Positions 1 through 64,000 of a DNA stretch of 64,000 nucleotides are shown here, piece after piece. The position numbers and the translations under genes are program-made. This DNA comes from Maricaulis alexandrii (GTDB taxonomy: Bacteria > Pseudomonadota > Alphaproteobacteria > Caulobacterales > Maricaulaceae), in the NCBI RefSeq assembly GCF_005871165.1, contig NZ_SWKP01000003.1, positions 1 through 64,000 on the forward strand, in the 5' to 3' direction. Within the stretch, counting starts at the first letter, position 1; the number at the start of each line of letters is the position of its first letter. Below the pieces are notes generated by a model. The model saw only the letters and a list, made by a program, of their open reading frames with translations. It was not told where the DNA came from and did not search any database.

Positions 1-2
1 AC

Positions 3-116
3 GCCGGCAAACCACCCAAACTCGTCAACGTCGCCGTCATGCGAAAGCTCATCGAGGCTGCAAACCTCGTCCTGAAACGCCAAACACCATGGCAATCAGA
101 AATGCAAACGACATAG
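3..116 (+). CDS. IS110-family transposase, C-terminal fragment (cut by window edge)
   Basis: The reading frame is open from the left edge to a TAG at 114-116 and encodes 37 residues, including AVMRKLIEAANLVLKR and a QTPW run close to the stop. This is the typical C-terminal tail of IS110-family DEDD transposases, which end in a conserved MRKLI...LNxxL helix. The rest of the gene lies upstream of the window, so it cannot be said whether the element is intact. The stop codon is only a few bases from a perfect palindromic repeat. IS110-type elements lack classical terminal inverted repeats and often sit beside such repeats. Family assignment rests on the tail alone. Confidence 0.72.
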   Translation, partial: AGKPPKLVNVAVMRKLIEAANLVLKRQTPWQSEMQTT

Positions 117-119
117 TTG

Positions 120-145
120 CTTCTCCCCGGGGAGAAGGAGGTCTG
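120..145. repeat. REP-like palindrome next to IS110 end
   Basis: Bases 120-137 form a perfect 18-bp palindrome (CTTCTCCCC and its complement), followed by AGGAGG. The same core recurs near 12.15, 12.63, 12.69 and 18.95 kb, so this is one copy of a dispersed intergenic repeat. A related piece, CTCTCCCCTCACGCG, lies near 169-183, and the purine-rich GAGGGAGAGG just before the gene at 236 resembles another half. Confidence 0.6.
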
Positions 146-235
146 ACCGCCACGATTCGATATCTGCACTCTCCCCTCACGCGAAACCGGCACGCGACTT
201 GCTCTTGTCCGGCTAGAGCCGAGGGAGAGGTTTCA

Positions 236-1189
236 ATGCGTGACACCTATATGCAGCAATTTGCCAGCCGCTGGTCTGAAGACAGCCGCCGGACATTCCG
301 CAAAAAGCCCACGCTGGTGCGCCATAACTACAATGAGCACCACGCCTTTTCCGATGTCGCCCTGGCGGCTCTGATCGATCGCCATCCGCGGGACCTGATC
401 GATTTCTGCACAATGGGCGATGACGCCACCGATCATGACAGCTGGCGCGCCGGGGATCCGGGCGAGCTGGGCGGTCTGGAACTGATCGAAGCGGTCCGGA
501 AGGGCAAGCTGTGGATCAATCTGCGCCATGCCATGGACAGTGACCCGCAATACCGGCCGATCTACGAGGCCATGCTGCGCGACATGAAAAAGGCCGACCC
601 CTCCTTCAAACCGCTCTCCGCCGAGGCGGGCATCCTGATTTCCTCGCCGACGGCGCAGGTTTTCCTGCATTCGGACGTGTCCGAGACGATGCTCTGGCAC
701 ATGCGCGGCATCAAGCGTTTCCGGACCTATCCGGCGCAGGCGCCCTATCTCAATCTGGATGATGTCGAGGCCGTCCTGCACAAGGACAAAACCGAGGACA
801 TCCCCTATGACCCGGCCTGGGATGACGATGCCTTCACCGTCGATCTGCATCCCGGCATGGCGGCCAACTGGCCGCTGCACGGGCCGCACCGGATCGAGAA
901 CCAGTCCGGGCTGAATGTTTCCGTGCCGTTCGAGATTTCCACGCCCCAATCGCGCCGCAAGAATGCCGTTCTCTACGCCAATGGCGTGCTGCGCCGCCAG
1001 TTCGGCTTTACGCCGAAATCGGTCGCGACCGAGGGTTTCGGCGCGATGCTGAAATGCGCACTGACGGCGATGGTGAAAGTGAAGATCAAGCTCTTCGGCG
1101 AGCCGGAGCGTCCCATGCCCAAGAGCGAGCGGACCTTCGATATCGATCCGGATGCGCCCACTGGCTATGTGGACCGTCAGGCGGCCTGA
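236..1189 (+). CDS. cupin/JmjC-like domain protein
   Basis: A 317-residue protein. The start at 236 follows a strong GGGAGAGG ribosome site; upstream in-frame ATGs would read through the repeat region. The segment around residues 155-185 (FLHSDVSETMLWHMRG, then KRFRTYP) looks like the first half of a double-stranded beta-helix with an HxD-like metal pair. WPLHGPHRIEN near residue 220 could supply the distal histidine. This arrangement is seen in JmjC/cupin-8-type Fe(II)/2-oxoglutarate oxygenases, sometimes annotated as transcriptional regulators. No signal peptide or membrane helix is visible, so it is probably cytosolic. The substrate is unknown, and catalysis is inferred from motif placement only. 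Confidence 0.6.
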   Translation: MRDTYMQQFASRWSEDSRRTFRKKPTLVRHNYNEHHAFSDVALAALIDRHPRDLIDFCTMGDDATDHDSWRAGDPGELGGLELIEAVRKGKLWINLRHAMDSDPQYRPIYEAMLRDMKKADPSFKPLSAEAGILISSPTAQVFLHSDVSETMLWHMRGIKRFRTYPAQAPYLNLDDVEAVLHKDKTEDIPYDPAWDDDAFTVDLHPGMAANWPLHGPHRIENQSGLNVSVPFEISTPQSRRKNAVLYANGVLRRQFGFTPKSVATEGFGAMLKCALTAMVKVKIKLFGEPERPMPKSERTFDIDPDAPTGYVDRQAA

Positions 1190-1193
1190 CGCA

Positions 1194-1610
1194 TCAGTTC
1201 AACGGTTCGCGTTCCGTCAGCCTTTGCACCATGACCATGATGATCCCGCATCCCAGCGCGATCGGAATGATATGGAACCAGAGCGGGATATCATCGGTCG
1301 CTGTTCCGGGAATGAAAACGAGGCGGACCAAAAAAATCGTGACCGTCAGGATGTTGAGGCTCAGGGCGATGTTCAGGGCGCGCCTGTGCAGGACAAGAGT
1401 CGCCAGAATGCAGGCCGCGAGCCCGTATTGACTGGCAATGTACCAGAGCGGTGTCGTGGCCGCGATGGCGTTGAGGTCCTGGCCGAGAAACCGGACGTCG
1501 GCTTCGCCGAGCAAGGCGCGCGTCCCCATCAGGGTCCAGATCGACACCCAGCCCAATTGGATCGCGAGCGCGATGGTCGTTGCCCGGGTTCGGCGCTCAT
1601 GGCTCAGCAT
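1194..1610 (-). CDS. small four-helix integral membrane protein
   Basis: 138 residues if started at the ATG at 1610, which has GGAGTG about 12 bases upstream; an ATG at 1646 would add 12 polar residues. Four hydrophobic segments are visible (about residues 13-32, 51-73, 78-98 and 110-128), with a short charged loop (GEADVRFLGQDLNA) between the first two. No catalytic motif is seen. It has the same size and helix layout as the product at 2242-2670, suggesting two diverged relatives flanking the DUF1489 gene. It converges with the cupin gene, with stops 4 bases apart. Function unknown. Confidence 0.6.
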   Translation of the reverse strand: MLSHERRTRATTIALAIQLGWVSIWTLMGTRALLGEADVRFLGQDLNAIAATTPLWYIASQYGLAACILATLVLHRRALNIALSLNILTVTIFLVRLVFIPGTATDDIPLWFHIIPIALGCGIIMVMVQRLTEREPLN

Positions 1611-1770
1611 CTCAAAACGCACTCCTGATTGTCTCACTCCGGCCAAGATTTTGACCCGATGAAAGTTGCGGCAATCTGAAACATCAGGTCCTACACCGGC
1701 CCTTGATGGGAAACAATTGTACCGCAGGGACGGCTTTGACCCCCGTCCGGAGTCGCCCTAAATCGGAAGC

Positions 1771-2208
1771 ATGGTCATGCATCTCGTCAAACTCTGCGTC
1801 GGCGTTTCTTCGGTGGAACAGCTGGAAGCGCATCGCGCCCGTGAAGTCGCCGCCCGCCAGGCGGCCGGTGAGCCGGCTGTCATGATGCATGTCACCCGCA
1901 TGACCCCGTCGAAAAAGGACGAGGTGGAAGCCGGCGGATCGCTCTACTGGGTGATCAATGGCTCCATCCAGTGCCGTTCCGAGATCATTGCGCTGGAACC
2001 GGTTGAAGGCGCGGACGGGATCAAGCGTTGCGCCATCATCATGTCGCCCGAGGTGATCCGCACGTCGCCTTCGCCGAAACGTCCCTTCCAGGGCTGGCGC
2101 TATCTCAAGCCGGAGGACGCCCCGCGCGACTTGTCCGGACCCGGTGAGGGCGGGGACGGCCTGCCGGACGATCTGCGGGCCAAGCTGATGGAAATCGGCG
2201 CCTGGTAG
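1771..2208 (+). CDS. DUF1489 family protein
   Basis: A 145-residue soluble protein. It starts MVMHLVKLCVG, the usual N-terminus of the alphaproteobacterial DUF1489 family (M-x-L-HLVKLCVG). WVINGSIQCRSEI, the FQGWRYL region and a C-terminal LRAKLMEIGAW also match the family pattern as I know it. Full family length is present. The start at 1771 is preferred over the in-frame ATG at 1777 because it reproduces the family N-terminus; GGAAG lies just upstream. The biochemical function is not established. It stands alone between two minus-strand membrane-protein genes. Confidence 0.8.
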   Translation: MVMHLVKLCVGVSSVEQLEAHRAREVAARQAAGEPAVMMHVTRMTPSKKDEVEAGGSLYWVINGSIQCRSEIIALEPVEGADGIKRCAIIMSPEVIRTSPSPKRPFQGWRYLKPEDAPRDLSGPGEGGDGLPDDLRAKLMEIGAW

Positions 2209-2241
2209 GCGGGGCTTCGGGGGCCCTGACTGCCTGACAGA

Positions 2242-2670
2242 CTATCGGTTCAGCCGCCGGGCATTCACCAGGTACTGGATCAGCATCAGCGTGCCGCTTT
2301 CCATGACGATGAAGGCCAGGGTAATGGCGGATTGTGCCGTGGGGATGCCGGTCAGCTGGATCCAGACCATGGCGTGTCCGAGGAGGCTGGCCAGATAGGT
2401 CCAGAAGGCCCATCGACGCTTGAGGACAAGCCCCGCCAGGCTCGCCCAGACGCCGCCGACATAGAGATAGCCAAATCCGGTGACCAGGATGGAATCGTAG
2501 AGCGTGGTTGCGGTCGCGGCGGTCTGGATGAATTCCCCCTCCCACAGGCCCAGACGGTAGGCCTGGAAGGCCAGACTCCAGCCGATCAGCCAGAGCGTCT
2601 GCAATCCGACCAGGGTCAGGGCAATCGCATAGGCGACAGGCGCGGGGTGGGAAGCGGTTTTCTGTGGCAC
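2242..2670 (-). CDS. small four-helix integral membrane protein
   Basis: 142 residues with four predicted helices (about 11-33, 55-74, 80-101 and 112-134) and short polar ends. The second helix carries VTGFGYLYVGGVWASLAG, followed by KRRWAFW. It resembles the product at 1194-1610 in size and topology, although identity is low by eye. There is no recognisable domain, transport motif or signal cleavage site. The neighbouring glutaminyl cyclase gene lies upstream on the same strand with about 100 bases between, so co-transcription is possible but unproven. Function unknown. Confidence 0.6.
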   Translation of the reverse strand: MPQKTASHPAPVAYAIALTLVGLQTLWLIGWSLAFQAYRLGLWEGEFIQTAATATTLYDSILVTGFGYLYVGGVWASLAGLVLKRRWAFWTYLASLLGHAMVWIQLTGIPTAQSAITLAFIVMESGTLMLIQYLVNARRLNR

Positions 2671-2772
2671 GGAGGGTCTTTGGCAAGGCGGCTTTGGCCG
2701 ACGATGCCACGTCGGGATGATGGCGACAATTCAATTCCTTGCGTGGAGCAACCGGATGCAGGTGCGCCGGGC

Positions 2773-3549
2773 TCAATCCGCGTCGGGCAGACGGATCTCG
2801 TACAGGGCCGGCCACAGCTTTCCGGTCACATAGATCTGGCCGGTTTCGGCATTCCAGGCGATGCCGTTGGGCACGGCATCCAGACTGCCGGCCACAGCGT
2901 CCGGAATAACCTCACCCAGGTCGATCAGCCCGGTCACCGTGCCGGTCTCCGGGTCGATCCGCACGATGAGGTCGGATTGCCAGATATTGGCCCAGATCTC
3001 GCCATCCACCCATTCCAGCTCATTGAGCCGCCGCACCGGGCGGCCGCCCAGGCGGACGGTGACCCGACGGGTTTCCTCGAACGTGGCCGGGTCCAGCCAG
3101 CGCAGCTCGGCCGTACCGTCGGAGAGGATGAGCGAGCTGCCGTCCTGGGTCAGGCCCCAGCCTTCGCCGTCATAATTGAACCGGCCGGTCGGCTCGAGGG
3201 TCCCGGCGTCGAAGATGAAACCGGTCTCGCGCCGCCAGGTGAGCATGTAGATCCGGTCGCCGATCTGCGTTGAACCTTCGCCGAAATAGGGCGGATCGAT
3301 CGCGACCGATTGTTCGACCTCACCACTGTCCAGATCGATACGGCGCAGACCGGAGGAGCCGACCCGGCCCGTGCTCTCGAACAGGCGGCCGTCCTCGATG
3401 AACAGGCCCTGGGTGAAGGCATTGGCGTCATGGGGATGTTCGGCGACGATTTGGGCGGTCTGCCGCGCCGGCATCTGGGCCTGGGCGGGAGCGGGCAGCA
3501 GGGCGGCCGAGGCCAGGGCCAGGCCGGTCAGGATGAAACGCACGGACAT
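2773..3549 (-). CDS. glutaminyl-peptide cyclotransferase (plant/bacterial type)
   Basis: 258 residues with a clear Sec signal peptide (hydrophobic core at about residues 6-20, AQA cleavage region), so it is periplasmic. The mature part is a five-bladed propeller type. FTQGLFIEDGRLFESTGRVGSS and LDSGEV come near the start, the central blades carry TWRRETGFIFD and GWGLTQDGSSLILSDGT, and LNELEWVDGEIWANIW followed by PNGIAWN lies toward the C-terminus. These are hallmarks of the papaya-type glutamine cyclotransferase family (PF05096), which converts N-terminal Gln of peptides to pyroglutamate. Length fits the family. It is followed on the same strand by the membrane protein at 2242-2670. Confidence 0.85.
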   Translation of the reverse strand: MSVRFILTGLALASAALLPAPAQAQMPARQTAQIVAEHPHDANAFTQGLFIEDGRLFESTGRVGSSGLRRIDLDSGEVEQSVAIDPPYFGEGSTQIGDRIYMLTWRRETGFIFDAGTLEPTGRFNYDGEGWGLTQDGSSLILSDGTAELRWLDPATFEETRRVTVRLGGRPVRRLNELEWVDGEIWANIWQSDLIVRIDPETGTVTGLIDLGEVIPDAVAGSLDAVPNGIAWNAETGQIYVTGKLWPALYEIRLPDAD

Positions 3550-3596
3550 GGGTGATCCCCTGTGAACTCGGCCCCAGCTTAGCGCGAATTGGGGCG

Positions 3597-4463
3597 TCAG
3601 GAAGGCGTTTTGACCGGACGGTTGTCGATCAGGCGGGTCGAGCCCAGACGGACAGCGGCCAGAACCCGGGTAGGCGTTTCCAGCGGTCCGTCGGGCAGTT
3701 TGGCCAGGGTGGTTGCACAGCGGGCCTCGACATAGTCCACGGCATCGAAACCGGCCCGGGCGGCGGTCTCGGCCTCGGCGCGCGCCTCGGCCAGCGGACG
3801 TCCGGCTTCCAGCGCGGCGGCGAAATCCGTCAGGATGGCATTGAGCCGGGCGGCCCGGCTGCGCTCATCGGCGGACAGATAGGCATTGCGCGAGGACATG
3901 GCGAGCCCGTCCTTCTCGCGCAGGGTCTCGCCGCCCAGAACGTCGATCGGGAAATCCAGATCCTTCACCATCTGCCTGATGACGAGCAGTTGCTGGTAGT
4001 CCTTCTCCCCGAAGAAGGCCATGTCGGGCCGGACCTGGTTGAACAGTTTGGCGACCACCGTCGCGACACCGTCAAAGAAATGCGGACGGGCCTCGCTCTC
4101 CAGGCCCAGGGCGGGGCCTTTCAGGCTGATACTGGCGCTATAGTCCTGCGGGTACATGATCTCATTGGTGGGCAGGTAGATCAGGTCGCACTGGGCGTCC
4201 GTCAGTTTCTCGGCATCCGCGATCAGCGTGCGCGGATAGGTGTCCAGATCCTCGCCGGCGGCAAACTGTTTCGGATTGACAAAAATGCTGGCCACCACAC
4301 GATCGCAATGGGCCTTGGCGAGGCGGACCAGGGAGATATGGCCCTCATGCAGGGCCCCCATGGTCGGCACGAAACCGATGCGCAGCTTGTCCTCGCGCCA
4401 GGTCCGGATGCGCGTGCGCAGGGCGGAGATTGTCGTGGCGTGGGGAATTTGGAGGTTTTGCAT
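3597..4463 (-). CDS. panC: pantothenate synthetase
   Basis: 288 residues, standard for PanC, the cytosolic ligase that joins pantoate and beta-alanine with ATP to give pantothenate for coenzyme A. The adenylate-binding signatures are present: VPTMGALHEGHISLV near residue 32 (HxGH), IFVNPKQF near 60, FFGEKDYQQL near 150 and the KMSK-like MSSRN near 190. The closing segment AAVRLGSTRLIDN is also typical. No panB lies adjacent in this window. It is divergent from the SPOR-type lipoprotein gene, with the shared promoter region at 4464-4549. Confidence 0.95.
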   Translation of the reverse strand: MQNLQIPHATTISALRTRIRTWREDKLRIGFVPTMGALHEGHISLVRLAKAHCDRVVASIFVNPKQFAAGEDLDTYPRTLIADAEKLTDAQCDLIYLPTNEIMYPQDYSASISLKGPALGLESEARPHFFDGVATVVAKLFNQVRPDMAFFGEKDYQQLLVIRQMVKDLDFPIDVLGGETLREKDGLAMSSRNAYLSADERSRAARLNAILTDFAAALEAGRPLAEARAEAETAARAGFDAVDYVEARCATTLAKLPDGPLETPTRVLAAVRLGSTRLIDNRPVKTPS

Positions 4464-4549
4464 GTCAGGTCCCGCAGATCAGGCCGGATGGGGGATAATC
4501 ATAAGCGATGATTGAGGCAAGCGCTCCGACTCGGTCTATACACAGAGCC

Positions 4550-5170
4550 ATGAAATCACTTCCTGTTTTTCTGCTGGCCCTGGGGCTGGCCGGATGTGTG
4601 ACCAGCGGTCCCGCACCGGACATGTCCCCGGCCCAGGCGCAAGCCCGGGTCGCGCCGACGGATTCGGCCCGTCTCGCCGATGCCACATCGCGGGAATTGG
4701 CACATCTGGCCCGCTTTGATCCGGATACGCTGGATACGGTCTATCCGGAGCTGCGCGCGCTGGCCGCCGCCCTGGTCGGGGCCAGTGCCTCTGCGGCGGG
4801 CGGTGACGCCATGACCCTGCCGGTCACGGAAACCGCCGCTCCCGCCAGACCGGCCGCCGCGCCGCCGGCCATTCCGGGCTTCAGTCTCCTCCATGCCGTC
4901 CACCTGGCCTCCTATCGCCGGGAAGACATGGCACAGCGGGGCTGGCGGGAGTTGCAGGCCCGTTATCCCGTGCTGGCTGGTCTGGACGCGCGTCTCGAAC
5001 TCGCCCATATCCCGGACCAGGGTGATTTCCTGCGTCTCAAGGCGGGGCCTTTCGACACCGCTGCCGAGGCCCAGTCCGTGTGCCGCCAGCTGGAAGCGGG
5101 CGGCCAGTATTGCCGGGCCACCGATTATACCGGTGCCGCCCTGGTTCCGGACGCGAGCGCCCAAGAGTAA
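4550..5170 (+). CDS. SPOR-like envelope lipoprotein
   Basis: 206 residues from the ATG at 4550, chosen because it places a lipoprotein signal peptide (MKSLPVFLLALGLAGC, lipobox LAGC) at the N-terminus. A Pro/Ala-rich linker at about residues 95-115 precedes a C-terminal domain of roughly 75 residues. That domain (FSLLHAVHLASYRR, GWRELQARYPVL, FLRLKAGPFDTAAEAQSVC, YC) matches the SPOR fold, which binds denuded septal peptidoglycan. Location directly before mipZ fits a division or cell-wall role, but that link is inference. The domain assignment comes from the paired G-W and L-x-A-GPF features. Confidence 0.7.
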   Translation: MKSLPVFLLALGLAGCVTSGPAPDMSPAQAQARVAPTDSARLADATSRELAHLARFDPDTLDTVYPELRALAAALVGASASAAGGDAMTLPVTETAAPARPAAAPPAIPGFSLLHAVHLASYRREDMAQRGWRELQARYPVLAGLDARLELAHIPDQGDFLRLKAGPFDTAAEAQSVCRQLEAGGQYCRATDYTGAALVPDASAQE

Positions 5171-5213
5171 ACTGGTACGATGATCCGGCCGGATCATCAG
5201 GGGATGGGGCGTT

Positions 5214-6101
5214 ATGGTGCAGAGTTCCGGGTTCCGACTTCCTTCCAGGCCGCTGGGCCGGGTCCGTGACGGCGTGAAAGCCGCGCACGTCATTGTCGTG
5301 GGCAATGAGAAAGGCGGCGCCGGCAAATCCACCGTCGCCATGCACCTGGCTGTTGCGCTGATGCGCATGGGCAAGACGGTCGGCGCGATCGACCTCGATC
5401 TGCGCCAGCGGACCTTCGGCCGCTATCTCGCCAACCGGACCCAATGGTGCGAGAAGCGCGGGCTCGACTTGCCGCGGCCGCACGAGATCATTCTCACCCC
5501 CTCCACCCTGCGCGATCTCGATCTCGCCGAGGCGGAGGAGACCGACCGCTTCTCCGACGCGCTGAGCGATCTGAAGACGCGCTGCGACTTCATCCTGATC
5601 GATGCGCCGGGTGCCGACACGCTGTATTCCCGCCTGGCCCATGCCAGTGCCGATACGGTGATCACGCCGGTGAATGACAGTTTCATCGATTTCGACCTTC
5701 TGGCCGAGATCGATCCGGAGACCTATCAGGTCGGCAAGCCGAGCCTGTATTCGGAAATGGTCTGGGAGTGCCGCAAGCAGAAAGCGGCGACCCAGAAACG
5801 CTCCATCGACTGGGTCGTGATGCGCAATCGCGTTTCCATGCTGGATGCCCGCAACAAGCGGCGGGTCGGCGAGGGGCTGAAAATGCTCTCCCAGCGCATC
5901 GGTTTCCGCCTGGCCCCCGGCTTTGCCGAACGGGTCATCTATCGCGAGCTCTTCCCGCTGGGTCTGACCCTGCTGGACCTGACCGAGAGCGGATCGACCG
6001 TGACCTTCACCATGTCGCACGTTGCGGCGCGGCAGGAGTTGCGGGATCTGCTGATCGTGCTCAAACTGCCAGGCCTTGAAGGCCAAACCATTCCGTTCTG
6101 A
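5214..6101 (+). CDS. mipZ: division-plane positioning ATPase MipZ
   Basis: 295 residues, or 275 if translation begins at the GTG at 5274. A deviant Walker A motif GNEKGGAGKST is followed by AIDLDLRQRTFGRYLANR, then FILIDAPGADT, PVNDSFIDFDLL, PSLYSEMVWECRKQ, DWVVMRNR and RVIYRELFPLGLTLLDL. This combination is specific to MipZ of Caulobacterales/Rhodobacterales, a ParA-like ATPase that forms a pole-to-centre gradient with ParB and inhibits FtsZ assembly. The 5214 ATG has a GGGATGGGG site; the 5274 GTG gives a more family-like N-terminus. A DnaJ-domain gene follows after 3 bases. Confidence 0.93.
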   Translation: MVQSSGFRLPSRPLGRVRDGVKAAHVIVVGNEKGGAGKSTVAMHLAVALMRMGKTVGAIDLDLRQRTFGRYLANRTQWCEKRGLDLPRPHEIILTPSTLRDLDLAEAEETDRFSDALSDLKTRCDFILIDAPGADTLYSRLAHASADTVITPVNDSFIDFDLLAEIDPETYQVGKPSLYSEMVWECRKQKAATQKRSIDWVVMRNRVSMLDARNKRRVGEGLKMLSQRIGFRLAPGFAERVIYRELFPLGLTLLDLTESGSTVTFTMSHVAARQELRDLLIVLKLPGLEGQTIPF

Positions 6102-6104
6102 TCC

Positions 6105-6584
6105 ATGACCCCATTTCTCACCGGCGTTCTTCTCCTGGCGGCCTTTCTGGGCGCGGCCTGGTGGTTTTCCCGGCAGAAAAGCGCCGATGCGACGCGCATG
6201 GTGCGCTATCTGCTCGGCGGCGGGGCGCTGCTGGCCGGTGCCGTGTTGTGCCTGCGCGGCGCCATCGTGCTGGGCGGACCGATCGGCCTGTTCGGATTGG
6301 GGCTGCTGGGCGTGAATCTGGGCGGTTTCGGCATGGGCGGAGGCCGCAGCCGGCAACAGTCGGGCGGTCAGTCCGCTCCGCCGCCGCAAGGCAGGATGAG
6401 TGTGGCCCAGGCCCGTGAAATCCTCGGCGTGCCGGAGGATGCCGATCTGGAAGCGGTGCAGCGCGCCCATCGCCAGCTGATGAAGAAACTCCATCCCGAC
6501 ACGCAGGATGGCTCGGCTGCCCTGGCGCGCCAGGTCCATGAGGCGCGCGACGTGCTGCTGGAACATTTCAAGCGCCAGCCGTGA
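6105..6584 (+). CDS. membrane-anchored DnaJ-domain protein
   Basis: 159 residues. Two N-terminal hydrophobic stretches (about 4-22 and 34-72, the latter Gly/Leu rich) are followed by a Gly/Gln linker and a C-terminal J domain (about 98-155). The J domain begins MSVAQAREILGVPEDA and contains the essential HPD tripeptide in KKLHPDTQDG. The anchor-plus-J arrangement resembles TIM14/DnaJ-like alphaproteobacterial proteins that recruit a DnaK partner at the inner membrane. It starts 3 bases after the mipZ stop, so the pair is very likely co-transcribed. The client is unknown. Confidence 0.82.
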   Translation: MTPFLTGVLLLAAFLGAAWWFSRQKSADATRMVRYLLGGGALLAGAVLCLRGAIVLGGPIGLFGLGLLGVNLGGFGMGGGRSRQQSGGQSAPPPQGRMSVAQAREILGVPEDADLEAVQRAHRQLMKKLHPDTQDGSAALARQVHEARDVLLEHFKRQP

Positions 6585-6644
6585 TGGTGATCACGCGGGC
6601 CGGCCCGGCTTTGCGTTAGCGATAAATCCCGGGGGGATACCGGG

Positions 6645-7019
6645 ATGACACAGGACATCAAGGACAGGATCGATCACAGGACCGGCGCGCCGCTGGGGCA
6701 GACCGCGCGGATACTGCCCCTGCATGTGCGCGAACCGGAGGAAGAGGGTGACCTGTTCGGCCGTCCCGGCTCCGAAAGCCGGCCCGAAGACCGACCGGCC
6801 CGCCAGACCAGAGGCAAATCCCGGATTGCGCGGCTGACGACGGCCGAGACCGAAACGCTGGTGCGGGACCTTCACAGGCTCAGCGAGATTTGCGACCGGA
6901 ACGGGCTGGACCAGGCCGCGGCCCTGATCGAGGTCGCCGCCCGTGTGGTGGAGACACGCGCCCGCCTGGCCTCCATGGAAGCGCTCTATGGCGACCCCTC
7001 GGACATGGGCCTGCTCTGA
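6645..7019 (+). CDS. conserved small hypothetical protein
   Basis: 124 residues, hydrophilic. The N-terminal half is charged and Pro/Arg rich, probably disordered. The C-terminal half (about 60-115) is helical: LTTAETETLVRDLHRLSEICDRNG, then AAALIEVAARVVETRARLASMEALYG. A GGGGGATACCGGG tract lies just upstream of the ATG. It ends at 7019, one base before the dprA stop on the opposite strand. No domain recognised. It follows the DnaJ gene after 60 bases and may be a third gene of the mipZ transcription unit. Confidence 0.55.
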   Translation: MTQDIKDRIDHRTGAPLGQTARILPLHVREPEEEGDLFGRPGSESRPEDRPARQTRGKSRIARLTTAETETLVRDLHRLSEICDRNGLDQAAALIEVAARVVETRARLASMEALYGDPSDMGLL

Positions 7020-8156
7020 TCAGGGCGTCTGGACCAGTCCGCCGGGCAGGCGGGCGAGATGGCCCTCCTGTTCCAGTTCCATGAGGGCGGCCTGGACCTG
7101 GCCGGGCGGCAATCCGCTCTGCCGGGCCAGCTCATCCGCCGACACCGGGGCCGGAGACAGGAGGGCGCGCAGCCGCGCCACCGGGTCGACCGGTGCCTCC
7201 AAGTCGGGACTGACCGTTTCAACGTCATCCAGCCAGTCCGTTTTCAGCAAGTCCGCATCATCCGTCGCAGCCTCCCGCAGGCCGAACGGCAGGGGCGGGC
7301 TGTCACGCAGGATGGCCAGGATGTCCTCCACGCTCTCCACCAGATGGGCGCCCTCGCGCAGAATGCGATTGGTGCCGCGGGCGCGCGGATCGATCGGTGA
7401 GCCGGGAACGGCCATCACCTCCCGGCCCTGTTCCGCCGCCAGGCGGGCGGTGATCAGGGAACCGGAGCGTAGCGCCGCCTCCACCACCAGCACGCCGCGC
7501 GACAGGCCGGAGATCAGCCGGTTGCGGCGCGGGAAGTCGCGGGCGCGCGGGGAGTGGCCCAGCGGCATTTCACTGACCAGGGCGCCCTGTTCGGCGATGG
7601 CGGCATGCAGGCGGTCATGTTCCGGCGGGTAGACATGATCCAGACCGCCGGCCAGCACGGCGACGGTCCCGGTCTCCAATGCCCCGGCATGGCAGGCGCC
7701 ATCAATACCGCGCGCCAGACCGGACACCACGCACACCTCTGCCGAGCCCAGCCCATGGGCCAGTTCGCGGGCCAGGCGCAGTCCGGCCGCAGAGGCATTG
7801 CGCGCGCCAACCATGCCGCAGGCGAAAGCATCGAGCAGTTCCGTTCGTCCCTTCACCGCGATCACGGGCGGGGCGTCGGGAATGGCGGCGAGGGCCGCAG
7901 GATAGTCGGAATCACTCAGACAGAGCAGGCGGACACCGGCCCGGTCGGCGGCTTCGATCTCGCGCGAAACACGGTCGGCATCGGGAATGGCCGGGATGGC
8001 GCGTCCGGCGCGGCGGGCGCGTCCGGGCAGGGCGTCGATGGCCTCGGCGGGGGTGTCGTAACGGGCCATCAGCCGGGCAATGCCGACAGGGCCGAGGCCG
8101 GGCGTCCGCGCCAGGCGGAGCCAGTCAATCAGGGGCGTATCAGCCCCGCCGCTCAC
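7020..8156 (-). CDS. dprA: DNA processing protein DprA (Smf)
   Basis: 378 residues. The start is set at a GTG at 8156 because it overlaps the plsY stop (GTGA); the open frame continues to 8933 but that stretch is antisense to plsY and non-coding in this frame. An N-terminal helix-hairpin-like region (WLRLARTPGLGPVGIARLMARY) precedes the Rossmann core with MVGARNASAAGLRLARELAHGL, VVSGLARGIDGACHAGAL, TVAVLAGGLDHVYPPEH, FPRRNRLISGLSRGVLVVEA and SGSLITARLAAEQGREVMAVPG. A C-terminal winged helix (about 318-378) completes the protein. DprA loads RecA on incoming single-stranded DNA during transformation. Confidence 0.92.
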   Translation of the reverse strand: MSGGADTPLIDWLRLARTPGLGPVGIARLMARYDTPAEAIDALPGRARRAGRAIPAIPDADRVSREIEAADRAGVRLLCLSDSDYPAALAAIPDAPPVIAVKGRTELLDAFACGMVGARNASAAGLRLARELAHGLGSAEVCVVSGLARGIDGACHAGALETGTVAVLAGGLDHVYPPEHDRLHAAIAEQGALVSEMPLGHSPRARDFPRRNRLISGLSRGVLVVEAALRSGSLITARLAAEQGREVMAVPGSPIDPRARGTNRILREGAHLVESVEDILAILRDSPPLPFGLREAATDDADLLKTDWLDDVETVSPDLEAPVDPVARLRALLSPAPVSADELARQSGLPPGQVQAALMELEQEGHLARLPGGLVQTP

Positions 8157-8791
8157 CCGTCCTCGCCGGACGTGGGCGGATCGGCCGGCTCGGCCTTGTC
8201 CTTCTTGCCGCCAATGCGCGGTTCCTCGCCCTTGAGGAGGCGCTGGATATTGGCGCGGTGCAGCCAGTAGATCAGCACGGTCAGCACGCCCGCCATGATC
8301 GCCACATCCGGACGGCCAAAGGCCCAGGCCGCGATCGGCGCGGCCAGCGCGGCGATCAGGGCGGAGAGGGAGGAGATGCGGAAGAGGGCGGCCATGAGCA
8401 GCCAGGTCCCGATCACTACAAGGCCGACGGGCCAGAACACGACCAGCATCGTGCCGACATAGGTGGCCACACCCTTGCCGCCCTTGAATTTCAGCCAGAC
8501 CGGAAAGCAATGCCCGATCAGGGCTGCTGCGCCGGCGACCAGGCCGGCCGTAGTCCCCAGAAGGGCCGCGAAGACGGCCGCGGCGATACCCGCCTTGCCG
8601 GCATCGAGCAGCAGGGTGGCGGCGGCGAGGTCCTTGCGGCCCGTGCGCAGCACATTGGTGGCGCCGATATTGCCCGACCCGATCGCCCGGATATCCCCCA
8701 GCCCGGCCAGGCGCGTCAGCACGAGACCGAAGGGAATGGATCCGAAGAGATAGCCACCGATGGCGGCCAGGACGAGAAAGACGGGCTGCAT
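8153..8791 (-). CDS. plsY: glycerol-3-phosphate acyltransferase PlsY
   Basis: 212 residues from the ATG at 8791. This inner-membrane enzyme transfers acyl from acyl-phosphate to glycerol-3-phosphate, the first step of phospholipid synthesis. The three PlsY signatures are visible: GYLFGSIPFGLVL at the N-terminus, the SGNIGATNVLRTG loop near residue 40, and GHCFPVWLKFKGGKGVAT near residue 100. At least five hydrophobic helices span the protein. A 20-residue hydrophilic tail (KKDKAEPADPPTSGEDG) ends it. The stop overlaps the dprA start by 4 bases, and the pyrC' gene ends 2 bases upstream, so the four genes form one unit. Confidence 0.94.
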   Translation of the reverse strand: MQPVFLVLAAIGGYLFGSIPFGLVLTRLAGLGDIRAIGSGNIGATNVLRTGRKDLAAATLLLDAGKAGIAAAVFAALLGTTAGLVAGAAALIGHCFPVWLKFKGGKGVATYVGTMLVVFWPVGLVVIGTWLLMAALFRISSLSALIAALAAPIAAWAFGRPDVAIMAGVLTVLIYWLHRANIQRLLKGEEPRIGGKKDKAEPADPPTSGEDG

Positions 8792-8793
8792 GA

Positions 8794-10080
8794 TTACACC
8801 TTGGAGTTGTATACTGTGACGCCGCCCACGAAGGTTTGCAAGACCCGTCCCTGGAAACGCCGTCCGGCCCAGGCCGAATTGCCGCGTGCGGACTCGAAGG
8901 CGTCCGGCTTGCACACCCAGGGCTGATCGCCATCGATCAGGACCAGGTCGCCCGGAGCGCCGACCTTGATCCGGCCCTGCGGCAGGCCGAGCAGATCGGC
9001 GGGGCCGCAGGTCAGGGCACGCAGGAGGTCGATCAGCTCGATCTCGCCATCATGGACTAGGGCGAGCAGGGCGCCCAGTGCGGTTTCCAGACCCATCGTG
9101 CCCGGAATGGCCAGGGCGAAGGGTTCGCCCTTGTCGTCGAACGGAGTGGGGCGGTGATCGGTGACAATCGCATCCAGCTCGCCATCGGCCAGGGCGGCCA
9201 CCAGCGCGAGGCGGTCGCTTTCCGCCCGCAGCGGCGGATCCATGCGGAAGGCCGAGTCCAGCGCCCCGCCATCGACCTCATTGAGCGTCAGGTGGGCGAC
9301 CGCCGTCGTGGCGGCAATCTCCAGATCGCTGCGGCGGGCGTGGCGCAGGGCTTTCAGACCCGCCTCGGTGGAGAGCCGGTCAATCATCAGCTTGCCGCCG
9401 GTCAGTTCGGCAAGCGCGGCGTCGCGCTCGATGGCAATGCGTTCGGAGATGGCGGGTTCGGCCGGCAGGCCCATCCGGGCCGACCAGTCGCTCTCCAGCG
9501 CCACCGTGCCCGCACTCAGCGAAGTGTCGGCCGGGCGGACCGAAAGCCAGACATCGAACTGGCTGGTATAGGCGAGCAGGCGGCGCATGGTGAGGGCGTC
9601 CGCAATGGGATGATCGCCCTGGCCCGCATAGACCGCGCCGCCACGCACCATGAGGCCGATCTCGGACATGGTCTGCCCGTCCAGCCCGCGGGTCGCGCCG
9701 CAGGCCGACAGGACGCGCACGCCATAGCGGCCAAAGCCGCGCGTCATGCCGTCAAACCCGTCCGCCTTGTCCAGCGGGGCGCGCAGATTGGGCGCCAGTA
9801 CCACCGTGCCATAGCCGCCCTTGGCGGCGCCGGCGGTGAGGGTGGAGAGGGTTTCCCCGTCCGGGGTCAGCGCCGGCTCCTTGGCGGCGCGCAGATCGAT
9901 CAGGGCCGGGGCCAGGATACGGCCCTTGGCATCGATCACCTCATCGGCAGCATTGAGATCGATCTCGGTGCCGAATTGCGCGATCACGCCATCCTCGACC
10001 AGGACCCCGCCGGGACCGTCAAAGCCGGAAGCCGGGTCGATCAGGCGGGCATTGATGATGGCCAGCGAGGTCTGGCTCAT
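8794..10080 (-). CDS. pyrC: dihydroorotase-like protein PyrC' lacking metal ligands
   Basis: 428 residues of the amidohydrolase fold, aligned along its length with the class I dihydroorotase branch. The canonical DxHxHxR motif that follows the PGLID segment is replaced: residues 60-69 read LIDLRAAKEP, so both metal-binding histidines are missing. IVTDHRPTPFDDKGEPF and a C-terminal composite domain are retained. Such non-catalytic pseudo-dihydroorotases (PyrC') are known to assemble with aspartate transcarbamoylase in pseudomonads and many other bacteria. The start overlaps the pyrB stop by 4 bases. A structural role in an ATCase complex is therefore likely, with true dihydroorotase encoded elsewhere. 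Confidence 0.85.
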   Translation of the reverse strand: MSQTSLAIINARLIDPASGFDGPGGVLVEDGVIAQFGTEIDLNAADEVIDAKGRILAPALIDLRAAKEPALTPDGETLSTLTAGAAKGGYGTVVLAPNLRAPLDKADGFDGMTRGFGRYGVRVLSACGATRGLDGQTMSEIGLMVRGGAVYAGQGDHPIADALTMRRLLAYTSQFDVWLSVRPADTSLSAGTVALESDWSARMGLPAEPAISERIAIERDAALAELTGGKLMIDRLSTEAGLKALRHARRSDLEIAATTAVAHLTLNEVDGGALDSAFRMDPPLRAESDRLALVAALADGELDAIVTDHRPTPFDDKGEPFALAIPGTMGLETALGALLALVHDGEIELIDLLRALTCGPADLLGLPQGRIKVGAPGDLVLIDGDQPWVCKPDAFESARGNSAWAGRRFQGRVLQTFVGGVTVYNSKV

Positions 10081-11039
10081 GACGCATCCTCCCGGCGGAT
10101 CACATCGCCGATCAGTTCCAGAACCGCCATGCGCACGGCGACGCCGCTTTCCACCTGTTCCAGGATCACGCTCTTCTCTGGATCATCGGCCAGCTTGGTA
10201 TGGATTTCCGTGCCGCGGTTCATCGGTCCGGGATGCATCACCAGCACGTCGGGCGAACAGGCTTCCAGGCGTTCATGGGTCAGGCCGAACAGGTGGAAGA
10301 ATTCGCGTGCCGAGGGGACGAACCCGCCGGACATGCGCTCCTTCTGCTGGCGCAGCGCCATGACGGCGTCACAGCCCTTCAGGGCCTCGTCCAGATCATT
10401 GAAGACTTCGCAGCCCCACTGGTCCACATCCGGCGGCAACAGCGTCGGCGGGGCGCACAGGCGGATCTCGGCACCGAGAATGTTGAGCAGGCCGATATTC
10501 GAGCGCGCCACGCGCGAGTGCAAGATGTCACCGACAATCAGGATGCGGTGGCCGCCGACCTCGCCCCAGTGCTGGGCGAGGGTGAAACTGTCCAGCAGGG
10601 CCTGGGTCGGGTGCTCATGCATGCCGTCACCGGCATTGACCACGGACAGGCCCGTGCGCTCGGCCAGGAATTGCGGCGCGCCGGTCGCGGAATGGCGCAC
10701 TACCATGATGTCCGGCCGCATGGCCGCCAGGGTCCGCGCCGTATCCGACAGGCTCTCGCCCTTCTTGGCGGAGGAGTGCTCGATGGCGAAATTCACCACA
10801 TCCGCGCCCAGACGCTTGGCGGCAATCTCGAAGGAGCCCTGGGTCCGCGTCGAGGCCTCGAAGAAGAGGTTCAGCACGGTCAGCCCGGCCAGATGGTCCG
10901 AAGACCGGTTCGTGGTCCGGTTCAGCGCCTTCCAGTGCGCGGCGCGTTCGAAGATGATCTGGATATCAACGGGATTGAGATCAGCCACCGAAATCAGGTG
11001 GCGGTGGGGGAAGTCGTAGGAAAATTCCGCGCGGGTCAT
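10077..11039 (-). CDS. pyrB: aspartate carbamoyltransferase catalytic subunit
   Basis: 320 residues. It catalyses carbamoyl phosphate plus aspartate to carbamoyl aspartate, the first committed step of pyrimidine synthesis. The carbamoyl-phosphate site FEASTRTQGSFEIAAKRLG is near residue 60, with KKGESLSDTARTL near 90. MVVRHSATGAPQFLAE, GDGMHEHPTQALLD, ILIVGDILHSRVARSN and the C-terminal VMHPGPMNRGTEI all match PyrB. It lies first in a minus-strand unit pyrB-pyrC'-plsY-dprA, joined to pyrC' by an ATGA overlap. No pyrI is present, consistent with the PyrB/PyrC' type of ATCase. Confidence 0.95.
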   Translation of the reverse strand: MTRAEFSYDFPHRHLISVADLNPVDIQIIFERAAHWKALNRTTNRSSDHLAGLTVLNLFFEASTRTQGSFEIAAKRLGADVVNFAIEHSSAKKGESLSDTARTLAAMRPDIMVVRHSATGAPQFLAERTGLSVVNAGDGMHEHPTQALLDSFTLAQHWGEVGGHRILIVGDILHSRVARSNIGLLNILGAEIRLCAPPTLLPPDVDQWGCEVFNDLDEALKGCDAVMALRQQKERMSGGFVPSAREFFHLFGLTHERLEACSPDVLVMHPGPMNRGTEIHTKLADDPEKSVILEQVESGVAVRMAVLELIGDVIRREDAS

Positions 11040-11140
11040 CCCGCCTCCTTCATCACCTGGCCCCGAAAAAAGGTCTGCGGCGGTATAGGGGCAGTCGGCA
11101 CGCCCGGCAAGGGGCGAGGGAGGGGCCGGTCCTGACGCCG

Positions 11141-12055
11141 CTAACCCAACACCGCCAGCCAGAACGGGATGGTGATGAAGCAGAAGAGGGCGCTCGCCGT
11201 GATGTCGCCGGCGGAATAGGGGGCATCTCCGCCCATCTGCTGCGCCAGCACATAGGCCGAGGCCGCGCCCGGTGAGGCGCCGGTCAAAAGGAGAATGGTC
11301 AGCGGCACGCCCTCAATGCCCAGCGCCCGGCCGATCCCGTAGAAGACCAGCGGCCCGATCATCAGTTTGATGAAGACGGACAGGCCCAGCAGGCGCGGAC
11401 GCGCCTTCATCGCGGTGAAGTTCAGGCCGGCGCCGACCGAGAGCAGGATCAGGGGCAGGGCGGCCTGGCCCAGAAGATCGATGGTCAGGCCCAGCATGTC
11501 CGGCAGCGGGATATTGCCCAGATTGACGATCCCGCCCGCCGCCGAGCCCAGGATCAGCGGATTGGTCAGGATGCGGTAGAGGATGGAATTCCATTTCGGC
11601 GCCGCCCCATCGCCCCACACGGCCAGCACCGCCACGCACTCCATGTTCACCAGCGGAATGGAGGCGACCATGATCAGCGCCACCAGGATCTCGCCCTCAT
11701 CCCCGAACAGGGAAATGCCCAGCGCCAGGATGAGGAGCCCGTTCCAGCGCGAGGTTGCCTGGAACAGGCTGGTAAAGGTCGGATCGGGGATTTTCAGGAA
11801 GGGTTTGATCGCCAGCGTCAGCGCCGCCATCCCCAGAAAGCCCAGCATCGCCGCCGCCATGAATGTGCCCAGCTGGATGTCGGACAGGTCCGCATGCGAG
11901 ATCGAGGAGAAGAGCAGCGCCGGCGACAGACCCAGATAGGCCAGCCGCGATATCGGCCCCCAGCTGGCTTCCGGCAGCAAGTGCGATCGTCGCAACAGCC
12001 ATCCCACGAAGATGACACCAAAAACCGGTACGAGCGCTGTAAGGATGGGATTCAT
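11141..12055 (-). CDS. AEC (auxin efflux carrier) family transporter
   Basis: 304 residues with about ten hydrophobic helices in two halves. It starts MNPILTALVPVFGVIFVGWLLRR, a typical opening of AEC-family permeases (PF03547). SLFQATSRWNGLLILALG lies mid-protein, the second half has NPLILGSAAGGI and ALPLILLSVGAGLNF, and the end has TGASPGAASAYVLAQQMGGDA. These are secondary carriers or exporters of organic acids or related anions; the substrate cannot be read from the sequence. It follows pyrB upstream on the same strand after about 100 bases, but may have its own promoter in the repeat-bearing region beyond 12055. Confidence 0.85.
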   Translation of the reverse strand: MNPILTALVPVFGVIFVGWLLRRSHLLPEASWGPISRLAYLGLSPALLFSSISHADLSDIQLGTFMAAAMLGFLGMAALTLAIKPFLKIPDPTFTSLFQATSRWNGLLILALGISLFGDEGEILVALIMVASIPLVNMECVAVLAVWGDGAAPKWNSILYRILTNPLILGSAAGGIVNLGNIPLPDMLGLTIDLLGQAALPLILLSVGAGLNFTAMKARPRLLGLSVFIKLMIGPLVFYGIGRALGIEGVPLTILLLTGASPGAASAYVLAQQMGGDAPYSAGDITASALFCFITIPFWLAVLG

Positions 12056-12151
12056 GGCGCCTGTTTACGCGTGTTTCGAGCGCGTTGGAATGGGGAAGGC
12101 GTGCGCAGCGTCACAGTGAGTGGTGCTCAAGTGGTGCAGTATCAGCCGCGA

Positions 12152-12200
12152 CCTCCCTCTCCCTGGGGAGAGGGTGCCCCGCAGGGGCGGGAGAGGGGGA
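12152..12200. repeat. REP-like palindromic repeat
   Basis: The core at 12155-12174 is CCCTCTCCC, one base, then GGGGAGAGGG, a near-perfect inverted repeat. It is followed by TGCCCCGCAGGGGC and GGGAGAGGGGG. The unit lies between the AEC transporter and the DUF559 gene and is one of the dispersed copies also found near 0.13, 12.63, 12.69 and 18.95 kb. Confidence 0.7.
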
Positions 12201-12211
12201 AGTCACCGCCC

Positions 12212-12595
12212 GTGCCAAGTGAAACGCAGCACAGAAACATCAATCGGGCGCGAGCCTTCCGTCGTCGCCAGACTCCCGCTGAGGCGCGGCTTTGGTCGCG
12301 CCTGCGCAATGGCAATCTGATGGGTGTGAAATTCCGGCGACAGGTTCCCATTGGTCCTTATATCGTCGATTTCGCCTCTCGATCAGCGCGCGTGGTCGTC
12401 GAAGCGGACGGTGGGCATCATGCGGATATGGAAGAAGAGGATTTGCGCCGCACCGCGTTTCTCGAATCCCGCGGCTACACCGTGCTGCGCTTCTGGAACC
12501 ACTACATCCTCAAAGAGACAGACGCGGTCATGGAGGTGATTGGTGAAGCTGTTCATTGGGGCATTCATCCGGACAATCCGGTGAACCACCCGTAG
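12212..12595 (+). CDS. DUF559 endonuclease-like protein
   Basis: 127 residues from a GTG at 12212, which is preceded by GAGAGGGGGA. The domain is complete: RAFRRRQTPAEARLWSRLRNG, then GVKFRRQVPIGPYIVDFASRSARVVVEADGGHH, then DLRRTAFLESRGYTVLRFWNHYIL. This is the DUF559 (Vsr/PD-(D/E)xK-like) family, with D in IVDF and E in VVEADGG as likely metal ligands. Members are compact predicted nucleases, often found singly in repeat-rich intergenic DNA. The ribosome site is part of the palindromic repeat. Function in vivo is unknown. Confidence 0.8.
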   Translation: MPSETQHRNINRARAFRRRQTPAEARLWSRLRNGNLMGVKFRRQVPIGPYIVDFASRSARVVVEADGGHHADMEEEDLRRTAFLESRGYTVLRFWNHYILKETDAVMEVIGEAVHWGIHPDNPVNHP

Positions 12596-12607
12596 GGGCG
12601 AAGACCT

Positions 12608-12710
12608 CGCTTCCCCCCTCATCCGGTCCTTCGGACCACCTTCTCCCCAGGGAGAAGGAGTGCCGTCTGCGCCGAACGCACCTCCCTCTCCCTGGGGAGA
12701 GGGGAAAGAC
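12608..12710. repeat. two REP-like palindromic repeats in tandem
   Basis: Two copies lie back to back. The first (about 12614-12659) has CCCCTCATCCGGTCC, TTCGGACCACC and CTTCTCCCCAGGGAGAAGG. The second (about 12681-12704) has CTCCCTCTCCCTGGGGAGAG. Both share the core of the repeats at 120 and 12152. They fill the space between the DUF559 gene and ruvX, so the DUF559 gene is bracketed by repeats. Confidence 0.7.
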
Positions 12711-12724
12711 TCCGCCTGCAGCGG

Positions 12725-13189
12725 CTATTCGGACGAGGCGCCCAAATGCCCCAACCGGTCCAGCGCGCTCTGGAGGATGTTCGCGGCGGCATGGGCATCG
12801 ATCACGGCCTTGCGCTTGTCGCGGCGTACACCGGCCTCGATCAGCTTCTCTTCCGCCTCGAAGGTCGACAGGCGCTCATCCTGGAAGACCAGGGGAAAAT
12901 CGCGCAGGCGCAGGAGATTGCGGGCCATGGCCTTGACCGATTGCACGCGGGCGCCTTCGGTTCCGTCCATATTGACCGGCAGGCCCATGATCAGGCCGAC
13001 GGCCTGGCGCTCATCCATCAGCTGGAAGACGCGTTCGGCATCCTGGGTGAACTTGGTCCGCTTGATCGTCTCCACCGGCGTGGCCAGACCCCTCGAGGCG
13101 CCGCAGGACGCCACGCCAATGGTTTTCGTGCCCGGATCGAGGGCAATCAGCGCCCCGGCGGGCAGGTCTTCCAGCGAGCAAATCGGCAT
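12725..13189 (-). CDS. ruvX: RuvX/YqgF Holliday-junction resolvase-like nuclease
   Basis: 154 residues, full length for the YqgF/RuvX family with an RNase H fold. ALIALDPGTKTIGVASC near residue 14 carries the first catalytic Asp, VGLIMGLPVNMDGTEG is mid-protein, and VFQDERLSTFEAEEKL supplies the conserved DERxST. The closing segment KAVIDAHAAANILQSALD holds the last conserved Asp. The family is involved in 16S pre-rRNA 5' processing and possibly recombination. It is divergent from gatC, with a 100-bp promoter region at 13190-13291. Confidence 0.92.
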   Translation of the reverse strand: MPICSLEDLPAGALIALDPGTKTIGVASCGASRGLATPVETIKRTKFTQDAERVFQLMDERQAVGLIMGLPVNMDGTEGARVQSVKAMARNLLRLRDFPLVFQDERLSTFEAEEKLIEAGVRRDKRKAVIDAHAAANILQSALDRLGHLGASSE

Positions 13190-13291
13190 GGCAGCGGGAT
13201 GCGCCCTGCACGAGATGCCGTCAAGCTTTCTTGCGCTGCCACATGACCATTGCTAGTCAGCTGGGACTGATTTTTCCCGGAGTGATTTGCC

Positions 13292-13579
13292 ATGTCCGTG
13301 ACCGCCGATGATGTGCGCCGTATTGCGCGTCTGGCCCGTCTTGCCGAACCGGAAGACCGGGTCGATGCCCTCGTGGGTGAGCTCAATGGAATCCTGAACT
13401 GGATCGAGCAGCTCAATGAGGTTGATGTCGAAGGCGTCCAGGCGATGACCACGCCGGTGGCGTTCCCGCTGCCCATGCGCAAGGACGAAGTCACTGATGG
13501 TGGCATTCGCGACAAGGTGCTGGCCAATGCGCCCAAGTCCGATGAAGGCTTCTTCGTCGTGCCCAAGAGCGTGGAGTAG
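13292..13579 (+). CDS. gatC: Asp/Glu-tRNA amidotransferase subunit C
   Basis: 95 residues, the standard size of GatC. It has the family opening MSVTADDVRRIARLARLA, then LNGILNWIEQLNEVDVEGV and the C-terminal region VTDGGIRDKVLANAPKSDEGFFVVPKSVE. GatC clamps GatA to GatB in the GatCAB complex, which converts Glu-tRNA(Gln) and Asp-tRNA(Asn) to the amide forms. It is the first gene of an interrupted gat cluster. An unrelated gene follows 9 bases later, before gatA. GGAGTG lies upstream of the ATG. Confidence 0.94.
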   Translation: MSVTADDVRRIARLARLAEPEDRVDALVGELNGILNWIEQLNEVDVEGVQAMTTPVAFPLPMRKDEVTDGGIRDKVLANAPKSDEGFFVVPKSVE

Positions 13580-13588
13580 AGCCTCGCC

Positions 13589-14188
13589 ATGTGGCCGCCC
13601 GCCGACACCATTGTCCATGATGATGTAGAGCTTCGGTTCGAGCTAACCGGAGTGGGCTGGGCGAATCTGGAATTTCGAATTGGCGACCAATCAATTCGTA
13701 TTGACTGGTTTTCTGACCTCGAAAATTCGTTTCACGAAGTGGCCTTTGCCGCACTCAGTGCTGCGTCGTCCGGAGGGCAGGGCTTTTACCGTTTTGCCTT
13801 GAATGGCGAGCCCATGGAGTGGCGCTGGACGGTGAACAGCTTGTTTCGGCAGGGATACGGGTACTATTCCCACGTCCTCGTCGAGGAATTTCCGGATGAC
13901 AATCATATGTGGGTCGATAATGAAGGCCGGTACTGGCCGCGATCGAAACCCAATCCCGGGAGGCTCGTGTTTTCAGCCTTTTGCTCAAGCGACAGTTTCG
14001 CAAAAGCGGTTCGGACCGCATATGAGCCTTTGGAAGAGATGGGCGCGGAGCAATTTGAAGACAAATGGGGGCTCAACCCTTTCCCGGTCCGCACTTTGGC
14101 TGCATTGGACGCGGCCTTGCTTACACCACGTCGCTGGTCTGATCCGAAACCTCTTCACGGGGCTCGCTACGTGATAGCCAAGAAATGA
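13589..14188 (+). CDS. unknown protein inserted between gatC and gatA
   Basis: 199 residues, soluble, rich in Trp, Phe and acidic residues ([45 protein letters not shown]). No signal peptide, helix pair or catalytic motif is seen and I recognise no family. Base composition is lower in GC than the flanking gat genes (runs such as GGAATTTCGAATTGG), a sign of later acquisition. It sits 9 bases after gatC and its stop reaches the gatA start, so it would be co-transcribed. The size and acidity recall single-domain immunity-type proteins, but that is speculation. Confidence 0.6.
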
Positions 14189-14193
14189 GAACC

Positions 14194-15669
14194 ATGAGCG
14201 ATCTTCTCAAACTCTCCCTCACGGACGTTTCCGCCAAGCTGAAGGCCAAGGAGGTCTCCGCCTCCGAACTGGCGACCGAGGCTGTCAAGGCCTGCAAGGC
14301 GGCCCAGCCGGCGCTGAATGCCTTCACGGCCTTCGACGAGGACAAGACGCAAGCCATGGCCAAGGCTGCTGATGCGCGCCTGGCCAAGGGTGAGGGCGGT
14401 CTGCTGGAAGGCGTGCCGCTGGCGATCAAGGATTTGTTCGCTGTGGAAGGCGTCGACACGTCCGCCTCCTCGAACATCCTCAAGGGCTTCAAGCCGACCT
14501 ATGAATCCACCGTCACCTCCAAGCTGTGGGGTAAGGGCGCCGTCTTCGTGGCCAAGACCTCGATGGACGAGTTCGCCATGGGCTCCTCCAACGAGACCGC
14601 CAATACCGGTCCCGTGGTGAACCCGTGGAAAGCAGCGGGTGGCAATGAAAGCCTGACGCCGGGCGGTTCGTCCGGTGGTTCGGCGGCCGCTGTCGCGGCG
14701 GATCTCTGCTTTGGTGCCACGGGTACGGATACCGGCGGCTCGATCCGCCAGCCGGCGTCGTTTACCGGCACAGTTGGCGTGAAGGGCACTTATGGCCGCA
14801 CCTCGCGCTGGGGCGTTGTCGCCTTTGCCTCTTCGCTGGACCATCCGGGCCCCTTCGCCAAGACGGTGAAGGACAGCGCCATGATGCTTCAGGCCATGTC
14901 CGGTCATGATCCCAAGGATTCGACTTCGCTGCCGAATGAGGTTCCGGACTTTGTCGCTGCCTGCGGCCAGTCCGTGAAGGGGCTCAAGATCGGTGTGCCG
15001 AAAGAGTATCGCGTTGACGGCATGCCAGCCGAGATCGATGACGCCTGGCAGAAGGGGATCGACTGGCTCAAGGCGGCCGGCTGCGAGATCGTCGACATTT
15101 CCCTGCCGCACACGAAATACGCCCTGCCGGCCTATTACATCGTCGCCCCGGCGGAAGCCTCGTCCAACCTGGCCCGCTATGACGGCATGCGCTACGGCAA
15201 TCGCGTCGACGGTCCGGACCTGAACGGCACTTATGAGAATACGCGCGGCGCCGGGTTCGGCCATGAAGTCCAGCGCCGGATCATGATCGGCACCTATGTG
15301 CTCTCGGCCGGTTATTACGACGCCTATTACCTGCGCGCCCAGAAAGTGCGCACGCGCATCTTGCAGGACTTCCACGACGCCTTCGACAAGGTCGACGCCA
15401 TCCTGACGCCGTCCGCCCCGTCGGCCGCCTTTGCGCTGGGGTCGAAGTCGGATGATCCGATCGCGATGTATCTCAATGACGTCTTCACCGTGACCGCGAA
15501 CCTGGCCGGCGTGCCGGCCATGTCCGTGCCGGCCGGGCTGGACAGTTCCGGCCTGCCGCTGGGGCTCCAGGTCATCACGCGGGCGCTGGATGAAGAGACC
15601 ATGTTCAAGGTCGGGGCCGCGCTGGAAGACAGCGCCGGTTTCACGCACAAGGCGGCGAAGTGGTGGTAG
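14194..15669 (+). CDS. gatA: Asp/Glu-tRNA amidotransferase subunit A
   Basis: 491 residues from the ATG at 14194; an ATG at 14185 overlapping the previous stop would add MRT. GatA is the amidase subunit that frees ammonia from glutamine or asparagine. The Ser-cisSer-Lys triad is visible: the catalytic Lys in PLAIKDLF near residue 80, and the serines in [14 protein letters not shown] and [16 protein letters not shown] near 160-185. [13 protein letters not shown] and the late [11 protein letters not shown] and [13 protein letters not shown] segments are also typical. It follows the unknown gene with no gap. Confidence 0.96.
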
Positions 15670-15673
15670 CGGG

Positions 15674-15937
15674 ATGACCGAACAGCCAGGCACGCCCAAG
15701 CGTTCGCCGGAAGACTGGCTCAACCGCATCATCGTTCTGGTGATCGCGGCCATGGCCATGATCTTCGGTGTGCCGCTGACCCTGGTCAGCGCGATCTCCC
15801 TGGTGACCCTGGTGATCGCCGGTGAATGGCCGACGCCCTGGGCGATCCCGGCCATCGTGATCGGGCTGGCCGTAACGGCCTTCGGCTTCGTGATCGCCTG
15901 GCGGGCCTTCGTGCCGAACCCGAAGGCGAAATCATGA
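15674..15937 (+). CDS. small two-helix membrane protein
   Basis: 87 residues. A polar N-terminus (TEQPGTPKRSPEDWLNR) precedes two hydrophobic helices (about 18-46 and 52-75) and a short basic tail ending in KAKS. The start is 4 bases after the gatA stop and its TGA overlaps the next ATG (ATGA), so translation is probably coupled. No domain is recognised. Placed between gatA and gatB together with another small membrane protein, it is a conserved-looking passenger of unknown function. Confidence 0.6.
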   Translation: MTEQPGTPKRSPEDWLNRIIVLVIAAMAMIFGVPLTLVSAISLVTLVIAGEWPTPWAIPAIVIGLAVTAFGFVIAWRAFVPNPKAKS

Positions 15938-16206
15938 GTGAACCCGTCCATCCGGCGATGAAACTGGCGCGGCCTTCCTTTCTGGTGGGGTCGCTCCTGA
16001 TACTGGCGGCGGCGGTCGTGTTCCGCGGCATCATCGAGCTGGAGCCGCGAAATCTCTGGGCCATTTTCCTGGTGACACCGGGGATCGGCTTTCTGTTTTT
16101 TGGCCTGACCGTCACCATGGCGGGCCGGGTCCTGGTTGCGGCGATGAACACGCCGGAAGAAGACCGTCCCGGCTGGGACGACGAGGATGACGAAGATGAG
16201 CGCTGA
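15934..16206 (+). CDS. small two-helix membrane protein with acidic tail
   Basis: 90 residues. Two hydrophobic segments (about 14-33 and 42-64) are followed by a strongly acidic C-terminus, [10 protein letters not shown]. The ATG overlaps the previous stop by 4 bases and its own stop lies inside the gatB start region, so it is translationally linked on both sides. The acidic tail codons also supply the GAGG ribosome site for gatB. No domain is recognised, and whether it touches GatB or the membrane pool of tRNA enzymes is unknown. Confidence 0.6.
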
Positions 16207-17689
16207 CACCTATACCCTGCCGGGCGCGACCGGTGACTGGGAAGTCGTGATGGGTCTGGAAATCCATGCCCAGGTCGTCTCCCAGGCGAAACTCTTCTCC
16301 GGCGCGGCGACCGCCTTCGGTGCTGCTCCGAACACCCAGGTCTCCCTGGTCGATGCGGCCATGCCGGGCATGCTGCCCGTGATCAATGAGCATGTCGTCG
16401 AGCAGGCGGTGAAGACCGGTCTCGGCCTCAATGCGCAGATCAATACCTGGTCGCGCTTTGACCGGAAGAATTATTTCTACCCGGACCTGCCGCAGGGCTA
16501 TCAGATCTCCCAGTTCCAATTCCCGATCGTGGGCGAGGGCGAGATCGAGTGCGAGCGCGATGACGGTTCCCGTTTCACCGTGCGCATCGAGCGCCTCCAC
16601 CTGGAACAGGATGCCGGCAAGTCGATCCACGATCTGGATCCGAACTCCACCTATGTCGACCTCAACCGGTCCGGCGTGGCGCTGATGGAGATTGTCTCCA
16701 AACCCGATATCCGCTCGCCCGACGAGGCCTCGGCCTATGTCTCCAAGCTGCGCACAATCCTGCGCTATCTGGGCACGTGCGGCGGCGACATGGAAAAGGG
16801 CCAGCTGCGGGCCGATGTGAACGTGTCCGTGTGCAAGCCGGGCGCTTACGAAAAATTCCGCGAGACGGGCGATTTCTCCCATCTGGGCACGCGCTGCGAG
16901 ATCAAGAATGTGAACTCGCTCCGCTTCATCCGCCAGGCCATTGAATACGAGGCCCAGCGCCAGATCGACATCATCGAGGAAGGCGGCAAGATCGATCAGG
17001 AGACCCGCCTGTTCGACGCCAATACCGGTGTGACCCGCTCCATGCGCTCCAAGGAAGAAGCCCACGATTACCGCTACTTCCCAGACCCCGATCTCCTGCC
17101 GCTGGAACTCCAGCAGGACTGGATCGACCAGATCCGCGTCAATCTGCCGGAACTGCCGGATGCCAAGCGCGAACGTTTCGTCTCCGAAATGGGCCTGTCC
17201 GAGTATGACGCCTCCGTGCTGGCCGCCGACAAGGACCGGGCCGCCTATTTCGAGGAAGTCGCCGAGGGCCGCGACGCGAAACTGGCCTCCAACTGGGTCA
17301 ATAACGAGCTCTATGGCCGCCTCAACAAGGAAGGCCTGACCATCACCGACTGCCCGGTCTCCGCCGCGCAGATGAGTGGTCTGGTCGGCCTGATTGAGGA
17401 CAAGACCATTTCCGGCAAGATCGCCAAGGATGTGTTCGAAATCCTCTGGGCCGAGGGCGGTGATCCGGCCAAGATCGTCGAGGATCGCGGCCTCAAACAG
17501 GTCACCGATACCGGCGCCATCGAAGCCGTCATCGACCAACTCATCGCCGACAATCCCGACCAGGCTGCCTCCGTGAAGGAAAAGCCCAAGGCCATGGGCT
17601 GGTTCGTCGGCCAGGTCATGAAAGCCATGCAAGGCAAGGCCAACCCGCAAGCCGTGAACGAGATCCTGCAGAAGAAGCTGTTGGGGTAG
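16196..17689 (+). CDS. gatB: Asp/Glu-tRNA amidotransferase subunit B
   Basis: 497 residues from the ATG at 16196, chosen because GAGG lies 9 bases upstream; an in-frame ATG at 16187 would add MTK. GatB binds and phosphorylates the misacylated tRNA end. It shows [44 protein letters not shown], the catalytic cradle with [17 protein letters not shown], and [10 protein letters not shown]. The C-terminal YqeY/GAD-like tail includes [20 protein letters not shown] and [13 protein letters not shown]. Its start overlaps the preceding small gene by 11 bases. Confidence 0.96.
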
Positions 17690-17691
17690 GG

Positions 17692-18150
17692 GTGTCAAAG
17701 CGCGATACGCTCCTGCCCTATCAATGGGGGTGTGTATTGCTGGTCTCCGCCGTGTTGGCTGGAGGTGGTGGAGTCCTTTATGCGGTAGACCCGGATTGGT
17801 CATCTGGACCCAACGTTGTCGCCGCAGCCGCGGCGCTGGCATTTGGACAAATTGCAGGCTCGGTCTTTTTTGCCGATCTCGGAATTTCAATATTCAATAT
17901 TCGATTTCGACGGCGTCCGCGCGACGCCCATTTCTACAAGCGGCGGGCCGTCATCGGTGCCTTGGCTTTTGGCTTTTTCGGATGTCTGTCTATGACGGCG
18001 TTATGGCTTTCCGGAGAGGCCAGGGGCGAGGCGATCGCTTTCGGGATGATCGCAGGTGTGATGCTCGGTGCGCTTTTCGGATTTGCGGCCAGCAAAATGT
18101 TTGCGGTCGTTGTTGGCGTGGAGCCGCCGGGCCGACCGCCTGCATCCTGA
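17692..18150 (+). CDS. hypothetical four-helix membrane protein
   Basis: 152 residues starting at a GTG 2 bases after the gatB stop. Hydrophobic segments lie at about 13-31, 42-64, 84-104 and 112-138, with a basic loop RFRRRPRDAHFYKRR between the second and third. No motif is recognised. The codon mix is slightly more AT-rich than gatB. It may be read through from gatB since no terminator is visible between them. A hydrophilic C-terminus (EPPGRPPAS) ends it. Confidence 0.5.
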   Translation: MSKRDTLLPYQWGCVLLVSAVLAGGGGVLYAVDPDWSSGPNVVAAAAALAFGQIAGSVFFADLGISIFNIRFRRRPRDAHFYKRRAVIGALAFGFFGCLSMTALWLSGEARGEAIAFGMIAGVMLGALFGFAASKMFAVVVGVEPPGRPPAS

Positions 18151-18243
18151 TCTATTCGCGCCTACGCCTGCATATCCTGCCGGACCAGGTTCCATGCCCC
18201 GCTTCCGCGGGGTGACCGACCGGGATGACAAGACCAGTCAGCT

Positions 18244-18864
18244 TCAGTGGCGGTACGTGCCGGTGACAATCCAGGCGCCCGCTTCATCGCGCTCGACGCG
18301 ATAGCTCTGCCCCCGCGGCATGCAGACATGTCCACACGCGCCATCGACCGCTTCCGGGTTGATGACGAGCTGCACGACGGACAGGCCCCGATTGGGGGCC
18401 ATATAGACACGGCTGGGATTGATGAAAGCGACGAGATGCTCGCCTGAGAGGGTGGCCGTTTCGCCGCCCTGCCATATCCAGGCTCGTCCGTCGGCGGCGG
18501 ATCGCGCCTCGATTGGCTGCCAGTCGGTGGCACGAGACCAAGTGCAGGCCAGAAGATCCTGCTCCGGTTCGGCGATGAAAGCTTCGTCGGACAGTGCGCT
18601 GCTCGCACGCCGCGTTGGTTGATCGGTCGGGCGCCAGGCTGACCAGGCGGGAAACGCTGGCGCTGGATCGCTTGCGTGGGAGAGGACGATGAAAGGCGGC
18701 AGAGGACCGGTCGCGCCTGCGAGTTCGGCTGAGACATGTTCCAGCACGGCATCGTAGACGGCACAGGATGCGGTTTCTTCTCCCGCATAGCCCGGCGAAT
18801 CCGGCGCGCAGGCCTGGAGTAGGCTTGCGATGACGATCAGCGCGGATATCAAAAGCGATTTCAT
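18244..18864 (-). CDS. hypothetical lipoprotein
   Basis: 206 residues. The N-terminus MKSLLISALIVIASLLQAC is a lipoprotein signal with lipobox LLQAC and Ala/Pro after it, so the product is probably an envelope lipoprotein. The mature part has no recognised domain. It contains LLACTWSRATDWQPI, WIWQGGETATLSGEHLVAFINPSRVY and a C-terminal CGHVCMPRGQSYRVERDEAG section whose two cysteines could form a disulfide. It faces gatB's downstream gene convergently. Function unknown. Confidence 0.55.
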   Translation of the reverse strand: MKSLLISALIVIASLLQACAPDSPGYAGEETASCAVYDAVLEHVSAELAGATGPLPPFIVLSHASDPAPAFPAWSAWRPTDQPTRRASSALSDEAFIAEPEQDLLACTWSRATDWQPIEARSAADGRAWIWQGGETATLSGEHLVAFINPSRVYMAPNRGLSVVQLVINPEAVDGACGHVCMPRGQSYRVERDEAGAWIVTGTYRH

Positions 18865-18940
18865 GCCTGACAGTTAGGATGGTGCTGGCTCGAATGCCAG
18901 TTCGGTCAAGGTTTTCAGGTCACGCCAAAGCTCCATCCCA

Positions 18941-18990
18941 CACCCTCTCCCTCGGGGAGAGGGTGGCGCGCATGCGCCGGGTGAGGGGCT
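18941..18990. repeat. REP-like palindromic repeat
   Basis: CACCCTCTCCCTCGGGGAG continues into AGGGTGGCGCGC, giving a CACCCTCTCCC/GGGAGAGGGTG inverted repeat with a two-base centre. GCGCGCATGCGCCGGGTGAGGGG follows. It is a further copy of the repeat family seen at 0.13 and 12.1-12.7 kb, lying between the lipoprotein and MscS genes. Confidence 0.7.
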
Positions 18991-19093
18991 GCCGCGGAAG
19001 CGGCTCACCAAGGACCACCCCGACCACTCCCGCCTAGCCCCGTCACCTCCACCATGCTAACCCTCTCAAAACCCTGAGATTGCCGGAGCGGTT

Positions 19094-20464
19094 ATGCGCA
19101 CACCCCAGGATGACAGTGCCCTTGATGAACTCCTGCCGACCGAGGCGTTGCAGGAGCAGGTGCAGGCACTGATCGATTGGGCGCTGGCGACGGCGACGGA
19201 TATCAATGTCGCGCTGCAGCTGGGCCTGGTCCTGGTGGCCTTCATTCCCGCCCTGATCTTCGGTCCGCGCCTGCGTCATGTGGTGGAAAGCCTGACGCGG
19301 GGACGGATCAAGAGCGGTCTGTCCCGCCGCCTTCTGACGGCGGGCATTGCCCTGGCCACGCCACTGGCCCTGTTGGCCGTTCTGGCGGTCGAGCGGGTCA
19401 TCCTGGGGGCCGTGGACCGGCCCATCCATCTGGTGGACGCGGCGATGAGCCTGATGACGGCCTGGCTGGTGATCCGCGCGGTCACCCTGGTCATCCGCTC
19501 GCGCTTCTGGTCGAAACTGGCCTTCTACATCGCCTGGCCGGTCGCCGCGCTGGACGTGTTCGGCCTGCTGGATGATGTCGTGGCCCAGATGCAGGCCCTG
19601 GCCATTCCGCTGGGCGAGACGGAGGATGGCGAGCCGGTCGATCTCTCCCTGTTCGACATCCTGCGCACCATGATCTATTTCGGCGCCCTGTTCTGGGCTG
19701 CCAGTTTCGCCGGCCGGGCGATCAATACCCAGCTGGAGCGCGCCGACGAGATCTCGCCGGCCCTGCGCGCCCTGATCGCCAAAGTGCTCGGCTTCGTCCT
19801 GCCCATCGTTGCGCTGCTGATCGCGCTTCAGCTGACCGGCTTCAACCTGGCCACGCTGGCGATCTTCTCCGGGGCCGTGGGTATCGGGGTCGGTCTGGGC
19901 CTGCAGAAGACGGTGGCCAATTTCGCCGCCGGTTTCACCCTGCTGGCCGACAAGTCGATCAAGCCGGGCGATGCGCTGGAAGTGGACGGCACATTCGGCT
20001 GGGTGACGGGCATGCAGTCGCGCTATGTCTCCATGCGCACGCGCGACGGCACGGAACACCTGATCCCGAACGAGCATTTCATCGCCAATGGCGTGATCAA
20101 CTGGTCCAAGTCGGACCGGATCGTGCGCATGCACGCGCCCTTCGGCGTGGCCTACGAGACCCGCGATCTCAAACGCGTCCAGCAATTGGCCATCGAGGCG
20201 GCGCAATCCGTCGAGCGGGTGGTGCCGGACAAGGAACCGGTCTGCAATCTCATGGAATACGGCGACAGCTCGGTGAATTTCGACCTGCGCTTTTGGATCT
20301 CCGATCCCCAGAACGGATTGTCCAATGTGCGCTCCGAAGTGCTGATGGCGATCTGGGAGGCCTTCCACGAAAACGGTGTGGAATTCCCGTATCCGCAGGT
20401 CGACGTCCACCTCAAGGACATGCCGGCCGGGGCCATCAAGCGCCTGGTCGAACCGCAGGACTGA
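19094..20464 (+). CDS. MscS-family mechanosensitive ion channel
   Basis: 456 residues. Several N-terminal helices (from about residue 40) precede the conserved MscS pore and beta domain. The pore helix is FSGAVGIGVGLGLQKTVANFAAGFTLLADKSIKPGDALEVD near 255-300, followed by GWVTGMQSRYVSMRTRDGTEHLIPNEHFIANGVINWS. A C-terminal alpha/beta cap follows, with a typical HENGVEFPYPQVDVHLK end. The protein would sit in the inner membrane and release solutes on hypo-osmotic shock. The longer N-terminus places it with the YnaI/YbdG-like members rather than minimal MscS. It is read as a single-gene unit. Confidence 0.92.
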   Translation: MRTPQDDSALDELLPTEALQEQVQALIDWALATATDINVALQLGLVLVAFIPALIFGPRLRHVVESLTRGRIKSGLSRRLLTAGIALATPLALLAVLAVERVILGAVDRPIHLVDAAMSLMTAWLVIRAVTLVIRSRFWSKLAFYIAWPVAALDVFGLLDDVVAQMQALAIPLGETEDGEPVDLSLFDILRTMIYFGALFWAASFAGRAINTQLERADEISPALRALIAKVLGFVLPIVALLIALQLTGFNLATLAIFSGAVGIGVGLGLQKTVANFAAGFTLLADKSIKPGDALEVDGTFGWVTGMQSRYVSMRTRDGTEHLIPNEHFIANGVINWSKSDRIVRMHAPFGVAYETRDLKRVQQLAIEAAQSVERVVPDKEPVCNLMEYGDSSVNFDLRFWISDPQNGLSNVRSEVLMAIWEAFHENGVEFPYPQVDVHLKDMPAGAIKRLVEPQD

Positions 20465-20483
20465 ACCGCTTCCCAAATCCGAA

Positions 20484-20590
20484 CAAAAAAAGGACGCGGA
20501 GATGGAGAGGGCTCCGCGTCCTAGCGTTCGTGCCTGGCAGACAGCAGGCCTCTCAGGTCCGACAGGCTTGCCGCAGGCACGAACATGCTT
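20484..20590 (-). ncRNA. candidate small RNA ending in an intrinsic terminator
   Basis: Read on the minus strand, an 11-bp perfect stem (GTTCGTGCCTG pairing with CAGGCACGAAC, plus-strand 20574-20584 with 20526-20536) encloses a 37-base loop that itself can fold. About 4 bases later comes a second 11-bp perfect stem (20512-20522 with 20491-20501) followed by seven U residues (20490-20484). This is a strong intrinsic terminator with no minus-strand gene to serve: the nearest one (SDR) has its own terminator at 20791-20842. I recognise no known RNA family, and the 5' end is a guess. Confidence 0.4.
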
Positions 20591-20790
20591 GATCGGGGAA
20601 ACCCTAGACGCGGTTTTTCGCGAAGAAAAATCAATTGCAGCTATAGCCGGTATCGAGGCGGCCAATAGGGCGTCTGCGAGAAACGCCGCATTTGTCGCTT
20701 GGCGTTAGTGATTGCGTAAAGCAACTCGTGGATGCTGTCCCGGTCTGAAGTCCGGGCGGAGGCACAGCCGACCCTGGCACAGCATTGAAC

Positions 20791-20842
20791 AAAAAAGACT
20801 GGCGGCGTGCAGGCTGAGGCCCGCACACCGCCTTTTTCTTTT
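20791..20842 (-). terminator. intrinsic terminator after the SDR gene (bidirectional shape)
   Basis: Stem GGCGGCGTGC (20801-20810) pairs with GCACACCGCC (20823-20832) with one G-U type mismatch. It has A6 on one side and T5CT5 on the other, so it can act in both directions. It lies about 50 bases past the SDR stop. Confidence 0.75.
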
Positions 20843-20892
20843 TGGGGGTGTCTGCAAACCGTGTTGGTGCGCTTTGCGGACTTTGCTGCCAT

Positions 20893-21612
20893 TCACCAGG
20901 GCGTTGCGCCATTCGGCTCCACGAAGCGACCGCTGACATCAGCCGTGAGAGCATACTCGGCGGGCAGCCGGGCACCTTCCTCAGCTGTCATCTCACCAAA
21001 CCCGGTTAGGTCGGTCTTGACGAAACCGGGGCTGACAGAGTTCACCTTAATGCCTCCCCCCTTCAGCTCTTCATGCAGCTGAATCGTCAGCATGTTCAAT
21101 GCCGCCTTGGAGGCATTATATCCGATGAAGCGCTGCGAGTAGTAAGGCGCATCCGGATTAGCGTTCTCGGTCAGGGAGCCCATGGAGCTCGACAGGTTCA
21201 CGATCCGAGCGTCCGGTGTGGCGCGCAGCAGGGGCAACATGGCCTGGGTCACTGCCAGTGCGCCGACGAAGTTGACCTCCATCACCCGGCGCACCGCCTC
21301 AAGAGAGGCCCTGCCGGGGGCTGCGTCGCCAAAATCAAAGATGCCGGCATTGTTGACGAGGATATCCAATCGACCAAAACGCGCTTTGATCGCCGCAGCA
21401 GCGGCAGCGATTGTCTCGGCGTCGTCAAGGTCGAGATGGAGGCATTCGGCACTGAACCCCTCGTTCATCAATGTCGCGGCAGCGGAGTCCCCCCGCGCCT
21501 TGTCGCGGCTTCCCAGCAGGACATGAACGCCCGCCTCACCCAGCTTCCGAGCCGTTTCGAAGCCAATTCCCTTGTTGGCGCCGGTCACCAGCGCGATGCG
21601 TTTCTGGGTCAT
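20893..21612 (-). CDS. short-chain dehydrogenase/reductase
   Basis: 239 residues, the classical SDR length. The cofactor motif TGANKGIGFETARKLG is near residue 10 (TGxxxGIG), NNAG is at DILVNNAGIFDFG, and the catalytic tetrad is visible with S in VNLSSSMGSL and Y/K in FIGYNASKAALN. VNSVSPGFVKTDLTGF is the usual C-terminal cofactor segment. It likely uses NADP(H). The substrate is unknown, and the layout resembles plant carbonyl-reductase-like SDRs. It is divergent from a TetR regulator 64 bases away, which probably controls it. Confidence 0.9.
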   Translation of the reverse strand: MTQKRIALVTGANKGIGFETARKLGEAGVHVLLGSRDKARGDSAAATLMNEGFSAECLHLDLDDAETIAAAAAAIKARFGRLDILVNNAGIFDFGDAAPGRASLEAVRRVMEVNFVGALAVTQAMLPLLRATPDARIVNLSSSMGSLTENANPDAPYYSQRFIGYNASKAALNMLTIQLHEELKGGGIKVNSVSPGFVKTDLTGFGEMTAEEGARLPAEYALTADVSGRFVEPNGATPW

Positions 21613-21618
21613 AAGTCT

Positions 21619-21654
21619 TTCCTTTTGTTCTGGTAAGCCAGATATATGAAGGAA
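21619..21654. promoter_or_regulatory. candidate TetR operator between SDR and tetR genes
   Basis: Within the 64-base divergent region a nested inverted repeat is visible. TCTGG (21629-21633) pairs with CCAGA (21638-21642) around TAAG, flanked by TTCCTT (21619-21624) and AAGGAA (21649-21654). The position, overlapping both likely promoters, fits autorepression by the adjacent TetR protein. This is inferred from sequence symmetry only. Confidence 0.45.
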
Positions 21655-21676
21655 TATTCAGTTTTGGGATTCGCAT

Positions 21677-22303
21677 ATGTCGAAGCATTCACCAAGCGCA
21701 CTCAAGCCCAGGAAAACACCGTCACAATCGCGGTCACGTGTGACTGTGGACGCGATATTCGAGGCGACGATTCAGGTTTTGCTGAAGCAGGGCATGGCTG
21801 GCCTGACAACCACGTCGGTTGCGGAGCGTGCCGGCGTCTCGGTGGGCACCATGTATCAGTATTTTCCGAACAAGCAGGCCCTTGTCTATGCGTTGAACGA
21901 GCGGTTCCTCACCAGGCTGGCGGAGAAAGTGGAAGATACCTGCGCAGGTATGGCGGGTCGCCGGGCTTGCGAGGGCGCCGAGGCCCTGATCGACACGTAT
22001 TGGTCCGTGAAGACTGAACGGATGGAATTGACCCACGCGCTCTATCGATCCGTGGCAGAGCTGGACAACGACGCGCTCGTGCAGGACTTCGCCGCGCGTG
22101 TGGACAGGGCAACCGAGGGAATGTTTCGCGCCTGCCCGGATCTGTCCACCGGAGACATTGACCAGATCAACTTGTCTCTGACGGCTGTGATCTACGGCAC
22201 CGTCCGCAATGCCTTCGAGCGAGGGCTGGAACAGGAGAATATCTCGGCGCTGAAGTCCGACCTCAAGGCGATGTGCCGCGCCTACCTGTCATCTGTGAAA
22301 TGA
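21677..22303 (+). CDS. TetR-family transcriptional regulator
   Basis: 208 residues. The N-terminal HTH domain covers about 20-70: RVTVDAIFEATIQVLLKQG, then TTSVAERAGVSVGTMYQYFPNKQALVYAL, which is the standard TetR recognition helix. The helical C-terminal ligand domain is unspecific (TYWSVKTERMELTHALYRSVAELD). It is divergent from the SDR gene with an inverted repeat between them, so it most likely represses both. The ligand is probably an aldehyde- or quinone-like electrophile given the SDR partner, but that is inference. Confidence 0.9.
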   Translation: MSKHSPSALKPRKTPSQSRSRVTVDAIFEATIQVLLKQGMAGLTTTSVAERAGVSVGTMYQYFPNKQALVYALNERFLTRLAEKVEDTCAGMAGRRACEGAEALIDTYWSVKTERMELTHALYRSVAELDNDALVQDFAARVDRATEGMFRACPDLSTGDIDQINLSLTAVIYGTVRNAFERGLEQENISALKSDLKAMCRAYLSSVK

Positions 22304-22362
22304 ACAGGCACCCGAGACTTGGTCGGCTATGGGCTCGGGCAGACCACTGTTCGACACCTCGT

Positions 22363-22628
22363 CTACAATGTACGGACAATCTCCGCCGGGCGCAAAACCG
22401 CCAGCCGCACCTCCAGCCAGCGGATGTAGCCGCTGAGGTTCTTTGTGGCTGGTCCGCAGAAGCGCTTGATGAACCTTTTTTTTAATCTTGGATAGCCCGT
22501 ACTTCGATCTCCGAGATTGCCTCGGTCTTCTGTCGGAGAACCCTGATCTTCGACTGGGCATCCTCGATCTGGGCCGGGTGCAGGCGGTCGAGGGCATCGA
22601 GAAACTGGCGAAAATCGTGGTGCAGCAT
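22363..22628 (-). pseudogene. IS1595-type transposase remnant with internal deletion
   Basis: The 5' part (22628-22482) encodes MLHHDFRQFLDALDRLHPAQ, then DAQSKIRVLRQKTEAISEIE and RAIQD. I recognise this as the start of an IS1595-family (ISXO2-like) transposase just before its zinc ribbon. In another frame the 3' part (about 22480-22363) encodes FIKRFCGPATKNLSGYIRW and a LRPAEIV end, which matches the C-terminus of the same transposase family. The zinc ribbon and DDE core are missing. The join is at a run of eight A residues (T8 on the plus strand near 22479-22486). The element is inactive. Confidence 0.6.
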
Positions 22629-22741
22629 GCGTATCCTCTGCGAAAAAGCCGAGTGATATAGGCCCTTCTGCGAAATCAGGAAGCGCACCGACACGGTTTG
22701 CGGACATCCCTTTCTTTTTGCCTAAGCCGCGCTGGCCCGGC

Positions 22742-23692
22742 CTATTTCAGCAGGCCGATCTCGCGCAGGCGCTGGTTCAGATAGTCATTGGCCCGCATCG
22801 GCTCGGGATATTTGTCCGGATTGTCCGGCCCGGCACAGCCCGGCAGGGTCTCGATCATGTAGTCCGGCCGGTAGTGCAGGAAGAAGGGCATGGAATAGCG
22901 CGAATGATCCGTGCGGGCGCCCTTGGGATTGATCACCCGGTGCTGGGTGGAGGGCAGGACATCATTGGTCGAGCGGGCCAGCATGTCGCCCATATTGACC
23001 ACCAGACAGCCCGGCGGCGGGTTCATGTCGATCCATTCACCGTCGCGCGTCTTGACCTGCAGGCCCGGTTCCTCGGCGCCCAGCAGCAGCGTGATCGTGT
23101 TGATGTCGCCATGGGCCTCGGCGCGGATCGAGCCGCCCGGATCGCCCTGGACCGGCGGATAGTGCAGAAGGCGCATGACGGAATTGCCGTCCTTCACCTT
23201 GTCGTCGAAGAAGGTCTCTTCCAGGCCCAGATCCAGCGCGATGGCGCGCAGGATTTTCACGCCCAGTTCGTCAAAGGCCTGATATAGGCCGTGCACGGTC
23301 TCCAGCCAGCCATCGATTTCTTCCGGCACCACATTCGGTGCCATGTCCTCGGCATAGCGGTGACCGTCCGGCAGGTCGCGGCCGACATGCCAGAATTCCT
23401 TCAGGTCGACATGCTTGGCGTCCTTGGCGATCTCCTTGCCAAACGGCGTATAGCCGCGCGCCCCGCCGCCGCCCTCGATGAAGTATTTCATCTTGGTCGC
23501 TTCGGGCAGGGCAAAGAAGGCGGCCGCCTTCTTGTAGGCATCGGCAATCAGCGCCTCGTCCAGCCCGTGATCGGCGATGGCAGCAAAGCCGTATTCGCGG
23601 AAGCTGCGGCCCAGCTCCTTGGCGAAACGGGCCTTGTCACTGGCCTGCAGCGACATGGAAACGGGCGGAAAGCGGGAGAGCGTGTCAGTCAT
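22742..23692 (-). CDS. isopenicillin-N-synthase-like 2OG-Fe(II) dioxygenase
   Basis: 316 residues from the ATG at 23692. The N-terminal DIOX_N part (FAKELGRSFREYGFAAIADHGLDEALI) and C-terminal Fe/2OG domain are both present. The iron triad is visible as HGDINTITLL (H and D) and STQHRVINP (distal H), with RYSMPFFLH supplying the 2-oxoglutarate Arg. Soluble and of typical family length. The substrate is not predictable: relatives include IPNS, flavonol-type and nucleobase dioxygenases. It stands alone and is divergent from the large unknown gene at 23869. Confidence 0.88.
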   Translation of the reverse strand: MTDTLSRFPPVSMSLQASDKARFAKELGRSFREYGFAAIADHGLDEALIADAYKKAAAFFALPEATKMKYFIEGGGGARGYTPFGKEIAKDAKHVDLKEFWHVGRDLPDGHRYAEDMAPNVVPEEIDGWLETVHGLYQAFDELGVKILRAIALDLGLEETFFDDKVKDGNSVMRLLHYPPVQGDPGGSIRAEAHGDINTITLLLGAEEPGLQVKTRDGEWIDMNPPPGCLVVNMGDMLARSTNDVLPSTQHRVINPKGARTDHSRYSMPFFLHYRPDYMIETLPGCAGPDNPDKYPEPMRANDYLNQRLREIGLLK

Positions 23693-23868
23693 GAAGAGCC
23701 TGTTTGAAGTCCGGCGCATGGAATAGGGGTTCACCGGCGCTCTGCCAAGCGCCCAATGGTCGCAGTGACCCGCTGTCCACACGTGCCGGCAAAGCACTCG
23801 CCTGAGCGGTGCAAAGTCTTGCCCTGAAACCGGAACCACCTGAAATTGGCGCGGCAAGGGGGGAGCGG

Positions 23869-25464
23869 GTGACGGACACGATCCAGACCCAGTCAGAGGC
23901 AGGCGGGACAGACGGGCCCGACGGTGCGGACACGGAACCGGCCGGTGAGACCCGCTGGCTGAGTGAAGCGGAACGCCGCGACCGGGTGGATATCTGGCGG
24001 GCCGAGACGCAATCTCCCTGGGAAGCCGGGATCGGCGGACTGCTGGTCTGGGGCCTCTGGCGGACCCTCTATAAGGGTGTGCAGCCGGCCTGGCTGGTCG
24101 GCTCGCTCCTGATCGCCGGCTTCTACCTCCTGACCTGGCTCGACAGTGCCGGCGGTGTCGACCGGCTGGCCGCTCCGCAGCCGGACCGTCAGGCGAGGAT
24201 CGAGGCCGCCCTGTCCGGCGCCGTGCCCGAGGATGTGCCGGCGCGGCGTTTCTGGTCGGCGCAGATGGAAGGGGCCCTGATGTCCGGTCGGCGGCGAGAG
24301 GCCGATATCGACCTTTTCCGGGCCTGGGCGCGGATCGGCCCCGATCTGATCACGCGCGACCAGCTGGCCCTGGACATGCTGGCCGGTGCGGCTGGTCCGG
24401 AATGGCTGGATGCCCGCTTGCGGGCCGGTGCGCCGGGCGAGCGTGAACGGCAACTCTCCGGCGCGATCGCGCAGGCGCTGCGGGAGGGGCAGGCCCGCGG
24501 GCTGGTGCCGCCGGAACTCATCTTTGCCGATCCCGGCCTGGTTGCCCGCTACCAGGCCTCGCAATTCCGCTGGTCGGTGGCCCAGGCGAGTGCCCAGGCG
24601 TTTTTCCGGCGGCAGCAGCAGGGCGAGTTCGCCATGCGCTCCCTGCCGGGACTGGTTGCGCCTGATATTGACGGTCCGGCCCGTCTTTATGGGGGCGTCC
24701 GCCATCTCATGATCCAGGCCTGCGCCGGGACCGGCCCCCGACTGGAAGGCTGCGGAGCCCGCATCATTCCCGGCGAGGCGCCGGATGATCTCCGCCTCGC
24801 CCTGGCGGCGCTGGAATCCGGACTGGTCCAGCTTCACATTCCCTCCAGTGCCGTGCGCAACGGGGCGGAGACGCTGCAGGCCGCGCGTGAGGCAGGCCGG
24901 CTCTCGCCCGCCCTGGAGGCGCAATTGTCGGCGCACCTGTCCGGCCTTCTGCCGGCTGGTCTGGTTCGCGAAACCCTGGCCCGTGACAGTGTGCGGGCCG
25001 ATCTGGCCTTCGCCGCGCCGGACCGGACCGCCCGGACCCTGTATCACCGGCTGGACCTGCGCACGGCCGAAGGGGCGGTGGCCCTGTCGGAACTCCTGCG
25101 GGAACTGGATGCGCTCCGCGAGGCGACATCCCCGGTTCTGGCCATTCGCCTGATGAGCGGGCTGGAGGCCTATGAGGACGTCACCGCCATCCGCGCTCTG
25201 GCCGGCGTTATGGGGGAAGGGACGCTGGCTGCGCGCCAGCTCCTGGGCCCGCAGGCCCTGACACTCCTGGAGGCCACAGACCCGGTTGTCCGGCCGGGCG
25301 ATCCCATCGCCCAGCGTAATGCCATGCTTGCCCTGATCAGTGCAGCTTGCGTCCTCCTGTTAACGCTGATCCGCCTGATCTCCCCCCGCCATATTCGCCG
25401 GGCAAGCTGGTCAAACCTTGCTGATGCGTGGATATCGCGTTTAGCGCTTGGTAGGAAAACCTAA
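23869..25464 (+). CDS. large unknown membrane-anchored protein
   Basis: 531 residues from a GTG at 23869 with an excellent AAGGGGGGAGCGG ribosome site. The N-terminal 30 residues are Gly/Asp/Glu rich. Two hydrophobic segments lie at about 56-75 and 80-97 (LVWGLWRTLYKGVQPAWLVGSLLIAGFYLL, shown here in part) and a third at about 491-509 (ISAACVLLLTLIRLI). The roughly 390 residues between are helical, Ala/Leu/Arg rich and probably periplasmic, with a C-x5-C pair (CAGTGPRLEGCG). No domain is recognised. The topology suggests an anchored extracytoplasmic helical domain. Divergent from the dioxygenase gene. Confidence 0.6.
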   Translation: MTDTIQTQSEAGGTDGPDGADTEPAGETRWLSEAERRDRVDIWRAETQSPWEAGIGGLLVWGLWRTLYKGVQPAWLVGSLLIAGFYLLTWLDSAGGVDRLAAPQPDRQARIEAALSGAVPEDVPARRFWSAQMEGALMSGRRREADIDLFRAWARIGPDLITRDQLALDMLAGAAGPEWLDARLRAGAPGERERQLSGAIAQALREGQARGLVPPELIFADPGLVARYQASQFRWSVAQASAQAFFRRQQQGEFAMRSLPGLVAPDIDGPARLYGGVRHLMIQACAGTGPRLEGCGARIIPGEAPDDLRLALAALESGLVQLHIPSSAVRNGAETLQAAREAGRLSPALEAQLSAHLSGLLPAGLVRETLARDSVRADLAFAAPDRTARTLYHRLDLRTAEGAVALSELLRELDALREATSPVLAIRLMSGLEAYEDVTAIRALAGVMGEGTLAARQLLGPQALTLLEATDPVVRPGDPIAQRNAMLALISAACVLLLTLIRLISPRHIRRASWSNLADAWISRLALGRKT

Positions 25465-25627
25465 CGCGTGTAAGTATTTAAGGCAGGATTTTCCTGAAAT
25501 CGCTTAACCTAAAAGCAATCCTCTTTGCGCAATCATCTGCGTGTTCGAAGGCATTCGGACGTGGTGGTGGTAAGCGAGCGACAAGCCAGAAAGGCACGCT
25601 CGCCAGTGTAGAGTAAGGGAAAGACCC

Positions 25628-25900
25628 ATGGCTTTTACGGACGTAGAAACGGCCCAGGCCCATCAAGCAGTGTTCGCCGATCCGACCGGCGAAGATCTTT
25701 GCAAGCTCGGTATCCTGTATTCCACGGGACAGGGCGGCGAGATTGATTATGTCGAAGCGCACAAATGGTTCAATCTGGCAGCCCTGATGGGTTCGGAACC
25801 GGCGAAATACTATCGCCAGGAAATTTCCGACCAGATGTCGACCTTTGAAGTCGCCGCAGCCCAGCGCGCCGCGCGCGAGTGGCTCTCGACCCGTCACTAA
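25628..25900 (+). CDS. Sel1-repeat small protein
   Basis: 90 residues. It contains one Sel1-like TPR unit (DLCKLGILYSTGQGGEIDYVEAHKWFNLAALMGSEPA) followed by a helical tail QRAAREWLSTRH. The ATG is preceded by AGGGAAAG. Short single-repeat Sel1 proteins of this type occur widely in alphaproteobacteria, with unknown function, presumably protein binding. The 160 bases upstream hold an AT-richer tract likely to contain its promoter. Monocistronic in appearance. Confidence 0.8.
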   Translation: MAFTDVETAQAHQAVFADPTGEDLCKLGILYSTGQGGEIDYVEAHKWFNLAALMGSEPAKYYRQEISDQMSTFEVAAAQRAAREWLSTRH

Positions 25901-25993
25901 GGCTCACGCTCAATGACGCACTGGATGTGACCGGCGAATGGGGGCATTCGCCGGTTGCCGCTCTGCGGTGTGTTTGCGGAGGCTGTACCGTCA

Positions 25994-26236
25994 TCAGACG
26001 GGCGTGTCCTCCCAGTCTTCGCGGGCGTGCCTGGCGCGCAGGATGACAACGACGTCTTCCAGGTGGTCGCTGTAGATGATCATGTGGGCGCCGTGCGGAT
26101 GGCACCGCACGGGCGGTGTGATCTCTGTTCGCAGTCTCGCCGCTTCCGGATTGTCCGCCAGGAATTGGCAAGCCGTCTCCAGACTCGCGAAATACGCATC
26201 GGCTTGAGAGAGCCCGAAAGCCGTGGCTCCGAACAC
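25994..26236 (-). CDS. ParE/RelE-type toxin, 5' end apparently disrupted
   Basis: The conserved toxin sequence begins upstream of the first usable start. In frame from about 26275 the codons read LSRAAEQDLIDIYVFGATAFG, the standard beginning of ParE after about four residues. There is no ATG, GTG or TTG between the last in-frame stop and the GTG at 26236. The rest (ACQFLADNPEAARLRTEITPPVRCHPHGAHMIIY, split here, then VVILRARHAREDW) is a complete ParE body. A one-base insertion near 26276-26278 relative to the family would explain this. Either the toxin is dead or it uses a rare start. It lies immediately downstream of the antitoxin. Confidence 0.65.
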   Translation of the reverse strand: MFGATAFGLSQADAYFASLETACQFLADNPEAARLRTEITPPVRCHPHGAHMIIYSDHLEDVVVILRARHAREDWEDTPV

Positions 26237-26294
26237 ATAGATATCGATCAGATCCTGCTCAGCCGCCCGGCTGAGGCAGAAAGAGCGTGACGCG

Positions 26295-26543
26295 CTAATC
26301 TTCCGCGACTTTCAGCTGGGATCGTGCCGCTTGGCGCAAATCGCTCATCGAGCGGGTCCCGGCGCCGGACTTCACCGCTTCGGTCACGAGGCCCTGCATG
26401 TGGGCGATCTTCGCCTGCCGGTCCTGGTCTCGTCGGATCAGGTCCCGCACATAATCACTCGCATTGCTGTAGCGGCCGGTCGCGCTTTGCGCTTCGACCC
26501 AGTCTTTCATTGCATCCGGCAGAGACACATTCATCGTCGCCAT
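26295..26543 (-). CDS. ParD-type antitoxin (ribbon-helix-helix)
   Basis: 82 residues from the ATG at 26543, which has AGAGGTG upstream; the longer open frame to 26804 has no support. MATMNVSLPDAMKDWVEAQ is the RHH DNA-binding strand and helix, followed by GRYSNASDYVRDLIRRDQDR and a charged, flexible toxin-binding tail. This is the ParD/CopG family pattern. It precedes the toxin gene, as usual for parDE, and a perfect palindrome lies upstream of its start. The antitoxin itself looks intact. Confidence 0.88.
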   Translation of the reverse strand: MATMNVSLPDAMKDWVEAQSATGRYSNASDYVRDLIRRDQDRQAKIAHMQGLVTEAVKSGAGTRSMSDLRQAARSQLKVAED

Positions 26544-26574
26544 GGCGTCACCTCTGTCTTCCATCATGGCAGTT

Positions 26575-26591
26575 TTGGCAAAGATTGCCAA
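26575..26591. promoter_or_regulatory. candidate ParD operator palindrome
   Basis: TTGGCAA, three bases, TTGCCAA: a perfect 7-bp inverted repeat 32 bases upstream of the antitoxin ATG, where parD promoters are normally bound by the RHH antitoxin. No other symmetric element is seen in the 336-base stretch 26544-26879, which otherwise holds no supportable gene. Confidence 0.5.
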
Positions 26592-26879
26592 TTTCGAGGT
26601 CGAGCGATGCGTTTCGCGCGGGGCCGGGATCGCGGTGCTGCGGTTCCGGGACCAATGGCGTCTCTGGCGAACCGGTTTGGGGGCGCCCGTGATGCACGCC
26701 TGAACCCGTATTGGGTCCGCCCGGATACGGGTCCGATACCGGTCTGACCCCGTTCTGGGCCCCTTTTCATTAAATTGCGCGATGATTGCAGACCGTTTGC
26801 GCACAGGATGCAGGCCGGCGGAGCGGTGCTTGTGCCCGCTTGCGGAACCCTTTTATCCGGAGGACAGGGGCGTGGATTT

Positions 26880-27614
26880 CTAATTATTGATCGCGTTGGC
26901 GATGGCGTAGGACATCGCCTGGTCGAGCGGGATGATGCCTGTGACGTATTGCTCGACGAAGACATTCACCTCGGCAATGGTCGAGCGCGGCACGAAGATG
27001 ATGTCATGACGCCGGATCTGGACGGCATCGGCGCCATCGAGGCCCCGAAGCGCATCCCGCAGATTGACCGTCCGCATCATCAGATCCCCGCCGGGAATGC
27101 GTCTGAGAACAACAACGTCGCCGCGCGCGGCCGTATCGCGGAACCCGCCGGCCATCATCACCGCTTCCAGCGTGCCGACCGGGCCGGAGACTTCCACCAG
27201 GCCGGGCGAATTCACTTCCCCGCCGACAATGATGTTCTGCGGGCCCAGCTCGCCGCGCCGCACTTCCACGATCGGATCGACCAGGACATTGCGGGCATAG
27301 GCGTCGGCAACGGTATTGGCGATCTCGTAATCGGTCTGCCCGGCCACCATCACATTGGCCACCAGGGGCAGGGCGACCCGGCCGTCCGGCCCGATCAACA
27401 CCGTGCGCGACAATTCCGGTGCCGAATGCACGGTCACCTCGATCTGGTCTCCCGGGTAGAAGCGATATTGCGCATCCGTCTCCTGCCAGGCCGCAAATTG
27501 CGGTTGGCCCCAGGCCTCCGGCGGCGTGCTGTCACGCCCGGAACTGGCGCAGCCGCTGACGCTCACCGCCAGGGCGAGAACCGCCAGGGAAAGGCCGGTC
27601 TTGATCGCGCGCAT
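26880..27614 (-). CDS. hfsD: holdfast polysaccharide outer-membrane export protein HfsD
   Basis: 244 residues. The signal peptide has lipobox SVSGC, so this is a lipoprotein. The polysaccharide-export (PES) domain starts at about residue 48: YRFYPGDQIEVTVHSAPELSRTVLIGPDGRVALPL, written here in pieces by motif, is classical Wza-family sequence. SLBB-like segments follow, with NIIVGGEVNSPGLVEV and IIFVPRSTIAEVNVFVEQYV near the C-terminus. HfsD is the outer-membrane pore of holdfast export. It is divergent from hfsA with 88 bases between, a shared promoter region. Identification as HfsD rests on the surrounding hfs genes. Confidence 0.86.
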   Translation of the reverse strand: MRAIKTGLSLAVLALAVSVSGCASSGRDSTPPEAWGQPQFAAWQETDAQYRFYPGDQIEVTVHSAPELSRTVLIGPDGRVALPLVANVMVAGQTDYEIANTVADAYARNVLVDPIVEVRRGELGPQNIIVGGEVNSPGLVEVSGPVGTLEAVMMAGGFRDTAARGDVVVLRRIPGGDLMMRTVNLRDALRGLDGADAVQIRRHDIIFVPRSTIAEVNVFVEQYVTGIIPLDQAMSYAIANAINN

Positions 27615-27702
27615 GAAATATCCTTCCCGTCAGGGTGTTCGCGCCGATACTCCGCTGGCTTGGATAACAAATTTTTAAGCGCGAGCACGCTCTTATGCCG
27701 CC

Positions 27703-29247
27703 ATGACTCGCGCGTGGAATAATTCCGGTCACCCGGCCGGAGCGTCCAACCTGTCTGCGGATAGCCCGCGGCAGGAGCTGGACCTGTTCGACGTGCTGGC
27801 CCTGGCCTGGTCGGAACGGGGCTTCATCGTTCTGGTCGCCGCCGTGCTGATGGCGATCGGTGTCGCGGCGTCGCTGACCCTGCTCAAGCCCAGCTATACG
27901 GCCGAATCCCGGCTTCTCGTCCTGCTCAATGATGATCCCACGCCGGCTGCGGCGGGCTGGGGTGACGGCTTCATGCTCAACCAGGTCATGCAGTCGGAAA
28001 GCGAGCTGCTCAGCTCCAATGCGGTGCGGGAACTGACCTTCGAGACGCTGGGTGCCGAAGCGATTCTGGGTGAGCCGGTTGCCGGCGATGGCCGTGTTCC
28101 GGCCCTGAAAACCCTGCGGAGTGGATTTTCCGTCTCACGGGCGCCGAATTCCTCGGCCCTGAATGCCCGTTTCGAGACCGGTGATCCGGACCGCGCTGCG
28201 TTGATCCTCAATGCGATGGTGACGTCCTATCTTGCCTATCGCGAGCAGATCCTGGTCGAGACCGGCGTGTCCGGCCTGAGTGATCGCCGCCGCCAGGCCG
28301 ATGTCGCCCTGGCGGAGAGCGAGGCGGCACTGGAGGCTTTCCTGCGTGCCAATGGCTTGTCGAATTTCGAGACCGAGCAACAGACCGCGCAGAACCTGTT
28401 GGGCAATCTGACCGACCGGATCAATACCGCGGAATCGAGCCATGAATCCTATCTGGCCGGTGCCGCAGCCCTGCGTGAACGTCTCAACCAGATCCCGGAA
28501 CAGATTGAACTCTATGTCGAAAACGGCGTGTCGGGCCGTCTCCTGGATCTGCGCGCCGAGCGCGCCAGCCTGTTGTCGCGCTATCAGGAAGGCGCGCCCG
28601 CCGTAGCCGCTGTCGACCGTGAGATCGCCGCGCTGCAGAGCTTTATCGAGACCGGAGCGACGGACGGGCAGGGGCAGTCCCGCACGGGCCCGAATCCGGT
28701 CCGCCAGGAGCTGGAATCCGAACTGGCGACCCGTGAAGCCAATGCCCGCGCCGAAGCCTCGCTGGTCACCGCCCTGCAACAGCAATTGGCCGCGACCCGC
28801 CAGGATATCCAGCGTCTGCGCACGCTGAACCCGGCCTATACGCGCCTGGCCCAGGATGTCGCCGCTGCCGAGGCGGCTGCGTCCAACATTGCTGCGCTGG
28901 AGGCGGACGCTCTGGCCAGCCGCTCGCAGGCACCCGGCGCGGCCGATTTCGTCCGCGTGATCGACCGGGCCGTACCCCCGCTCGACGGCGCCTCGATGAA
29001 AAAGCTCGGCCTGGTGGCCTCGGCCGTCCTGTCCTTCGGGGTGGCTCTTTTCCTGGGATTGCTGCGCGGATACTGGCGCACCTATCTCGCCCCGGGCCTC
29101 CAATCCCGCTCCCGCGGCGGACCGGCCCCGATTTCCCCCTCCGGCGCCCCCGCGTTCGCGCCGCGGGCGGAGGATGTGCCGGTGCCGGCCAATGATCCGT
29201 TTGAGGGATTGCCGGTGCTGGCGCGCATCACGGATCGCACGGCGTAA
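27703..29247 (+). CDS. hfsA: holdfast chain-length/export protein HfsA (Wzc-like, no kinase)
   Basis: 514 residues. A cytoplasmic N-terminus leads into a first helix near residues 36-58, where the Wzz segment LDLFDVLALAWSERGFIVLVA begins. A long periplasmic coiled-coil region (about 175-405, Ala/Glu/Gln/Arg rich, e.g. ALQQQLAATRQDIQRLRTLN) and a second helix near 428-450 (LGLVASAVLSFGVALFLGLL) follow. A Pro-rich tail replaces the tyrosine-kinase domain of Wzc. HfsA is the inner-membrane co-polymerase that links polymerisation to the HfsD pore. hfsB follows after 69 bases. Confidence 0.86.
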   Translation: MTRAWNNSGHPAGASNLSADSPRQELDLFDVLALAWSERGFIVLVAAVLMAIGVAASLTLLKPSYTAESRLLVLLNDDPTPAAAGWGDGFMLNQVMQSESELLSSNAVRELTFETLGAEAILGEPVAGDGRVPALKTLRSGFSVSRAPNSSALNARFETGDPDRAALILNAMVTSYLAYREQILVETGVSGLSDRRRQADVALAESEAALEAFLRANGLSNFETEQQTAQNLLGNLTDRINTAESSHESYLAGAAALRERLNQIPEQIELYVENGVSGRLLDLRAERASLLSRYQEGAPAVAAVDREIAALQSFIETGATDGQGQSRTGPNPVRQELESELATREANARAEASLVTALQQQLAATRQDIQRLRTLNPAYTRLAQDVAAAEAAASNIAALEADALASRSQAPGAADFVRVIDRAVPPLDGASMKKLGLVASAVLSFGVALFLGLLRGYWRTYLAPGLQSRSRGGPAPISPSGAPAFAPRAEDVPVPANDPFEGLPVLARITDRTA

Positions 29248-29316
29248 GCGCGCCGTTAACCACGCATTTGGCAGTGTGTCGGGGAAGAGTGCGAATCGTT
29301 CCGGACCCAGCGCATC

Positions 29317-29946
29317 ATGAATCTCACCCACGACCTTTCCGAACTGGTCGATCAGCTTGAACCCATTGCCCGGCCGGGCGGTGAGGGGCGTGTGCTGATG
29401 GTTATGGGTGGCTCGCGCGGCGCGGGGGCTTCCACGGTCGCCCGGGAATTGTCGCGGCTGGCGGCGCAGCGGTCCACGCGCGGTGTCTGGCTTTATGATC
29501 TGGATTTCACCGGCAATTCCCAGAGTGAGGCCGCGCATGTTCGCGGGGATGTCTTCGACGCCCGTTTTGGCCGTGAGCCCTTCTGGTCGATCAATTCGGG
29601 TCAGAATCCGGCCCGCATCGTCGCGCGCCAGAGCGTTGTGCCCAATCTCTTTGTCACCCAGCTCCAGGCCCGCCGCGGCACGGTCGAACAGGTCGGCTTG
29701 CGCGCCGCGCCGGAATACTGGCAGGCCGTCCGCCAATCCATCGATCTCGCCGTCATCGACGCGCCGGCCTCCAGCCGGGCCCCCCTCGCCATGGTCGGGG
29801 ATGTGGACGGGGTTATCCTGGTCGCCGATGCGCGTCTGTCGCGGACGGACGGGGTCCTGGCCCGCCGCCAATCCATCGAAGCCCGCGGCGGCGTTGTGGC
29901 CGGTATCATTCTGAATCGGACAGGGTTTGAACGGAGCGTGGCATGA
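29317..29946 (+). CDS. hfsB: HfsB, ParA/CpsD-like partner of HfsA with altered P-loop
   Basis: 209 residues, resembling the cytoplasmic autokinase half of Wzc/CpsD. GRVLMVMGGSRGAGASTVAR at about 25-43 occupies the Walker A position, but the invariant P-loop lysine is Ala (A38), and the Arg/Ser before Gly replace the usual signature. WLYDLDFTGNSQSEAAH takes the Walker A' position, AVIDAPASSRAPL that of Walker B, and GVVAGIILNRT is conserved at the end. No tyrosine cluster is present at the C-terminus, so it is unlikely to be a BY-kinase. The stop overlaps hfsC by 4 bases. The role is inferred from position beside hfsA. Confidence 0.83.
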   Translation: MNLTHDLSELVDQLEPIARPGGEGRVLMVMGGSRGAGASTVARELSRLAAQRSTRGVWLYDLDFTGNSQSEAAHVRGDVFDARFGREPFWSINSGQNPARIVARQSVVPNLFVTQLQARRGTVEQVGLRAAPEYWQAVRQSIDLAVIDAPASSRAPLAMVGDVDGVILVADARLSRTDGVLARRQSIEARGGVVAGIILNRTGFERSVA

Positions 29947-31211
29947 GCCTCGCGGCCGCCCATGATCCGCCCTTCCTGGCCGCCATGCGCGCCGCGCCGC
30001 CGCTGAAATTCGCCGGATTTTTGGAAGGCGCGCTGACGGTTCTCTGCCTCTTCCTGTTTTCTCAGGGCCTGATCGGTCCCCTGTTCGCCGACCCGGAGAA
30101 TCCGGAAAGTTCGGTCGTCCTGCGCCTGATCTGGCTGCCGGTCTATGGCGTCACCCTGGCCCTGATCCTGGCCCGTCCCGGATCGTTTCTGGCCGCGATG
30201 GGGCGCAACAAGCTGATCCTTCTGGTGACGGGCATGACCATGCTTTCCGTGCTGTGGTCGATTGCGCCGGACACGACAATGCGGCGCTCCTTCGCGCTGA
30301 TCATGACCACACTCTTCGGCATCTGGCTGGCTTCGCGCTGGCAATGGCGGGAGCTTATCCTGCTGATTGCGCTGACGTTTGGCATTCTGGGGGTGCTCAG
30401 CACATTCATGGCTCTGGCCGTGCCCTCCCTGGGGGTGGACCAGGACGTTCACGCCGGAGCGTGGAAAGGGCTGTGGTGGGAGAAGAATGCGTTGGGTGCC
30501 GTGATGGGCTGGGGGGCCGTGTCGGCGTATGCCGCTTTGCGGTTTGATCCCCGGAGGCGGTGGATCTGGATGGGCGTGGCGGTGCTGTGTACGGCCCTGG
30601 TGCTCCTGTCGACCTCGAAAACGGCGCTGCTGGCCTGGTTCCTCGGTACGAGCGGAGCCATCGGCATTGCCCTGTGTCGGCGCGGTTTTGGCTTTGCCAC
30701 GACGATTCTCGTCCTGGGCGTGACGGGCGCTGGCCTGTTCGCACTCATCCTGGCCGTGGCACCGGTGGAGTTTCTGGAACTGCTTGGCCGGGATGCGACG
30801 CTGACAGGCCGGACCGATATCTGGGTTCTGCTGTCCCGCGAAGTCGCGAGCCATCCCTGGACCGGTTTCGGTTATCGGGCCTTCTGGGCCGTGGATGACG
30901 GACCGGTTTACTGGGTGCGGGCGGGAACGTCCTGGCCGGTCCCGACAGCCCACAATGGCTGGATTGAAGTGGCCCTTTCGATCGGTATTCCCGGGGCGAT
31001 CCTGATGGCGATCGTTTTCCTGCAATCGGTAGTGCGCGCTTTCGGCCGCCTGTTCCGGGGCACTGAAGCCTATTGGGCCTTGCCCTATATCGCCCTGATC
31101 GCCGTCGTGTCCGTGTCCGAGAGTAATCTCATGTCACAGAACTCCCTGGGCTGGGTGCTCTTCGTGGCGACAGCGGCCAAGCTGGCCGACAAGCGCGCCC
31201 GTGCTGCCTAG
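29943..31211 (+). CDS. hfsC: holdfast polysaccharide polymerase-like protein (HfsC/Wzy family)
   Basis: 422 residues with ten or more hydrophobic helices and the large periplasmic loop of the O-antigen ligase/Wzy_C family (about 275-345). ALSTSKTAL-type sequence (VLLSTSKTALLAWFL) is near residue 225, and GRTDIWVLLSREVASHPWTGFGY is in the loop. AHNGWIEVALSIGIPGAIL shows the conserved H-N-x-x-[IL] signature. Caulobacter encodes two such holdfast polymerases (HfsC and HfsI); position after hfsB favours HfsC. The stop shares a CTAG with the convergent glycosyltransferase gene. Confidence 0.8.
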   Translation: MSLAAAHDPPFLAAMRAAPPLKFAGFLEGALTVLCLFLFSQGLIGPLFADPENPESSVVLRLIWLPVYGVTLALILARPGSFLAAMGRNKLILLVTGMTMLSVLWSIAPDTTMRRSFALIMTTLFGIWLASRWQWRELILLIALTFGILGVLSTFMALAVPSLGVDQDVHAGAWKGLWWEKNALGAVMGWGAVSAYAALRFDPRRRWIWMGVAVLCTALVLLSTSKTALLAWFLGTSGAIGIALCRRGFGFATTILVLGVTGAGLFALILAVAPVEFLELLGRDATLTGRTDIWVLLSREVASHPWTGFGYRAFWAVDDGPVYWVRAGTSWPVPTAHNGWIEVALSIGIPGAILMAIVFLQSVVRAFGRLFRGTEAYWALPYIALIAVVSVSESNLMSQNSLGWVLFVATAAKLADKRARAA

Positions 31212-32122
31212 CTCGGCGCGGCGACAGTCTGTCCGTAGAAGCGCGGCTCGAACGCCTTGATCCAGAACAGTTTTCCGACGCCCTGTATGCCCTTGTCCAG
31301 CAAGGTGGCCGCTTTTGACGGTGCGACCAGTGCGGCCAGGGCGGCCAGCGGTGTGTAGACCACGGCCTGACCCAGGCCGACGGCCATCCAGAACGCAATC
31401 CTGACCGGCTGACCGGCATGACGGGCCGTTTGGGTGGCGCCCTGCCCAAAGGCAAAGGAGCGGGCCGCCAGGTAGCCCCAGGTCGTGCGTTTCGGGTCGA
31501 CCCATTCCACACCGGAAGCTTGCACAGACCAGGCAAAGCGTGCGCCCTGGCCGGCCAGCATCAGGAAGAAGACATCATCCTCCCCGCCGGACACATTCAT
31601 GCGCGGGTCGAACGGCGCCTCTGGCAGCGTGAAGGCGGACCGGTCGATCAGGGAATTGCCGCAGCCATAGGGCTTTTCCAGCTTTTCATCCTGATCCGGC
31701 CCGGTGCGGGAATAGAGACGAAGGGCGAGATCGCCGCGGACCCCATCGGCATCGAGGGCCGCACCGCGCAAGGGGCCAAAAATCACCGTCGCGTCGAGGT
31801 CGGAGGCGGTGGCCAGCAGGGCATTGAGCCACACCGGATCCGCGGTTTCGTCATCATCCAGGAAAGCGATGAAACGGCCCTTGGCCGCTGCGAAGCCAGC
31901 ATTGCGGGCATTGGACACGCCGGGCCGCGGCTCATGGATGTAGCGGACCGGGCAGGGCGGGGCGGCTTGATAGGTGTCGATCACAGCGCGGGCGGAAGCT
32001 TCCGGGTCATTGTCGACAATCACCACTTCGTCGGGCAAACGCGTCTGCGCCAGTACGCTGTCCAGGGCGCGTCTGATACCGTCAGGGCGTTGGAAGGTCG
32101 GGATGATGACGGAGACGCTCAT
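31208..32122 (-). CDS. GT2-family glycosyltransferase of the holdfast cluster
   Basis: 304 residues from the ATG at 32122. GT-A fold: SVSVIIPTFQRPDGIRRALDS at the start, GVSNARNAGFAAAKGRFIAFLDDDETAD with the DxD-type metal site near residue 95, and GGEDDVFFL as the catalytic-base region near 200. A hydrophobic stretch near 240-275 suggests membrane association. It overlaps the hfsH stop by 4 bases, so it is the last gene of the operon hfsF-hfsG-hfsH-GT. It may correspond to HfsL or HfsJ, which also elongate the holdfast repeat; I cannot decide between them. Confidence 0.85.
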   Translation of the reverse strand: MSVSVIIPTFQRPDGIRRALDSVLAQTRLPDEVVIVDNDPEASARAVIDTYQAAPPCPVRYIHEPRPGVSNARNAGFAAAKGRFIAFLDDDETADPVWLNALLATASDLDATVIFGPLRGAALDADGVRGDLALRLYSRTGPDQDEKLEKPYGCGNSLIDRSAFTLPEAPFDPRMNVSGGEDDVFFLMLAGQGARFAWSVQASGVEWVDPKRTTWGYLAARSFAFGQGATQTARHAGQPVRIAFWMAVGLGQAVVYTPLAALAALVAPSKAATLLDKGIQGVGKLFWIKAFEPRFYGQTVAAPS

Positions 32123-32886
32123 GCTTCGGCCTCCAGGGCCTGCATCGCCTCGCTCACGGTCATGACCCGGGCACCCGAGGCGGAAACGGCCTCGCAGACC
32201 CGCTCCAGCTGGGCAGGCGTGCAGCCCCATTGTGTCGGGGCATCCTGCACATCATGGGCATAATAGATCAGCCAGCCCGGATGCCCGATCAGGGACTGGG
32301 CCGCTTCGACGGCCCGGTCGATACCGGCTTCGCCACCGTCAATGGGGACCGATTGCAGCAAGCCGCGATCGGTTGCGCCTCGATTGATGCGAGCCTGGAC
32401 GCCGCGCAGATTGGAGAAGTGCTCCAGCAGGGCCTGTTTCGCCGCCGGCGTGGCCTCGCCATAGGCAAAGGCAAAGCTTTCCAGCTCGGTCTCCAGCCCC
32501 ATGGCTTCAAGGGCGCGGGCATTGCGGGCGATATCGGCCAGAAGATCCGAGGTCGGCACGGCGGCCGCATCGAGATGACCATAGGTGTGACATCCGATTT
32601 CATGGCCCTGCCTGCTGAGGCGTTGCAGATCCCCGGCATCGAACATGGGACCATGATGCGTCACCCCGCCGGCGTAACCCGCGGACGCATAATAGGTGCC
32701 GCGCCAGCCGCGCTCCTCGAGCAATTGGGCGCCGGTGGTTGCCGCAGATTTCGGGAAGTCGTCAAAGGTGAAGCTGACGATGGCATGGTCCGGGCAGACG
32801 CGCATGGGGGAGCGGCTGGCATAACGGGCCCAGCGGCGGCTCAGTCCGGCCCACAGGCCGGCTCCGGGAATATAGGGTGCGTTCAT
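32119..32886 (-). CDS. hfsH: holdfast polysaccharide deacetylase HfsH
   Basis: 255 residues from the ATG at 32886, which shares one base with the preceding stop (TGATG). The NodB domain shows SFTFDDFPKSA with catalytic/metal Asp at 42-43, HEIGCHTYGHLDAAA with the zinc histidines at 100 and 104 (HxxxH), and late FAFAYG and YYAHDV segments. HfsH removes acetyl groups from GlcNAc-type residues in the holdfast, which is needed for cohesion and anchoring in Caulobacter. No signal peptide, consistent with cytoplasmic HfsH. Translationally coupled on both sides. Confidence 0.85.
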   Translation of the reverse strand: MNAPYIPGAGLWAGLSRRWARYASRSPMRVCPDHAIVSFTFDDFPKSAATTGAQLLEERGWRGTYYASAGYAGGVTHHGPMFDAGDLQRLSRQGHEIGCHTYGHLDAAAVPTSDLLADIARNARALEAMGLETELESFAFAYGEATPAAKQALLEHFSNLRGVQARINRGATDRGLLQSVPIDGGEAGIDRAVEAAQSLIGHPGWLIYYAHDVQDAPTQWGCTPAQLERVCEAVSASGARVMTVSEAMQALEAEA

Positions 32887-33830
32887 CAGATCACCTCCGC
32901 CGTCCAGCTCGCCCGCCAGAGTTTCAGCGCCAGGGTCCGCAGGCGCAGGGGCAGGGCATTCATCAGGCTCAATCGCGACCACACACCGCGCAGCAGGCCC
33001 TGGCCGGGCACTTTGCCGATCAGCCGGGCCGTCCGGGCCCCCGGCAGGCTGGCCAGTTCCGGATTGCGGTCGAGCAGGCGCTTGTAGTTGATCGCGCCTT
33101 CCTTGAATTTCGCCAGCAGGACCGACGCGTCCTGCAGACCGCCATGGGCCGCCGGATTGTCGACATGGCGCAAATTGAAGCGGGCCGCAGCGCGCACGGC
33201 CCAGTCCACATCCTCCCAGCCCCAGCCGGTGAAATCCGTGTCGTAGGGCACGGCATCCATCACCTCGGCTTTCACCAGGATGTTGGAGGCACAGAAGGCA
33301 CTGGCGCCGATTGCATTGCGGGCCTCGGCGTCATGCTGGTCACTGGTCTGGGACAGGGCGGCGTGCAGTTGCAGCGCCTTGTCGTCAGGCCAGTGCGTCT
33401 CATAGCCGCCGAAGACGGCGTCGGCCTGCGTGCTGGCGATGACGTCGCGATAGGTCTGCAGGAAGGCGGCATGACCGGGCTGCATGTCGGCATCGAGATA
33501 AAGGAGCCATTCGCCGCGGGCCTGTTGGGCCAGCAGATTGCGTCCACCGGAGCGGCCGCGATTGCGGGTCGAGGTCAGCAGGCGGACCGGCTGGTTCATG
33601 GCCGCTATGATCCGCATCAGCCGCTGATTGAGTTCCGGGTCCGGTTCGCCATCATCATGCAGCAGGATTTCGATATCGTCCTTGCTCCCTGCCTGTTCGG
33701 CCAGGGCCCGCACGAGGTCCGCCGGATCATCCTTGTAGAAGGGGATGAGAACGGAGATCTCGATGGCGCGGGCTTCGCGCGCCGCGGCATTGGCGTATTC
33801 ACGCACCGGATTATCGATCATGACCGTCAT
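32886..33830 (-). CDS. hfsG: holdfast glycosyltransferase HfsG (GT2)
   Basis: 314 residues from the ATG at 33830, which has GGAGG upstream, overlapping the end of hfsF. The GT-A domain has IEISVLIPFYKDDPADLVRA, RNRGRSGGRNLLAQQARGEWLLYLDADMQPG (in two runs; DAD metal motif) and DFTGWGWEDVDWAVRA with the ED catalytic pair, followed by HVDNPAAHGG. The galactosyltransferase-like C-terminal segment GWGWEDVDW is typical of HfsG. It elongates the lipid-linked repeat, probably adding an N-acetylhexosamine. It shares a single base with hfsH. Confidence 0.84.
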   Translation of the reverse strand: MTVMIDNPVREYANAAAREARAIEISVLIPFYKDDPADLVRALAEQAGSKDDIEILLHDDGEPDPELNQRLMRIIAAMNQPVRLLTSTRNRGRSGGRNLLAQQARGEWLLYLDADMQPGHAAFLQTYRDVIASTQADAVFGGYETHWPDDKALQLHAALSQTSDQHDAEARNAIGASAFCASNILVKAEVMDAVPYDTDFTGWGWEDVDWAVRAAARFNLRHVDNPAAHGGLQDASVLLAKFKEGAINYKRLLDRNPELASLPGARTARLIGKVPGQGLLRGVWSRLSLMNALPLRLRTLALKLWRASWTAEVI

Positions 33831-33832
33831 GA

Positions 33833-35284
33833 CTAAACCTCCGCCGGGGTCAGGCTGGCGCGGGCATCGCGCAGCCATTGCCGACAATCGGCAATGTTCA
33901 ACAGATAGGCTGAAATCCCGTAAACTGTTGCGCCAACAAGTGCTTGGACGCCCAGATCAAGCCAGGAGAAGGGCAGGTCGGGGACCGAGAAGACAGCGGC
34001 GGCCATGATGGCGGTGGCGCTTCCGGCCTTGATCCATTCGGCCCAGGGCAGGGGAAGGATGAAGTAGCGCCGTCCCATGATGACGCAGATCACCAGCGCG
34101 ACGGCATAGGCCAGAACCGTGGCGATCGCAGCACCCTGCAAACCCATCAGCGGAATGAAGACGAGGTTGAGCGCCAGGTTGAGCAGGGCGGATCCCGTCA
34201 TCAGGATGGCCATGACGCCGGTGCGGCGCTTCAGTGTGAAGGCCTCGTGGAAGTAGTAGGTCATCATGCCGTTCATCAGGCCGGACAGGGCGATCCAGGG
34301 CAGGATGCTGGCAGCCTGGTCGCGCACGGCTTCGCCGACGAGAACCGTCGTCAACGGTTCGGCGACGAGGGCGAGACCGGCGGCAGCGGGGAAGGCGATC
34401 AGGCCCATCAGGCCCGCCGCGCGTCCGGCGACGGCACGGGCTGCGTCCGGACCGTCTTGTTCAAACGCCTTGATCGTCAGCGGCCAGACAGCGGCACCGA
34501 ACCAGATGAAGATGATGTCGAGCAGGCGATCGGCCAAGCCGTAGCCGGCGGCGTACATGCCCACGGCGCTCTCGCCCAGATAGCCGGCGATCAGGAAACG
34601 GTCCCCGATCGACAGGAGGTGTTCGAAGATCAGGGACAGGCTGATCGGGATACCATAGGCCGCATAGATGCGGGCACGCACCGGCTGACGCTTGCCGCCG
34701 CGTGAGCGCGACCACATGACCGGCAGGTCGAAGACCAGCATCACCAGTGCTGCGACGGCCGTGCCGGCGAACACGCCGGCTGCGCCGATATCCGTTGTGA
34801 GGATAAGGCCGACGCCCAGCATGAATCCGAACATGAGATAGGAGGCTTCCAGGGCGGAAAACCGGCCGACTTCCCCCCGGGCCCGATGGGTCTCCATGCC
34901 GATCTGCATCAGGGCGCGCAGAAGCAGGGAGAGGGTGGCGAAGTTCAGGGCTGTTTTGAGCGGCATGTCCAGTGGCAGAAAATGGATCAGGCCGAACATC
35001 AGCGCCCCGCCGATCACGGCGGCGGCTCCATAGACCGTATAGACCGTGCTCAGATGGGCGCGCACATGACCCCGACGTTCCGCGCGCGCATGAAACCGGG
35101 CAACCGCCGCTTCCAGCCAGGTGAATGCCAGAATGTGGGTCAGGGAAAGCGCTGCCAGGACAAGGGCATAGCGGCCATACTCTTCCGCCGGCAGGATGCG
35201 GGTAAACACCGCCACACTGCCAAACCCGACCAGGGCCTGGGAGAGTTGCACCGGCAGATAGCCCAAGAGATGTCGTCCAAGCAT
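33833..35284 (-). CDS. hfsF: holdfast repeat-unit flippase HfsF (Wzx/MATE-like)
   Basis: 483 residues from the ATG at 35284, preceded by GGAGCG; an upstream ATG at 35320 would add 12 polar residues. About twelve to fourteen helices of the polysaccharide-biosynthesis/MurJ-Wzx type are present. The N-terminal signature is GYLPVQLSQALVGFGSVAVFTRILPAEEYGRYAL; mid-protein are GDRFLIAGYLGESAVGMYAAGYGLADR and ILPWIALSGLMNGMMTYYFH (strings given in part). HfsF moves the lipid-linked unit across the inner membrane. First gene of the minus-strand operon; divergent from hfsK with 146 bases between. Confidence 0.86.
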   Translation of the reverse strand: MLGRHLLGYLPVQLSQALVGFGSVAVFTRILPAEEYGRYALVLAALSLTHILAFTWLEAAVARFHARAERRGHVRAHLSTVYTVYGAAAVIGGALMFGLIHFLPLDMPLKTALNFATLSLLLRALMQIGMETHRARGEVGRFSALEASYLMFGFMLGVGLILTTDIGAAGVFAGTAVAALVMLVFDLPVMWSRSRGGKRQPVRARIYAAYGIPISLSLIFEHLLSIGDRFLIAGYLGESAVGMYAAGYGLADRLLDIIFIWFGAAVWPLTIKAFEQDGPDAARAVAGRAAGLMGLIAFPAAAGLALVAEPLTTVLVGEAVRDQAASILPWIALSGLMNGMMTYYFHEAFTLKRRTGVMAILMTGSALLNLALNLVFIPLMGLQGAAIATVLAYAVALVICVIMGRRYFILPLPWAEWIKAGSATAIMAAAVFSVPDLPFSWLDLGVQALVGATVYGISAYLLNIADCRQWLRDARASLTPAEV

Positions 35285-35430
35285 GATACGCTCCGCTCGC
35301 CTCACAGGCGAAGCTTGCAAGTTGGATGCCGCCCGGCAGGGGATGGGCTGTGCCGCCGCAGGTCCGTAAACGTGATGCTAAGGCGTTGGCGCTATCCTGC
35401 AGGCTGAGGGGAAATTGCGGGACACCGGTC

Positions 35431-36510
35431 ATGCAAGTCGAGTTGAAGAAACCCAGTGCGCTCACCACGGCCGAGCGGGAGGCTTGGCGCGCGTTCACGG
35501 ATGCGGACCCGGCTCTGGGAAGTCCTTATTTTACCTACGAATTTGCCGAGTGCTGTGAAGAGGCCCGCAGTGATACGCGCGTGCTGGTCATGCGCGACGC
35601 GGGCGCGATCAAGGCCTTTCTGCCGATACAGACCGGTCATTTCGGTTATGCCCGTCCGCTGGCCGGTCCCCTGGGCGATGTCCAGGGCGTGATCGCCGAG
35701 CCGGACTGGCCGGTGGATCTGGCTGCGGCCCTGAAAGCCGCCCACATTCCTGTGTTCGACTTCCATGCCGCCCTGGCCAGCCAGCCCGCCTTCCGTGAGC
35801 ATACTGACTCCACAGAAGGATCCTGGATGATCGATCTCAGCGACGGGTTCGATGCCTGGTATGAGAACCGGAAATCCGTTGAAGCCAAGGCGATGCGCAA
35901 TGTCCGTACGCGCTATAACCGGCTTGAGAAGATTTCCGATGATCATGCTTTCGTCATGGCCGACAACCGGCCCGAAGCGCTGGAGGCAATGATCGCCTGG
36001 AAGCGTGCCCAATACGCTGAAACCGGTGTGTTCGACGTGTTCTCCGTGGCGTGGACGCGCCGCTTGCTGCAAGCGGTCCTGAAGCGGGAGAGCGATCATT
36101 TCTCCGGCATGTGCTCGACCCTGCAGATCGACGGCAAGATTGCTGCGGTGCATGTCGGGATGAGTTCACACCGGCAGTGCCAGTTCTGGTTCCCGGCCTT
36201 TGACCGGGACTACAACCAGGTCAGCCCGGGTCTGCTCATGCTGGTCGAGACGGCGCGAACCTGCGCCAGCCTGGGCCTGTCCGCCATCGAGCTGGGGCCG
36301 GGTGATTTTCGCTTCAAGAAGGATTTGTCGAGCTATCAGATCGGCATTGCTGCCGGGCATTTCTCGAACCCGTCCGTGATGGGTTTGTTGCGGGATGGTT
36401 CGGCGGCGCTGGTTCGCCGTCTGGATGGCGAGCCGCAAAGCGCCCTGTCGCGCTTGACCGGCAAGGCGATGCGCAAGATCGACCGGCTGGCGGGCTTCTA
36501 CGCCGCCTGA
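35431..36510 (+). CDS. hfsK: GNAT/FemAB-like N-acyltransferase HfsK
   Basis: 359 residues from the ATG at 35431; the open frame upstream lies in the promoter region. The BioF2-like GNAT layout is present. The N-terminal half has SPYFTYEFAECCEEARSDTRVLVMRD, the centre ARTRYNR-type basic stretch is MRNVRTRYNRLEKIS, and the C-terminal GNAT domain has GKIAAVHVGMSSHRQCQFWFPAF and SPGLLMLVETARTCASLGLSAIELGPGDFRFKKDLSS. HfsK modifies holdfast sugars and strengthens adhesion in Caulobacter, where it responds to c-di-GMP. A strong bidirectional terminator follows. Confidence 0.82.
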   Translation: MQVELKKPSALTTAEREAWRAFTDADPALGSPYFTYEFAECCEEARSDTRVLVMRDAGAIKAFLPIQTGHFGYARPLAGPLGDVQGVIAEPDWPVDLAAALKAAHIPVFDFHAALASQPAFREHTDSTEGSWMIDLSDGFDAWYENRKSVEAKAMRNVRTRYNRLEKISDDHAFVMADNRPEALEAMIAWKRAQYAETGVFDVFSVAWTRRLLQAVLKRESDHFSGMCSTLQIDGKIAAVHVGMSSHRQCQFWFPAFDRDYNQVSPGLLMLVETARTCASLGLSAIELGPGDFRFKKDLSSYQIGIAAGHFSNPSVMGLLRDGSAALVRRLDGEPQSALSRLTGKAMRKIDRLAGFYAA

Positions 36511-36532
36511 TCCGGGGTCGAGACAGCCAGCA

Positions 36533-36573
36533 CAAAAAAGCCGGCCGGGGCGATCCCCGACCGGCTTTTTCTT
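36533..36573. terminator. bidirectional intrinsic terminator between hfsK and hfsE
   Basis: A6 (36534-36539), then GCCGGCCGGGG and CCCCGACCGGC as near-perfect stem arms around CGAT, then T5 (36566-36570). It serves both the plus-strand hfsK and the minus-strand hfsE. Confidence 0.85.
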
Positions 36574-36588
36574 CAAGCGTCCCCACGC

Positions 36589-38121
36589 TCAGCGGATATT
36601 GATCTTGTCCCCCATCAGGGCGGGCAGGGTGCGGATCATGATCCACAGATCGAACCAGAAATTCGACTTGGCGATGTAGGCCAGATCCCAGCGGATGCGT
36701 TCGCGTGCGGCTTCCGGCGTATGCAGAGGCCCGCGGGACCCATTGACCTGGGCCCAGCCCGTCAGCCCCGGTTTGACGCGGTGACGGTGGGCGTATTCGG
36801 ACACCAGGCTCGCCGTTTCGGCACCGCCCGTGCGCATGGAGGGCGCATGCGGACGCGGACCCACCAGGGACATTTCGCCCGTCAGCACATTCCACAATTG
36901 CGGCAGCTCATCCAGCGAGCTCAGGCGCAGGAATTTGCCGACGGCAGTAACGCGCGGATCATCCCGCTCAACCTGGCGGACCGGGCCAACAGTCGACTTC
37001 GGGTCGTGCCGCATGGTCCGGAATTTCAGCACTTCGATCGGACGGCCATTGAAGCCTTCGCGGACCTGGCGGAACAGGACCGGGCCCGGACTGGTCAGTT
37101 TCACCGCCAGGGCGATCAGGGCCATGACGGGCAGGGCGGCCACAAACATGACCGATCCGATGACCATATCCTGCAGGCGCTTGGCCAGCAGATGGCCGAA
37201 TTTTTCTTCCTCGCCGCTCATGCGGGCCGCCTGGACACCGACGATATCGTCCAGCGAGGTGGCTGCCGGGTCGAACTGGTCGAGGTCCAGCAGGAGGCAG
37301 ACCGAATGGGGCAGGGTGCGCAGCTTGGCGAGCAGCATCTGAACCCGCTGTTCCGCCTTTGGCGTGACCGTCAGGATGATGCGGTCGACTTCGTGCAGTA
37401 GCGGCCAGCTCAAAAGGTCATTCGTGTCGCCCAGATAAGGGGCGCCGCCCAGGGCCGAAGGCGATCGGGATTTGCGGTCGTCGAAAATGCCCACAACATT
37501 CACCGTGCCCGATCCGGCATTGGCCTTGATCAGCTTGCGCGCATTCGGCGTGGCGCCGACCAGCACGACATTCCGAGCCAGACGTCCCGCCTTGGCCCAG
37601 TGGGCAATGAAGCCGGCATAGATGACATGAAGCAGGGTCAGCGCGCCGACCGCGGTCACGGCGAACATGGCCACCAGGTCGGTCGCGCGGGGCGCCGTCA
37701 GCATGGCGAGGCCGATCGCAGCGGATCCAGCCAGTCCGGTGGCGATGAAGGCCCGCATCATGCGGAAGGCCGCCATTTCGCGCGGCTCCACCTTGTACAG
37801 GCGGAGCATCATCATGGTGACCGGTGCCAGAACGGCGAAGATCAGGACGGGCAGCAATTCGCCGGCTGCGACATCTGCCACCTGTCCGCCCGACAAGGCA
37901 TAGGAGCCAGCGGCGGCCAAAATCAGCGTCACGAAGATGTCGACGGATTGAAGGATATGACCGAGTGCCTTGCGGTTGACCCGGTTCTGCGGCGCGCGGG
38001 CTTGTGCCCGCATGTCCGCGCGCGTCTTGGCCGCCTTGTTGCCGATCACCGGGCGCTGAACCTCACTGGTATCATTGGCCGGGCCGGTCGCTTTTGACTG
38101 TGTCGAGTTGGAAAAGTCCAC
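36589..38121 (-). CDS. hfsE: holdfast initiating sugar-phosphate transferase HfsE
   Basis: 510 residues from a GTG at 38121 with GGGGA upstream; an ATG at 38157 would add 12 residues. Four N-terminal helices (about 55-170) lead to a NAD-binding-like middle domain (VVLVGATPNARKLIKA) and the bacterial sugar-transferase domain. That domain has the re-entrant helix near 330-350, KLTSPGPVLFRQVREGFNGRPIEVLKFRTM, LSSLDELPQLWNVLTGEMSLVGPRP and VKPGLTGWAQVNGSRG. This is the WbaP/polyisoprenyl-phosphate hexose-1-P transferase family that begins repeat synthesis on undecaprenyl phosphate. It ends at the shared terminator. Confidence 0.86.
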   Translation of the reverse strand: MDFSNSTQSKATGPANDTSEVQRPVIGNKAAKTRADMRAQARAPQNRVNRKALGHILQSVDIFVTLILAAAGSYALSGGQVADVAAGELLPVLIFAVLAPVTMMMLRLYKVEPREMAAFRMMRAFIATGLAGSAAIGLAMLTAPRATDLVAMFAVTAVGALTLLHVIYAGFIAHWAKAGRLARNVVLVGATPNARKLIKANAGSGTVNVVGIFDDRKSRSPSALGGAPYLGDTNDLLSWPLLHEVDRIILTVTPKAEQRVQMLLAKLRTLPHSVCLLLDLDQFDPAATSLDDIVGVQAARMSGEEEKFGHLLAKRLQDMVIGSVMFVAALPVMALIALAVKLTSPGPVLFRQVREGFNGRPIEVLKFRTMRHDPKSTVGPVRQVERDDPRVTAVGKFLRLSSLDELPQLWNVLTGEMSLVGPRPHAPSMRTGGAETASLVSEYAHRHRVKPGLTGWAQVNGSRGPLHTPEAARERIRWDLAYIAKSNFWFDLWIMIRTLPALMGDKINIR

Positions 38122-38297
38122 GTCACATCCCCATCGAAGATAGGGTAGGATGCGCACACCAGGTCAAAGATTTCGTTGAAAAGCGTGGTTAACGAACGCC
38201 AAACAAAGGCTTTTCAGGACCAAATGCGGTGCAAGACTGGCCATCTGTTGCGATGCAGCATATGAGGCGGTGGCCGCCCAGCAGACAGGTAGACGAC

Positions 38298-39908
38298 ATG
38301 ATCCGGACATCCCTTGCCGCCTTCACGGAACGCCTTGCCACGAGTATCGGCGACCGGGGCGAATTGCCGCCGCTGACGCCGGGACGGATCCGGATCGAAA
38401 TTCTGGCCGGACTGACCGTGGCCCTGGCCCTGGTGCCGGAGGCTGTGGCCTTTGCCTTTGTTGCGGGCGTGCCGCCGCTGGCCGGTCTCTATGCCGCTTT
38501 CATCGTCGGATTGATCACGGCCCTGGTGGGCGGGCGTCGCGGGATGATCTCGGGCGCTACCGGCGCCCTGGCGGTTGTCATGGTGCATCTGGTCGCGGAA
38601 CACGGGATCGAATACCTGTTTGCCACGGTCATCCTGATGGGGGTGATCCAGATCGGCGCCGGCGTGTTCCGCCTCGGCAAGTTCATCCGCATGGTCCCGC
38701 ACCCGGTCATGCTGGGCTTTGTGAACGGTCTGGCGATCGTGATCGGCCTGGCCCAGCTGGAACAGTTCCGCGTCGTCAATGATGCCGGGGAACATGTCTG
38801 GATGACCGGCTGGCCGCTGATGCTGACGCTGGGCCTGGTCGCGCTGACCATGGGGCTGATCTGGGTTGTGCCCAAGATCACCAAAGTCGTGCCGGCGCCG
38901 CTGGTCGCGATCGGCGTCGTCGCCGCCCTGGTGATCGGGTTCGATCTGCCGGTCCCGCGCGTGGGGGATCTGGCTTCGATCCAGGGCGGACTGCCCGAAT
39001 TCCACCTGCCCATGGTGCCGCTGAACCTGGAAACCCTGGAAATCATCCTGCCCTACGCCTTCATCCTGTCGGCGATTGGCCTGATCGAGAGCCTGCTGAC
39101 CCTGAACCTGGTGGGCGAGATCACCGGCCGCCGGGGCGGCGCCTCGCAGGAGTGCGTGGCCCAGGGCGTGGCCAATCTGGTCACCGGCTTCTTTGGTGGC
39201 ATGGGTGGCTGCGCCATGATCGGCCAGTCGATGATCAATGTGAAATCCGGCGGGCGCCTGCGACTTGCTGGCGTCTCCGCCGCACTCTTCCTGCTGGCCT
39301 TCATCCTGGTCGGGTCCAGCGTGATCGAACTCATTCCGCTGGCCGCCCTGATCGGCGTGATGTTCATGGTCGTGATCGGGACCTTCGCCTGGCAGAGTCT
39401 GAGCATCCTGACCCGGATCCCGCGGTCGGATGCTTTCGTGATCATTCTGGTGACCGGCGTCACCGTCTATGCCGACCTCGCCATCGCGGTCATCGTGGGC
39501 GTGATCGTCTCGGCCTTGGTCTATGCTTGGAATGCGGCGTCGCGCATCCATGCCCGCCAGGAGGCCGGCAAGGACGGCGAGATGGTGTACAAGATGGAGG
39601 GCCCGCTTTTCTTCGGCTCGACGGCCAGCTTCATGGAATTGTTCCAGCCGGAAGAGGATCCGGACCGTGTCGTCGTCGATTTCGCCGAAAGCCGTGTGGT
39701 CGACCAGTCGGCCCTGCAAGCGATCGAAGATCTGGCCGCCAAGTATGAAGCCGCGGGCAAGCGCCTGGAATTGCGTCATCTCAGCCGCGACTGTCACAAA
39801 CTCCTGTCGAAGGCCGGTCAGCTGATGATCGACAGTGATGATGATCCGGCCTACGGGCTGGCGGTGGACTACCAGATCCGCACCGGACGCATGGGCGGAT
39901 CGCACTGA
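38298..39908 (+). CDS. SulP-family anion transporter with STAS domain
   Basis: 536 residues from the ATG at 38298 (AGGTAG upstream). The SulP core has [33 protein letters not shown]-type sequence (given in part), [14 protein letters not shown] and [27 protein letters not shown], in about ten to twelve helices. A cytoplasmic STAS domain occupies about 440-536 ([41 protein letters not shown]). Members carry sulfate, bicarbonate or dicarboxylates; the substrate here is open. It is divergent from hfsE with 176 bases between and need not be part of the holdfast system. Confidence 0.9.
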
Positions 39909-40017
39909 TCCGCCCGGACAGGGTCGCGCGGTAAAACCGCGATCTCACGGAAAGGTAAGTTTGTCGCCAGCTTGGCGGGACTTTATGCTCCTCCCACCAA
40001 TCCTTTGGGGGAGAAAC

Positions 40018-43000
40018 ATGACCCGATTTTTTGCCACGCTCGCCGCTTCTACCATCCTGGCCTCAGCGCCCGGCTGGGCCTTGCAGGACGAGGCGGATGC
40101 CGCTGCTGAGAGCGATTCCAGCACCACGGAATGGGATGTCGCGAATCCGCCGCTTCCGACGCGCGCGATTCCCATCAATGTGACCGAAGGCACCTGGATG
40201 TCGCTGGACGTCAGCCCGGACGGTCAGACGATCGCCTTCGACATGCTCGGTGACATCTACACCATGCCCATCACGGGGGGCACCGCGACCAATATATCGT
40301 CCGGCTTGCCCTGGGAAATCCAGCCCCGCTTCTCTCCGGATGGGTCACAGATCGCCTTTACCTCGGATCGCGGGGGCGGGGACAATATCTGGATCATGAA
40401 CACGGATGGGTCCAACGCCCGCCAGGTCACCCAGGAAAGCTTCCGACTGCTCAATAATCCGACCTGGCATCCGTCGGGCCGCTATATCGCCGCACGCAAG
40501 CACTTCACCACGACCCGTTCGGCCGGGACCGGCGAAATCTGGCTCTATCACGTGCTGGGCGGCAATGGGGTACAGCTGGTCGAACGTCCCAATGAGAACT
40601 TCCAGAAGGAGTTGGGCGAGCCGATCTTCTCGCCGGACGGCCGCTACGTCTACTACACCCAGAATGTGACGCCGGGTAACACCTTCATCTACGCCCAGGA
40701 CTCCAACACCGAGCTGTTCAACATCCGTCGCTATGACATGGAGACGGGTGAGATCGACACGGTTGTCGAGGGGGCGGGTGGCGCCGTGCGCCCGGCTCCG
40801 TCGCCGGACGGCCGCTACATGGCTTTCATTCGCCGTGACCGGATCCAGTCCGGCCTGTGGATCAAGGACCTGCAATCCGGCGAAGAGCGTCGCCTGGTCG
40901 AGGAAGTTGATCAGGACATGCAGGAAACCTGGGGTGTGACGGGTGTCTATCCGAACATGGACTGGCTGCCGGACAGTTCCGCCATTGTGTACTGGGCCGA
41001 TGGCGGTATCCAGTCGGTGGACCTGGCCAGCGGTGACGTCACCAATATTCCCTTCGAGGTCAATGATACACGCGATGTGATCGATCCGCCCCGCCCGCAG
41101 GTTGAAGTGGCGCCGGATGAGTTCTCCACCCGCATGCCGCGCTTTGCCACGGCCTCGCCCGACGGGTCCCGCATCGTGTTTGAAAGCCTGGGTGTTCTCT
41201 GGGTCGCTGACGCGGAGGGCAGTGATGCGCGCCGTCTGACCCGGGCCGAAGCCGGGGAGCGGCGCGAGATCACGCCGACCTGGTCGCCGGATGGCCGCAC
41301 GATCGCCTTCGTGGCCTGGGACGACGAGGAATTGGGTTCGATCCGCACGATTTCCGCACGGGGTGGCCGCGAACGCACCATCACGTCTGAGCCGGGCCAT
41401 TACGCCAATCCGCGCTTCTCGCCGGATGGCGACATGATCGTCTTCGAGAAGGGGTCCGGTGGCTATCTGACGGCGCCGGAATGGTCCGAGACGACCGGCA
41501 TTTTCCGCGTCGATGCGGATGGAGGCGAGATGGTCCAGGTCACCGATGGCGGTTCCCTGCCGCACTTTGCCGCATCCAACGACCGGATCTATTTCACCCG
41601 GGGCGGCAATGGTGCCAGCCTGGTCTCCGTCGATCTGAACGGTCATGAAGAGCGGACCCATGTCACCGGCGACTTGGTGACGGAATACCAGATGGCTCCC
41701 GATGGCGCGCATGTCGCCTTCCGCCAGAATTACGACGTCTTTGTCATGCCGGTCCTGCCGGGACCGCAATCTGTGGCGGGCGGTGCCGGCGGTTCGGCCC
41801 TGCCGACGGTGGAAGTGTCGGGCAATGGCGCGACCTATTTCCATTGGAACCAGTCCGGTGACACGCTGCACTGGTCGATGGGCCCGGAATTCTTCACCGC
41901 CACGGTGGCCGATTTCCGACCCGATCCGACCGGTGAGAATGACTACTCGCCGCCAGAGCACGGGGTCAGCATTTCCATCTCGGCGACGGCGGACCGTCCG
42001 ACCGGTCTGACGGCGATCACGGGCGCCCGCATCATCACAATGGCGGATGATGAAGGCGGTGTGATCGAGAACGGGACCATCCTGATCAATGGCAACCGGA
42101 TCGAGGCCGTCGGCACGGATATCGAGATCCCCGAAGGCACCCGCACCGTGGATGCCAGCGGCATGACGATCACGCCGGGCTTCATCGATGCCCATGCCCA
42201 TGGCCCGCAGGGAACCGGCGATCTGGTGCCCGAGCAGAACTGGTCGGTCCTGGCGCACCTGGCGCTGGGTGTGACCACAATCCATGACCCGTCCAGCCGG
42301 GCGAGCCATATCTTCACGGCCGGGGAATACCAGCGGGCCGGTCTGCTTCTGGCTCCGCGCATCTATTCCACAGGCGAGATCGTTTATGGCGCGCGGGCCG
42401 CGTCGGTCTATGCCGAGATCAACTCCTATGAGGATGCCCAGGAACACGTCTTCCGTCTGGCTTCCCAGGGGGCGCACTCGATCAAGAACTACAACCAGCC
42501 GCGCCGGAACCAGCGCCAGCAGGTTGTCGCCGCCTCGATCGAAGCGGGTCTGGAAGTAGTCGCTGAAGGCGGATCCAACTATCATATGGACATGGCCATG
42601 GTGGCCGATGGCAATACGTCCATCGAACACAACCTGCCGACAGCGATGATCTATGAAGATGTGCTGCAGATGTATTCGCAGACCGACGTTGCCTACACGC
42701 CGACCCTGACGGTGACGTATGGCGGGCTTGCCGGTGACCCGTATTGGCGCCAGGCCATGAATGTCTGGGAGCACCCGATCCTGTCGCAGAATGTGCCTCC
42801 GCGCATCCTGCAGGCCGGCTCGGTCCGCCGCACCACGGCACCGGAAGAGGACTTTGTCGATGACGACAATGCCCGCACGGCTCACATGCTGTTCGAACGT
42901 GGTGTTGATGTGTCCATCGGGGCCCATGGCCAGCAGGAAGGCCTCGCTGCTCACTGGGAGATGTGGTCCTTCGTGCGGGGCGGGTTCTCGCCGCTGGAAG

Positions 43001-43236
43001 CCCTGATGACCGCCACGGTCATGCCGGCCCGTCATCTCGGTTTCGACCAGGATCTCGGCTCGCTGGAAGCTGGCAAGCTGGCTGACCTGGTGATCATGCG
43101 GGAGAACCCGCTCGATGACATCGGAAACACTGACGAGATCGAGTACGTCATGCTCAATGGCCGTCTCTACGAGGCGGACGGCATGCAGGAAGTCGTCACG
43201 GGTGAGGGCGGCCGCGCTCCCTATTTCTGGGAATAG
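40018..43236 (+). CDS. exported beta-propeller/amidohydrolase fusion
   Basis: 1072 residues from the ATG at 40018 (GGGGGAGAAAC upstream) with a Sec signal peptide of about 22 residues. Residues 45-650 form WD40-like PD40 (TolB-type) blades with repeated SPDG signatures (DVSPDGQTIAF, RFSPDGSQIAF, TWSPDGRTIAF, RFSPDGDMIVF). Residues 670-1072 form an imidazolonepropionase-like amidohydrolase: GFIDAHAHGPQG (HxH), HSIKNYN (bridging Lys), NTSIEHNLP and a late VSIGAHGQQEG. It is a periplasmic metallo-hydrolase, probably acting on peptides or amides. Its ligand set looks complete. A terminator follows. Confidence 0.9.
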   Translation: MTRFFATLAASTILASAPGWALQDEADAAAESDSSTTEWDVANPPLPTRAIPINVTEGTWMSLDVSPDGQTIAFDMLGDIYTMPITGGTATNISSGLPWEIQPRFSPDGSQIAFTSDRGGGDNIWIMNTDGSNARQVTQESFRLLNNPTWHPSGRYIAARKHFTTTRSAGTGEIWLYHVLGGNGVQLVERPNENFQKELGEPIFSPDGRYVYYTQNVTPGNTFIYAQDSNTELFNIRRYDMETGEIDTVVEGAGGAVRPAPSPDGRYMAFIRRDRIQSGLWIKDLQSGEERRLVEEVDQDMQETWGVTGVYPNMDWLPDSSAIVYWADGGIQSVDLASGDVTNIPFEVNDTRDVIDPPRPQVEVAPDEFSTRMPRFATASPDGSRIVFESLGVLWVADAEGSDARRLTRAEAGERREITPTWSPDGRTIAFVAWDDEELGSIRTISARGGRERTITSEPGHYANPRFSPDGDMIVFEKGSGGYLTAPEWSETTGIFRVDADGGEMVQVTDGGSLPHFAASNDRIYFTRGGNGASLVSVDLNGHEERTHVTGDLVTEYQMAPDGAHVAFRQNYDVFVMPVLPGPQSVAGGAGGSALPTVEVSGNGATYFHWNQSGDTLHWSMGPEFFTATVADFRPDPTGENDYSPPEHGVSISISATADRPTGLTAITGARIITMADDEGGVIENGTILINGNRIEAVGTDIEIPEGTRTVDASGMTITPGFIDAHAHGPQGTGDLVPEQNWSVLAHLALGVTTIHDPSSRASHIFTAGEYQRAGLLLAPRIYSTGEIVYGARAASVYAEINSYEDAQEHVFRLASQGAHSIKNYNQPRRNQRQQVVAASIEAGLEVVAEGGSNYHMDMAMVADGNTSIEHNLPTAMIYEDVLQMYSQTDVAYTPTLTVTYGGLAGDPYWRQAMNVWEHPILSQNVPPRILQAGSVRRTTAPEEDFVDDDNARTAHMLFERGVDVSIGAHGQQEGLAAHWEMWSFVRGGFSPLEALMTATVMPARHLGFDQDLGSLEAGKLADLVIMRENPLDDIGNTDEIEYVMLNGRLYEADGMQEVVTGEGGRAPYFWE

Positions 43237-43263
43237 CGTCTTTTGACCTTGTCTGATGGAAAC

Positions 43264-43295
43264 GCCCCGGGGCCTGAAGGTCCCGGGGCTTTTTC
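43264..43295 (+). terminator. intrinsic terminator after amidohydrolase gene
   Basis: GCCCCGGG (43264-43271) pairs perfectly with CCCGGGGC (43282-43289) around a 10-base loop, followed by T5CTT. It lies 28 bases past the stop of the amidohydrolase fusion. Confidence 0.85.
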
Positions 43296-43407
43296 TTGGC
43301 TGTGTGAAACGCTTTAAGCTTGGGTATTGTCACTGAACAACTTAAGATGGATTGCTTGAAAATGGGGCCCGGGCGTTTGATCCGGAGCGCCCGAACGGGA
43401 GGAAGTC

Positions 43408-45222
43408 ATGGCGCGTTACACGATTTTTGGAGCGGGGCCTGGCGGCCTCTATACCGCTTGGCGGCTGGCGAGCAGTGGCAAGCTGGCAGCCGGTGATGCG
43501 ATCGAACTGGTGGAGTGGGGACAATATAGTTTTGCGGCGGGCGATGGCGGAACGCGGCTTCCTGCGGGCCGGATTTGCACGCACCACTATCAGGGAGATG
43601 CGGGCAATTCCTATATCGAGATCGGCGGGATGCGCTATCTGGAATGGTCCGAGAGCAATCCGGGCGAAGGGCATCAGCTGGTCACCAAGACGATTGCGGC
43701 CCTGGGACTGGACGCGGATGTGGTGCCCTTCCTGACCACAGACAACCCCGCTTTTTATCTTCGTGGCGTCAACTTCTATCAAGAGGATCTGGGCGTGGAC
43801 GGTTTCGTCGCGCCCTACAATACGCCGGGCAATAATGCGCAGCCGGCCGATGTACTGTTCGGGAATATCTCGGCGCTGATGACCTCTGGCGCCAATCCGC
43901 AAACCCGGGCGGAGCAATGCCAGTTCTATTCATCCGGCGTACTGCCGGATACCACCAATTCCTTCGTGTTCGGGGCGGGGGATACGGTCTCGAATATCGG
44001 CTATTGGAACTTCTTCTACGATCAGGCCGGGAATGAGGGGTATGCTTACGCCGCCGATGCCGGTGGCTATTCCTCCAATGTGATCAACTGGAATGCCGCC
44101 GATGCGGCCATTTACAACGGGGAGTTCGCGCCCGGCGGCGCCTTCAAGACCCTCAAGACCGGCTATTCCAGCCTGTTCTCGGCATTGTTCAGCGCGGCCC
44201 AGTCCGCGGCGTCCGCAGCAGGGATCGGCTTCACCCTGACGCAAGGACGACGCCTGCATTCCATCTGGCTGGAGAATGATGTGCCGACCTATTGCACGGC
44301 ACCCGCCAGTGATCCGGACCATGCGGATGGACCGGCCCAGTCGACCGACCATGCCTTTCTCGCCATGCCGCCTAAAAGCGTGGAGCTGGTGGCGCGCGCC
44401 ACACGCTATGCCGACATGACCGGCAAGCTCGACTTCCTGAACGCGCAGGCCGTGCAGAACAATCTCCAGGCCGTGATCGAACAGCCTTCCTACAAGGTGG
44501 CCATGTTCTTCGACACGCCCTGGTGGGAGACGGCCAAATACCCGCCCAAACTGGTGAGCTCGCAAGGCGACAGCAATGTGTTCGGACCGACCATCACCGA
44601 TATCCCGCTACGCCAGATCTACTACTTCGGGAATAATGCGCCATCGGGTGACGGCACGCCTGTCTATGGCCTGCTGGCCTCCTATGACGACATGCGGTTT
44701 GATGGGTTCTGGCGTGGTATGGAATTGCCACTCGACCAGCGCCGCACCCTGCCGGTCAGTGAGGACCTGCAGGCGCTGCAGGGCGGTCGCAAGGCACCGG
44801 AGGCGATGGAACGCATGCTCCTGCTGCAGCTGGCCAAGGTGCATTTCAATGATCCGGACGCCGCCTGGCAAATCCCGCAGCCGCTGGAAACCGTCTTCAT
44901 GGATTGGGGCTTGAACCCGTTTGGCGCGGGGTATCATGCTTGGGCAGCCGAATATGACATCTGCGCGGTGATGAATTCTGTCCGCGCGCCGGCATTGCTG
45001 GCCGGGGCGAGCTCTGGCCCGGTCTACCTGGTCGGTTCGGCCTTCTCCAATGACCAGGCCTGGGTTGAGGGGGCTTTCTGTACGGCGGAATCCGTTCTGG
45101 TCGACTATCTGGGACTGACCACAATTGCTGATACAGCCGCGTACCCGCTGATCTGTCCGTGTGGGGATGGCGGGTCGCCAAGCCCGGCTTCGAAGTCCGC
45201 CGAGCTGACTCCGGCGCAATAG
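43408..45222 (+). CDS. L-amino-acid-oxidase-like FAD flavoprotein
   Basis: 604 residues with GGGAGGAAG before the ATG. The FAD-binding Rossmann motif GAGPGG is at 8-13, followed by LYTAWRLA. The GG-type motif IEIGGMRYLEWSE is near residue 72, the signature of the flavin amine/L-amino-acid oxidase family. ATRYADMTGKLDFLNA is mid-protein and the FAD-contacting end is VYLVGSAFSNDQAWVEGAFCTAESVL. No signal peptide is visible. It is close in shape to the aplysianin/achacin-like LAAO group known from marine bacteria, but the substrate and hydrogen-peroxide production are inferred. A C-terminal CPCGDGG is unusual. Confidence 0.78.
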   Translation: MARYTIFGAGPGGLYTAWRLASSGKLAAGDAIELVEWGQYSFAAGDGGTRLPAGRICTHHYQGDAGNSYIEIGGMRYLEWSESNPGEGHQLVTKTIAALGLDADVVPFLTTDNPAFYLRGVNFYQEDLGVDGFVAPYNTPGNNAQPADVLFGNISALMTSGANPQTRAEQCQFYSSGVLPDTTNSFVFGAGDTVSNIGYWNFFYDQAGNEGYAYAADAGGYSSNVINWNAADAAIYNGEFAPGGAFKTLKTGYSSLFSALFSAAQSAASAAGIGFTLTQGRRLHSIWLENDVPTYCTAPASDPDHADGPAQSTDHAFLAMPPKSVELVARATRYADMTGKLDFLNAQAVQNNLQAVIEQPSYKVAMFFDTPWWETAKYPPKLVSSQGDSNVFGPTITDIPLRQIYYFGNNAPSGDGTPVYGLLASYDDMRFDGFWRGMELPLDQRRTLPVSEDLQALQGGRKAPEAMERMLLLQLAKVHFNDPDAAWQIPQPLETVFMDWGLNPFGAGYHAWAAEYDICAVMNSVRAPALLAGASSGPVYLVGSAFSNDQAWVEGAFCTAESVLVDYLGLTTIADTAAYPLICPCGDGGSPSPASKSAELTPAQ

Positions 45223-45233
45223 CCCAAATGAAA

Positions 45234-45262
45234 GAAGGGCGCCCGGGGGAGGGGCGCCCTTC
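45234..45262. terminator. stem-loop after the flavoprotein gene
   Basis: GAAGGGCGCC (45234-45243) pairs perfectly with GGCGCCCTTC (45253-45262). No T run follows, so it is either a weak terminator or a 3' mRNA stabiliser. The stem starts 11 bases after the stop. Confidence 0.55.
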
Positions 45263-45394
45263 ACTCATTCGGGGGGATCGAATGCCGGCTGAAGACGGCC
45301 GGATTTCATGGGGTCTCCGGAGCGCGAGGGGGATCAAAGCTCCGGTGTCTTCATAATCCCTGTGTGTCATCCTCACCCCGAAATTGCACTGAAT

Positions 45395-45432
45395 AAAAAA
45401 AGCCCCGGGTTTTCCACCCGGGGCTTTTCTTT
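45395..45432. terminator. bidirectional intrinsic terminator for the TonB receptor
   Basis: A7, then AGCCCCGGGT (45401-45410) pairing perfectly with ACCCGGGGCT (45416-45425) around TTTCC, then TTTTCTTTC. It is 21 bases beyond the TonB receptor stop on the minus strand and also faces the flavoprotein gene. Confidence 0.85.
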
Positions 45433-45453
45433 CATTAACCTTTTTTCCGACCG

Positions 45454-47670
45454 TCAGTTCAGCGTGGAGCGGAAGGACAGGCCGATAATGCGCGGCTCGT
45501 TGACGAAGCCGGTATTGTTGTTGAAGTCGATCCCGCCGACGAGGTTTTCCTCATCCGTGATATTGCGCACGAACAGGGCCGCCTCGTAATCGCGACCGGC
45601 CTCGCTGGTGCCCGCATAGCCCAGACGCAGACCGCCTTCGAAATTGCCGTCGGAATAGAATTCCTCGGACTCATAGAGGAAGAGGTTGGTGTGGCCCTGG
45701 TAGAACCAGTCGGTATAGGCGAACCATTCGCCATTTTCTCCGGCCGGGATGGAATAGCGGGCGGTGAAGGACAGGATCATGTCCGGTGCCTGCGGGAAGG
45801 GATTGCCGTCGACTTCGTGGAAGCCGTCATTGTCCGCATCCGGGTCCAACACGGTGCACTGGGCGCAGACACCGACTTCGAGCAGGTTGTCCTGGAGTTC
45901 GGTCTCGTTCCAGGAGAAGCCGGCTGTCACGAAGAGATTGTCGGTGACGACGAATTCACTGTCGATCTCGATACCATAGCCGACACCGCGATCCGCATTG
46001 ACCAGCTGGACCAGATTTCCGCCGCCGCCGACGGCGGACAGCTGCAGATCGTCGACCTGGTAGTAGAAGGCAGTCGCGTTGAAACGGGCCCGGCCATCGA
46101 AGGGCTCAGACTTGTAGCCGATCTCGTAGGAGATCGAGGTTTCGCTGTCGGCCACGGACGGCGGATTGAAGAAGGCCACGTCACGCGCCTGGATCGACGG
46201 GCCGCGGAAACCGCGGGCAATCCGGGCGAAGACGGCCTGGCGGTCATCCAGATCGTAATAGGCCGAGAGGTCCCAGCTGACCTGCTCGTCTTCCACCGAC
46301 ACCGGCTGGACCGGGAAGTTGGTGACGATGCCCGTCATGAACTTCTCGTCATTGGTGAAGCGGACGCCGCCGGACACTTCCAGGCGGTCGGTCAGCTGGT
46401 GGCTGGCCTGGGCGAAGACGGACCAGAGCTGGTTCTTGTGACGCACCGTGGTGGACGGCGGAAAGCCGCCATTCGGGCCGACCGTGGTGATGTTGAACTG
46501 GCTGTCGAAATAATAGGCCCCGACCTGCCAGGTCGTCGGCTGGTCGTCCGCCGAAGCGAGGCGGATTTCCTGCGTGAACTGGTCCAGCTCATCGATCCCG
46601 TCCTGGGTTTCCGACGGGAAGGGGATGAAGCCGGGACCGGTGACCAGATTGCCGCCATCGATATCGCCCAGGGAGTAGCCCTCGGCGGTTTCCACGGCAG
46701 TGATCGAGGTCAGGGTCAGACCATCCATGTAGTAATTGACCGTCGCGCTCGAACCCCAGCTGTCATAGGCCTGCGGGTTGTTGAAGGCGCTGTCGAACCA
46801 GACCGTGTCGCGGTCGAAATTGCCGTTCAGATCATTATTGCCCGGGCCGACGATATTGGCGCGGAAGACGGCGGACGTGCCGCGCAGCGAACGGCCGTGA
46901 ATGTTGAACAAGGCGTCCAGGTTTTCGGTCGGCGTGAACAGGAGCTGGGCGCGGGTCGCCCATTCGCGGTGGCTGCCCATGACATTGTCTTCACCTGTGA
47001 AGCCATTGTCGATCCAGTCTTCCCGGTTCTGCGTCATCAGGGAGAGACGGCCGGACAGCACGTCGTCCAGGATGGCACCGCCGAAGGCGGCCTCGGCATT
47101 GATCGTGCCCAGCGTGCCGACGGCGATCTGGGCGTAGCCGTCCAGCTCTTCGGTCGGGCGGTTGGACGTGAAGGAGATCGTGCCGGCGGTCGTGTTGCGG
47201 CCGAACAGCGTGCCTTGCGGGCCGCGAGCGACTTCAGCCTGGGCGATGTCGAACAACGGGAAGGATTTCAGGATGACGTTTTCCATCACCACACCATCCA
47301 TGATCACCGAGACCGGCTGCGAGGCGGCCAGGTCGAAATCGGTATTGCCCAGACCCCGGATGTAAAAGCGCGGCGCGACGCGGCCATTGGAGCTTTCCGC
47401 GTAGAGGCTCGGCACGCGGGCGGCCAGGGAGAGGATGTCCGCACCACCTTCGGTGAAGGGGGCGAGCTCGGCGCCAGAAGACGCGGTCACGGAATTGGCA
47501 ATGTCCTGGATGTTTTCTTCACGGCGGGTCGTCGTGACGATGATGGTTTCGACCGTCGAAGGCGCGGTTTCATCCTGGGCGAGAGCCACGGGCGTCGCAG
47601 CAAGCGACAGGGCCAGGGCGCTGACGCCGGAGCGGATCAGGGCCGTGCGGGAGAGGGGGGAGCGGGTCAT
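45454..47670 (-). CDS. TonB-dependent outer-membrane receptor
   Basis: 738 residues with a Sec signal peptide (ALSLAATPVALAQ). The plug domain begins after VETIIVTTTRREENIQDIANSV, the TonB-box region, and includes RFYIRGLGNTDFDLAASQPVSV, where the ARGPQGTLFGRNTTAGTI plug motif is diagnostic. The 22-strand barrel follows, ending in GLSFRSTLN with the expected terminal aromatic pattern. Proteins with this IQDI-type plug are abundant in Caulobacterales and take up siderophores, vitamins or oligosaccharides. The ligand is unknown. It has AAAGGGACC before the ATG and stands alone. Confidence 0.92.
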   Translation of the reverse strand: MTRSPLSRTALIRSGVSALALSLAATPVALAQDETAPSTVETIIVTTTRREENIQDIANSVTASSGAELAPFTEGGADILSLAARVPSLYAESSNGRVAPRFYIRGLGNTDFDLAASQPVSVIMDGVVMENVILKSFPLFDIAQAEVARGPQGTLFGRNTTAGTISFTSNRPTEELDGYAQIAVGTLGTINAEAAFGGAILDDVLSGRLSLMTQNREDWIDNGFTGEDNVMGSHREWATRAQLLFTPTENLDALFNIHGRSLRGTSAVFRANIVGPGNNDLNGNFDRDTVWFDSAFNNPQAYDSWGSSATVNYYMDGLTLTSITAVETAEGYSLGDIDGGNLVTGPGFIPFPSETQDGIDELDQFTQEIRLASADDQPTTWQVGAYYFDSQFNITTVGPNGGFPPSTTVRHKNQLWSVFAQASHQLTDRLEVSGGVRFTNDEKFMTGIVTNFPVQPVSVEDEQVSWDLSAYYDLDDRQAVFARIARGFRGPSIQARDVAFFNPPSVADSETSISYEIGYKSEPFDGRARFNATAFYYQVDDLQLSAVGGGGNLVQLVNADRGVGYGIEIDSEFVVTDNLFVTAGFSWNETELQDNLLEVGVCAQCTVLDPDADNDGFHEVDGNPFPQAPDMILSFTARYSIPAGENGEWFAYTDWFYQGHTNLFLYESEEFYSDGNFEGGLRLGYAGTSEAGRDYEAALFVRNITDEENLVGGIDFNNNTGFVNEPRIIGLSFRSTLN

Positions 47671-47848
47671 GGAGGTCCCTTTCGGGGATCAGTCAAAGGT
47701 GCGCCGTTTCAGTTCGGGAAGAGCTGGATCGCGGCGACACGGTGAGAGATTTTGCTCCGTTACCGGATATTGCCGTTTCATGACAGCACGAGAATGGGCA
47801 CCGGGTGCGAAATCGGTCGCAGTGTTGCAGCGCAGCAACCGCACGCTA

Positions 47849-48481
47849 TCAGGTCTGAACGGGGGGATCCTGCCACAGGGCCTGCTTTTTCATGATCGTG
47901 CGGAAACGGTCCGAGCCGAGATGGTCGTCGAGCCAGGCCTGCAAGGCCGGCAGGGGCAGGGCGTCGAAGCGCGACCGGTCCGCATTGGCAAACTGCCGGA
48001 TGAAAGGGAAGAGGGCGATGTCGGGCAGGCGGGGCGCCGGACCGGTCAGTTGCGCATGCCGCTCCAGACGGGCCTCCAACTCGCCCAGAAGGGCCACAGC
48101 CGCACTGAAGTGATGCTCCGGATCGGCATCCTCATAGCGGGTCGAATACTTGTATCGGTCCAGATGATGCTTGAACGGTCCATCACACAGGTGGAGCAGA
48201 GCGTTGGCCTCTTCCGGATCCCCATCCAGCCAGTGCTCCGGATCATGCTCGCCGAGCGCCCAGTGCATGATATCCAGGCTCTCCTCCAGCACGCTTCCAT
48301 CCGTGCGGATCAGGACCGGCACGGTCCCTTTCGGCGAGGCGGCGAGCATGGAGGCCGGCTTGTCGCGCAGCAGGATGTCCCGATGCTCGAAATCCAACCC
48401 GCTGGCATGCAGGGCCAGCCGGGCCCGCATGGCGTAGGGGCAGCGGCGGAAGGAATAGAGAATGGGCCGGTCCGGCCTCAT
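47849..48481 (-). CDS. glutathione S-transferase family protein
   Basis: 210 residues. The thioredoxin-like N-terminal domain has [22 protein letters not shown] (CPYA active-site motif near residue 14), [12 protein letters not shown] with the cis-Pro, and [12 protein letters not shown] as the glutathione-binding E-S pair. The helical C-terminal domain carries [14 protein letters not shown] (N-cap box with D). The active Cys suggests an omega/GrxB-like type that reduces disulfides or dehydroascorbate rather than conjugating. Its ATG overlaps the trhO stop by 4 bases, so the two are one unit. Confidence 0.9.
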
Positions 48482-49401
48482 TCCGGCGTGACCTTTCGGC
48501 CGACATGGCGTTCACCGCGGGATCGCGCCAGGGTCTCCTGGCGGTGCCGTTCTGCATAGCCCTGTCGTTGCGCGGCGTCGCGATCGTCATGGCAATAGGG
48601 GCAGGTTTCGCCCTCGACATAAAGCGGTGAGGCCCGGTCCTGAACGCTCAGCGGTTCGCGGCAGGCATGGCAGAGCGTGTGATCGCCCTCCACCAGGCCA
48701 TGGCCGACCGAAACGCGGCGGTCGAAGACAAAACACTCGCCTTCCCACAGACTGTCCTCGGCGGGCACGGTTTCCAGATATTTCAGAATGCCGCCCTTGA
48801 GGTGGAAGACATCCTCGATGCCTTCTTCCTTCACGAAGGCGGTCGCCTTCTCGCAACGGATGCCGCCGGTGCAATACATGGCGATCCGGGCATTGGGACG
48901 GGTTTCGCGAAAACGGCGGAACCAGTCGGGGAATTCGCGGAAGGTGGTGGTCTGGGGGTCTACAGCGCCGGCGAACTGTCCGATCCGCACTTCATAATCA
49001 TTGCGCGTGTCGATCGTGACGACGTCGGGCGCCGAGATCAGGTCATTCCAGTCTTCCGGTTCCACATAGGTACCGACCGTCTGATTGGGATCGATACCGG
49101 GCACGCCCATGGTGACGATCTCGCGCTTCAGCCGCACTTTCAGGCGCAGGAAGGGCTGATCCGTCGCGCGGCTTTCCTTGTGTTCCAGATCCGCGCACCC
49201 CGGCAGGGTTCGCAGGAAGGCCAGGACCGCGCGCAGTCCGGCTTCAGGGCCGGCGATCGTGCCATTGATGCCTTCCGGGGCCAGAAGGAGCGTGCCCGCG
49301 ACATCATGAGACGCGCAGACCTCGTGGATGCGCGCCTGCAAGCCGGCATCGGCGGTCAGGGGCGTGAACTTGTAGAGGGCGGCAATGAGATAGTCGGACA
49401 T
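48478..49401 (-). CDS. trhO: tRNA uridine(34) hydroxylase TrhO
   Basis: 307 residues from the ATG at 49401. The N-terminal ferredoxin-like UPF0176 domain has ALYKFTPL and [17 protein letters not shown] rhodanese domain follows with [17 protein letters not shown] and the active-site loop [15 protein letters not shown] (Cys near residue 181). A C-terminal cysteine cluster has HACREPL and CPYCHDDR. TrhO (YceA) hydroxylates U34 in tRNA using O2. The length is slightly below the E. coli protein. It is followed by the GST gene with an ATGA overlap. Confidence 0.93.
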
Positions 49402-49466
49402 GTCAGGTACCCGTTTCGGAGCGCCTGTATAACGATCCCGAAGCGGCCCGTCATCGCTGTGTCTGT

Positions 49467-51143
49467 TCAACGATCGTTGGAGGCTCGGCGTTGCGGCTGT
49501 TCCAGCGTGTCCGCAGGCGGTTCAGGGATGAAAAGATAGAAGCGGCTGCCCTGACCCGGTTCCGACTCGAGCCATATCCGGCCCTGATGAAGGTCCGCGA
49601 CGCGGCGGCACAGGGCCAGCCCGATACCAGACCCTTCAATCTCGGCCTGGCCATGCAGGCGTTCGAAGACTTCAAAAATGCGGGTGAAATGGGTGGGGTC
49701 GATCCCGATGCCATTGTCTTCCACACAGAGGGTCGAGCCGCGCGCAGAGCGGTTGGCCGTGATGCGGACCAGAGGGGGCGCCTCACTGCGGTATTTCAGC
49801 CCATTGGACACGAGATTCTGCAGGGCGCGGGTGAGCAGGAACCGGTCTGCGATCACAGGCGCGTCGAAATCCCAGACCAATTGGCCGCCGCTCTCCTGTA
49901 ACGGGGCTTCGAGCAATTCCTCGATCTCGAGCGCCAACTCTTCGGCGGTGACGGGTTCCGGATTGATTTGCGCGGTGTCGGCCTGGGTATAGGTCAATAG
50001 GTCCTGCACCAAGCGTTGGGCGCGCTCGGCCCCGCGATTGATCCGGTTGAGCATGTCCTGGCTGTGATCGTCCATCTCGGCATGCCGGTTCATCAGGATG
50101 GAAGACATGCCCTGCATGGTCCGCAAGGGGGCTTGCAGGTCATGGGAGGCGTGGGCCGCGAAGCGGGCCAGGTCGAGATTCTTCGCTTCGATAATCGCCT
50201 TGCTGCGTTCGAGTTCGACCGTCTTGCGCCTGACCTCCATGCGGATGTCGACCGCACGGCGCGCATCTTTCAGGGAAAGCGCACCCAGTGTCATGGTGGC
50301 GAACAGGGAAAAGGCCAGGACCAGCCAGGGAAGGGGGCCGACGCGGAGGAGGAAGGACCGGCGCGGCACCAGGATCAGTTCCAGCCCCTCGAAGGCCCCC
50401 GGCGCGGACCATTGCAGGCGGAAGGGCGAGGCGTTGAGCAGGCTTGAAATGTCTGGCAGCTCACGCGCCTCCTCGCCCGCTGGACGGGTCAGGGCGATCG
50501 CGGGCTCATGACCCGGAATCGAGGCAATCACCCACAGGATCGGCGAATTGACCCGATCGGGCGGAAGCAGGCTTTCCACATGCGCGGCGATGAACACGCG
50601 TGCAGGCGTTGACGGCGAGCGATCGCGGACCAGCGCAAACCGAAGGCCGGACTGAGTGTCATCCGGGAGCGCGACAAGCCGGTTGTCGGTGTTGAGCCGG
50701 TCACCGGTCATGCTCGAATAGAGCGCCTGGGCTACGTCATCGGCCACATGATCGGGGTTGGTGGAATCGAGAACGGCGGACGGGATGTCGTAGGCGACAT
50801 ATCCGGGTTGCGGTCTGGTCTGCAGACCCGGACCCGCAAATACCGATTCGACATCGGGAAGGCTCAGGCCGGCGTCGAGGGCGCGCGTATACTCATCCAG
50901 TTGCACCGCCATGCGTTCCAGAGCCCCCGCGAATTCACGGCTCACCACATTCGCGGCTCTTCGAAACTCGCGTTCCTGCGCCCGGCTTTGATTGACCAGT
51001 GTGGCAAAGAACAGCGACAGGGACACGATCAGGCCAAACAGGATGATGGTCACCGGGGTCCGGTAAGCGTCCAGAAGTCCTGTGAGCGTTTCATATCGCT
51101 CGTCGGGCGTTAGCTTGGCGGTATCAGTGCGCGGACCGGTCAT
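49467..51143 (-). CDS. sensor histidine kinase paired with an ethylene-receptor-like protein
   Basis: 558 residues from the ATG at 51143. Helix 1 (about 30-51), an extracytoplasmic CHASE-like region (about 52-265) and helix 2 (about 268-291) come first. Then a HisKA domain with [10 protein letters not shown] (phospho-acceptor H334) and a HATPase domain with [10 protein letters not shown] (N box, N443), [17 protein letters not shown] and GSGIGLALC. The catalytic set is complete; there is no receiver domain. The HxxHDLQAPL box is typical of phytochrome/ethylene-receptor-type HWE-unrelated kinases. It begins 7 bases after the stop of the stand-alone sensor domain gene, so the two are co-transcribed. 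Confidence 0.9.
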
Positions 51144-51150
51144 GGCGGGA

Positions 51151-51534
51151 TCAGTCCGGCTCGGGCTCGATACGGGTGAACCGATCAATCAGGACCGGCA
51201 GGAGGGGCAGCATCAGGACGGCTGTTGCAACCGAGGCCGCGGCGGTCATGAGTTTCAGGATGCCTTCCAGGTAATAGATAGGCACCCAGAGCACCACGAT
51301 GCTCATGATGTGATTGATGCCGCAGAACAGGATGAAAATCCCGAACATGATGAAGGCCCAGCGGAAGGGGATCGGTCGGTCCAGCCGTCGCAGGAAGACA
51401 ATAATGGTGATGGGAATGGAGAAGTAGGCCAGCGCGATCGCCAGGTCGGCGATGACATGCATGCCGACGAGCTCCGGACGCCAGAGGTAACACATGCCAT
51501 GTGGCATGAAGTTATTGATGTTGAAATAGTCCAT
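51151..51534 (-). CDS. stand-alone ethylene-receptor-like three-helix copper-binding domain
   Basis: 127 residues from the ATG at 51534. Three helices (about 26-49, 57-82, 86-114) match the N-terminal domain of plant ETR1 and cyanobacterial SynEtr1. The residues needed for Cu(I) and ethylene binding are all present with correct spacing: D30, Y37 and P41 in IADLAIALAYFSIP, and C71 and H75 in FCGINH. In ETR1 these are D25, Y32, P36, C65 and H69. FMPHGMCYLW at the N-terminus is typical of bacterial relatives. Unlike those, no output domain follows; the kinase is encoded next, 7 bases downstream. Ligand binding is inferred. Confidence 0.82.
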   Translation of the reverse strand: MDYFNINNFMPHGMCYLWRPELVGMHVIADLAIALAYFSIPITIIVFLRRLDRPIPFRWAFIMFGIFILFCGINHIMSIVVLWVPIYYLEGILKLMTAAASVATAVLMLPLLPVLIDRFTRIEPEPD

Positions 51535-51743
51535 TCCGTCCCAACCCTTCCCCAGCACCGGGTCGAGCCCGGAACAGGCATCTTGATCGGGGAGACTAGG
51601 ACATTTCCTGATCAGGGCATTGCGCATTCATATTATATGAATCAGGCCTGCCCGGACTTGCCCACCCCCAGCTTTGACACCGGGGGCAGGCTAGTCCGTG
51701 TGCTCGGGGCTCGGGTGTGAGCCTCGTCACACCCACCCCGGGA

Positions 51744-52625
51744 TCAGTCGAGGGCGTTGGCGCCGGTCTTGACCGTATCGGACGCGGCCAGGATAGCGTC
51801 AGCATCTGCCGTCAGCGTGTCGGGACGCAGCGCCGTGGGGAAAGCCGCCAGCAGGTCGGCAATCACGGCGATGAAGTCGGCGGCCAGATCCGTATCGGCC
51901 GCCGTGATGTCCGCCATGTGACGTCCGGCATAGCGTTCCGCCGCCTTGGCAAACCCATAACCATCCAGATAGGCCTCACCGGCATGGGGATTGGTGGCGG
52001 CCACGCGGTATTGCAAGGCACCGCGTTCCACGAGGTCCGACAGAATTCGGGCATGCACGGCGCCGGCACTGGCCTCACTGTCCGGCGCGTAAGACTCCGC
52101 TTCGTCCAGAGCGTCGATCACCGTTTCGACCTTGACCCTGATTTCGGCATCGGTTTCGCCGGAATAGGGCGCGACGGCGGCCGCATTCATGGTCTCGCCG
52201 AAGAGGGGGGCGCCGAGATGTTCGAGCACCGGTTCGAAATCGATGTAGATCTCGGAAATCGGGTGGGCGAACATTTCTGCGCCGGCGGTCCGGTCTCCGG
52301 CCTCGAAGGCATCGATCCCGGCCAGATAATGGGCGCGCATCACTTCGACCGCGATGCCGTACACGACCGGGTCGGTTTCTGCGGCGACCGGGTCGATCCC
52401 GAATTCACCGCCGCCACCACCGCCTTCGCCTTCACCCTCGCCTTCAGAGAAGGCGGGTGTGGAGGGGGCCTGATGGCCGGTATCGGAGGCGTGTTCGGAC
52501 GTCGCCGTGCTGCCCCCGCCGGACTCGCCGGCTTCACCGGCCGGTTCACTACAGGCTGCCAGACCGCCGATCAGCGCGGCCGTTCCGACTGTGGTCCAGA
52601 TACGGGTGCGACGTTTGATGCCCAT
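51744..52625 (-). CDS. unknown lipoprotein with acidic/glycine linker
   Basis: 293 residues from the ATG at 52625; the longer open frame upstream is antisense to the PKHD gene. The signal peptide with lipobox GLAAC predicts an envelope lipoprotein. A low-complexity stretch (Ser/Gly then GEGEGEGG and six Gly) spans about residues 20-80. The remaining domain is all-helical (VMRAHYLAGIDAFEAGDRTAGAEMFAHPISEIY, EPVLEHLGAPLF; given in part) with several conserved-looking His, Asp and Glu. I recognise no family. It is divergent from a PKHD hydroxylase gene across 94 bases, which may hint at shared metal-dependent control. Confidence 0.6.
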   Translation of the reverse strand: MGIKRRTRIWTTVGTAALIGGLAACSEPAGEAGESGGGSTATSEHASDTGHQAPSTPAFSEGEGEGEGGGGGGEFGIDPVAAETDPVVYGIAVEVMRAHYLAGIDAFEAGDRTAGAEMFAHPISEIYIDFEPVLEHLGAPLFGETMNAAAVAPYSGETDAEIRVKVETVIDALDEAESYAPDSEASAGAVHARILSDLVERGALQYRVAATNPHAGEAYLDGYGFAKAAERYAGRHMADITAADTDLAADFIAVIADLLAAFPTALRPDTLTADADAILAASDTVKTGANALD

Positions 52626-52719
52626 GAAACTTCCCCTTGCCGATGGCATGACTTGTGTTGGACGTAGGAAACCGCCTAAACCCATTTTCGGTAAATGACA
52701 ATTAGTCGCAGGTGAATTC

Positions 52720-53379
52720 ATGCTGTTGTGTCTGCAAAATCTTTGTTCGCCGGAAGAGGTCACCCAGCTCCGGCAGCTGGCGGCGGAAAGCGAGTATGCA
52801 GATGGCCGCAAGACGGCGGGCTGGGCAGCCCGCGAAGTGAAGCGCAATGAACAGGTCGAGGCCGGCCCCCGCATCGACACAATCCGGAGCCTGGTTCGCA
52901 AGGCGCTGGAGCGGAATGCACTTTTCAACAGTTTTGCCCAGCCCAAATCTGTCACCCGCATGCTGGTCTCGCGTTACACGACGGGCATGGAGTATGGCCG
53001 GCATGTCGATGATGCCTTGATGGGCGGACGCCGGGCGGATCTCTCCTTCACGCTCTTCCTGTCGGATCCCGACACCTATCAAGGTGGCGAATTGGTCATG
53101 GAAGGGGTTGAGGGCGAAACCGAGATCAAGCTCGCGCCCGGTGAAGCCGTGATCTACCCAACAGCCTCCCTGCATCGGGTCTCAGAGGTGACGTCCGGAG
53201 AGCGTCTGGCCGTGGTGGGGTGGGTGCGCAGCCTGGTCCGGCGTCCGGACCAGCGGGAGGTCCTGTTCGACCTGGACCGGGTTTGTCGCAGCTTGTTCGA
53301 GAAATCCGGGAAAACCGAGGAATTGGACGTCCTGCTGAAGACCAAGTCGAACCTGCTCCGCCAGTGGGCGGAAGACTAG
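52720..53379 (+). CDS. PKHD-type Fe(II)/2OG hydroxylase (PiuC/YbiX family)
   Basis: 219 residues, near the 225 usual for the family. The iron triad is visible: YGRHVDDALMG (HxD near 93-95) and SLHRVSEVTSGERLAVVGW (distal His, then the 2-oxoglutarate Arg). FLSDPDTYQGGELVM and the C-terminal PDQREVLFDLDRV are also characteristic. In other bacteria members are iron-regulated and sit beside TonB receptors. Here the neighbour is an unknown lipoprotein on the opposite strand. It converges with a GNAT gene, sharing CTAG at the stops. Confidence 0.9.
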   Translation: MLLCLQNLCSPEEVTQLRQLAAESEYADGRKTAGWAAREVKRNEQVEAGPRIDTIRSLVRKALERNALFNSFAQPKSVTRMLVSRYTTGMEYGRHVDDALMGGRRADLSFTLFLSDPDTYQGGELVMEGVEGETEIKLAPGEAVIYPTASLHRVSEVTSGERLAVVGWVRSLVRRPDQREVLFDLDRVCRSLFEKSGKTEELDVLLKTKSNLLRQWAED

Positions 53380-53678
53380 GCTTTCGCCCCCTCGATGACA
53401 TCGGACCAGTCGGGATTCTTGTCGGCTTGTGCCTTCAGGAAGGGGCAGAGTGGCACGATGGTGAACCCTTTGGTGCGGGCCTCGGCGACGACGTGAAGGG
53501 CGAGAGCCTGGGCAATGCCTTTGCCGCGCAGGGCGTCGGGCACGCCGGTATGGTCCACGATGATCCGGGTCGGACTGATCCGGCTGAAGGTCATCTCGCC
53601 CTCGGCCTCAATGCCGGCAATGCGCGCGACATAGCGGCCCTTATTGTCTGTCTCTTCGAGCGAAATCTGGATATCCAT
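53376..53678 (-). CDS. small GNAT-family N-acetyltransferase
   Basis: 100 residues, the short YidJ/YjdJ-like type. GEMTFSRISPTRIIVDHTGVPDALRGKG carries the acetyl-CoA loop (RGKG-type in LRGKGIAQAL), followed by VAEARTKGFTIVPLCPFL, the conserved late C-P-F segment. The whole of this minimal fold is present. It is cytosolic and its substrate is unknown. The stop overlaps the hydroxylase stop in a convergent pair. Confidence 0.82.
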   Translation of the reverse strand: MDIQISLEETDNKGRYVARIAGIEAEGEMTFSRISPTRIIVDHTGVPDALRGKGIAQALALHVVAEARTKGFTIVPLCPFLKAQADKNPDWSDVIEGAKA

Positions 53679-53702
53679 GACCCGTCCGGCCTGCCGTTCC
53701 GG

Positions 53703-53843
53703 CTAGACCGCCTCCCAATACTCCAGGCCGGTTTCGGCACTGCGAATGGTCAAAGAATGCCCGTTATCCGGGGCGAAGGATACAAAAAGGGCGGTCGTGA
53801 TCCCCAGAATGGCGACCGATAAAAGCAATCCGGTCCAGCGCAT
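53703..53843 (-). CDS. very small single-helix membrane protein
   Basis: 46 residues: MRWTGLLLSVAILGITTALF forms one helix, followed by a polar tail ending GLEYWEAV. Upstream CAGGAGAAACACC gives a good ribosome site at the right spacing. It lies between two real genes on the same strand with short gaps. There is no homologue in mind; it could equally be a small exported peptide. Coding status rests on the ribosome site, the helix and codon usage. Confidence 0.4.
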   Translation of the reverse strand: MRWTGLLLSVAILGITTALFVSFAPDNGHSLTIRSAETGLEYWEAV

Positions 53844-53957
53844 GGTGTTTCTCCTGTTCGGAAACACCAGATCGGAACTCGACCGGCCGGGCGGTAGGGC
53901 GAAACCCAAGACCCGGCCTTGCAGGAATGCATGGCTCGACCTCTTGTTCCGGTCAGA

Positions 53958-54749
53958 TCAGGCCCTAAGGGCAAGTTCATGGATGGCGCCATCCTGAAAG
54001 CCTGTGGCTATGGACCGGGCTTCAAAGACGGTCATCCGGATGCGGTCGCCGTCGAAGTCCAGGCAGTTGAAAGCGGCCGGCTCGCCGCGCGTGCGCAAGG
54101 AAAAAGTCGTCCCAGCCCCGACAAACCAGCAGGTCCGGTCATCGTGTGTCACGGATTCGGCAAAGGTTTCGTGCAAATGCCCGGTCAGGACCAGGTCGCA
54201 GGCCCGGGCTGTCCGTTCGACGGCTTCCTCGGCCCGGGCTGTGCGGGCCCGTCCGCGCGCTCCACCCGGGGCCAGCAGCGGGTGGTGGCAGGCGAGAACG
54301 CGCAGTCCGCCTGTTTCCTCGGTGTCGTTGAGTTGGGCGAGGGCCTGGTCGAGGGCGGGCAGGGACACCCGGCCCAGTGACCAGTCAGGCCGCCATTGGG
54401 CCCGTCGGGCCGTCAGCAGGCATTCCACGCGCAGCCCGTCGGTCGAGAACCGGCTCTTGAGGTGGGGGCGCAGGCTGGACTCAAAACGGCGCCAGGGGCG
54501 GGTGAAGCGTTCATGCAGGGCGCGGACGGGCGTGTCGTGATTGCCGGGCATGCCGACGACCGGTGTCTCGAGCTGCGCAAAGAAGCGGGACGCCGCGTCG
54601 AACTCCCGCTTGCGGCCTGCTTGCGTGAAATCGCCAGCCGCGACCACCAGGTCGGGCGAGAGGTCCCGGGCGGTCTGTACGAAGGCGTCGACCAGGCCGG
54701 GGTGTTCGGTGCCGAAATGCAGATCGGCAATGTGAAGGATACGGGTCAT
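53958..54749 (-). CDS. calcineurin-like metallophosphoesterase
   Basis: 263 residues. All five family motifs are visible: HIADLHFG near residue 6, VAAGDFTQAGR near 36, VGMPGNHDTPV near 65, LACHHPLLAPGG near 155 and VLTGHLHETFAE near 190. The binuclear metal site is therefore complete. Relatives hydrolyse cyclic nucleotides, UDP-diacylglucosamine or other phosphodiesters; the substrate is not clear here. The ATG overlaps the stop of the lipid-kinase gene by 4 bases, so the two are translationally coupled and a lipid-phosphate role is possible. Confidence 0.88.
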   Translation of the reverse strand: MTRILHIADLHFGTEHPGLVDAFVQTARDLSPDLVVAAGDFTQAGRKREFDAASRFFAQLETPVVGMPGNHDTPVRALHERFTRPWRRFESSLRPHLKSRFSTDGLRVECLLTARRAQWRPDWSLGRVSLPALDQALAQLNDTEETGGLRVLACHHPLLAPGGARGRARTARAEEAVERTARACDLVLTGHLHETFAESVTHDDRTCWFVGAGTTFSLRTRGEPAAFNCLDFDGDRIRMTVFEARSIATGFQDGAIHELALRA

Positions 54750-55603
54750 GAGTCGGGCGACAGGAATTGGAGTGAATGATCAGCGCGCCGGATGTCGACC
54801 TTGGCGTCCGTGTAAATGGGTTCACCGTCGAGCATGGCGGCCATGGGCTTGCGGGCGGAGGCCCGGATATGCCGGATATTGCCAGTCGGCAGACGATCGG
54901 GATTGGACAGGAAGGCCCACCCCATCCGGGCGACATCTCCCATTTCCCGCCATTTCACGGCGATGAAGCGCAGCGTCTCGGCATCCGGATCAGCCAGATC
55001 GAGATAGATGCCGCTGGCCCGTTTGCGGCCGCGACCGGATGTGTCGGTCTGATAATGGATGCTGGGTGAGAAGGCCTGTCGGGCAGAGGCGGCCAGGCGC
55101 TTGGAGAAGGACAGGAGCGGAGGCGCTCCGTCGAACTCCCGCAATCTTTCTCGTGCCCGGGCCATGGTCGACGGAAAGCCCAGGGCGGCCGCGACCAGAA
55201 AAACCGAGCCATTCATCAGGCCGGGCCGGAAAGGCTGGGGCCGGGCGGTTGCAGCCTGGTCCAGAAGGTCAACGGCGTCCCGGTTTCCATAGAGCCGTTT
55301 GACCAGGATATTCGCGGTCCCGAACGGCAGGGGAAGGAGCGGGCAGTCGGTCTTGGAGGACAGCACCATTTCGGCGACGGAGCGGATGGTGCCGTCCCCA
55401 CCGGCAATGGCCAGGCCGTTGATCCCCTCGCCAAATGCCTCGGAAATTCGCTCCGGACGGGTCTCATCCAGCAGCCAGACGGTTTCGACCGTGTCATGGT
55501 TCTCGATCGAACGGATCAGGGCGGCCGAATCGCCACGCACGAAACGGCCGGAGGCCGTGTTTACGATGAGGGCGAGCCGCCTTGGGGATCCCGGTTCGGA
55601 CAT
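54746..55603 (-). CDS. diacylglycerol/sphingosine-kinase-family lipid kinase
   Basis: 285 residues. The catalytic domain has LALIVNTASGRFVRGD at the start, the nucleotide loop LAIAGGDGTIRSVAEMVL near 65-82 (GGDGT), and PLPFGTANILVKRL near 92. A C-terminal beta sandwich follows, with IRASARKPMAAMLDGEPIY carrying the conserved LDGE. It is in the YegS/DgkB family (PF00781), which phosphorylates membrane diacylglycerol or related lipids using ATP. It forms a two-gene unit with the downstream metallophosphoesterase. Confidence 0.88.
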   Translation of the reverse strand: MSEPGSPRRLALIVNTASGRFVRGDSAALIRSIENHDTVETVWLLDETRPERISEAFGEGINGLAIAGGDGTIRSVAEMVLSSKTDCPLLPLPFGTANILVKRLYGNRDAVDLLDQAATARPQPFRPGLMNGSVFLVAAALGFPSTMARARERLREFDGAPPLLSFSKRLAASARQAFSPSIHYQTDTSGRGRKRASGIYLDLADPDAETLRFIAVKWREMGDVARMGWAFLSNPDRLPTGNIRHIRASARKPMAAMLDGEPIYTDAKVDIRRADHSLQFLSPDS

Positions 55604-55657
55604 GGGGCCAAGTGACCATGTTTCGCCGCTCAGGCAAAGCGCCGGGTCGATATATTC

Positions 55658-56080
55658 CTAGTCCTGCCGGTCGCAGCCGTACTCGCCCTCGACATCGGAC
55701 GTCCACCAGGCGCCGTTTTCCCCGCAGGGCGCATTCAGGATCATGTCCTTGCAGTCATTGGCATCGCTGTTCCAGTTGCACCAGCACGACGTCGCTTCGC
55801 CCGAACTGTCATGTTCACAGGAATAGCGGGGGCCTTGCGTGCCATTGGACATGTTGGTGGTCGGGGAGGCGTAGACACGCCGTTCAACTGGCGTGGCGCG
55901 GACATCGTCGCGGGCCTCGATCTGCCGCAGGATTTCCGCGGCGGTACGCGGTTCTGCCGCATCGGCTTCGGCCTCTTCACGTGGCTGGGCCATCAGGTCG
56001 ATTTGCGCGGCCGCAGGGGCGGTCAGCAGGACCAATCCGGTCAGCGCGAGCCCCAGATCTTGTGTGAATTTGATGAGCAT
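55658..56080 (-). CDS. small secreted cysteine-rich protein
   Basis: 140 residues with a Sec signal peptide (GLALTGLVLLTAPAAAQ) and a good GGGAGGC ribosome site. The middle is Glu/Ala/Arg rich (AEADAAEPRTAAEILRQIEA). The C-terminal 55 residues hold six cysteines (YSCEH, SCWCNW, DCKDM, APCGE, YGCD) and several Trp, so a disulfide-bonded periplasmic or secreted domain is likely. No family recognised. It lies between the lipid kinase and an amidohydrolase on the same strand. Confidence 0.6.
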   Translation of the reverse strand: MLIKFTQDLGLALTGLVLLTAPAAAQIDLMAQPREEAEADAAEPRTAAEILRQIEARDDVRATPVERRVYASPTTNMSNGTQGPRYSCEHDSSGEATSCWCNWNSDANDCKDMILNAPCGENGAWWTSDVEGEYGCDRQD

Positions 56081-56144
56081 GGAAAGCCTCCCATCTGGCG
56101 CGTATCATCCTGTGACAACGCGTCAGATGGGAGGGCGTTCCGGG

Positions 56145-58223
56145 CTATTCCGCCGGGACAGCGATGGCCGGCATGTCCGTGAAGGGCTGGATGCCGAATT
56201 CCGGATAGACTTCCGTCGGGTAGTAGAAAGTGCCGTTGGAGGCCACCAACGAGATCGTTTTCACTTCGCGGAAATCGGCCGTCGGATCGCCGGGGACTAG
56301 GAAGAAGTCGGCCAGTTTGCCCGGCTCGATCGACCCCAGCTCATCGCCGACGCCCAGATAGTCCGCCATGTCCTGGGAGGCCCAGGCGAGGATTTCCGGC
56401 GCGGTCATGCCGATGGACTGGTAGAGTTCCAGTTCACGGTGATAGCTGAAGGAACCGCCCAGGTCCGTGCCCGGCACGATGAAGATGCCGGCCTCGCGCA
56501 TCATGCGCAGGGTTTCGGTGATCTGGTCGAAGGCCCCGCGATAATTCGCGTCGTCTTCCGGCGTTGCGATGTCCGCCCAGGCCGACCGGGCCTGGCGCTG
56601 GAAGTCGACCGGCATGTGATCGATATAGTCGGTCACGCCGGGCGAAACAGTGCCATTGCGCGAGAGCAGCAGGGCTTCGTGGATGGCAAAGGTGGGATCG
56701 ATGGCAATGCCACGGTCCGCCATTTCCTGGATGGTGGACTGGACCGGTTCCGACTGCAGGTCCAGCGCCGGCAGGCGGCGCAAGGCGGTCAGGCGCAGCA
56801 GGGTCCGCGTGTCCTCGCCCTCTTCGAGGACCCAGCCCAGCATGACCTGGTTGATATGAGTCATCTCGTCATAGCCGGCCATGATCATGCTGTCGGCATT
56901 GGAGAAGGCGGGAACGTGACCGGAAACGCGCAGGCCGCGCTCATGGGCCCGTTCGATCATGGCGGGCACCCAGTCCGGGTTCATCGAGTTGTAGATCTTG
57001 ATCTGCCAGAAATCGCCCATGTCGGCATAGGTGTCGACGGCGGCGACGGCTTCTTCCTGGCTGGAAACGAGGATGCCATTGTTCGAGTTGAACTCGGACC
57101 GGCCTTCGATGAAGCCCGACCGGGTGATCCGCGGCCCGGCAATCTCGCCGGCATTGATCCGTTCGATCAGCGCTCCCAAGACGTCATTGTTATTGCCCAT
57201 GTCGCGCACGGAGGTGACGCCGGCCAGCACGTTCAGCATGGCCGAGCCTTCGCCCATATGGCCGTGCATTTCGAACATGCCGGGCAGGAGAGAGCCACCG
57301 GCCCCGTCGATTTCGACTTCGCCCGCGGCAGTCGGCACGTCCAGCGGATCGATCGCGGTGATGCGTTCCCCGGTCACGACAACCGAAACCGGGTCGCCAA
57401 GGCTTTCGGTCTCCGGATCAAAGACCCGGACATTCCGGATACGCACCGGCGCGTCATAGTCATGGGCGAAGCGGGCCTGCATGTCGGCATAGCGCTGGGC
57501 GCCATAGCCGGCGGCGAGGCCACGCAGGCGCTCATCCTCGGCCTCGAACCCGTCTTCGAGCACGGCAAAGCCCGGCGTGATGAGGCCGAAAAAGGCCTCG
57601 CCCGACATCAGGAAATAGGTGGGGTTGGTGCTGGTGCCGGACAGGGCATAGACGGTCACGTCCCGTTCACCGTATTCACCGGTCACGGTCAGCTGGTCGA
57701 TCTCGCTCATGCTCAGCGTGCCGCCGGGAAGGGCGGCCAGCGTCCCGTCTTCGGACTCCATCAGCGCACGGGCGGCAATGGCCAGCCAGTAGGGACTGGC
57801 ATTGTTCGGTACATAGAAGGCCGGGCCGGCGGGCAGTGCCTGGTCAGAGCCGGTGGAGTCGGTCCAGCGCGCTTCGCTGTCGACCATGGCAAAGCTTTCA
57901 TCGACCGGATTGCCGAAGGTTTCCGCCCCTTCCACCGTCCAGCTCGACGGCAGGCCGCTTTCGTCCAGCGTCACGGATTCGGCGAGCGTCGGACCACGAC
58001 CATTATTGCGGTATTCGAAATCGACCGTGTAACCGTCCTCGCCCGGCGTAACGTCCATCGCGCCGATCGGCGTTCCGCCGACCAGGACGATGAAGTGCGT
58101 GGCTTCTTCAATGGCTGGCGCGGCCGCGGTTTCGGCGCCGTCCTGTGGCGCTGACGGTGCATTGCAGGCCGCAAGGCCGGCCAGGAAAACGGCCGCCAGG
58201 GCCGGACGAAGATATGAGCGCAT
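56145..58223 (-). CDS. exported amidohydrolase (lipoprotein)
   Basis: 692 residues. The lipoprotein signal ends GLAACNAPS (lipobox LAAC). Residues about 25-255 form an N-terminal beta-rich domain; the metal-dependent amidohydrolase domain runs from about 265 to the end. Motifs are GSLLPGMFEMHGHMGEGSAM (HxH), FWQIKIYNSM (bridging Lys), RVSGHVPAFS, MTHINQVML and a late FIVPGTDLGGSF with the catalytic Asp, then YLGVGDELGSIEPGKLADF. It is a periplasmic metallo-hydrolase similar in its catalytic half to the fusion at 40.0 kb, but without the SPDG propeller. Substrate unknown. Confidence 0.88.
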   Translation of the reverse strand: MRSYLRPALAAVFLAGLAACNAPSAPQDGAETAAAPAIEEATHFIVLVGGTPIGAMDVTPGEDGYTVDFEYRNNGRGPTLAESVTLDESGLPSSWTVEGAETFGNPVDESFAMVDSEARWTDSTGSDQALPAGPAFYVPNNASPYWLAIAARALMESEDGTLAALPGGTLSMSEIDQLTVTGEYGERDVTVYALSGTSTNPTYFLMSGEAFFGLITPGFAVLEDGFEAEDERLRGLAAGYGAQRYADMQARFAHDYDAPVRIRNVRVFDPETESLGDPVSVVVTGERITAIDPLDVPTAAGEVEIDGAGGSLLPGMFEMHGHMGEGSAMLNVLAGVTSVRDMGNNNDVLGALIERINAGEIAGPRITRSGFIEGRSEFNSNNGILVSSQEEAVAAVDTYADMGDFWQIKIYNSMNPDWVPAMIERAHERGLRVSGHVPAFSNADSMIMAGYDEMTHINQVMLGWVLEEGEDTRTLLRLTALRRLPALDLQSEPVQSTIQEMADRGIAIDPTFAIHEALLLSRNGTVSPGVTDYIDHMPVDFQRQARSAWADIATPEDDANYRGAFDQITETLRMMREAGIFIVPGTDLGGSFSYHRELELYQSIGMTAPEILAWASQDMADYLGVGDELGSIEPGKLADFFLVPGDPTADFREVKTISLVASNGTFYYPTEVYPEFGIQPFTDMPAIAVPAE

Positions 58224-58302
58224 TAGGCTTTCCCCCGAAAATCATCTTGATCAGGGGGTTAGCACTCTTCGCAAGGGGAGTCTCGTCAAAGCCGGACTGG
58301 AC

Positions 58303-59510
58303 CTAGGGCTGGGCGCATTGCGACCATTGCATGGCGCAGGCCATGCCACACTGCATTTCCGCCGGATTGATGCGGCCGGAGCGGGCCCGCTCTTCCAGGC
58401 AAGTGAAGGCCGTGCAGGAACAGTCGCAGCTTCCGTCCGGGCGCAGCAGCGGATCATCGCACTGTTGATTGCCGGTATCCGCTCCGGTTGAGCCGTCCGG
58501 CGACGGGGGCGCTGGTTGAGGTGGCAGGCTGGGCGGTCCGCCTGGTCCTCCGGGGCCGCCTGGCCCCATCATGCCCGTGCGGCCGCGAATGCGGGATAGC
58601 CGGATCGCCTGATAGGCCTCCAGTTCCGGCGTGGGTTCCGGCGCGAAGGCAGTCCGGCCGGATATGACCCCCGGAAACCCGACGGCGCCGCGTACAGCGA
58701 AGCGCTCACGCCCGCCGTCCACACAGGGGTCGTAGTCCGAACGCGCCATGGCGAGCTGTTGCGGGTCGAGCAGGCAGACATTCACCGTGCCATGGAAGCG
58801 CAGTGTATGGGCCGAATGCTCGTCGATCACCAAATTGGAGGGACGGTCCGGATCCTGGATGCCGGTCATGCCATCGGGGCGTTCCAGCATGCCGGCGACG
58901 TTGACGGGGCCGGTCTGCCCTTCAGCCAGTGGAGTCTCCAGGAGAAAGCCGACACGGCGGCCGCGTCCGTCCGTCCGTTCATCCTCGATGGCGAGCATGT
59001 GTCCCCGGGCGGCCCGCATGGCATCACCCCGCGAGCCACGGTCCGTCATGCCGGGAATGCGGACGCCACCCGTGAAAATATCGCCGAAACCGGCTGACCC
59101 GGCCTCTGCTCCGCCACGATTGGGGCCGATCGGACCACGCCCCTGGCGAGAGCCATAGACCACAAAGGCGCTGTCGGTCTCGGCCTGACGGGCTGCCTGG
59201 CGCAGGCGCTTGGGGCCGTCGGATGCGGCTTGCTCGAGCTCGGCATAGTCCGCCGTCACAACCAGTTCGAGATCCCGCGCGCCCATATTGGTGCCCAGGT
59301 CGAGATTGCCGGAGGGGGCGTAGGTGACGATGATCCGGATGCGGATCGGGCCATCGCCCTGATTGCCGACTTGGGAAATATTGAAGGTTCGGGCCAGTTG
59401 TTCAACGTCATTGGCAAACCGCACGCGACCCTGCCGCGGGTCCATCAGGCAACCACCCGCCGGGATGTAGTCGCCCTCGACGAGTTCGTAACAGCCGACA
59501 CTCTCGCCCA
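58303..59510 (-). pseudogene. unknown gene truncated at its 5' end by an IS5-type element
   Basis: About 400 residues are left, reading from the element junction to the stop at 58303. The host frame picks up at TLGESVGCYELVEGDYIPAG without a start codon, so the N-terminal part is missing. Visible parts are GPIRIRIIVTYAPSG, RGRRVGFLLETPL, a Gly/Pro linker (GPGGPGGPGGPPSLPP) and a Cys-rich tail with CDCSCTAFTCLEERARSG, ending MQCGMACAMQWSQCAQ. No family is recognised. An apparent ORF extends to 59673 but its first 50 codons are antisense to the transposase. Confidence 0.7.
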
Positions 59511-60249
59511 AGGTAGTTATCGGCGTGTTTTTCGTAGCGCGTTGCGATGGCCCGGAAGTGTTTGATCTTGCTGAAGAAGCGTTCGACGAGATTGCGGTAG
59601 CGATAGAGGAAGGGGCTGAAGCTGGGCGGGTTCTTGCGACGTGAGACCGGTTTGATGCAACCCCATGCACCACGCGATTTTAGGCTGTCGCGCAGGGCGT
59701 CGCTGTCATAGGCCCGGTCGGCCAGCAGGATCTGGCCTTCGCCGATCCCGCCGAGCATATCGGTGGCGCTGCGTCCGTCATGGGCCTGGCCGGGCGTGAG
59801 CTTGAGTGCGACGGGCAGGCCGTTGGCGTCCACGAGGGCATGGATTTTCGTCGTCAGCCCGCCCCGCGAGCGCCCCATGCATCGGGGGTCAGGAGTGTCT
59901 CCGGCGGCGGCGTCCGCGCCCCCTTTTTTGCGTTCGCCCCGTGCTGGTGAACGCGGATCGACGAGCTGTCGATCATCTGGATGTCGCCGTCGTAAGCCGC
60001 TGTGATCGCGTCGAATATCCGATCCCAGACGCCCAGCTTGCGCCACCGGACGAAGCGGTTGTAGCAGGTCGTCGCCGGACCGTAGCGCTCCGGGATTTCC
60101 GCCCAGGGCGACCCGGTGCGCAAGCGCCAGTAAATCCCGTTGAGCACCTTGCGATCGTCCACACGCGGCACACCGCGCGGCTTGTTCGGCAGCAAGGGTT
60201 CGATGATCCACCACTCGAAATCGGTCAACTCGTAGCGGCGACGGCCCAT
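59511..60249 (-). CDS. IS427-type transposase, two frames, C-terminus lost
   Basis: The first frame (60249-59854, 131 residues) begins MGRRRYELTDFEWWIIEPLL and contains GIYWRLRTGSPWAEIPERYG and MIDSSSIRVHQHG with the first catalytic Asp. The second frame has RGGLTTKIHALVDANGLPVAL, LLADRAYDSDALRDSL (second Asp) and LVERFFSKIKHFRAIATRYE (Glu). The switch is at a run of six A followed by G (near 59922-59929), where KKGAR and KKGGA overlap. This is the expected programmed -1 frameshift of the group. The product lacks its normal end, so activity is doubtful. Confidence 0.82.
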
Positions 60250-60285
60250 GATCCATATCCTCCTCGCGAAGGTTGAATCAGGCTT
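59511..60285 (-). mobile_element. truncated IS5-family (IS427-group) insertion sequence
   Basis: A two-frame transposase fills the element. On its 5' side, beyond the transposase start, GAAGGTTGAATCAGGCTTC (60268-60286) looks like the terminal inverted repeat. On the other side the transposase C-terminus stops at NYL and passes straight into host sequence near 59510, so the last 15-20 codons and the right inverted repeat are lost. No target duplication can therefore be found. Both boundaries are approximate. Confidence 0.75.
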
Positions 60286-60328
60286 CGGCCAAAAACGGAA
60301 TCCCGTTTATGAGTTTATGACCTAGTCG

Positions 60329-60871
60329 TCAGAGGTGACGATAGAGCGTCGCCCGAGACACACCCAGCTGCTCGGCGATCTGGGCCGCGCTGAGATCGCC
60401 AGCAGCTTTCATACTTCTCGCCATCTTGATCTGCGTATCCGTCATCGCTGCCGGACGCCCCAGACGTTGACCACGCCCCTTGGCCGCTTTGAGCCCCGCC
60501 TTGGTGCGCTCCTGGATCATCTCTCGTTCAAACTCAGCCAGCGCCCCGAAGATGTGGAATACGAGCTTTCCTCCGGCCGAGGTCGTATCAATGCCTTCGG
60601 TGATCGAGATGAAGCCGATCCCGCGCGTCTGCATATCCTCCACCGTCTCGATCAGCTGACGAAGAGATCGTGCGAGACGGTCGAGCTTCCAGACGACCAG
60701 CACGTCACCCTCACGAAGGAATTCGAGCGCCTTCATCAACTCAGGGCGATCACGCTGCGCGCCGGAGGCCGTCTCCTCGAAAATACGTTCACATCCGGCA
60801 CCGGTCAGAGCGTCCGTTTGCAGACCGGTCTTCTGTTCGGCAGTCGAAACTCGGGCGTATCCCACTCGCAT
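60329..60871 (-). CDS. small serine recombinase (resolvase/invertase family)
   Basis: 180 residues, full length. The N-terminal catalytic domain has MRVGYARVSTAEQKTG with nucleophile S9, VVWKLDRLARSLRQL with the catalytic Arg pair near 65-69, and the E-helix region IFGALAEFEREMIQERTKAG. The C-terminal HTH is AQIAEQLGVSRATLYRHL. This is the Tn3-resolvase/Pin-Hin invertase family. It lies against the truncated IS element and has a cluster of related sites upstream of its start. Which transposon it belongs to is not visible here, since no tnpA is present. Confidence 0.92.
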   Translation of the reverse strand: MRVGYARVSTAEQKTGLQTDALTGAGCERIFEETASGAQRDRPELMKALEFLREGDVLVVWKLDRLARSLRQLIETVEDMQTRGIGFISITEGIDTTSAGGKLVFHIFGALAEFEREMIQERTKAGLKAAKGRGQRLGRPAAMTDTQIKMARSMKAAGDLSAAQIAEQLGVSRATLYRHL

Positions 60872-60881
60872 TGGTGTCTCC

Positions 60882-60943
60882 GTCTCAAAAATGCTCGATC
60901 ACACTATTGAGACGGCTGGGGTTTTCAAGACTATTTTTGAGAT
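60882..60943. promoter_or_regulatory. candidate res/crossover site of the serine recombinase
   Basis: Three related half-sites lie just upstream of the recombinase start: GTCTCAAAAAT (60882-60892), ATTGAGAC (60906-60913, inverted) and ATTTTTGAGAT (60933-60943, inverted). The first two form an inverted pair. Such repeated half-sites next to the gene are typical of resolvase binding sites. GTCTCAGAAAC near 61000 is similar. Confidence 0.45.
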
Positions 60944-61041
60944 GGGCTCAGTTGCTCGGTTGTTGCCCTGTGATGCGCCAGGAAAAACGTCTCAGAAACG
61001 TTCGTTTTTGCGACAACCAAACGGCATGGTTGGCATTGATC

Positions 61042-61890
61042 TCATAGCTCTCTCTGGAAGGGACTAATTCCAAACCGAGGCGCGTCGTTCATCCAGTCGC
61101 AGACCTCAAAGCCTGTTGTGTGACCAGTTTTGCGGTCGAGGTAGCGGGTAACGACTTGGCGATGAAGCTCTTCGGCCTCTGACAGCGTCATTAATTCAAG
61201 TTGTTGATGAGCAGAGAGTTTCTGGTTCTTCTTGGTATGGCCATGCCGCGCGCCCTCCGCACGGGCCGTTATATTGTTGGCCGCGGCCCCAAACGCTTTG
61301 AGCTGTTGTTTGGTGATCAGCTTCGCCTGAACCAAATCTCCAACCGAATGGTCATGCTTAATAGTCTCGAAGCAGGCGTAGATGCTAGTCCATGAAGGTG
61401 GCTCAGAGAGCGTCTCTACAACTAATGCGCACAAGTCATCAGCCTCGACCAAGACCATTCGGTCAGCTAGTGAGGCAGCGTGTGTCTGATGCCATCCAAG
61501 AGTAGAGCCAGTCCGGAGCTTTTGTTGATCTGGTAGGACGAATTTGGCCAGACTAATGCCGTCGAATACTCCGACTGCCACTGCTCGAACTCCACCAAAG
61601 TTCGGATCGAGCAATCTGCAATGACCATTCAATGCTTTGATACGCGGATTGAGAAGGATGGCTGCAAACCGTGGGCTATCTACGGGCAGAAGCCATTGAT
61701 CGACCATTGGGCCAACTAAGCGTGCGGATGTTAGGCCATCATCGTCAGCCATCACTAGAATACCAGATTCCTGCGATCCCACCGACGTTTCAACCATGAC
61801 CCCCAAGCCGGCCTTTTCGAATAAGCGACGCAAGCCAACGAGGTCATGCCCTCTACCCACGATTTCTATCCAAGAGTTCTCAGCATCCAT
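61042..61890 (-). CDS. unknown accessory-island protein
   Basis: 282 residues from the ATG at 61890 (AAAGGG upstream). Lower GC than the core genome. The N-terminal two thirds is an alpha/beta-looking region (MVETSVGSQESGILVMADDD, VRAVAVGVFDGISLAKFVLP). The C-terminal third is helical and basic, with ARAEGARHGHTKKNQKLSAH, MTLSEAEELHRQVVTRYLD. I recognise no family and see no catalytic signature or membrane helix. It lies between a serine recombinase and a type II restriction-modification pair, so a defence or mobility role is possible but unsupported. Confidence 0.55.
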   Translation of the reverse strand: MDAENSWIEIVGRGHDLVGLRRLFEKAGLGVMVETSVGSQESGILVMADDDGLTSARLVGPMVDQWLLPVDSPRFAAILLNPRIKALNGHCRLLDPNFGGVRAVAVGVFDGISLAKFVLPDQQKLRTGSTLGWHQTHAASLADRMVLVEADDLCALVVETLSEPPSWTSIYACFETIKHDHSVGDLVQAKLITKQQLKAFGAAANNITARAEGARHGHTKKNQKLSAHQQLELMTLSEAEELHRQVVTRYLDRKTGHTTGFEVCDWMNDAPRFGISPFQREL

Positions 61891-62361
61891 GCCCTTTGTC
61901 CCTCACAGTCGTGCTCAAAGAAACTTGCATCAATGCGCTGGGGCCTCGGTGTCAGCGCAGCCGAAGATAGTGATACGGCGTAGTGTCGAGTTTCAAAGTG
62001 CCGATTGGGTTTTGTAAGCCTGATTATCGAGTCTGCGATAACAACGACGATACAAGTTCGGAGCGCGAGATTGCTTAGCTGCCAGGCGTCGGCGGAGCAT
62101 GCGTTCAATGCGATATCCTTGGCCGTGAGCAACAGGAAGAAGCCGTGTTCGCCACTTGTTCGTCTGCCGTTATCAGGTAACCTTTGAGTCGTGCGAACCG
62201 GCCAGTTGATGGTCGACAAGACTGTTGCCGCCTAAGGCGAGCCATTCTGAACTAGCTGCGTTGCTACCTCGGCTGAGTGTCTCGCGGAAGTTTAAATTCT
62301 GAGCTTGTTTCGGAGTTCCGCAAGGCAGGCTGCAGCGTGACCAATTGGGGAAAGTTTGGGC
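61891..62361. other. gene-free stretch upstream of the methyltransferase
   Basis: I see no supportable gene in these 470 bases. A 117-codon minus-strand frame overlaps the start of the gene at 61042 and lacks a ribosome site or recognisable protein. The stretch is AT-richer than the core and should contain the divergent promoters of the unknown gene and the methyltransferase. Confidence 0.5.
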
Positions 62362-63282
62362 ATGTATGACACGGCAGATTCTTGCGTCAGACGGAGTGGT
62401 CGTGACGATGATGGGCGAGATGAATTGAAAGAAAGTGCCAAGTTCGATTCGTCAGGCGTGTTGCGACCTGAACGGGGAATTGAGCCGTGTTTCGCGACCG
62501 AACATGGTGCGTTGTTTGATCGCGATTGTGAGGAGTTTCTTGGAGCAATCCGGCCGGGAACAGTCGATATGATATTCGCTGATCCGCCGTTTAATCTTGG
62601 CAAAGAATATGGCAAGCGGTCAAATGACAGCCGAGAAGAAGAAGAGTATCTGAAATGGTGCTACCGCTGGATTGATCTCGGGATCGAGGCTCTAAAAGAT
62701 GGTGGCGCATTTTTTCTGTATAATTTGCCGAAGTGGAATACGCATCTCGCAGCGTATATGTCGAGCCAAGGATTAGATTTCCGTCATTGGATCGCGGTTA
62801 ATATTAAGTTAGGTCTTCCAATACAAGGGCGGCTATATCCGAGCCACTACAGCCTTCTCTATTTTACAAAAGGTAAGGCGCGTGTGTTTCGCAAGGTCCG
62901 GACGCCTATCGAAACGTGCAGGCATTGCAACGGAGAAATTAAAGATTATGGCGGGCACCGAAAGGCGATGAACCCGAAAGGTGTAAACCTTTCAGATGTT
63001 TGGCACGATATACCGCCGGTTCGGCATCAAAAGTATAAATCGAGCGACAGGAAGGCGAACGCTTTGTCTTCCAAGATTCTTGATCGAGTGATCGAAATCT
63101 CAACGGAGCCAGGCGACCTTGTGGTGGACCCGTTTGGTGGGAGCGGAACAACGTTTGCATCAGCTGAGGCGAAGCACCGTCGCTGGATGGGTACAGATAT
63201 TGATTTCGCCCCAGTGATCGAAGAGCGGATGACCGGGAATCGATATCTCCACCGCAACGACGACGTTGTTGATCTCGATTGA
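62362..63282 (+). CDS. beta-class DNA methyltransferase (type II)
   Basis: 306 residues from the ATG at 62362, with GGGGAAAG 7 bases upstream; a TTG at 62356 is also possible. Motif IV, FADPPFNLGKEYG (DPPF at 74-77), precedes motif I, DLVVDPFGGSGTTFASAE (about 253-270), which is the order of the beta class of amino-methyltransferases. DPPF favours N6-adenine. A CxxC pair (ETCRHCNGE) lies in the specificity region. It is convergent with the nuclease gene, stops 1 base apart, and presumably protects the host from it. Confidence 0.9.
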   Translation: MYDTADSCVRRSGRDDDGRDELKESAKFDSSGVLRPERGIEPCFATEHGALFDRDCEEFLGAIRPGTVDMIFADPPFNLGKEYGKRSNDSREEEEYLKWCYRWIDLGIEALKDGGAFFLYNLPKWNTHLAAYMSSQGLDFRHWIAVNIKLGLPIQGRLYPSHYSLLYFTKGKARVFRKVRTPIETCRHCNGEIKDYGGHRKAMNPKGVNLSDVWHDIPPVRHQKYKSSDRKANALSSKILDRVIEISTEPGDLVVDPFGGSGTTFASAEAKHRRWMGTDIDFAPVIEERMTGNRYLHRNDDVVDLD

Positions 63283-63283
63283 A

Positions 63284-63874
63284 TTAGGGTTTGGCAGATT
63301 TGCGTTGTTTGGGGATCGGCGGAGTTGTCAGGTCCTCCGCGTCATGTTCGACCACGAGAATTTCAATGACACCCGCACTGCACGGTGTCGCGGTCCAAAG
63401 CGGTATGTATCGTTCAATCTCGCCGATATTTCCCACTCGATCCGTCAGGTAAGGGGCGAGTTTGTTGGACGAGATCGCGAGAATGCCACCGGCGAGGACA
63501 CCCATATTTAGACCGAGGCAGATCTTGTTCATCGAACGATGACTCGACGCCACATTGCCTGTTTCCCATTCGAAAGCGATGAGGCCGTGCTGGGATTCGA
63601 AGGCCGAGTCGATCTTGGCAGGTCGTTTGGACGTATCGATTGGCCAGTTTACTTGCGAAGTCCAGCCCCGATTGGCTAAGTGTTTTGCAGCCTGTTGAGT
63701 GATGGGGCGGACGCCGTTCTTGTCCTTTTGTGGACTGATGGTGAAACGCCCGCTTCCTATTGGCCACTCTACGGCGGTGATTGCAGCGATGACATCGTTG
63801 CGAAGCTTTTGCCATTCTGATGATGGGGCGAGGGCTCCCTTGCCCAACACACGCTTCGTATCAACGACTTTCAT
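63284..63874 (-). CDS. type II restriction endonuclease, BamHI/BglII-like
   Basis: 196 residues from the ATG at 63874 (a TTG at 63880 is in frame). A PD-(D/E)xK-type core is visible: PAKIDSAFESQHGLIAFEWE gives D89 and the E102-x-E104 pair, matching D94/E111/E113 of BamHI in order and approximate spacing. It is followed by TGNVASSHRSMNKICLGL and GVLAGGILAISSNKLAPYLT. Size (BamHI 213, BglII 223 residues) and the convergent methyltransferase support the call. The target sequence cannot be read from the protein. Low GC. Confidence 0.75.
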   Translation of the reverse strand: MKVVDTKRVLGKGALAPSSEWQKLRNDVIAAITAVEWPIGSGRFTISPQKDKNGVRPITQQAAKHLANRGWTSQVNWPIDTSKRPAKIDSAFESQHGLIAFEWETGNVASSHRSMNKICLGLNMGVLAGGILAISSNKLAPYLTDRVGNIGEIERYIPLWTATPCSAGVIEILVVEHDAEDLTTPPIPKQRKSAKP

Positions 63875-64000
63875 GCTCAACCCATCGTCTATTCATTACG
63901 GATAGGGTTACGTTGAGTCGAATTCGCCTGCCAGATGGGCCGGGTTGCCGCAGAAAGTTCACCACACAGCGCGTCACACATCGAGTCACACATCGTCGTG
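63875..64000. other. upstream region of the nuclease gene to window end
   Basis: 126 bases with no supportable gene. ATTCATTACGGATAGGG could hold the minus-strand promoter. A short direct repeat, TCACACATCG, occurs twice (about 63976-63985 and 63988-63997) near the right edge; whether it marks the end of the island is unknown. Confidence 0.35.

Follow-up and report, generated by a model that had tools for sequence, protein, structure and literature searches.

Bacterial ethylene receptors are described as fused proteins in excerpts from two reports (PMC11819568, PMC6682694). AzoEtr1 of Azospirillum brasilense, an ethylene-binding receptor in the PMC11819568 excerpts, joins an ethylene-binding domain (EBD), a cytoplasmic PAS domain and a histidine kinase in one chain of 525 aa, without a second membrane-spanning sensor. 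SynEtr1 of Synechocystis and the plant receptors ETR1/ERS1 likewise carry a three-helix, copper-dependent EBD upstream of a histidine kinase, fused to it with GAF or phytochrome-like domains between (excerpts from PMC6682694). Isolated 1-130 fragments of AzoEtr1 and SynEtr1, expressed as GST fusions in yeast, bind ethylene according to excerpts from both papers; binding thus does not depend on the kinase. The PMC11819568 excerpts also cover ETR1 Asp25, Cys65, His69 and Lys91 and a total of seven binding residues. Fungal ethylene-receptor homologues without kinase parts appear in an excerpt from PMC5285503. Because EBD and kinase are fused in the plant and bacterial receptors, signal transfer is hard to dissect.

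Here we describe a locus in which these two parts are encoded separately. In the window, the whole stretch of 64,000 nucleotides of Maricaulis alexandrii DNA that was analysed, two adjoining genes encode the following proteins:

51151..51534, (-) strand: free-standing EBD protein of 127 aa with three hydrophobic helices (Pfam ETR1_N match)
49467..51143, (-) strand: partner histidine kinase of 558 aa (HisKA and HATPase_c matches), whose orthologue adjoins the EBD in 8/8 Maricaulis having an EBD

The TGA stop of the EBD gene, reached after 127 aa, is separated by 7 bases from the ATG of the kinase gene, which lies in a different frame. EBD and kinase are therefore separate chains in the window, unlike the single-chain receptors of the ETR1, SynEtr1 and AzoEtr1 type, and the kinase is a membrane protein of its own. 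The start codon at MDYF is supported by the alignment of the eight Maricaulis orthologues, which begins at M(D/G)YF. One EBD was found in this genome, and it is 90% identical to that of Maricaulis parjimensis (L171). A TonB-dependent receptor gene (45454-47670) and a gene for a PKHD-type 2OG-Fe(II) hydroxylase (52720-53379) lie near the pair, and relatives of both lie near the pair in other Maricaulis. A search of the open-access literature, covering titles and the starts of abstracts and leaving most subscription papers and bioRxiv outside, had among the papers listed none on a free-standing EBD paired with a kinase and no paper joining an ethylene receptor with Maricaulis.

The ethylene-binding-domain protein

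The sole Pfam family matched by the 127-aa protein is ETR1_N (PF25487), with an E value of 1.3e-33 and a score of 115.6 bits against a cut-off of 27. The match spans residues 22-116 and positions 2-95 of the 97 in the profile. This profile search, proposed by a first-pass annotation made from the letters alone, thus gave a match far beyond chance and bears out its reading of the protein as an ethylene-binding-type domain and nothing else. A sequence search of the PDB with the EBD returned no match at E 1.

One close comparison is with AzoEtr1, whose N-terminal domain is shared with the window protein. The EBD of A. brasilense MTCC4039 is 41% identical to that of the window, and the 525-aa protein that contains it has D35, C75, H79 and K98, the residues given for AzoEtr1 in the PMC11819568 excerpts. 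These align with D30, C71, H75 and K94 of the window protein through a single-residue gap. Compared with this Azospirillum receptor, the window protein has one more residue in the loop between TM1 and TM2.

The window EBD keeps D30, Y37, I40, P41, I68, C71, H75 and K94. Five of these (D30, Y37, P41, C71 and H75) had been singled out as conserved by the first-pass annotation and are all present, as are I40, I68 and K94. Residues were counted in an alignment of 119 EBDs, made up of 13 from the split clade described below, the window's among them, and 106 from outside it; this count and the first EBD tree omit 13 duplicate or partial rows. The equivalents of the seven binding residues and of Lys91 are unanimous in the 13 split-clade EBDs. 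For four of these residues, positions and counts are as follows:

51445..51447, (-) strand: Asp30, equivalent to ETR1 Asp25; 13/13 split-clade and 99/106 other EBDs
51322..51324, (-) strand: Cys71, equivalent to ETR1 Cys65, copper cofactor residue; 13/13 split-clade and 103/106 other EBDs; lost in the degenerate loci L279 and L280
51310..51312, (-) strand: His75, equivalent to ETR1 His69, copper cofactor residue; 13/13 split-clade and 104/106 other EBDs; lost in L280
51253..51255, (-) strand: Lys94, equivalent to ETR1 Lys91, receptor output; 13/13 split-clade and 98/106 other EBDs; present also in L279 and L280

The remaining ethylene-binding residues of ETR1, which we take to be Tyr32, Ile35, Pro36 and Ile62, have equivalents in 102, 91, 85 and 98, respectively, of the 106 other EBDs, besides all 13 of the split clade.

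Outside these seven residues, a PHGxCxxW motif precedes TM1 (window residues H12, C15 and W18). Its His, Cys and Trp are each found in 13/13 split and 101/106 other EBDs, and the motif is possibly a second metal site or a disulfide.

Among the eight Maricaulis orthologues the EBD has a mean pairwise identity of 0.83, and over its first 120 codons mean pN is 0.072, versus a pS of 0.54, across Maricaulis species pairs. The EBD is under purifying selection. The retention of every binding residue in Maricaulis and the other intact members, together with the low pN, points to use of the site.

The partner kinase

The 558-aa protein has the phosphoacceptor and ATPase domains of a HisKA kinase with their motifs (Pfam HisKA, E 2.1e-12; HATPase_c, E 3.7e-25). 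These matches and the coordinates agree with the first-pass annotation, which had placed the EBD gene 7 bases upstream of a complete histidine kinase. The parts of the kinase, with their mean pairwise identity among the eight Maricaulis species, are as follows:

50988..51092, (-) strand: kinase residues 18-52, predicted cytoplasmic N-terminal helix and TM1, a proposed contact with the EBD; identity 0.86 and 0.78, respectively
50349..50987, (-) strand: kinase residues 53-265, predicted periplasmic sensor region, dCache-like at best; identity 0.35
50268..50348, (-) strand: kinase residues 266-292, predicted TM2, from the hydropathy of the M. parjimensis orthologue and a model helix at 271-311; identity 0.65
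49974..50174, (-) strand: dimerisation/phosphoacceptor domain (HisKA match) with the motif SHD containing His334; S333 and H334 invariant in 13 kinases; identity 0.80
49524..49847, (-) strand: ATPase domain (HATPase_c match); identity 0.65

A side feature of all eight Maricaulis partner kinases (window, L171-L176 and L038) is SND(R/H) at the extreme C-terminus.

The sensor region had been called CHASE-like, a label that did not survive: Pfam gave no CHASE match in the window kinase or seven relatives, and no assigned sensor domain in the window kinase. One of the eight kinases scanned, a relative, matches dCache_1 with an E value of 4.1e-6, which is below the curated cut-off. A Foldseek search with the full kinase had only kinase and kinase-containing structures among the matches listed, and the N-terminal half was therefore modelled and searched alone. 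The resulting model (pLDDT 76.9, pTM 0.67) has helices at residues 20-26 and 28-90 in the stretch of the N-terminal helix and TM1. It retrieved nothing at an E value of 0.001 or better, and its weak matches include domains of LuxQ, CqsR, Mlp37, DctB and PctA. On these Pfam and structure searches the putative periplasmic sensor is dCache-like at best, and not CHASE. The layout of TM, periplasmic alpha/beta region, TM and kinase resembles that of dCache/LuxQ-type kinases, with weak structural matches; unlike those kinases, the window kinase has no Pfam sensor assignment and is accompanied by a membrane EBD subunit.

The identities listed above were set beside those of two control kinase families from the same species and of the same layout, with region borders set by hand; a third candidate set did not have the two-TM layout. 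ChvG has identities of 0.86 in the N-terminal helix, 0.94 in TM1 and 0.87 in the periplasmic region, and the corresponding values for a 946-aa kinase are 0.37, 0.86 and 0.79. Since the TM helices of the controls are equally or more conserved, and the N-terminal helix of ChvG also reaches 0.86, what is unusual in the partner kinase is the drift of its periplasmic region and not the conservation of its TM helices. Such drift beside well-kept membrane parts would fit an input that arrives through the membrane.

Recurrence of the pair and variation of copper-site residues

The survey for the same split pair that the first-pass annotation had suggested found both genes in 8 of 19 Maricaulis genomes, each with an EBD above the Pfam cut-off, and neither gene in the other 11, two of which are incomplete assemblies (G067, 65%; G079, 69%). 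Full-length kinase orthologues, 45-66% identical, are confined to the same eight genomes and adjoin the EBD, whereas in the other 11 the matches listed reach the kinase half alone, starting at residue 213 at the earliest. Presence and absence of the two genes are thus coupled. In the eight genomes the pair is flanked by a gene for a secreted protein on one side and a TrhO-type rhodanese gene on the other. The secreted protein of the window matches no Pfam family, and a provisional label of 'imelysin-like' was dropped on that ground. In three pair-less genomes (G067, G063 and G077) the flanking genes are adjacent, their matching parts lying ∼85-140 bases apart. In the other eight, no match to the secreted protein turned up in the region examined, which in G079 stops at a contig end. 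A TrhO tree of 18 genomes, from which the row of the incomplete G079 was omitted, requires at least four changes of pair presence.

A scan of named genomes gave 45 EBD loci, of which 44 were analysed (L215, a 44-residue match, was left out). Thirty-one EBDs are fused, 11 are free-standing and two (L206 and L213) are cut or unclear, so that fusion is the usual state, as the first-pass annotation had supposed. A kinase of TM-periplasmic-TM layout lies directly downstream of all 11 free-standing EBDs. In a simple hydropathy scan, by comparison, only one of the 31 fused proteins has a hydrophobic stretch after the EBD (L201, residue 804).

EBD matches were also surveyed in overlapping samples of the family (28/137 genomes, 24 over the cut-off), order (38/398, 35 over), class (28/385, 28 over) and phylum (29/398, 28 over); matches that fell short of the cut-off in G072, G074, G075 and G121, and a second such match in G064, were not accepted as EBDs. 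Most surveyed EBDs lie in long open frames, of which many were viewed up to 500 aa past the EBD and from which six edge loci with erroneous coordinates (L081, L095, L100, L108, L126 and L127) were omitted; L074 and L099 have one hydrophobic stretch in the output part. Across the 44 loci and this frame survey, with many frames seen to 500 aa past the EBD, no fused protein of EBD-TM-sensor-TM-kinase form was seen. In the order of G678, EBDs occur in 9 of 114 genomes, in short frames in six and at fused length in four, one genome having both.

In a first tree of 119 EBDs, the 13 split EBDs form one clade (100/89), and the short-frame EBDs L082, L105 and L213 fall outside it. For the second tree (118 rows), three split EBDs were added and the long or divergent rows L103, L104, L105 and L130 were left out; a single branch, supported at 100/99 and present in 100% of 200 bootstrap trees, separates all 16 split EBDs from the other rows. 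Both trees rest on few alignment columns, and the bootstrap of the first had not settled. The long branches of L279 and L280 join each other, and their exact position is tentative. Every split-clade locus examined has the pair. The 16 alphaproteobacterial pairs, eight from Maricaulis and eight from others, share one layout; when the first start codon is taken, their two genes overlap by as much as 8 bases or lie up to 13 bases apart (the kinase start of L280 is approximate). Other alphaproteobacteria have the split as well, and it is no peculiarity of Maricaulis.

The tally of split pairs leaves out two short-frame loci: L213, which lies close to a contig end, and L082 in G503, which has an apparent frameshift. 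In G503 (L137:7002-8264), EBD and kinase lie in two frames, the sequence is of the fused type and the kinase has no TM sensor; this locus resembles a fused receptor that has been broken or misassembled. G447 (L140:7332-9175; EBD L105) holds a separate split pair, in which a gene for a divergent free-standing EBD-like protein overlaps that of a two-TM kinase. It resembles the window pair in this adjacency and differs in its CHASE3 sensor (E 7.6e-19), in its very divergent EBD with Asp replaced by Asn, and in a kinase that is not matched by the profile described next.

This profile, A4, was built from the N-terminal half of the kinase in 13 pairs. In the 385 class genomes, with up to five candidates scored per genome, full-length A4 matches occur in just the three genomes that have split EBDs, all three of which were in the model; four further matches are partial and weak. 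Held-out kinases beside the three new EBDs match A4 with E values of 4e-39, 4e-47 and 1e-49 (in a six-sequence set), and neither control, the CHASE3 kinase of G447 nor the 946-aa two-TM kinase, is matched.

Copper-related neighbours vary. In three loci of one order (L139, L177 and L178) a SCO1/SenC gene with a CxxxC motif directly precedes the EBD. No SCO1 match was found in the 906 bases before the EBD of L278, an intact member of the same order, in the 12 kb surrounding the intact L180 and L188, or in the window. SCO1 thus adjoins the EBD in 3/7 intact loci searched versus 0/2 degenerate ones. An earlier formulation, that SCO1 accompanies the intact EBDs of this order, is weakened to 3/4 intact versus 0/2 degenerate there, L278 being the exception. 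In the degenerate EBD of L279 (6728-7249) Asp is replaced by Glu and Cys by Gly, and in that of L280 (6533-6994) the Asp, Tyr, Pro, Cys and His are all lost; the Lys is kept in both. No SCO1 match was found in 13 kb at either locus, and the gene upstream in L280 is that upstream of SCO1 in L177 (63% identical). Both remain paired with the same kinase type. Because L279 and L280 lack copper-site residues yet keep the kinase, copper or ethylene cannot be the ligand in every member. A response regulator gene lies downstream of the kinase in 8/8 non-Maricaulis pairs (by Pfam in L177, by similarity or eye elsewhere), and none was found among the conserved neighbours of the eight Maricaulis loci, where families were scanned for the window only.

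How the two proteins may work together

EBD and kinase very likely form one functional unit. With a probability of roughly 0.6, the two genes encode a single two-subunit receptor in which a copper-bearing EBD signals in trans to the kinase. The comparative data speak for a signal passing between EBD and kinase, in line with the first-pass proposal of a signal passed in trans to the neighbouring kinase; the physical contact in that proposal is a point that we infer. The small protein would be the sensing subunit, its three helices placing the N-terminus outside and the C-terminus in the cytoplasm, as the spread of arginines suggests. Cu(I) held by Cys71 and His75 would allow ethylene or a similar small unsaturated gas to bind. 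In the kinase dimer, the EBD would pack on the conserved TM1 and N-terminal helix, and its ligand or copper state would reach the phosphoacceptor helices in trans by way of the helices in the membrane. The periplasmic domain, which drifts fast, may serve as a scaffold or as an additional input under weaker constraint. The EBD probably binds copper, a likelihood that we lowered slightly because the intact L278 has no SCO1 gene directly upstream; that ethylene is the natural ligand has just under an even chance.

The degenerate and SCO1-linked loci bear on two other explanations. Cu(I) occupancy itself might be the signal, with an SCO-type chaperone delivering the metal in some lineages and the kinase reporting copper supply, so that the pair would be a copper or redox sensor and not a gas sensor. 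SCO1/SenC directly before the EBD in L139, L177 and L178 speaks for this, as do the copper-site losers L279 and L280, which have no SCO1 match nearby even though L280 shares an upstream gene with L177. However, all seven ETR1 ethylene-binding residues are kept, beyond the copper ligands, SCO1 could equally load a cofactor, and no SCO1 match lies near the EBD in the window or in the intact L278, L180 and L188; we regard this explanation as unlikely. A reading in which the kinase requires the EBD-like subunit for its structure or assembly, the subunit's ligand having changed between lineages and ethylene binding being ancestral and not used for signalling in Maricaulis, is distinctly unlikely. 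L279 and L280 would fit such a role, having lost site residues while keeping the Lys94 equivalent and the same kinase type, but the full binding site of Maricaulis and the other intact members, and the low pN, weigh against it.

The completeness of the kinase, with its own TM and periplasmic region and weak dCache-type structural matches, could also mean that the genes are merely co-transcribed, the dCache-like domain of the kinase detecting a ligand in the periplasm and the small protein having a separate role, such as copper or alkene binding. We consider this improbable, given the pairing over distant lineages, the matches of the held-out kinases, the joint presence and absence, and a periplasmic part far less conserved than TM1 and the N-terminal helix. 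A last explanation is that the split reflects a frameshift from sequencing or assembly, or a fused receptor that broke recently. G503, where the kinase after the EBD is in a different frame and has no TM sensor, is a possible example. For Maricaulis, a frameshift is excluded because 16 pairs share one layout and their EBDs form one clade. The variable spacing, the purifying selection on the EBD, and the presence at the start of each kinase of a TM1 and a periplasmic part, absent from every fused EBD protein analysed, likewise make this explanation barely credible. The outcomes that the first-pass annotation had named as damaging to its proposal (no domain match, loss of C71 and H75 across the family, or a frameshift) did not occur in Maricaulis.

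The recurrent two-gene module is therefore best read, from comparative sequence evidence, as a split ethylene-receptor-like sensor. A broader proposal, to which we give a little less than even odds, is that it represents an undescribed class of two-subunit receptor, in which the EBD fold would be a separable, in-trans subunit of a dCache-like kinase and would join a hydrophobic gas in the membrane to a periplasmic cue, with SCO-type copper delivery in some lineages; elsewhere copper would have been dropped and another ligand taken, while the coupling surface with the Lys91 equivalent (Lys94) was kept. With separate proteins of 127 and 558 aa, binding, copper loading and coupling can each be tested singly, and the degenerate members separate coupling residues from ligand residues. 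The module further suggests that a genus of marine heterotrophs may be able to sense ethylene or alkenes.
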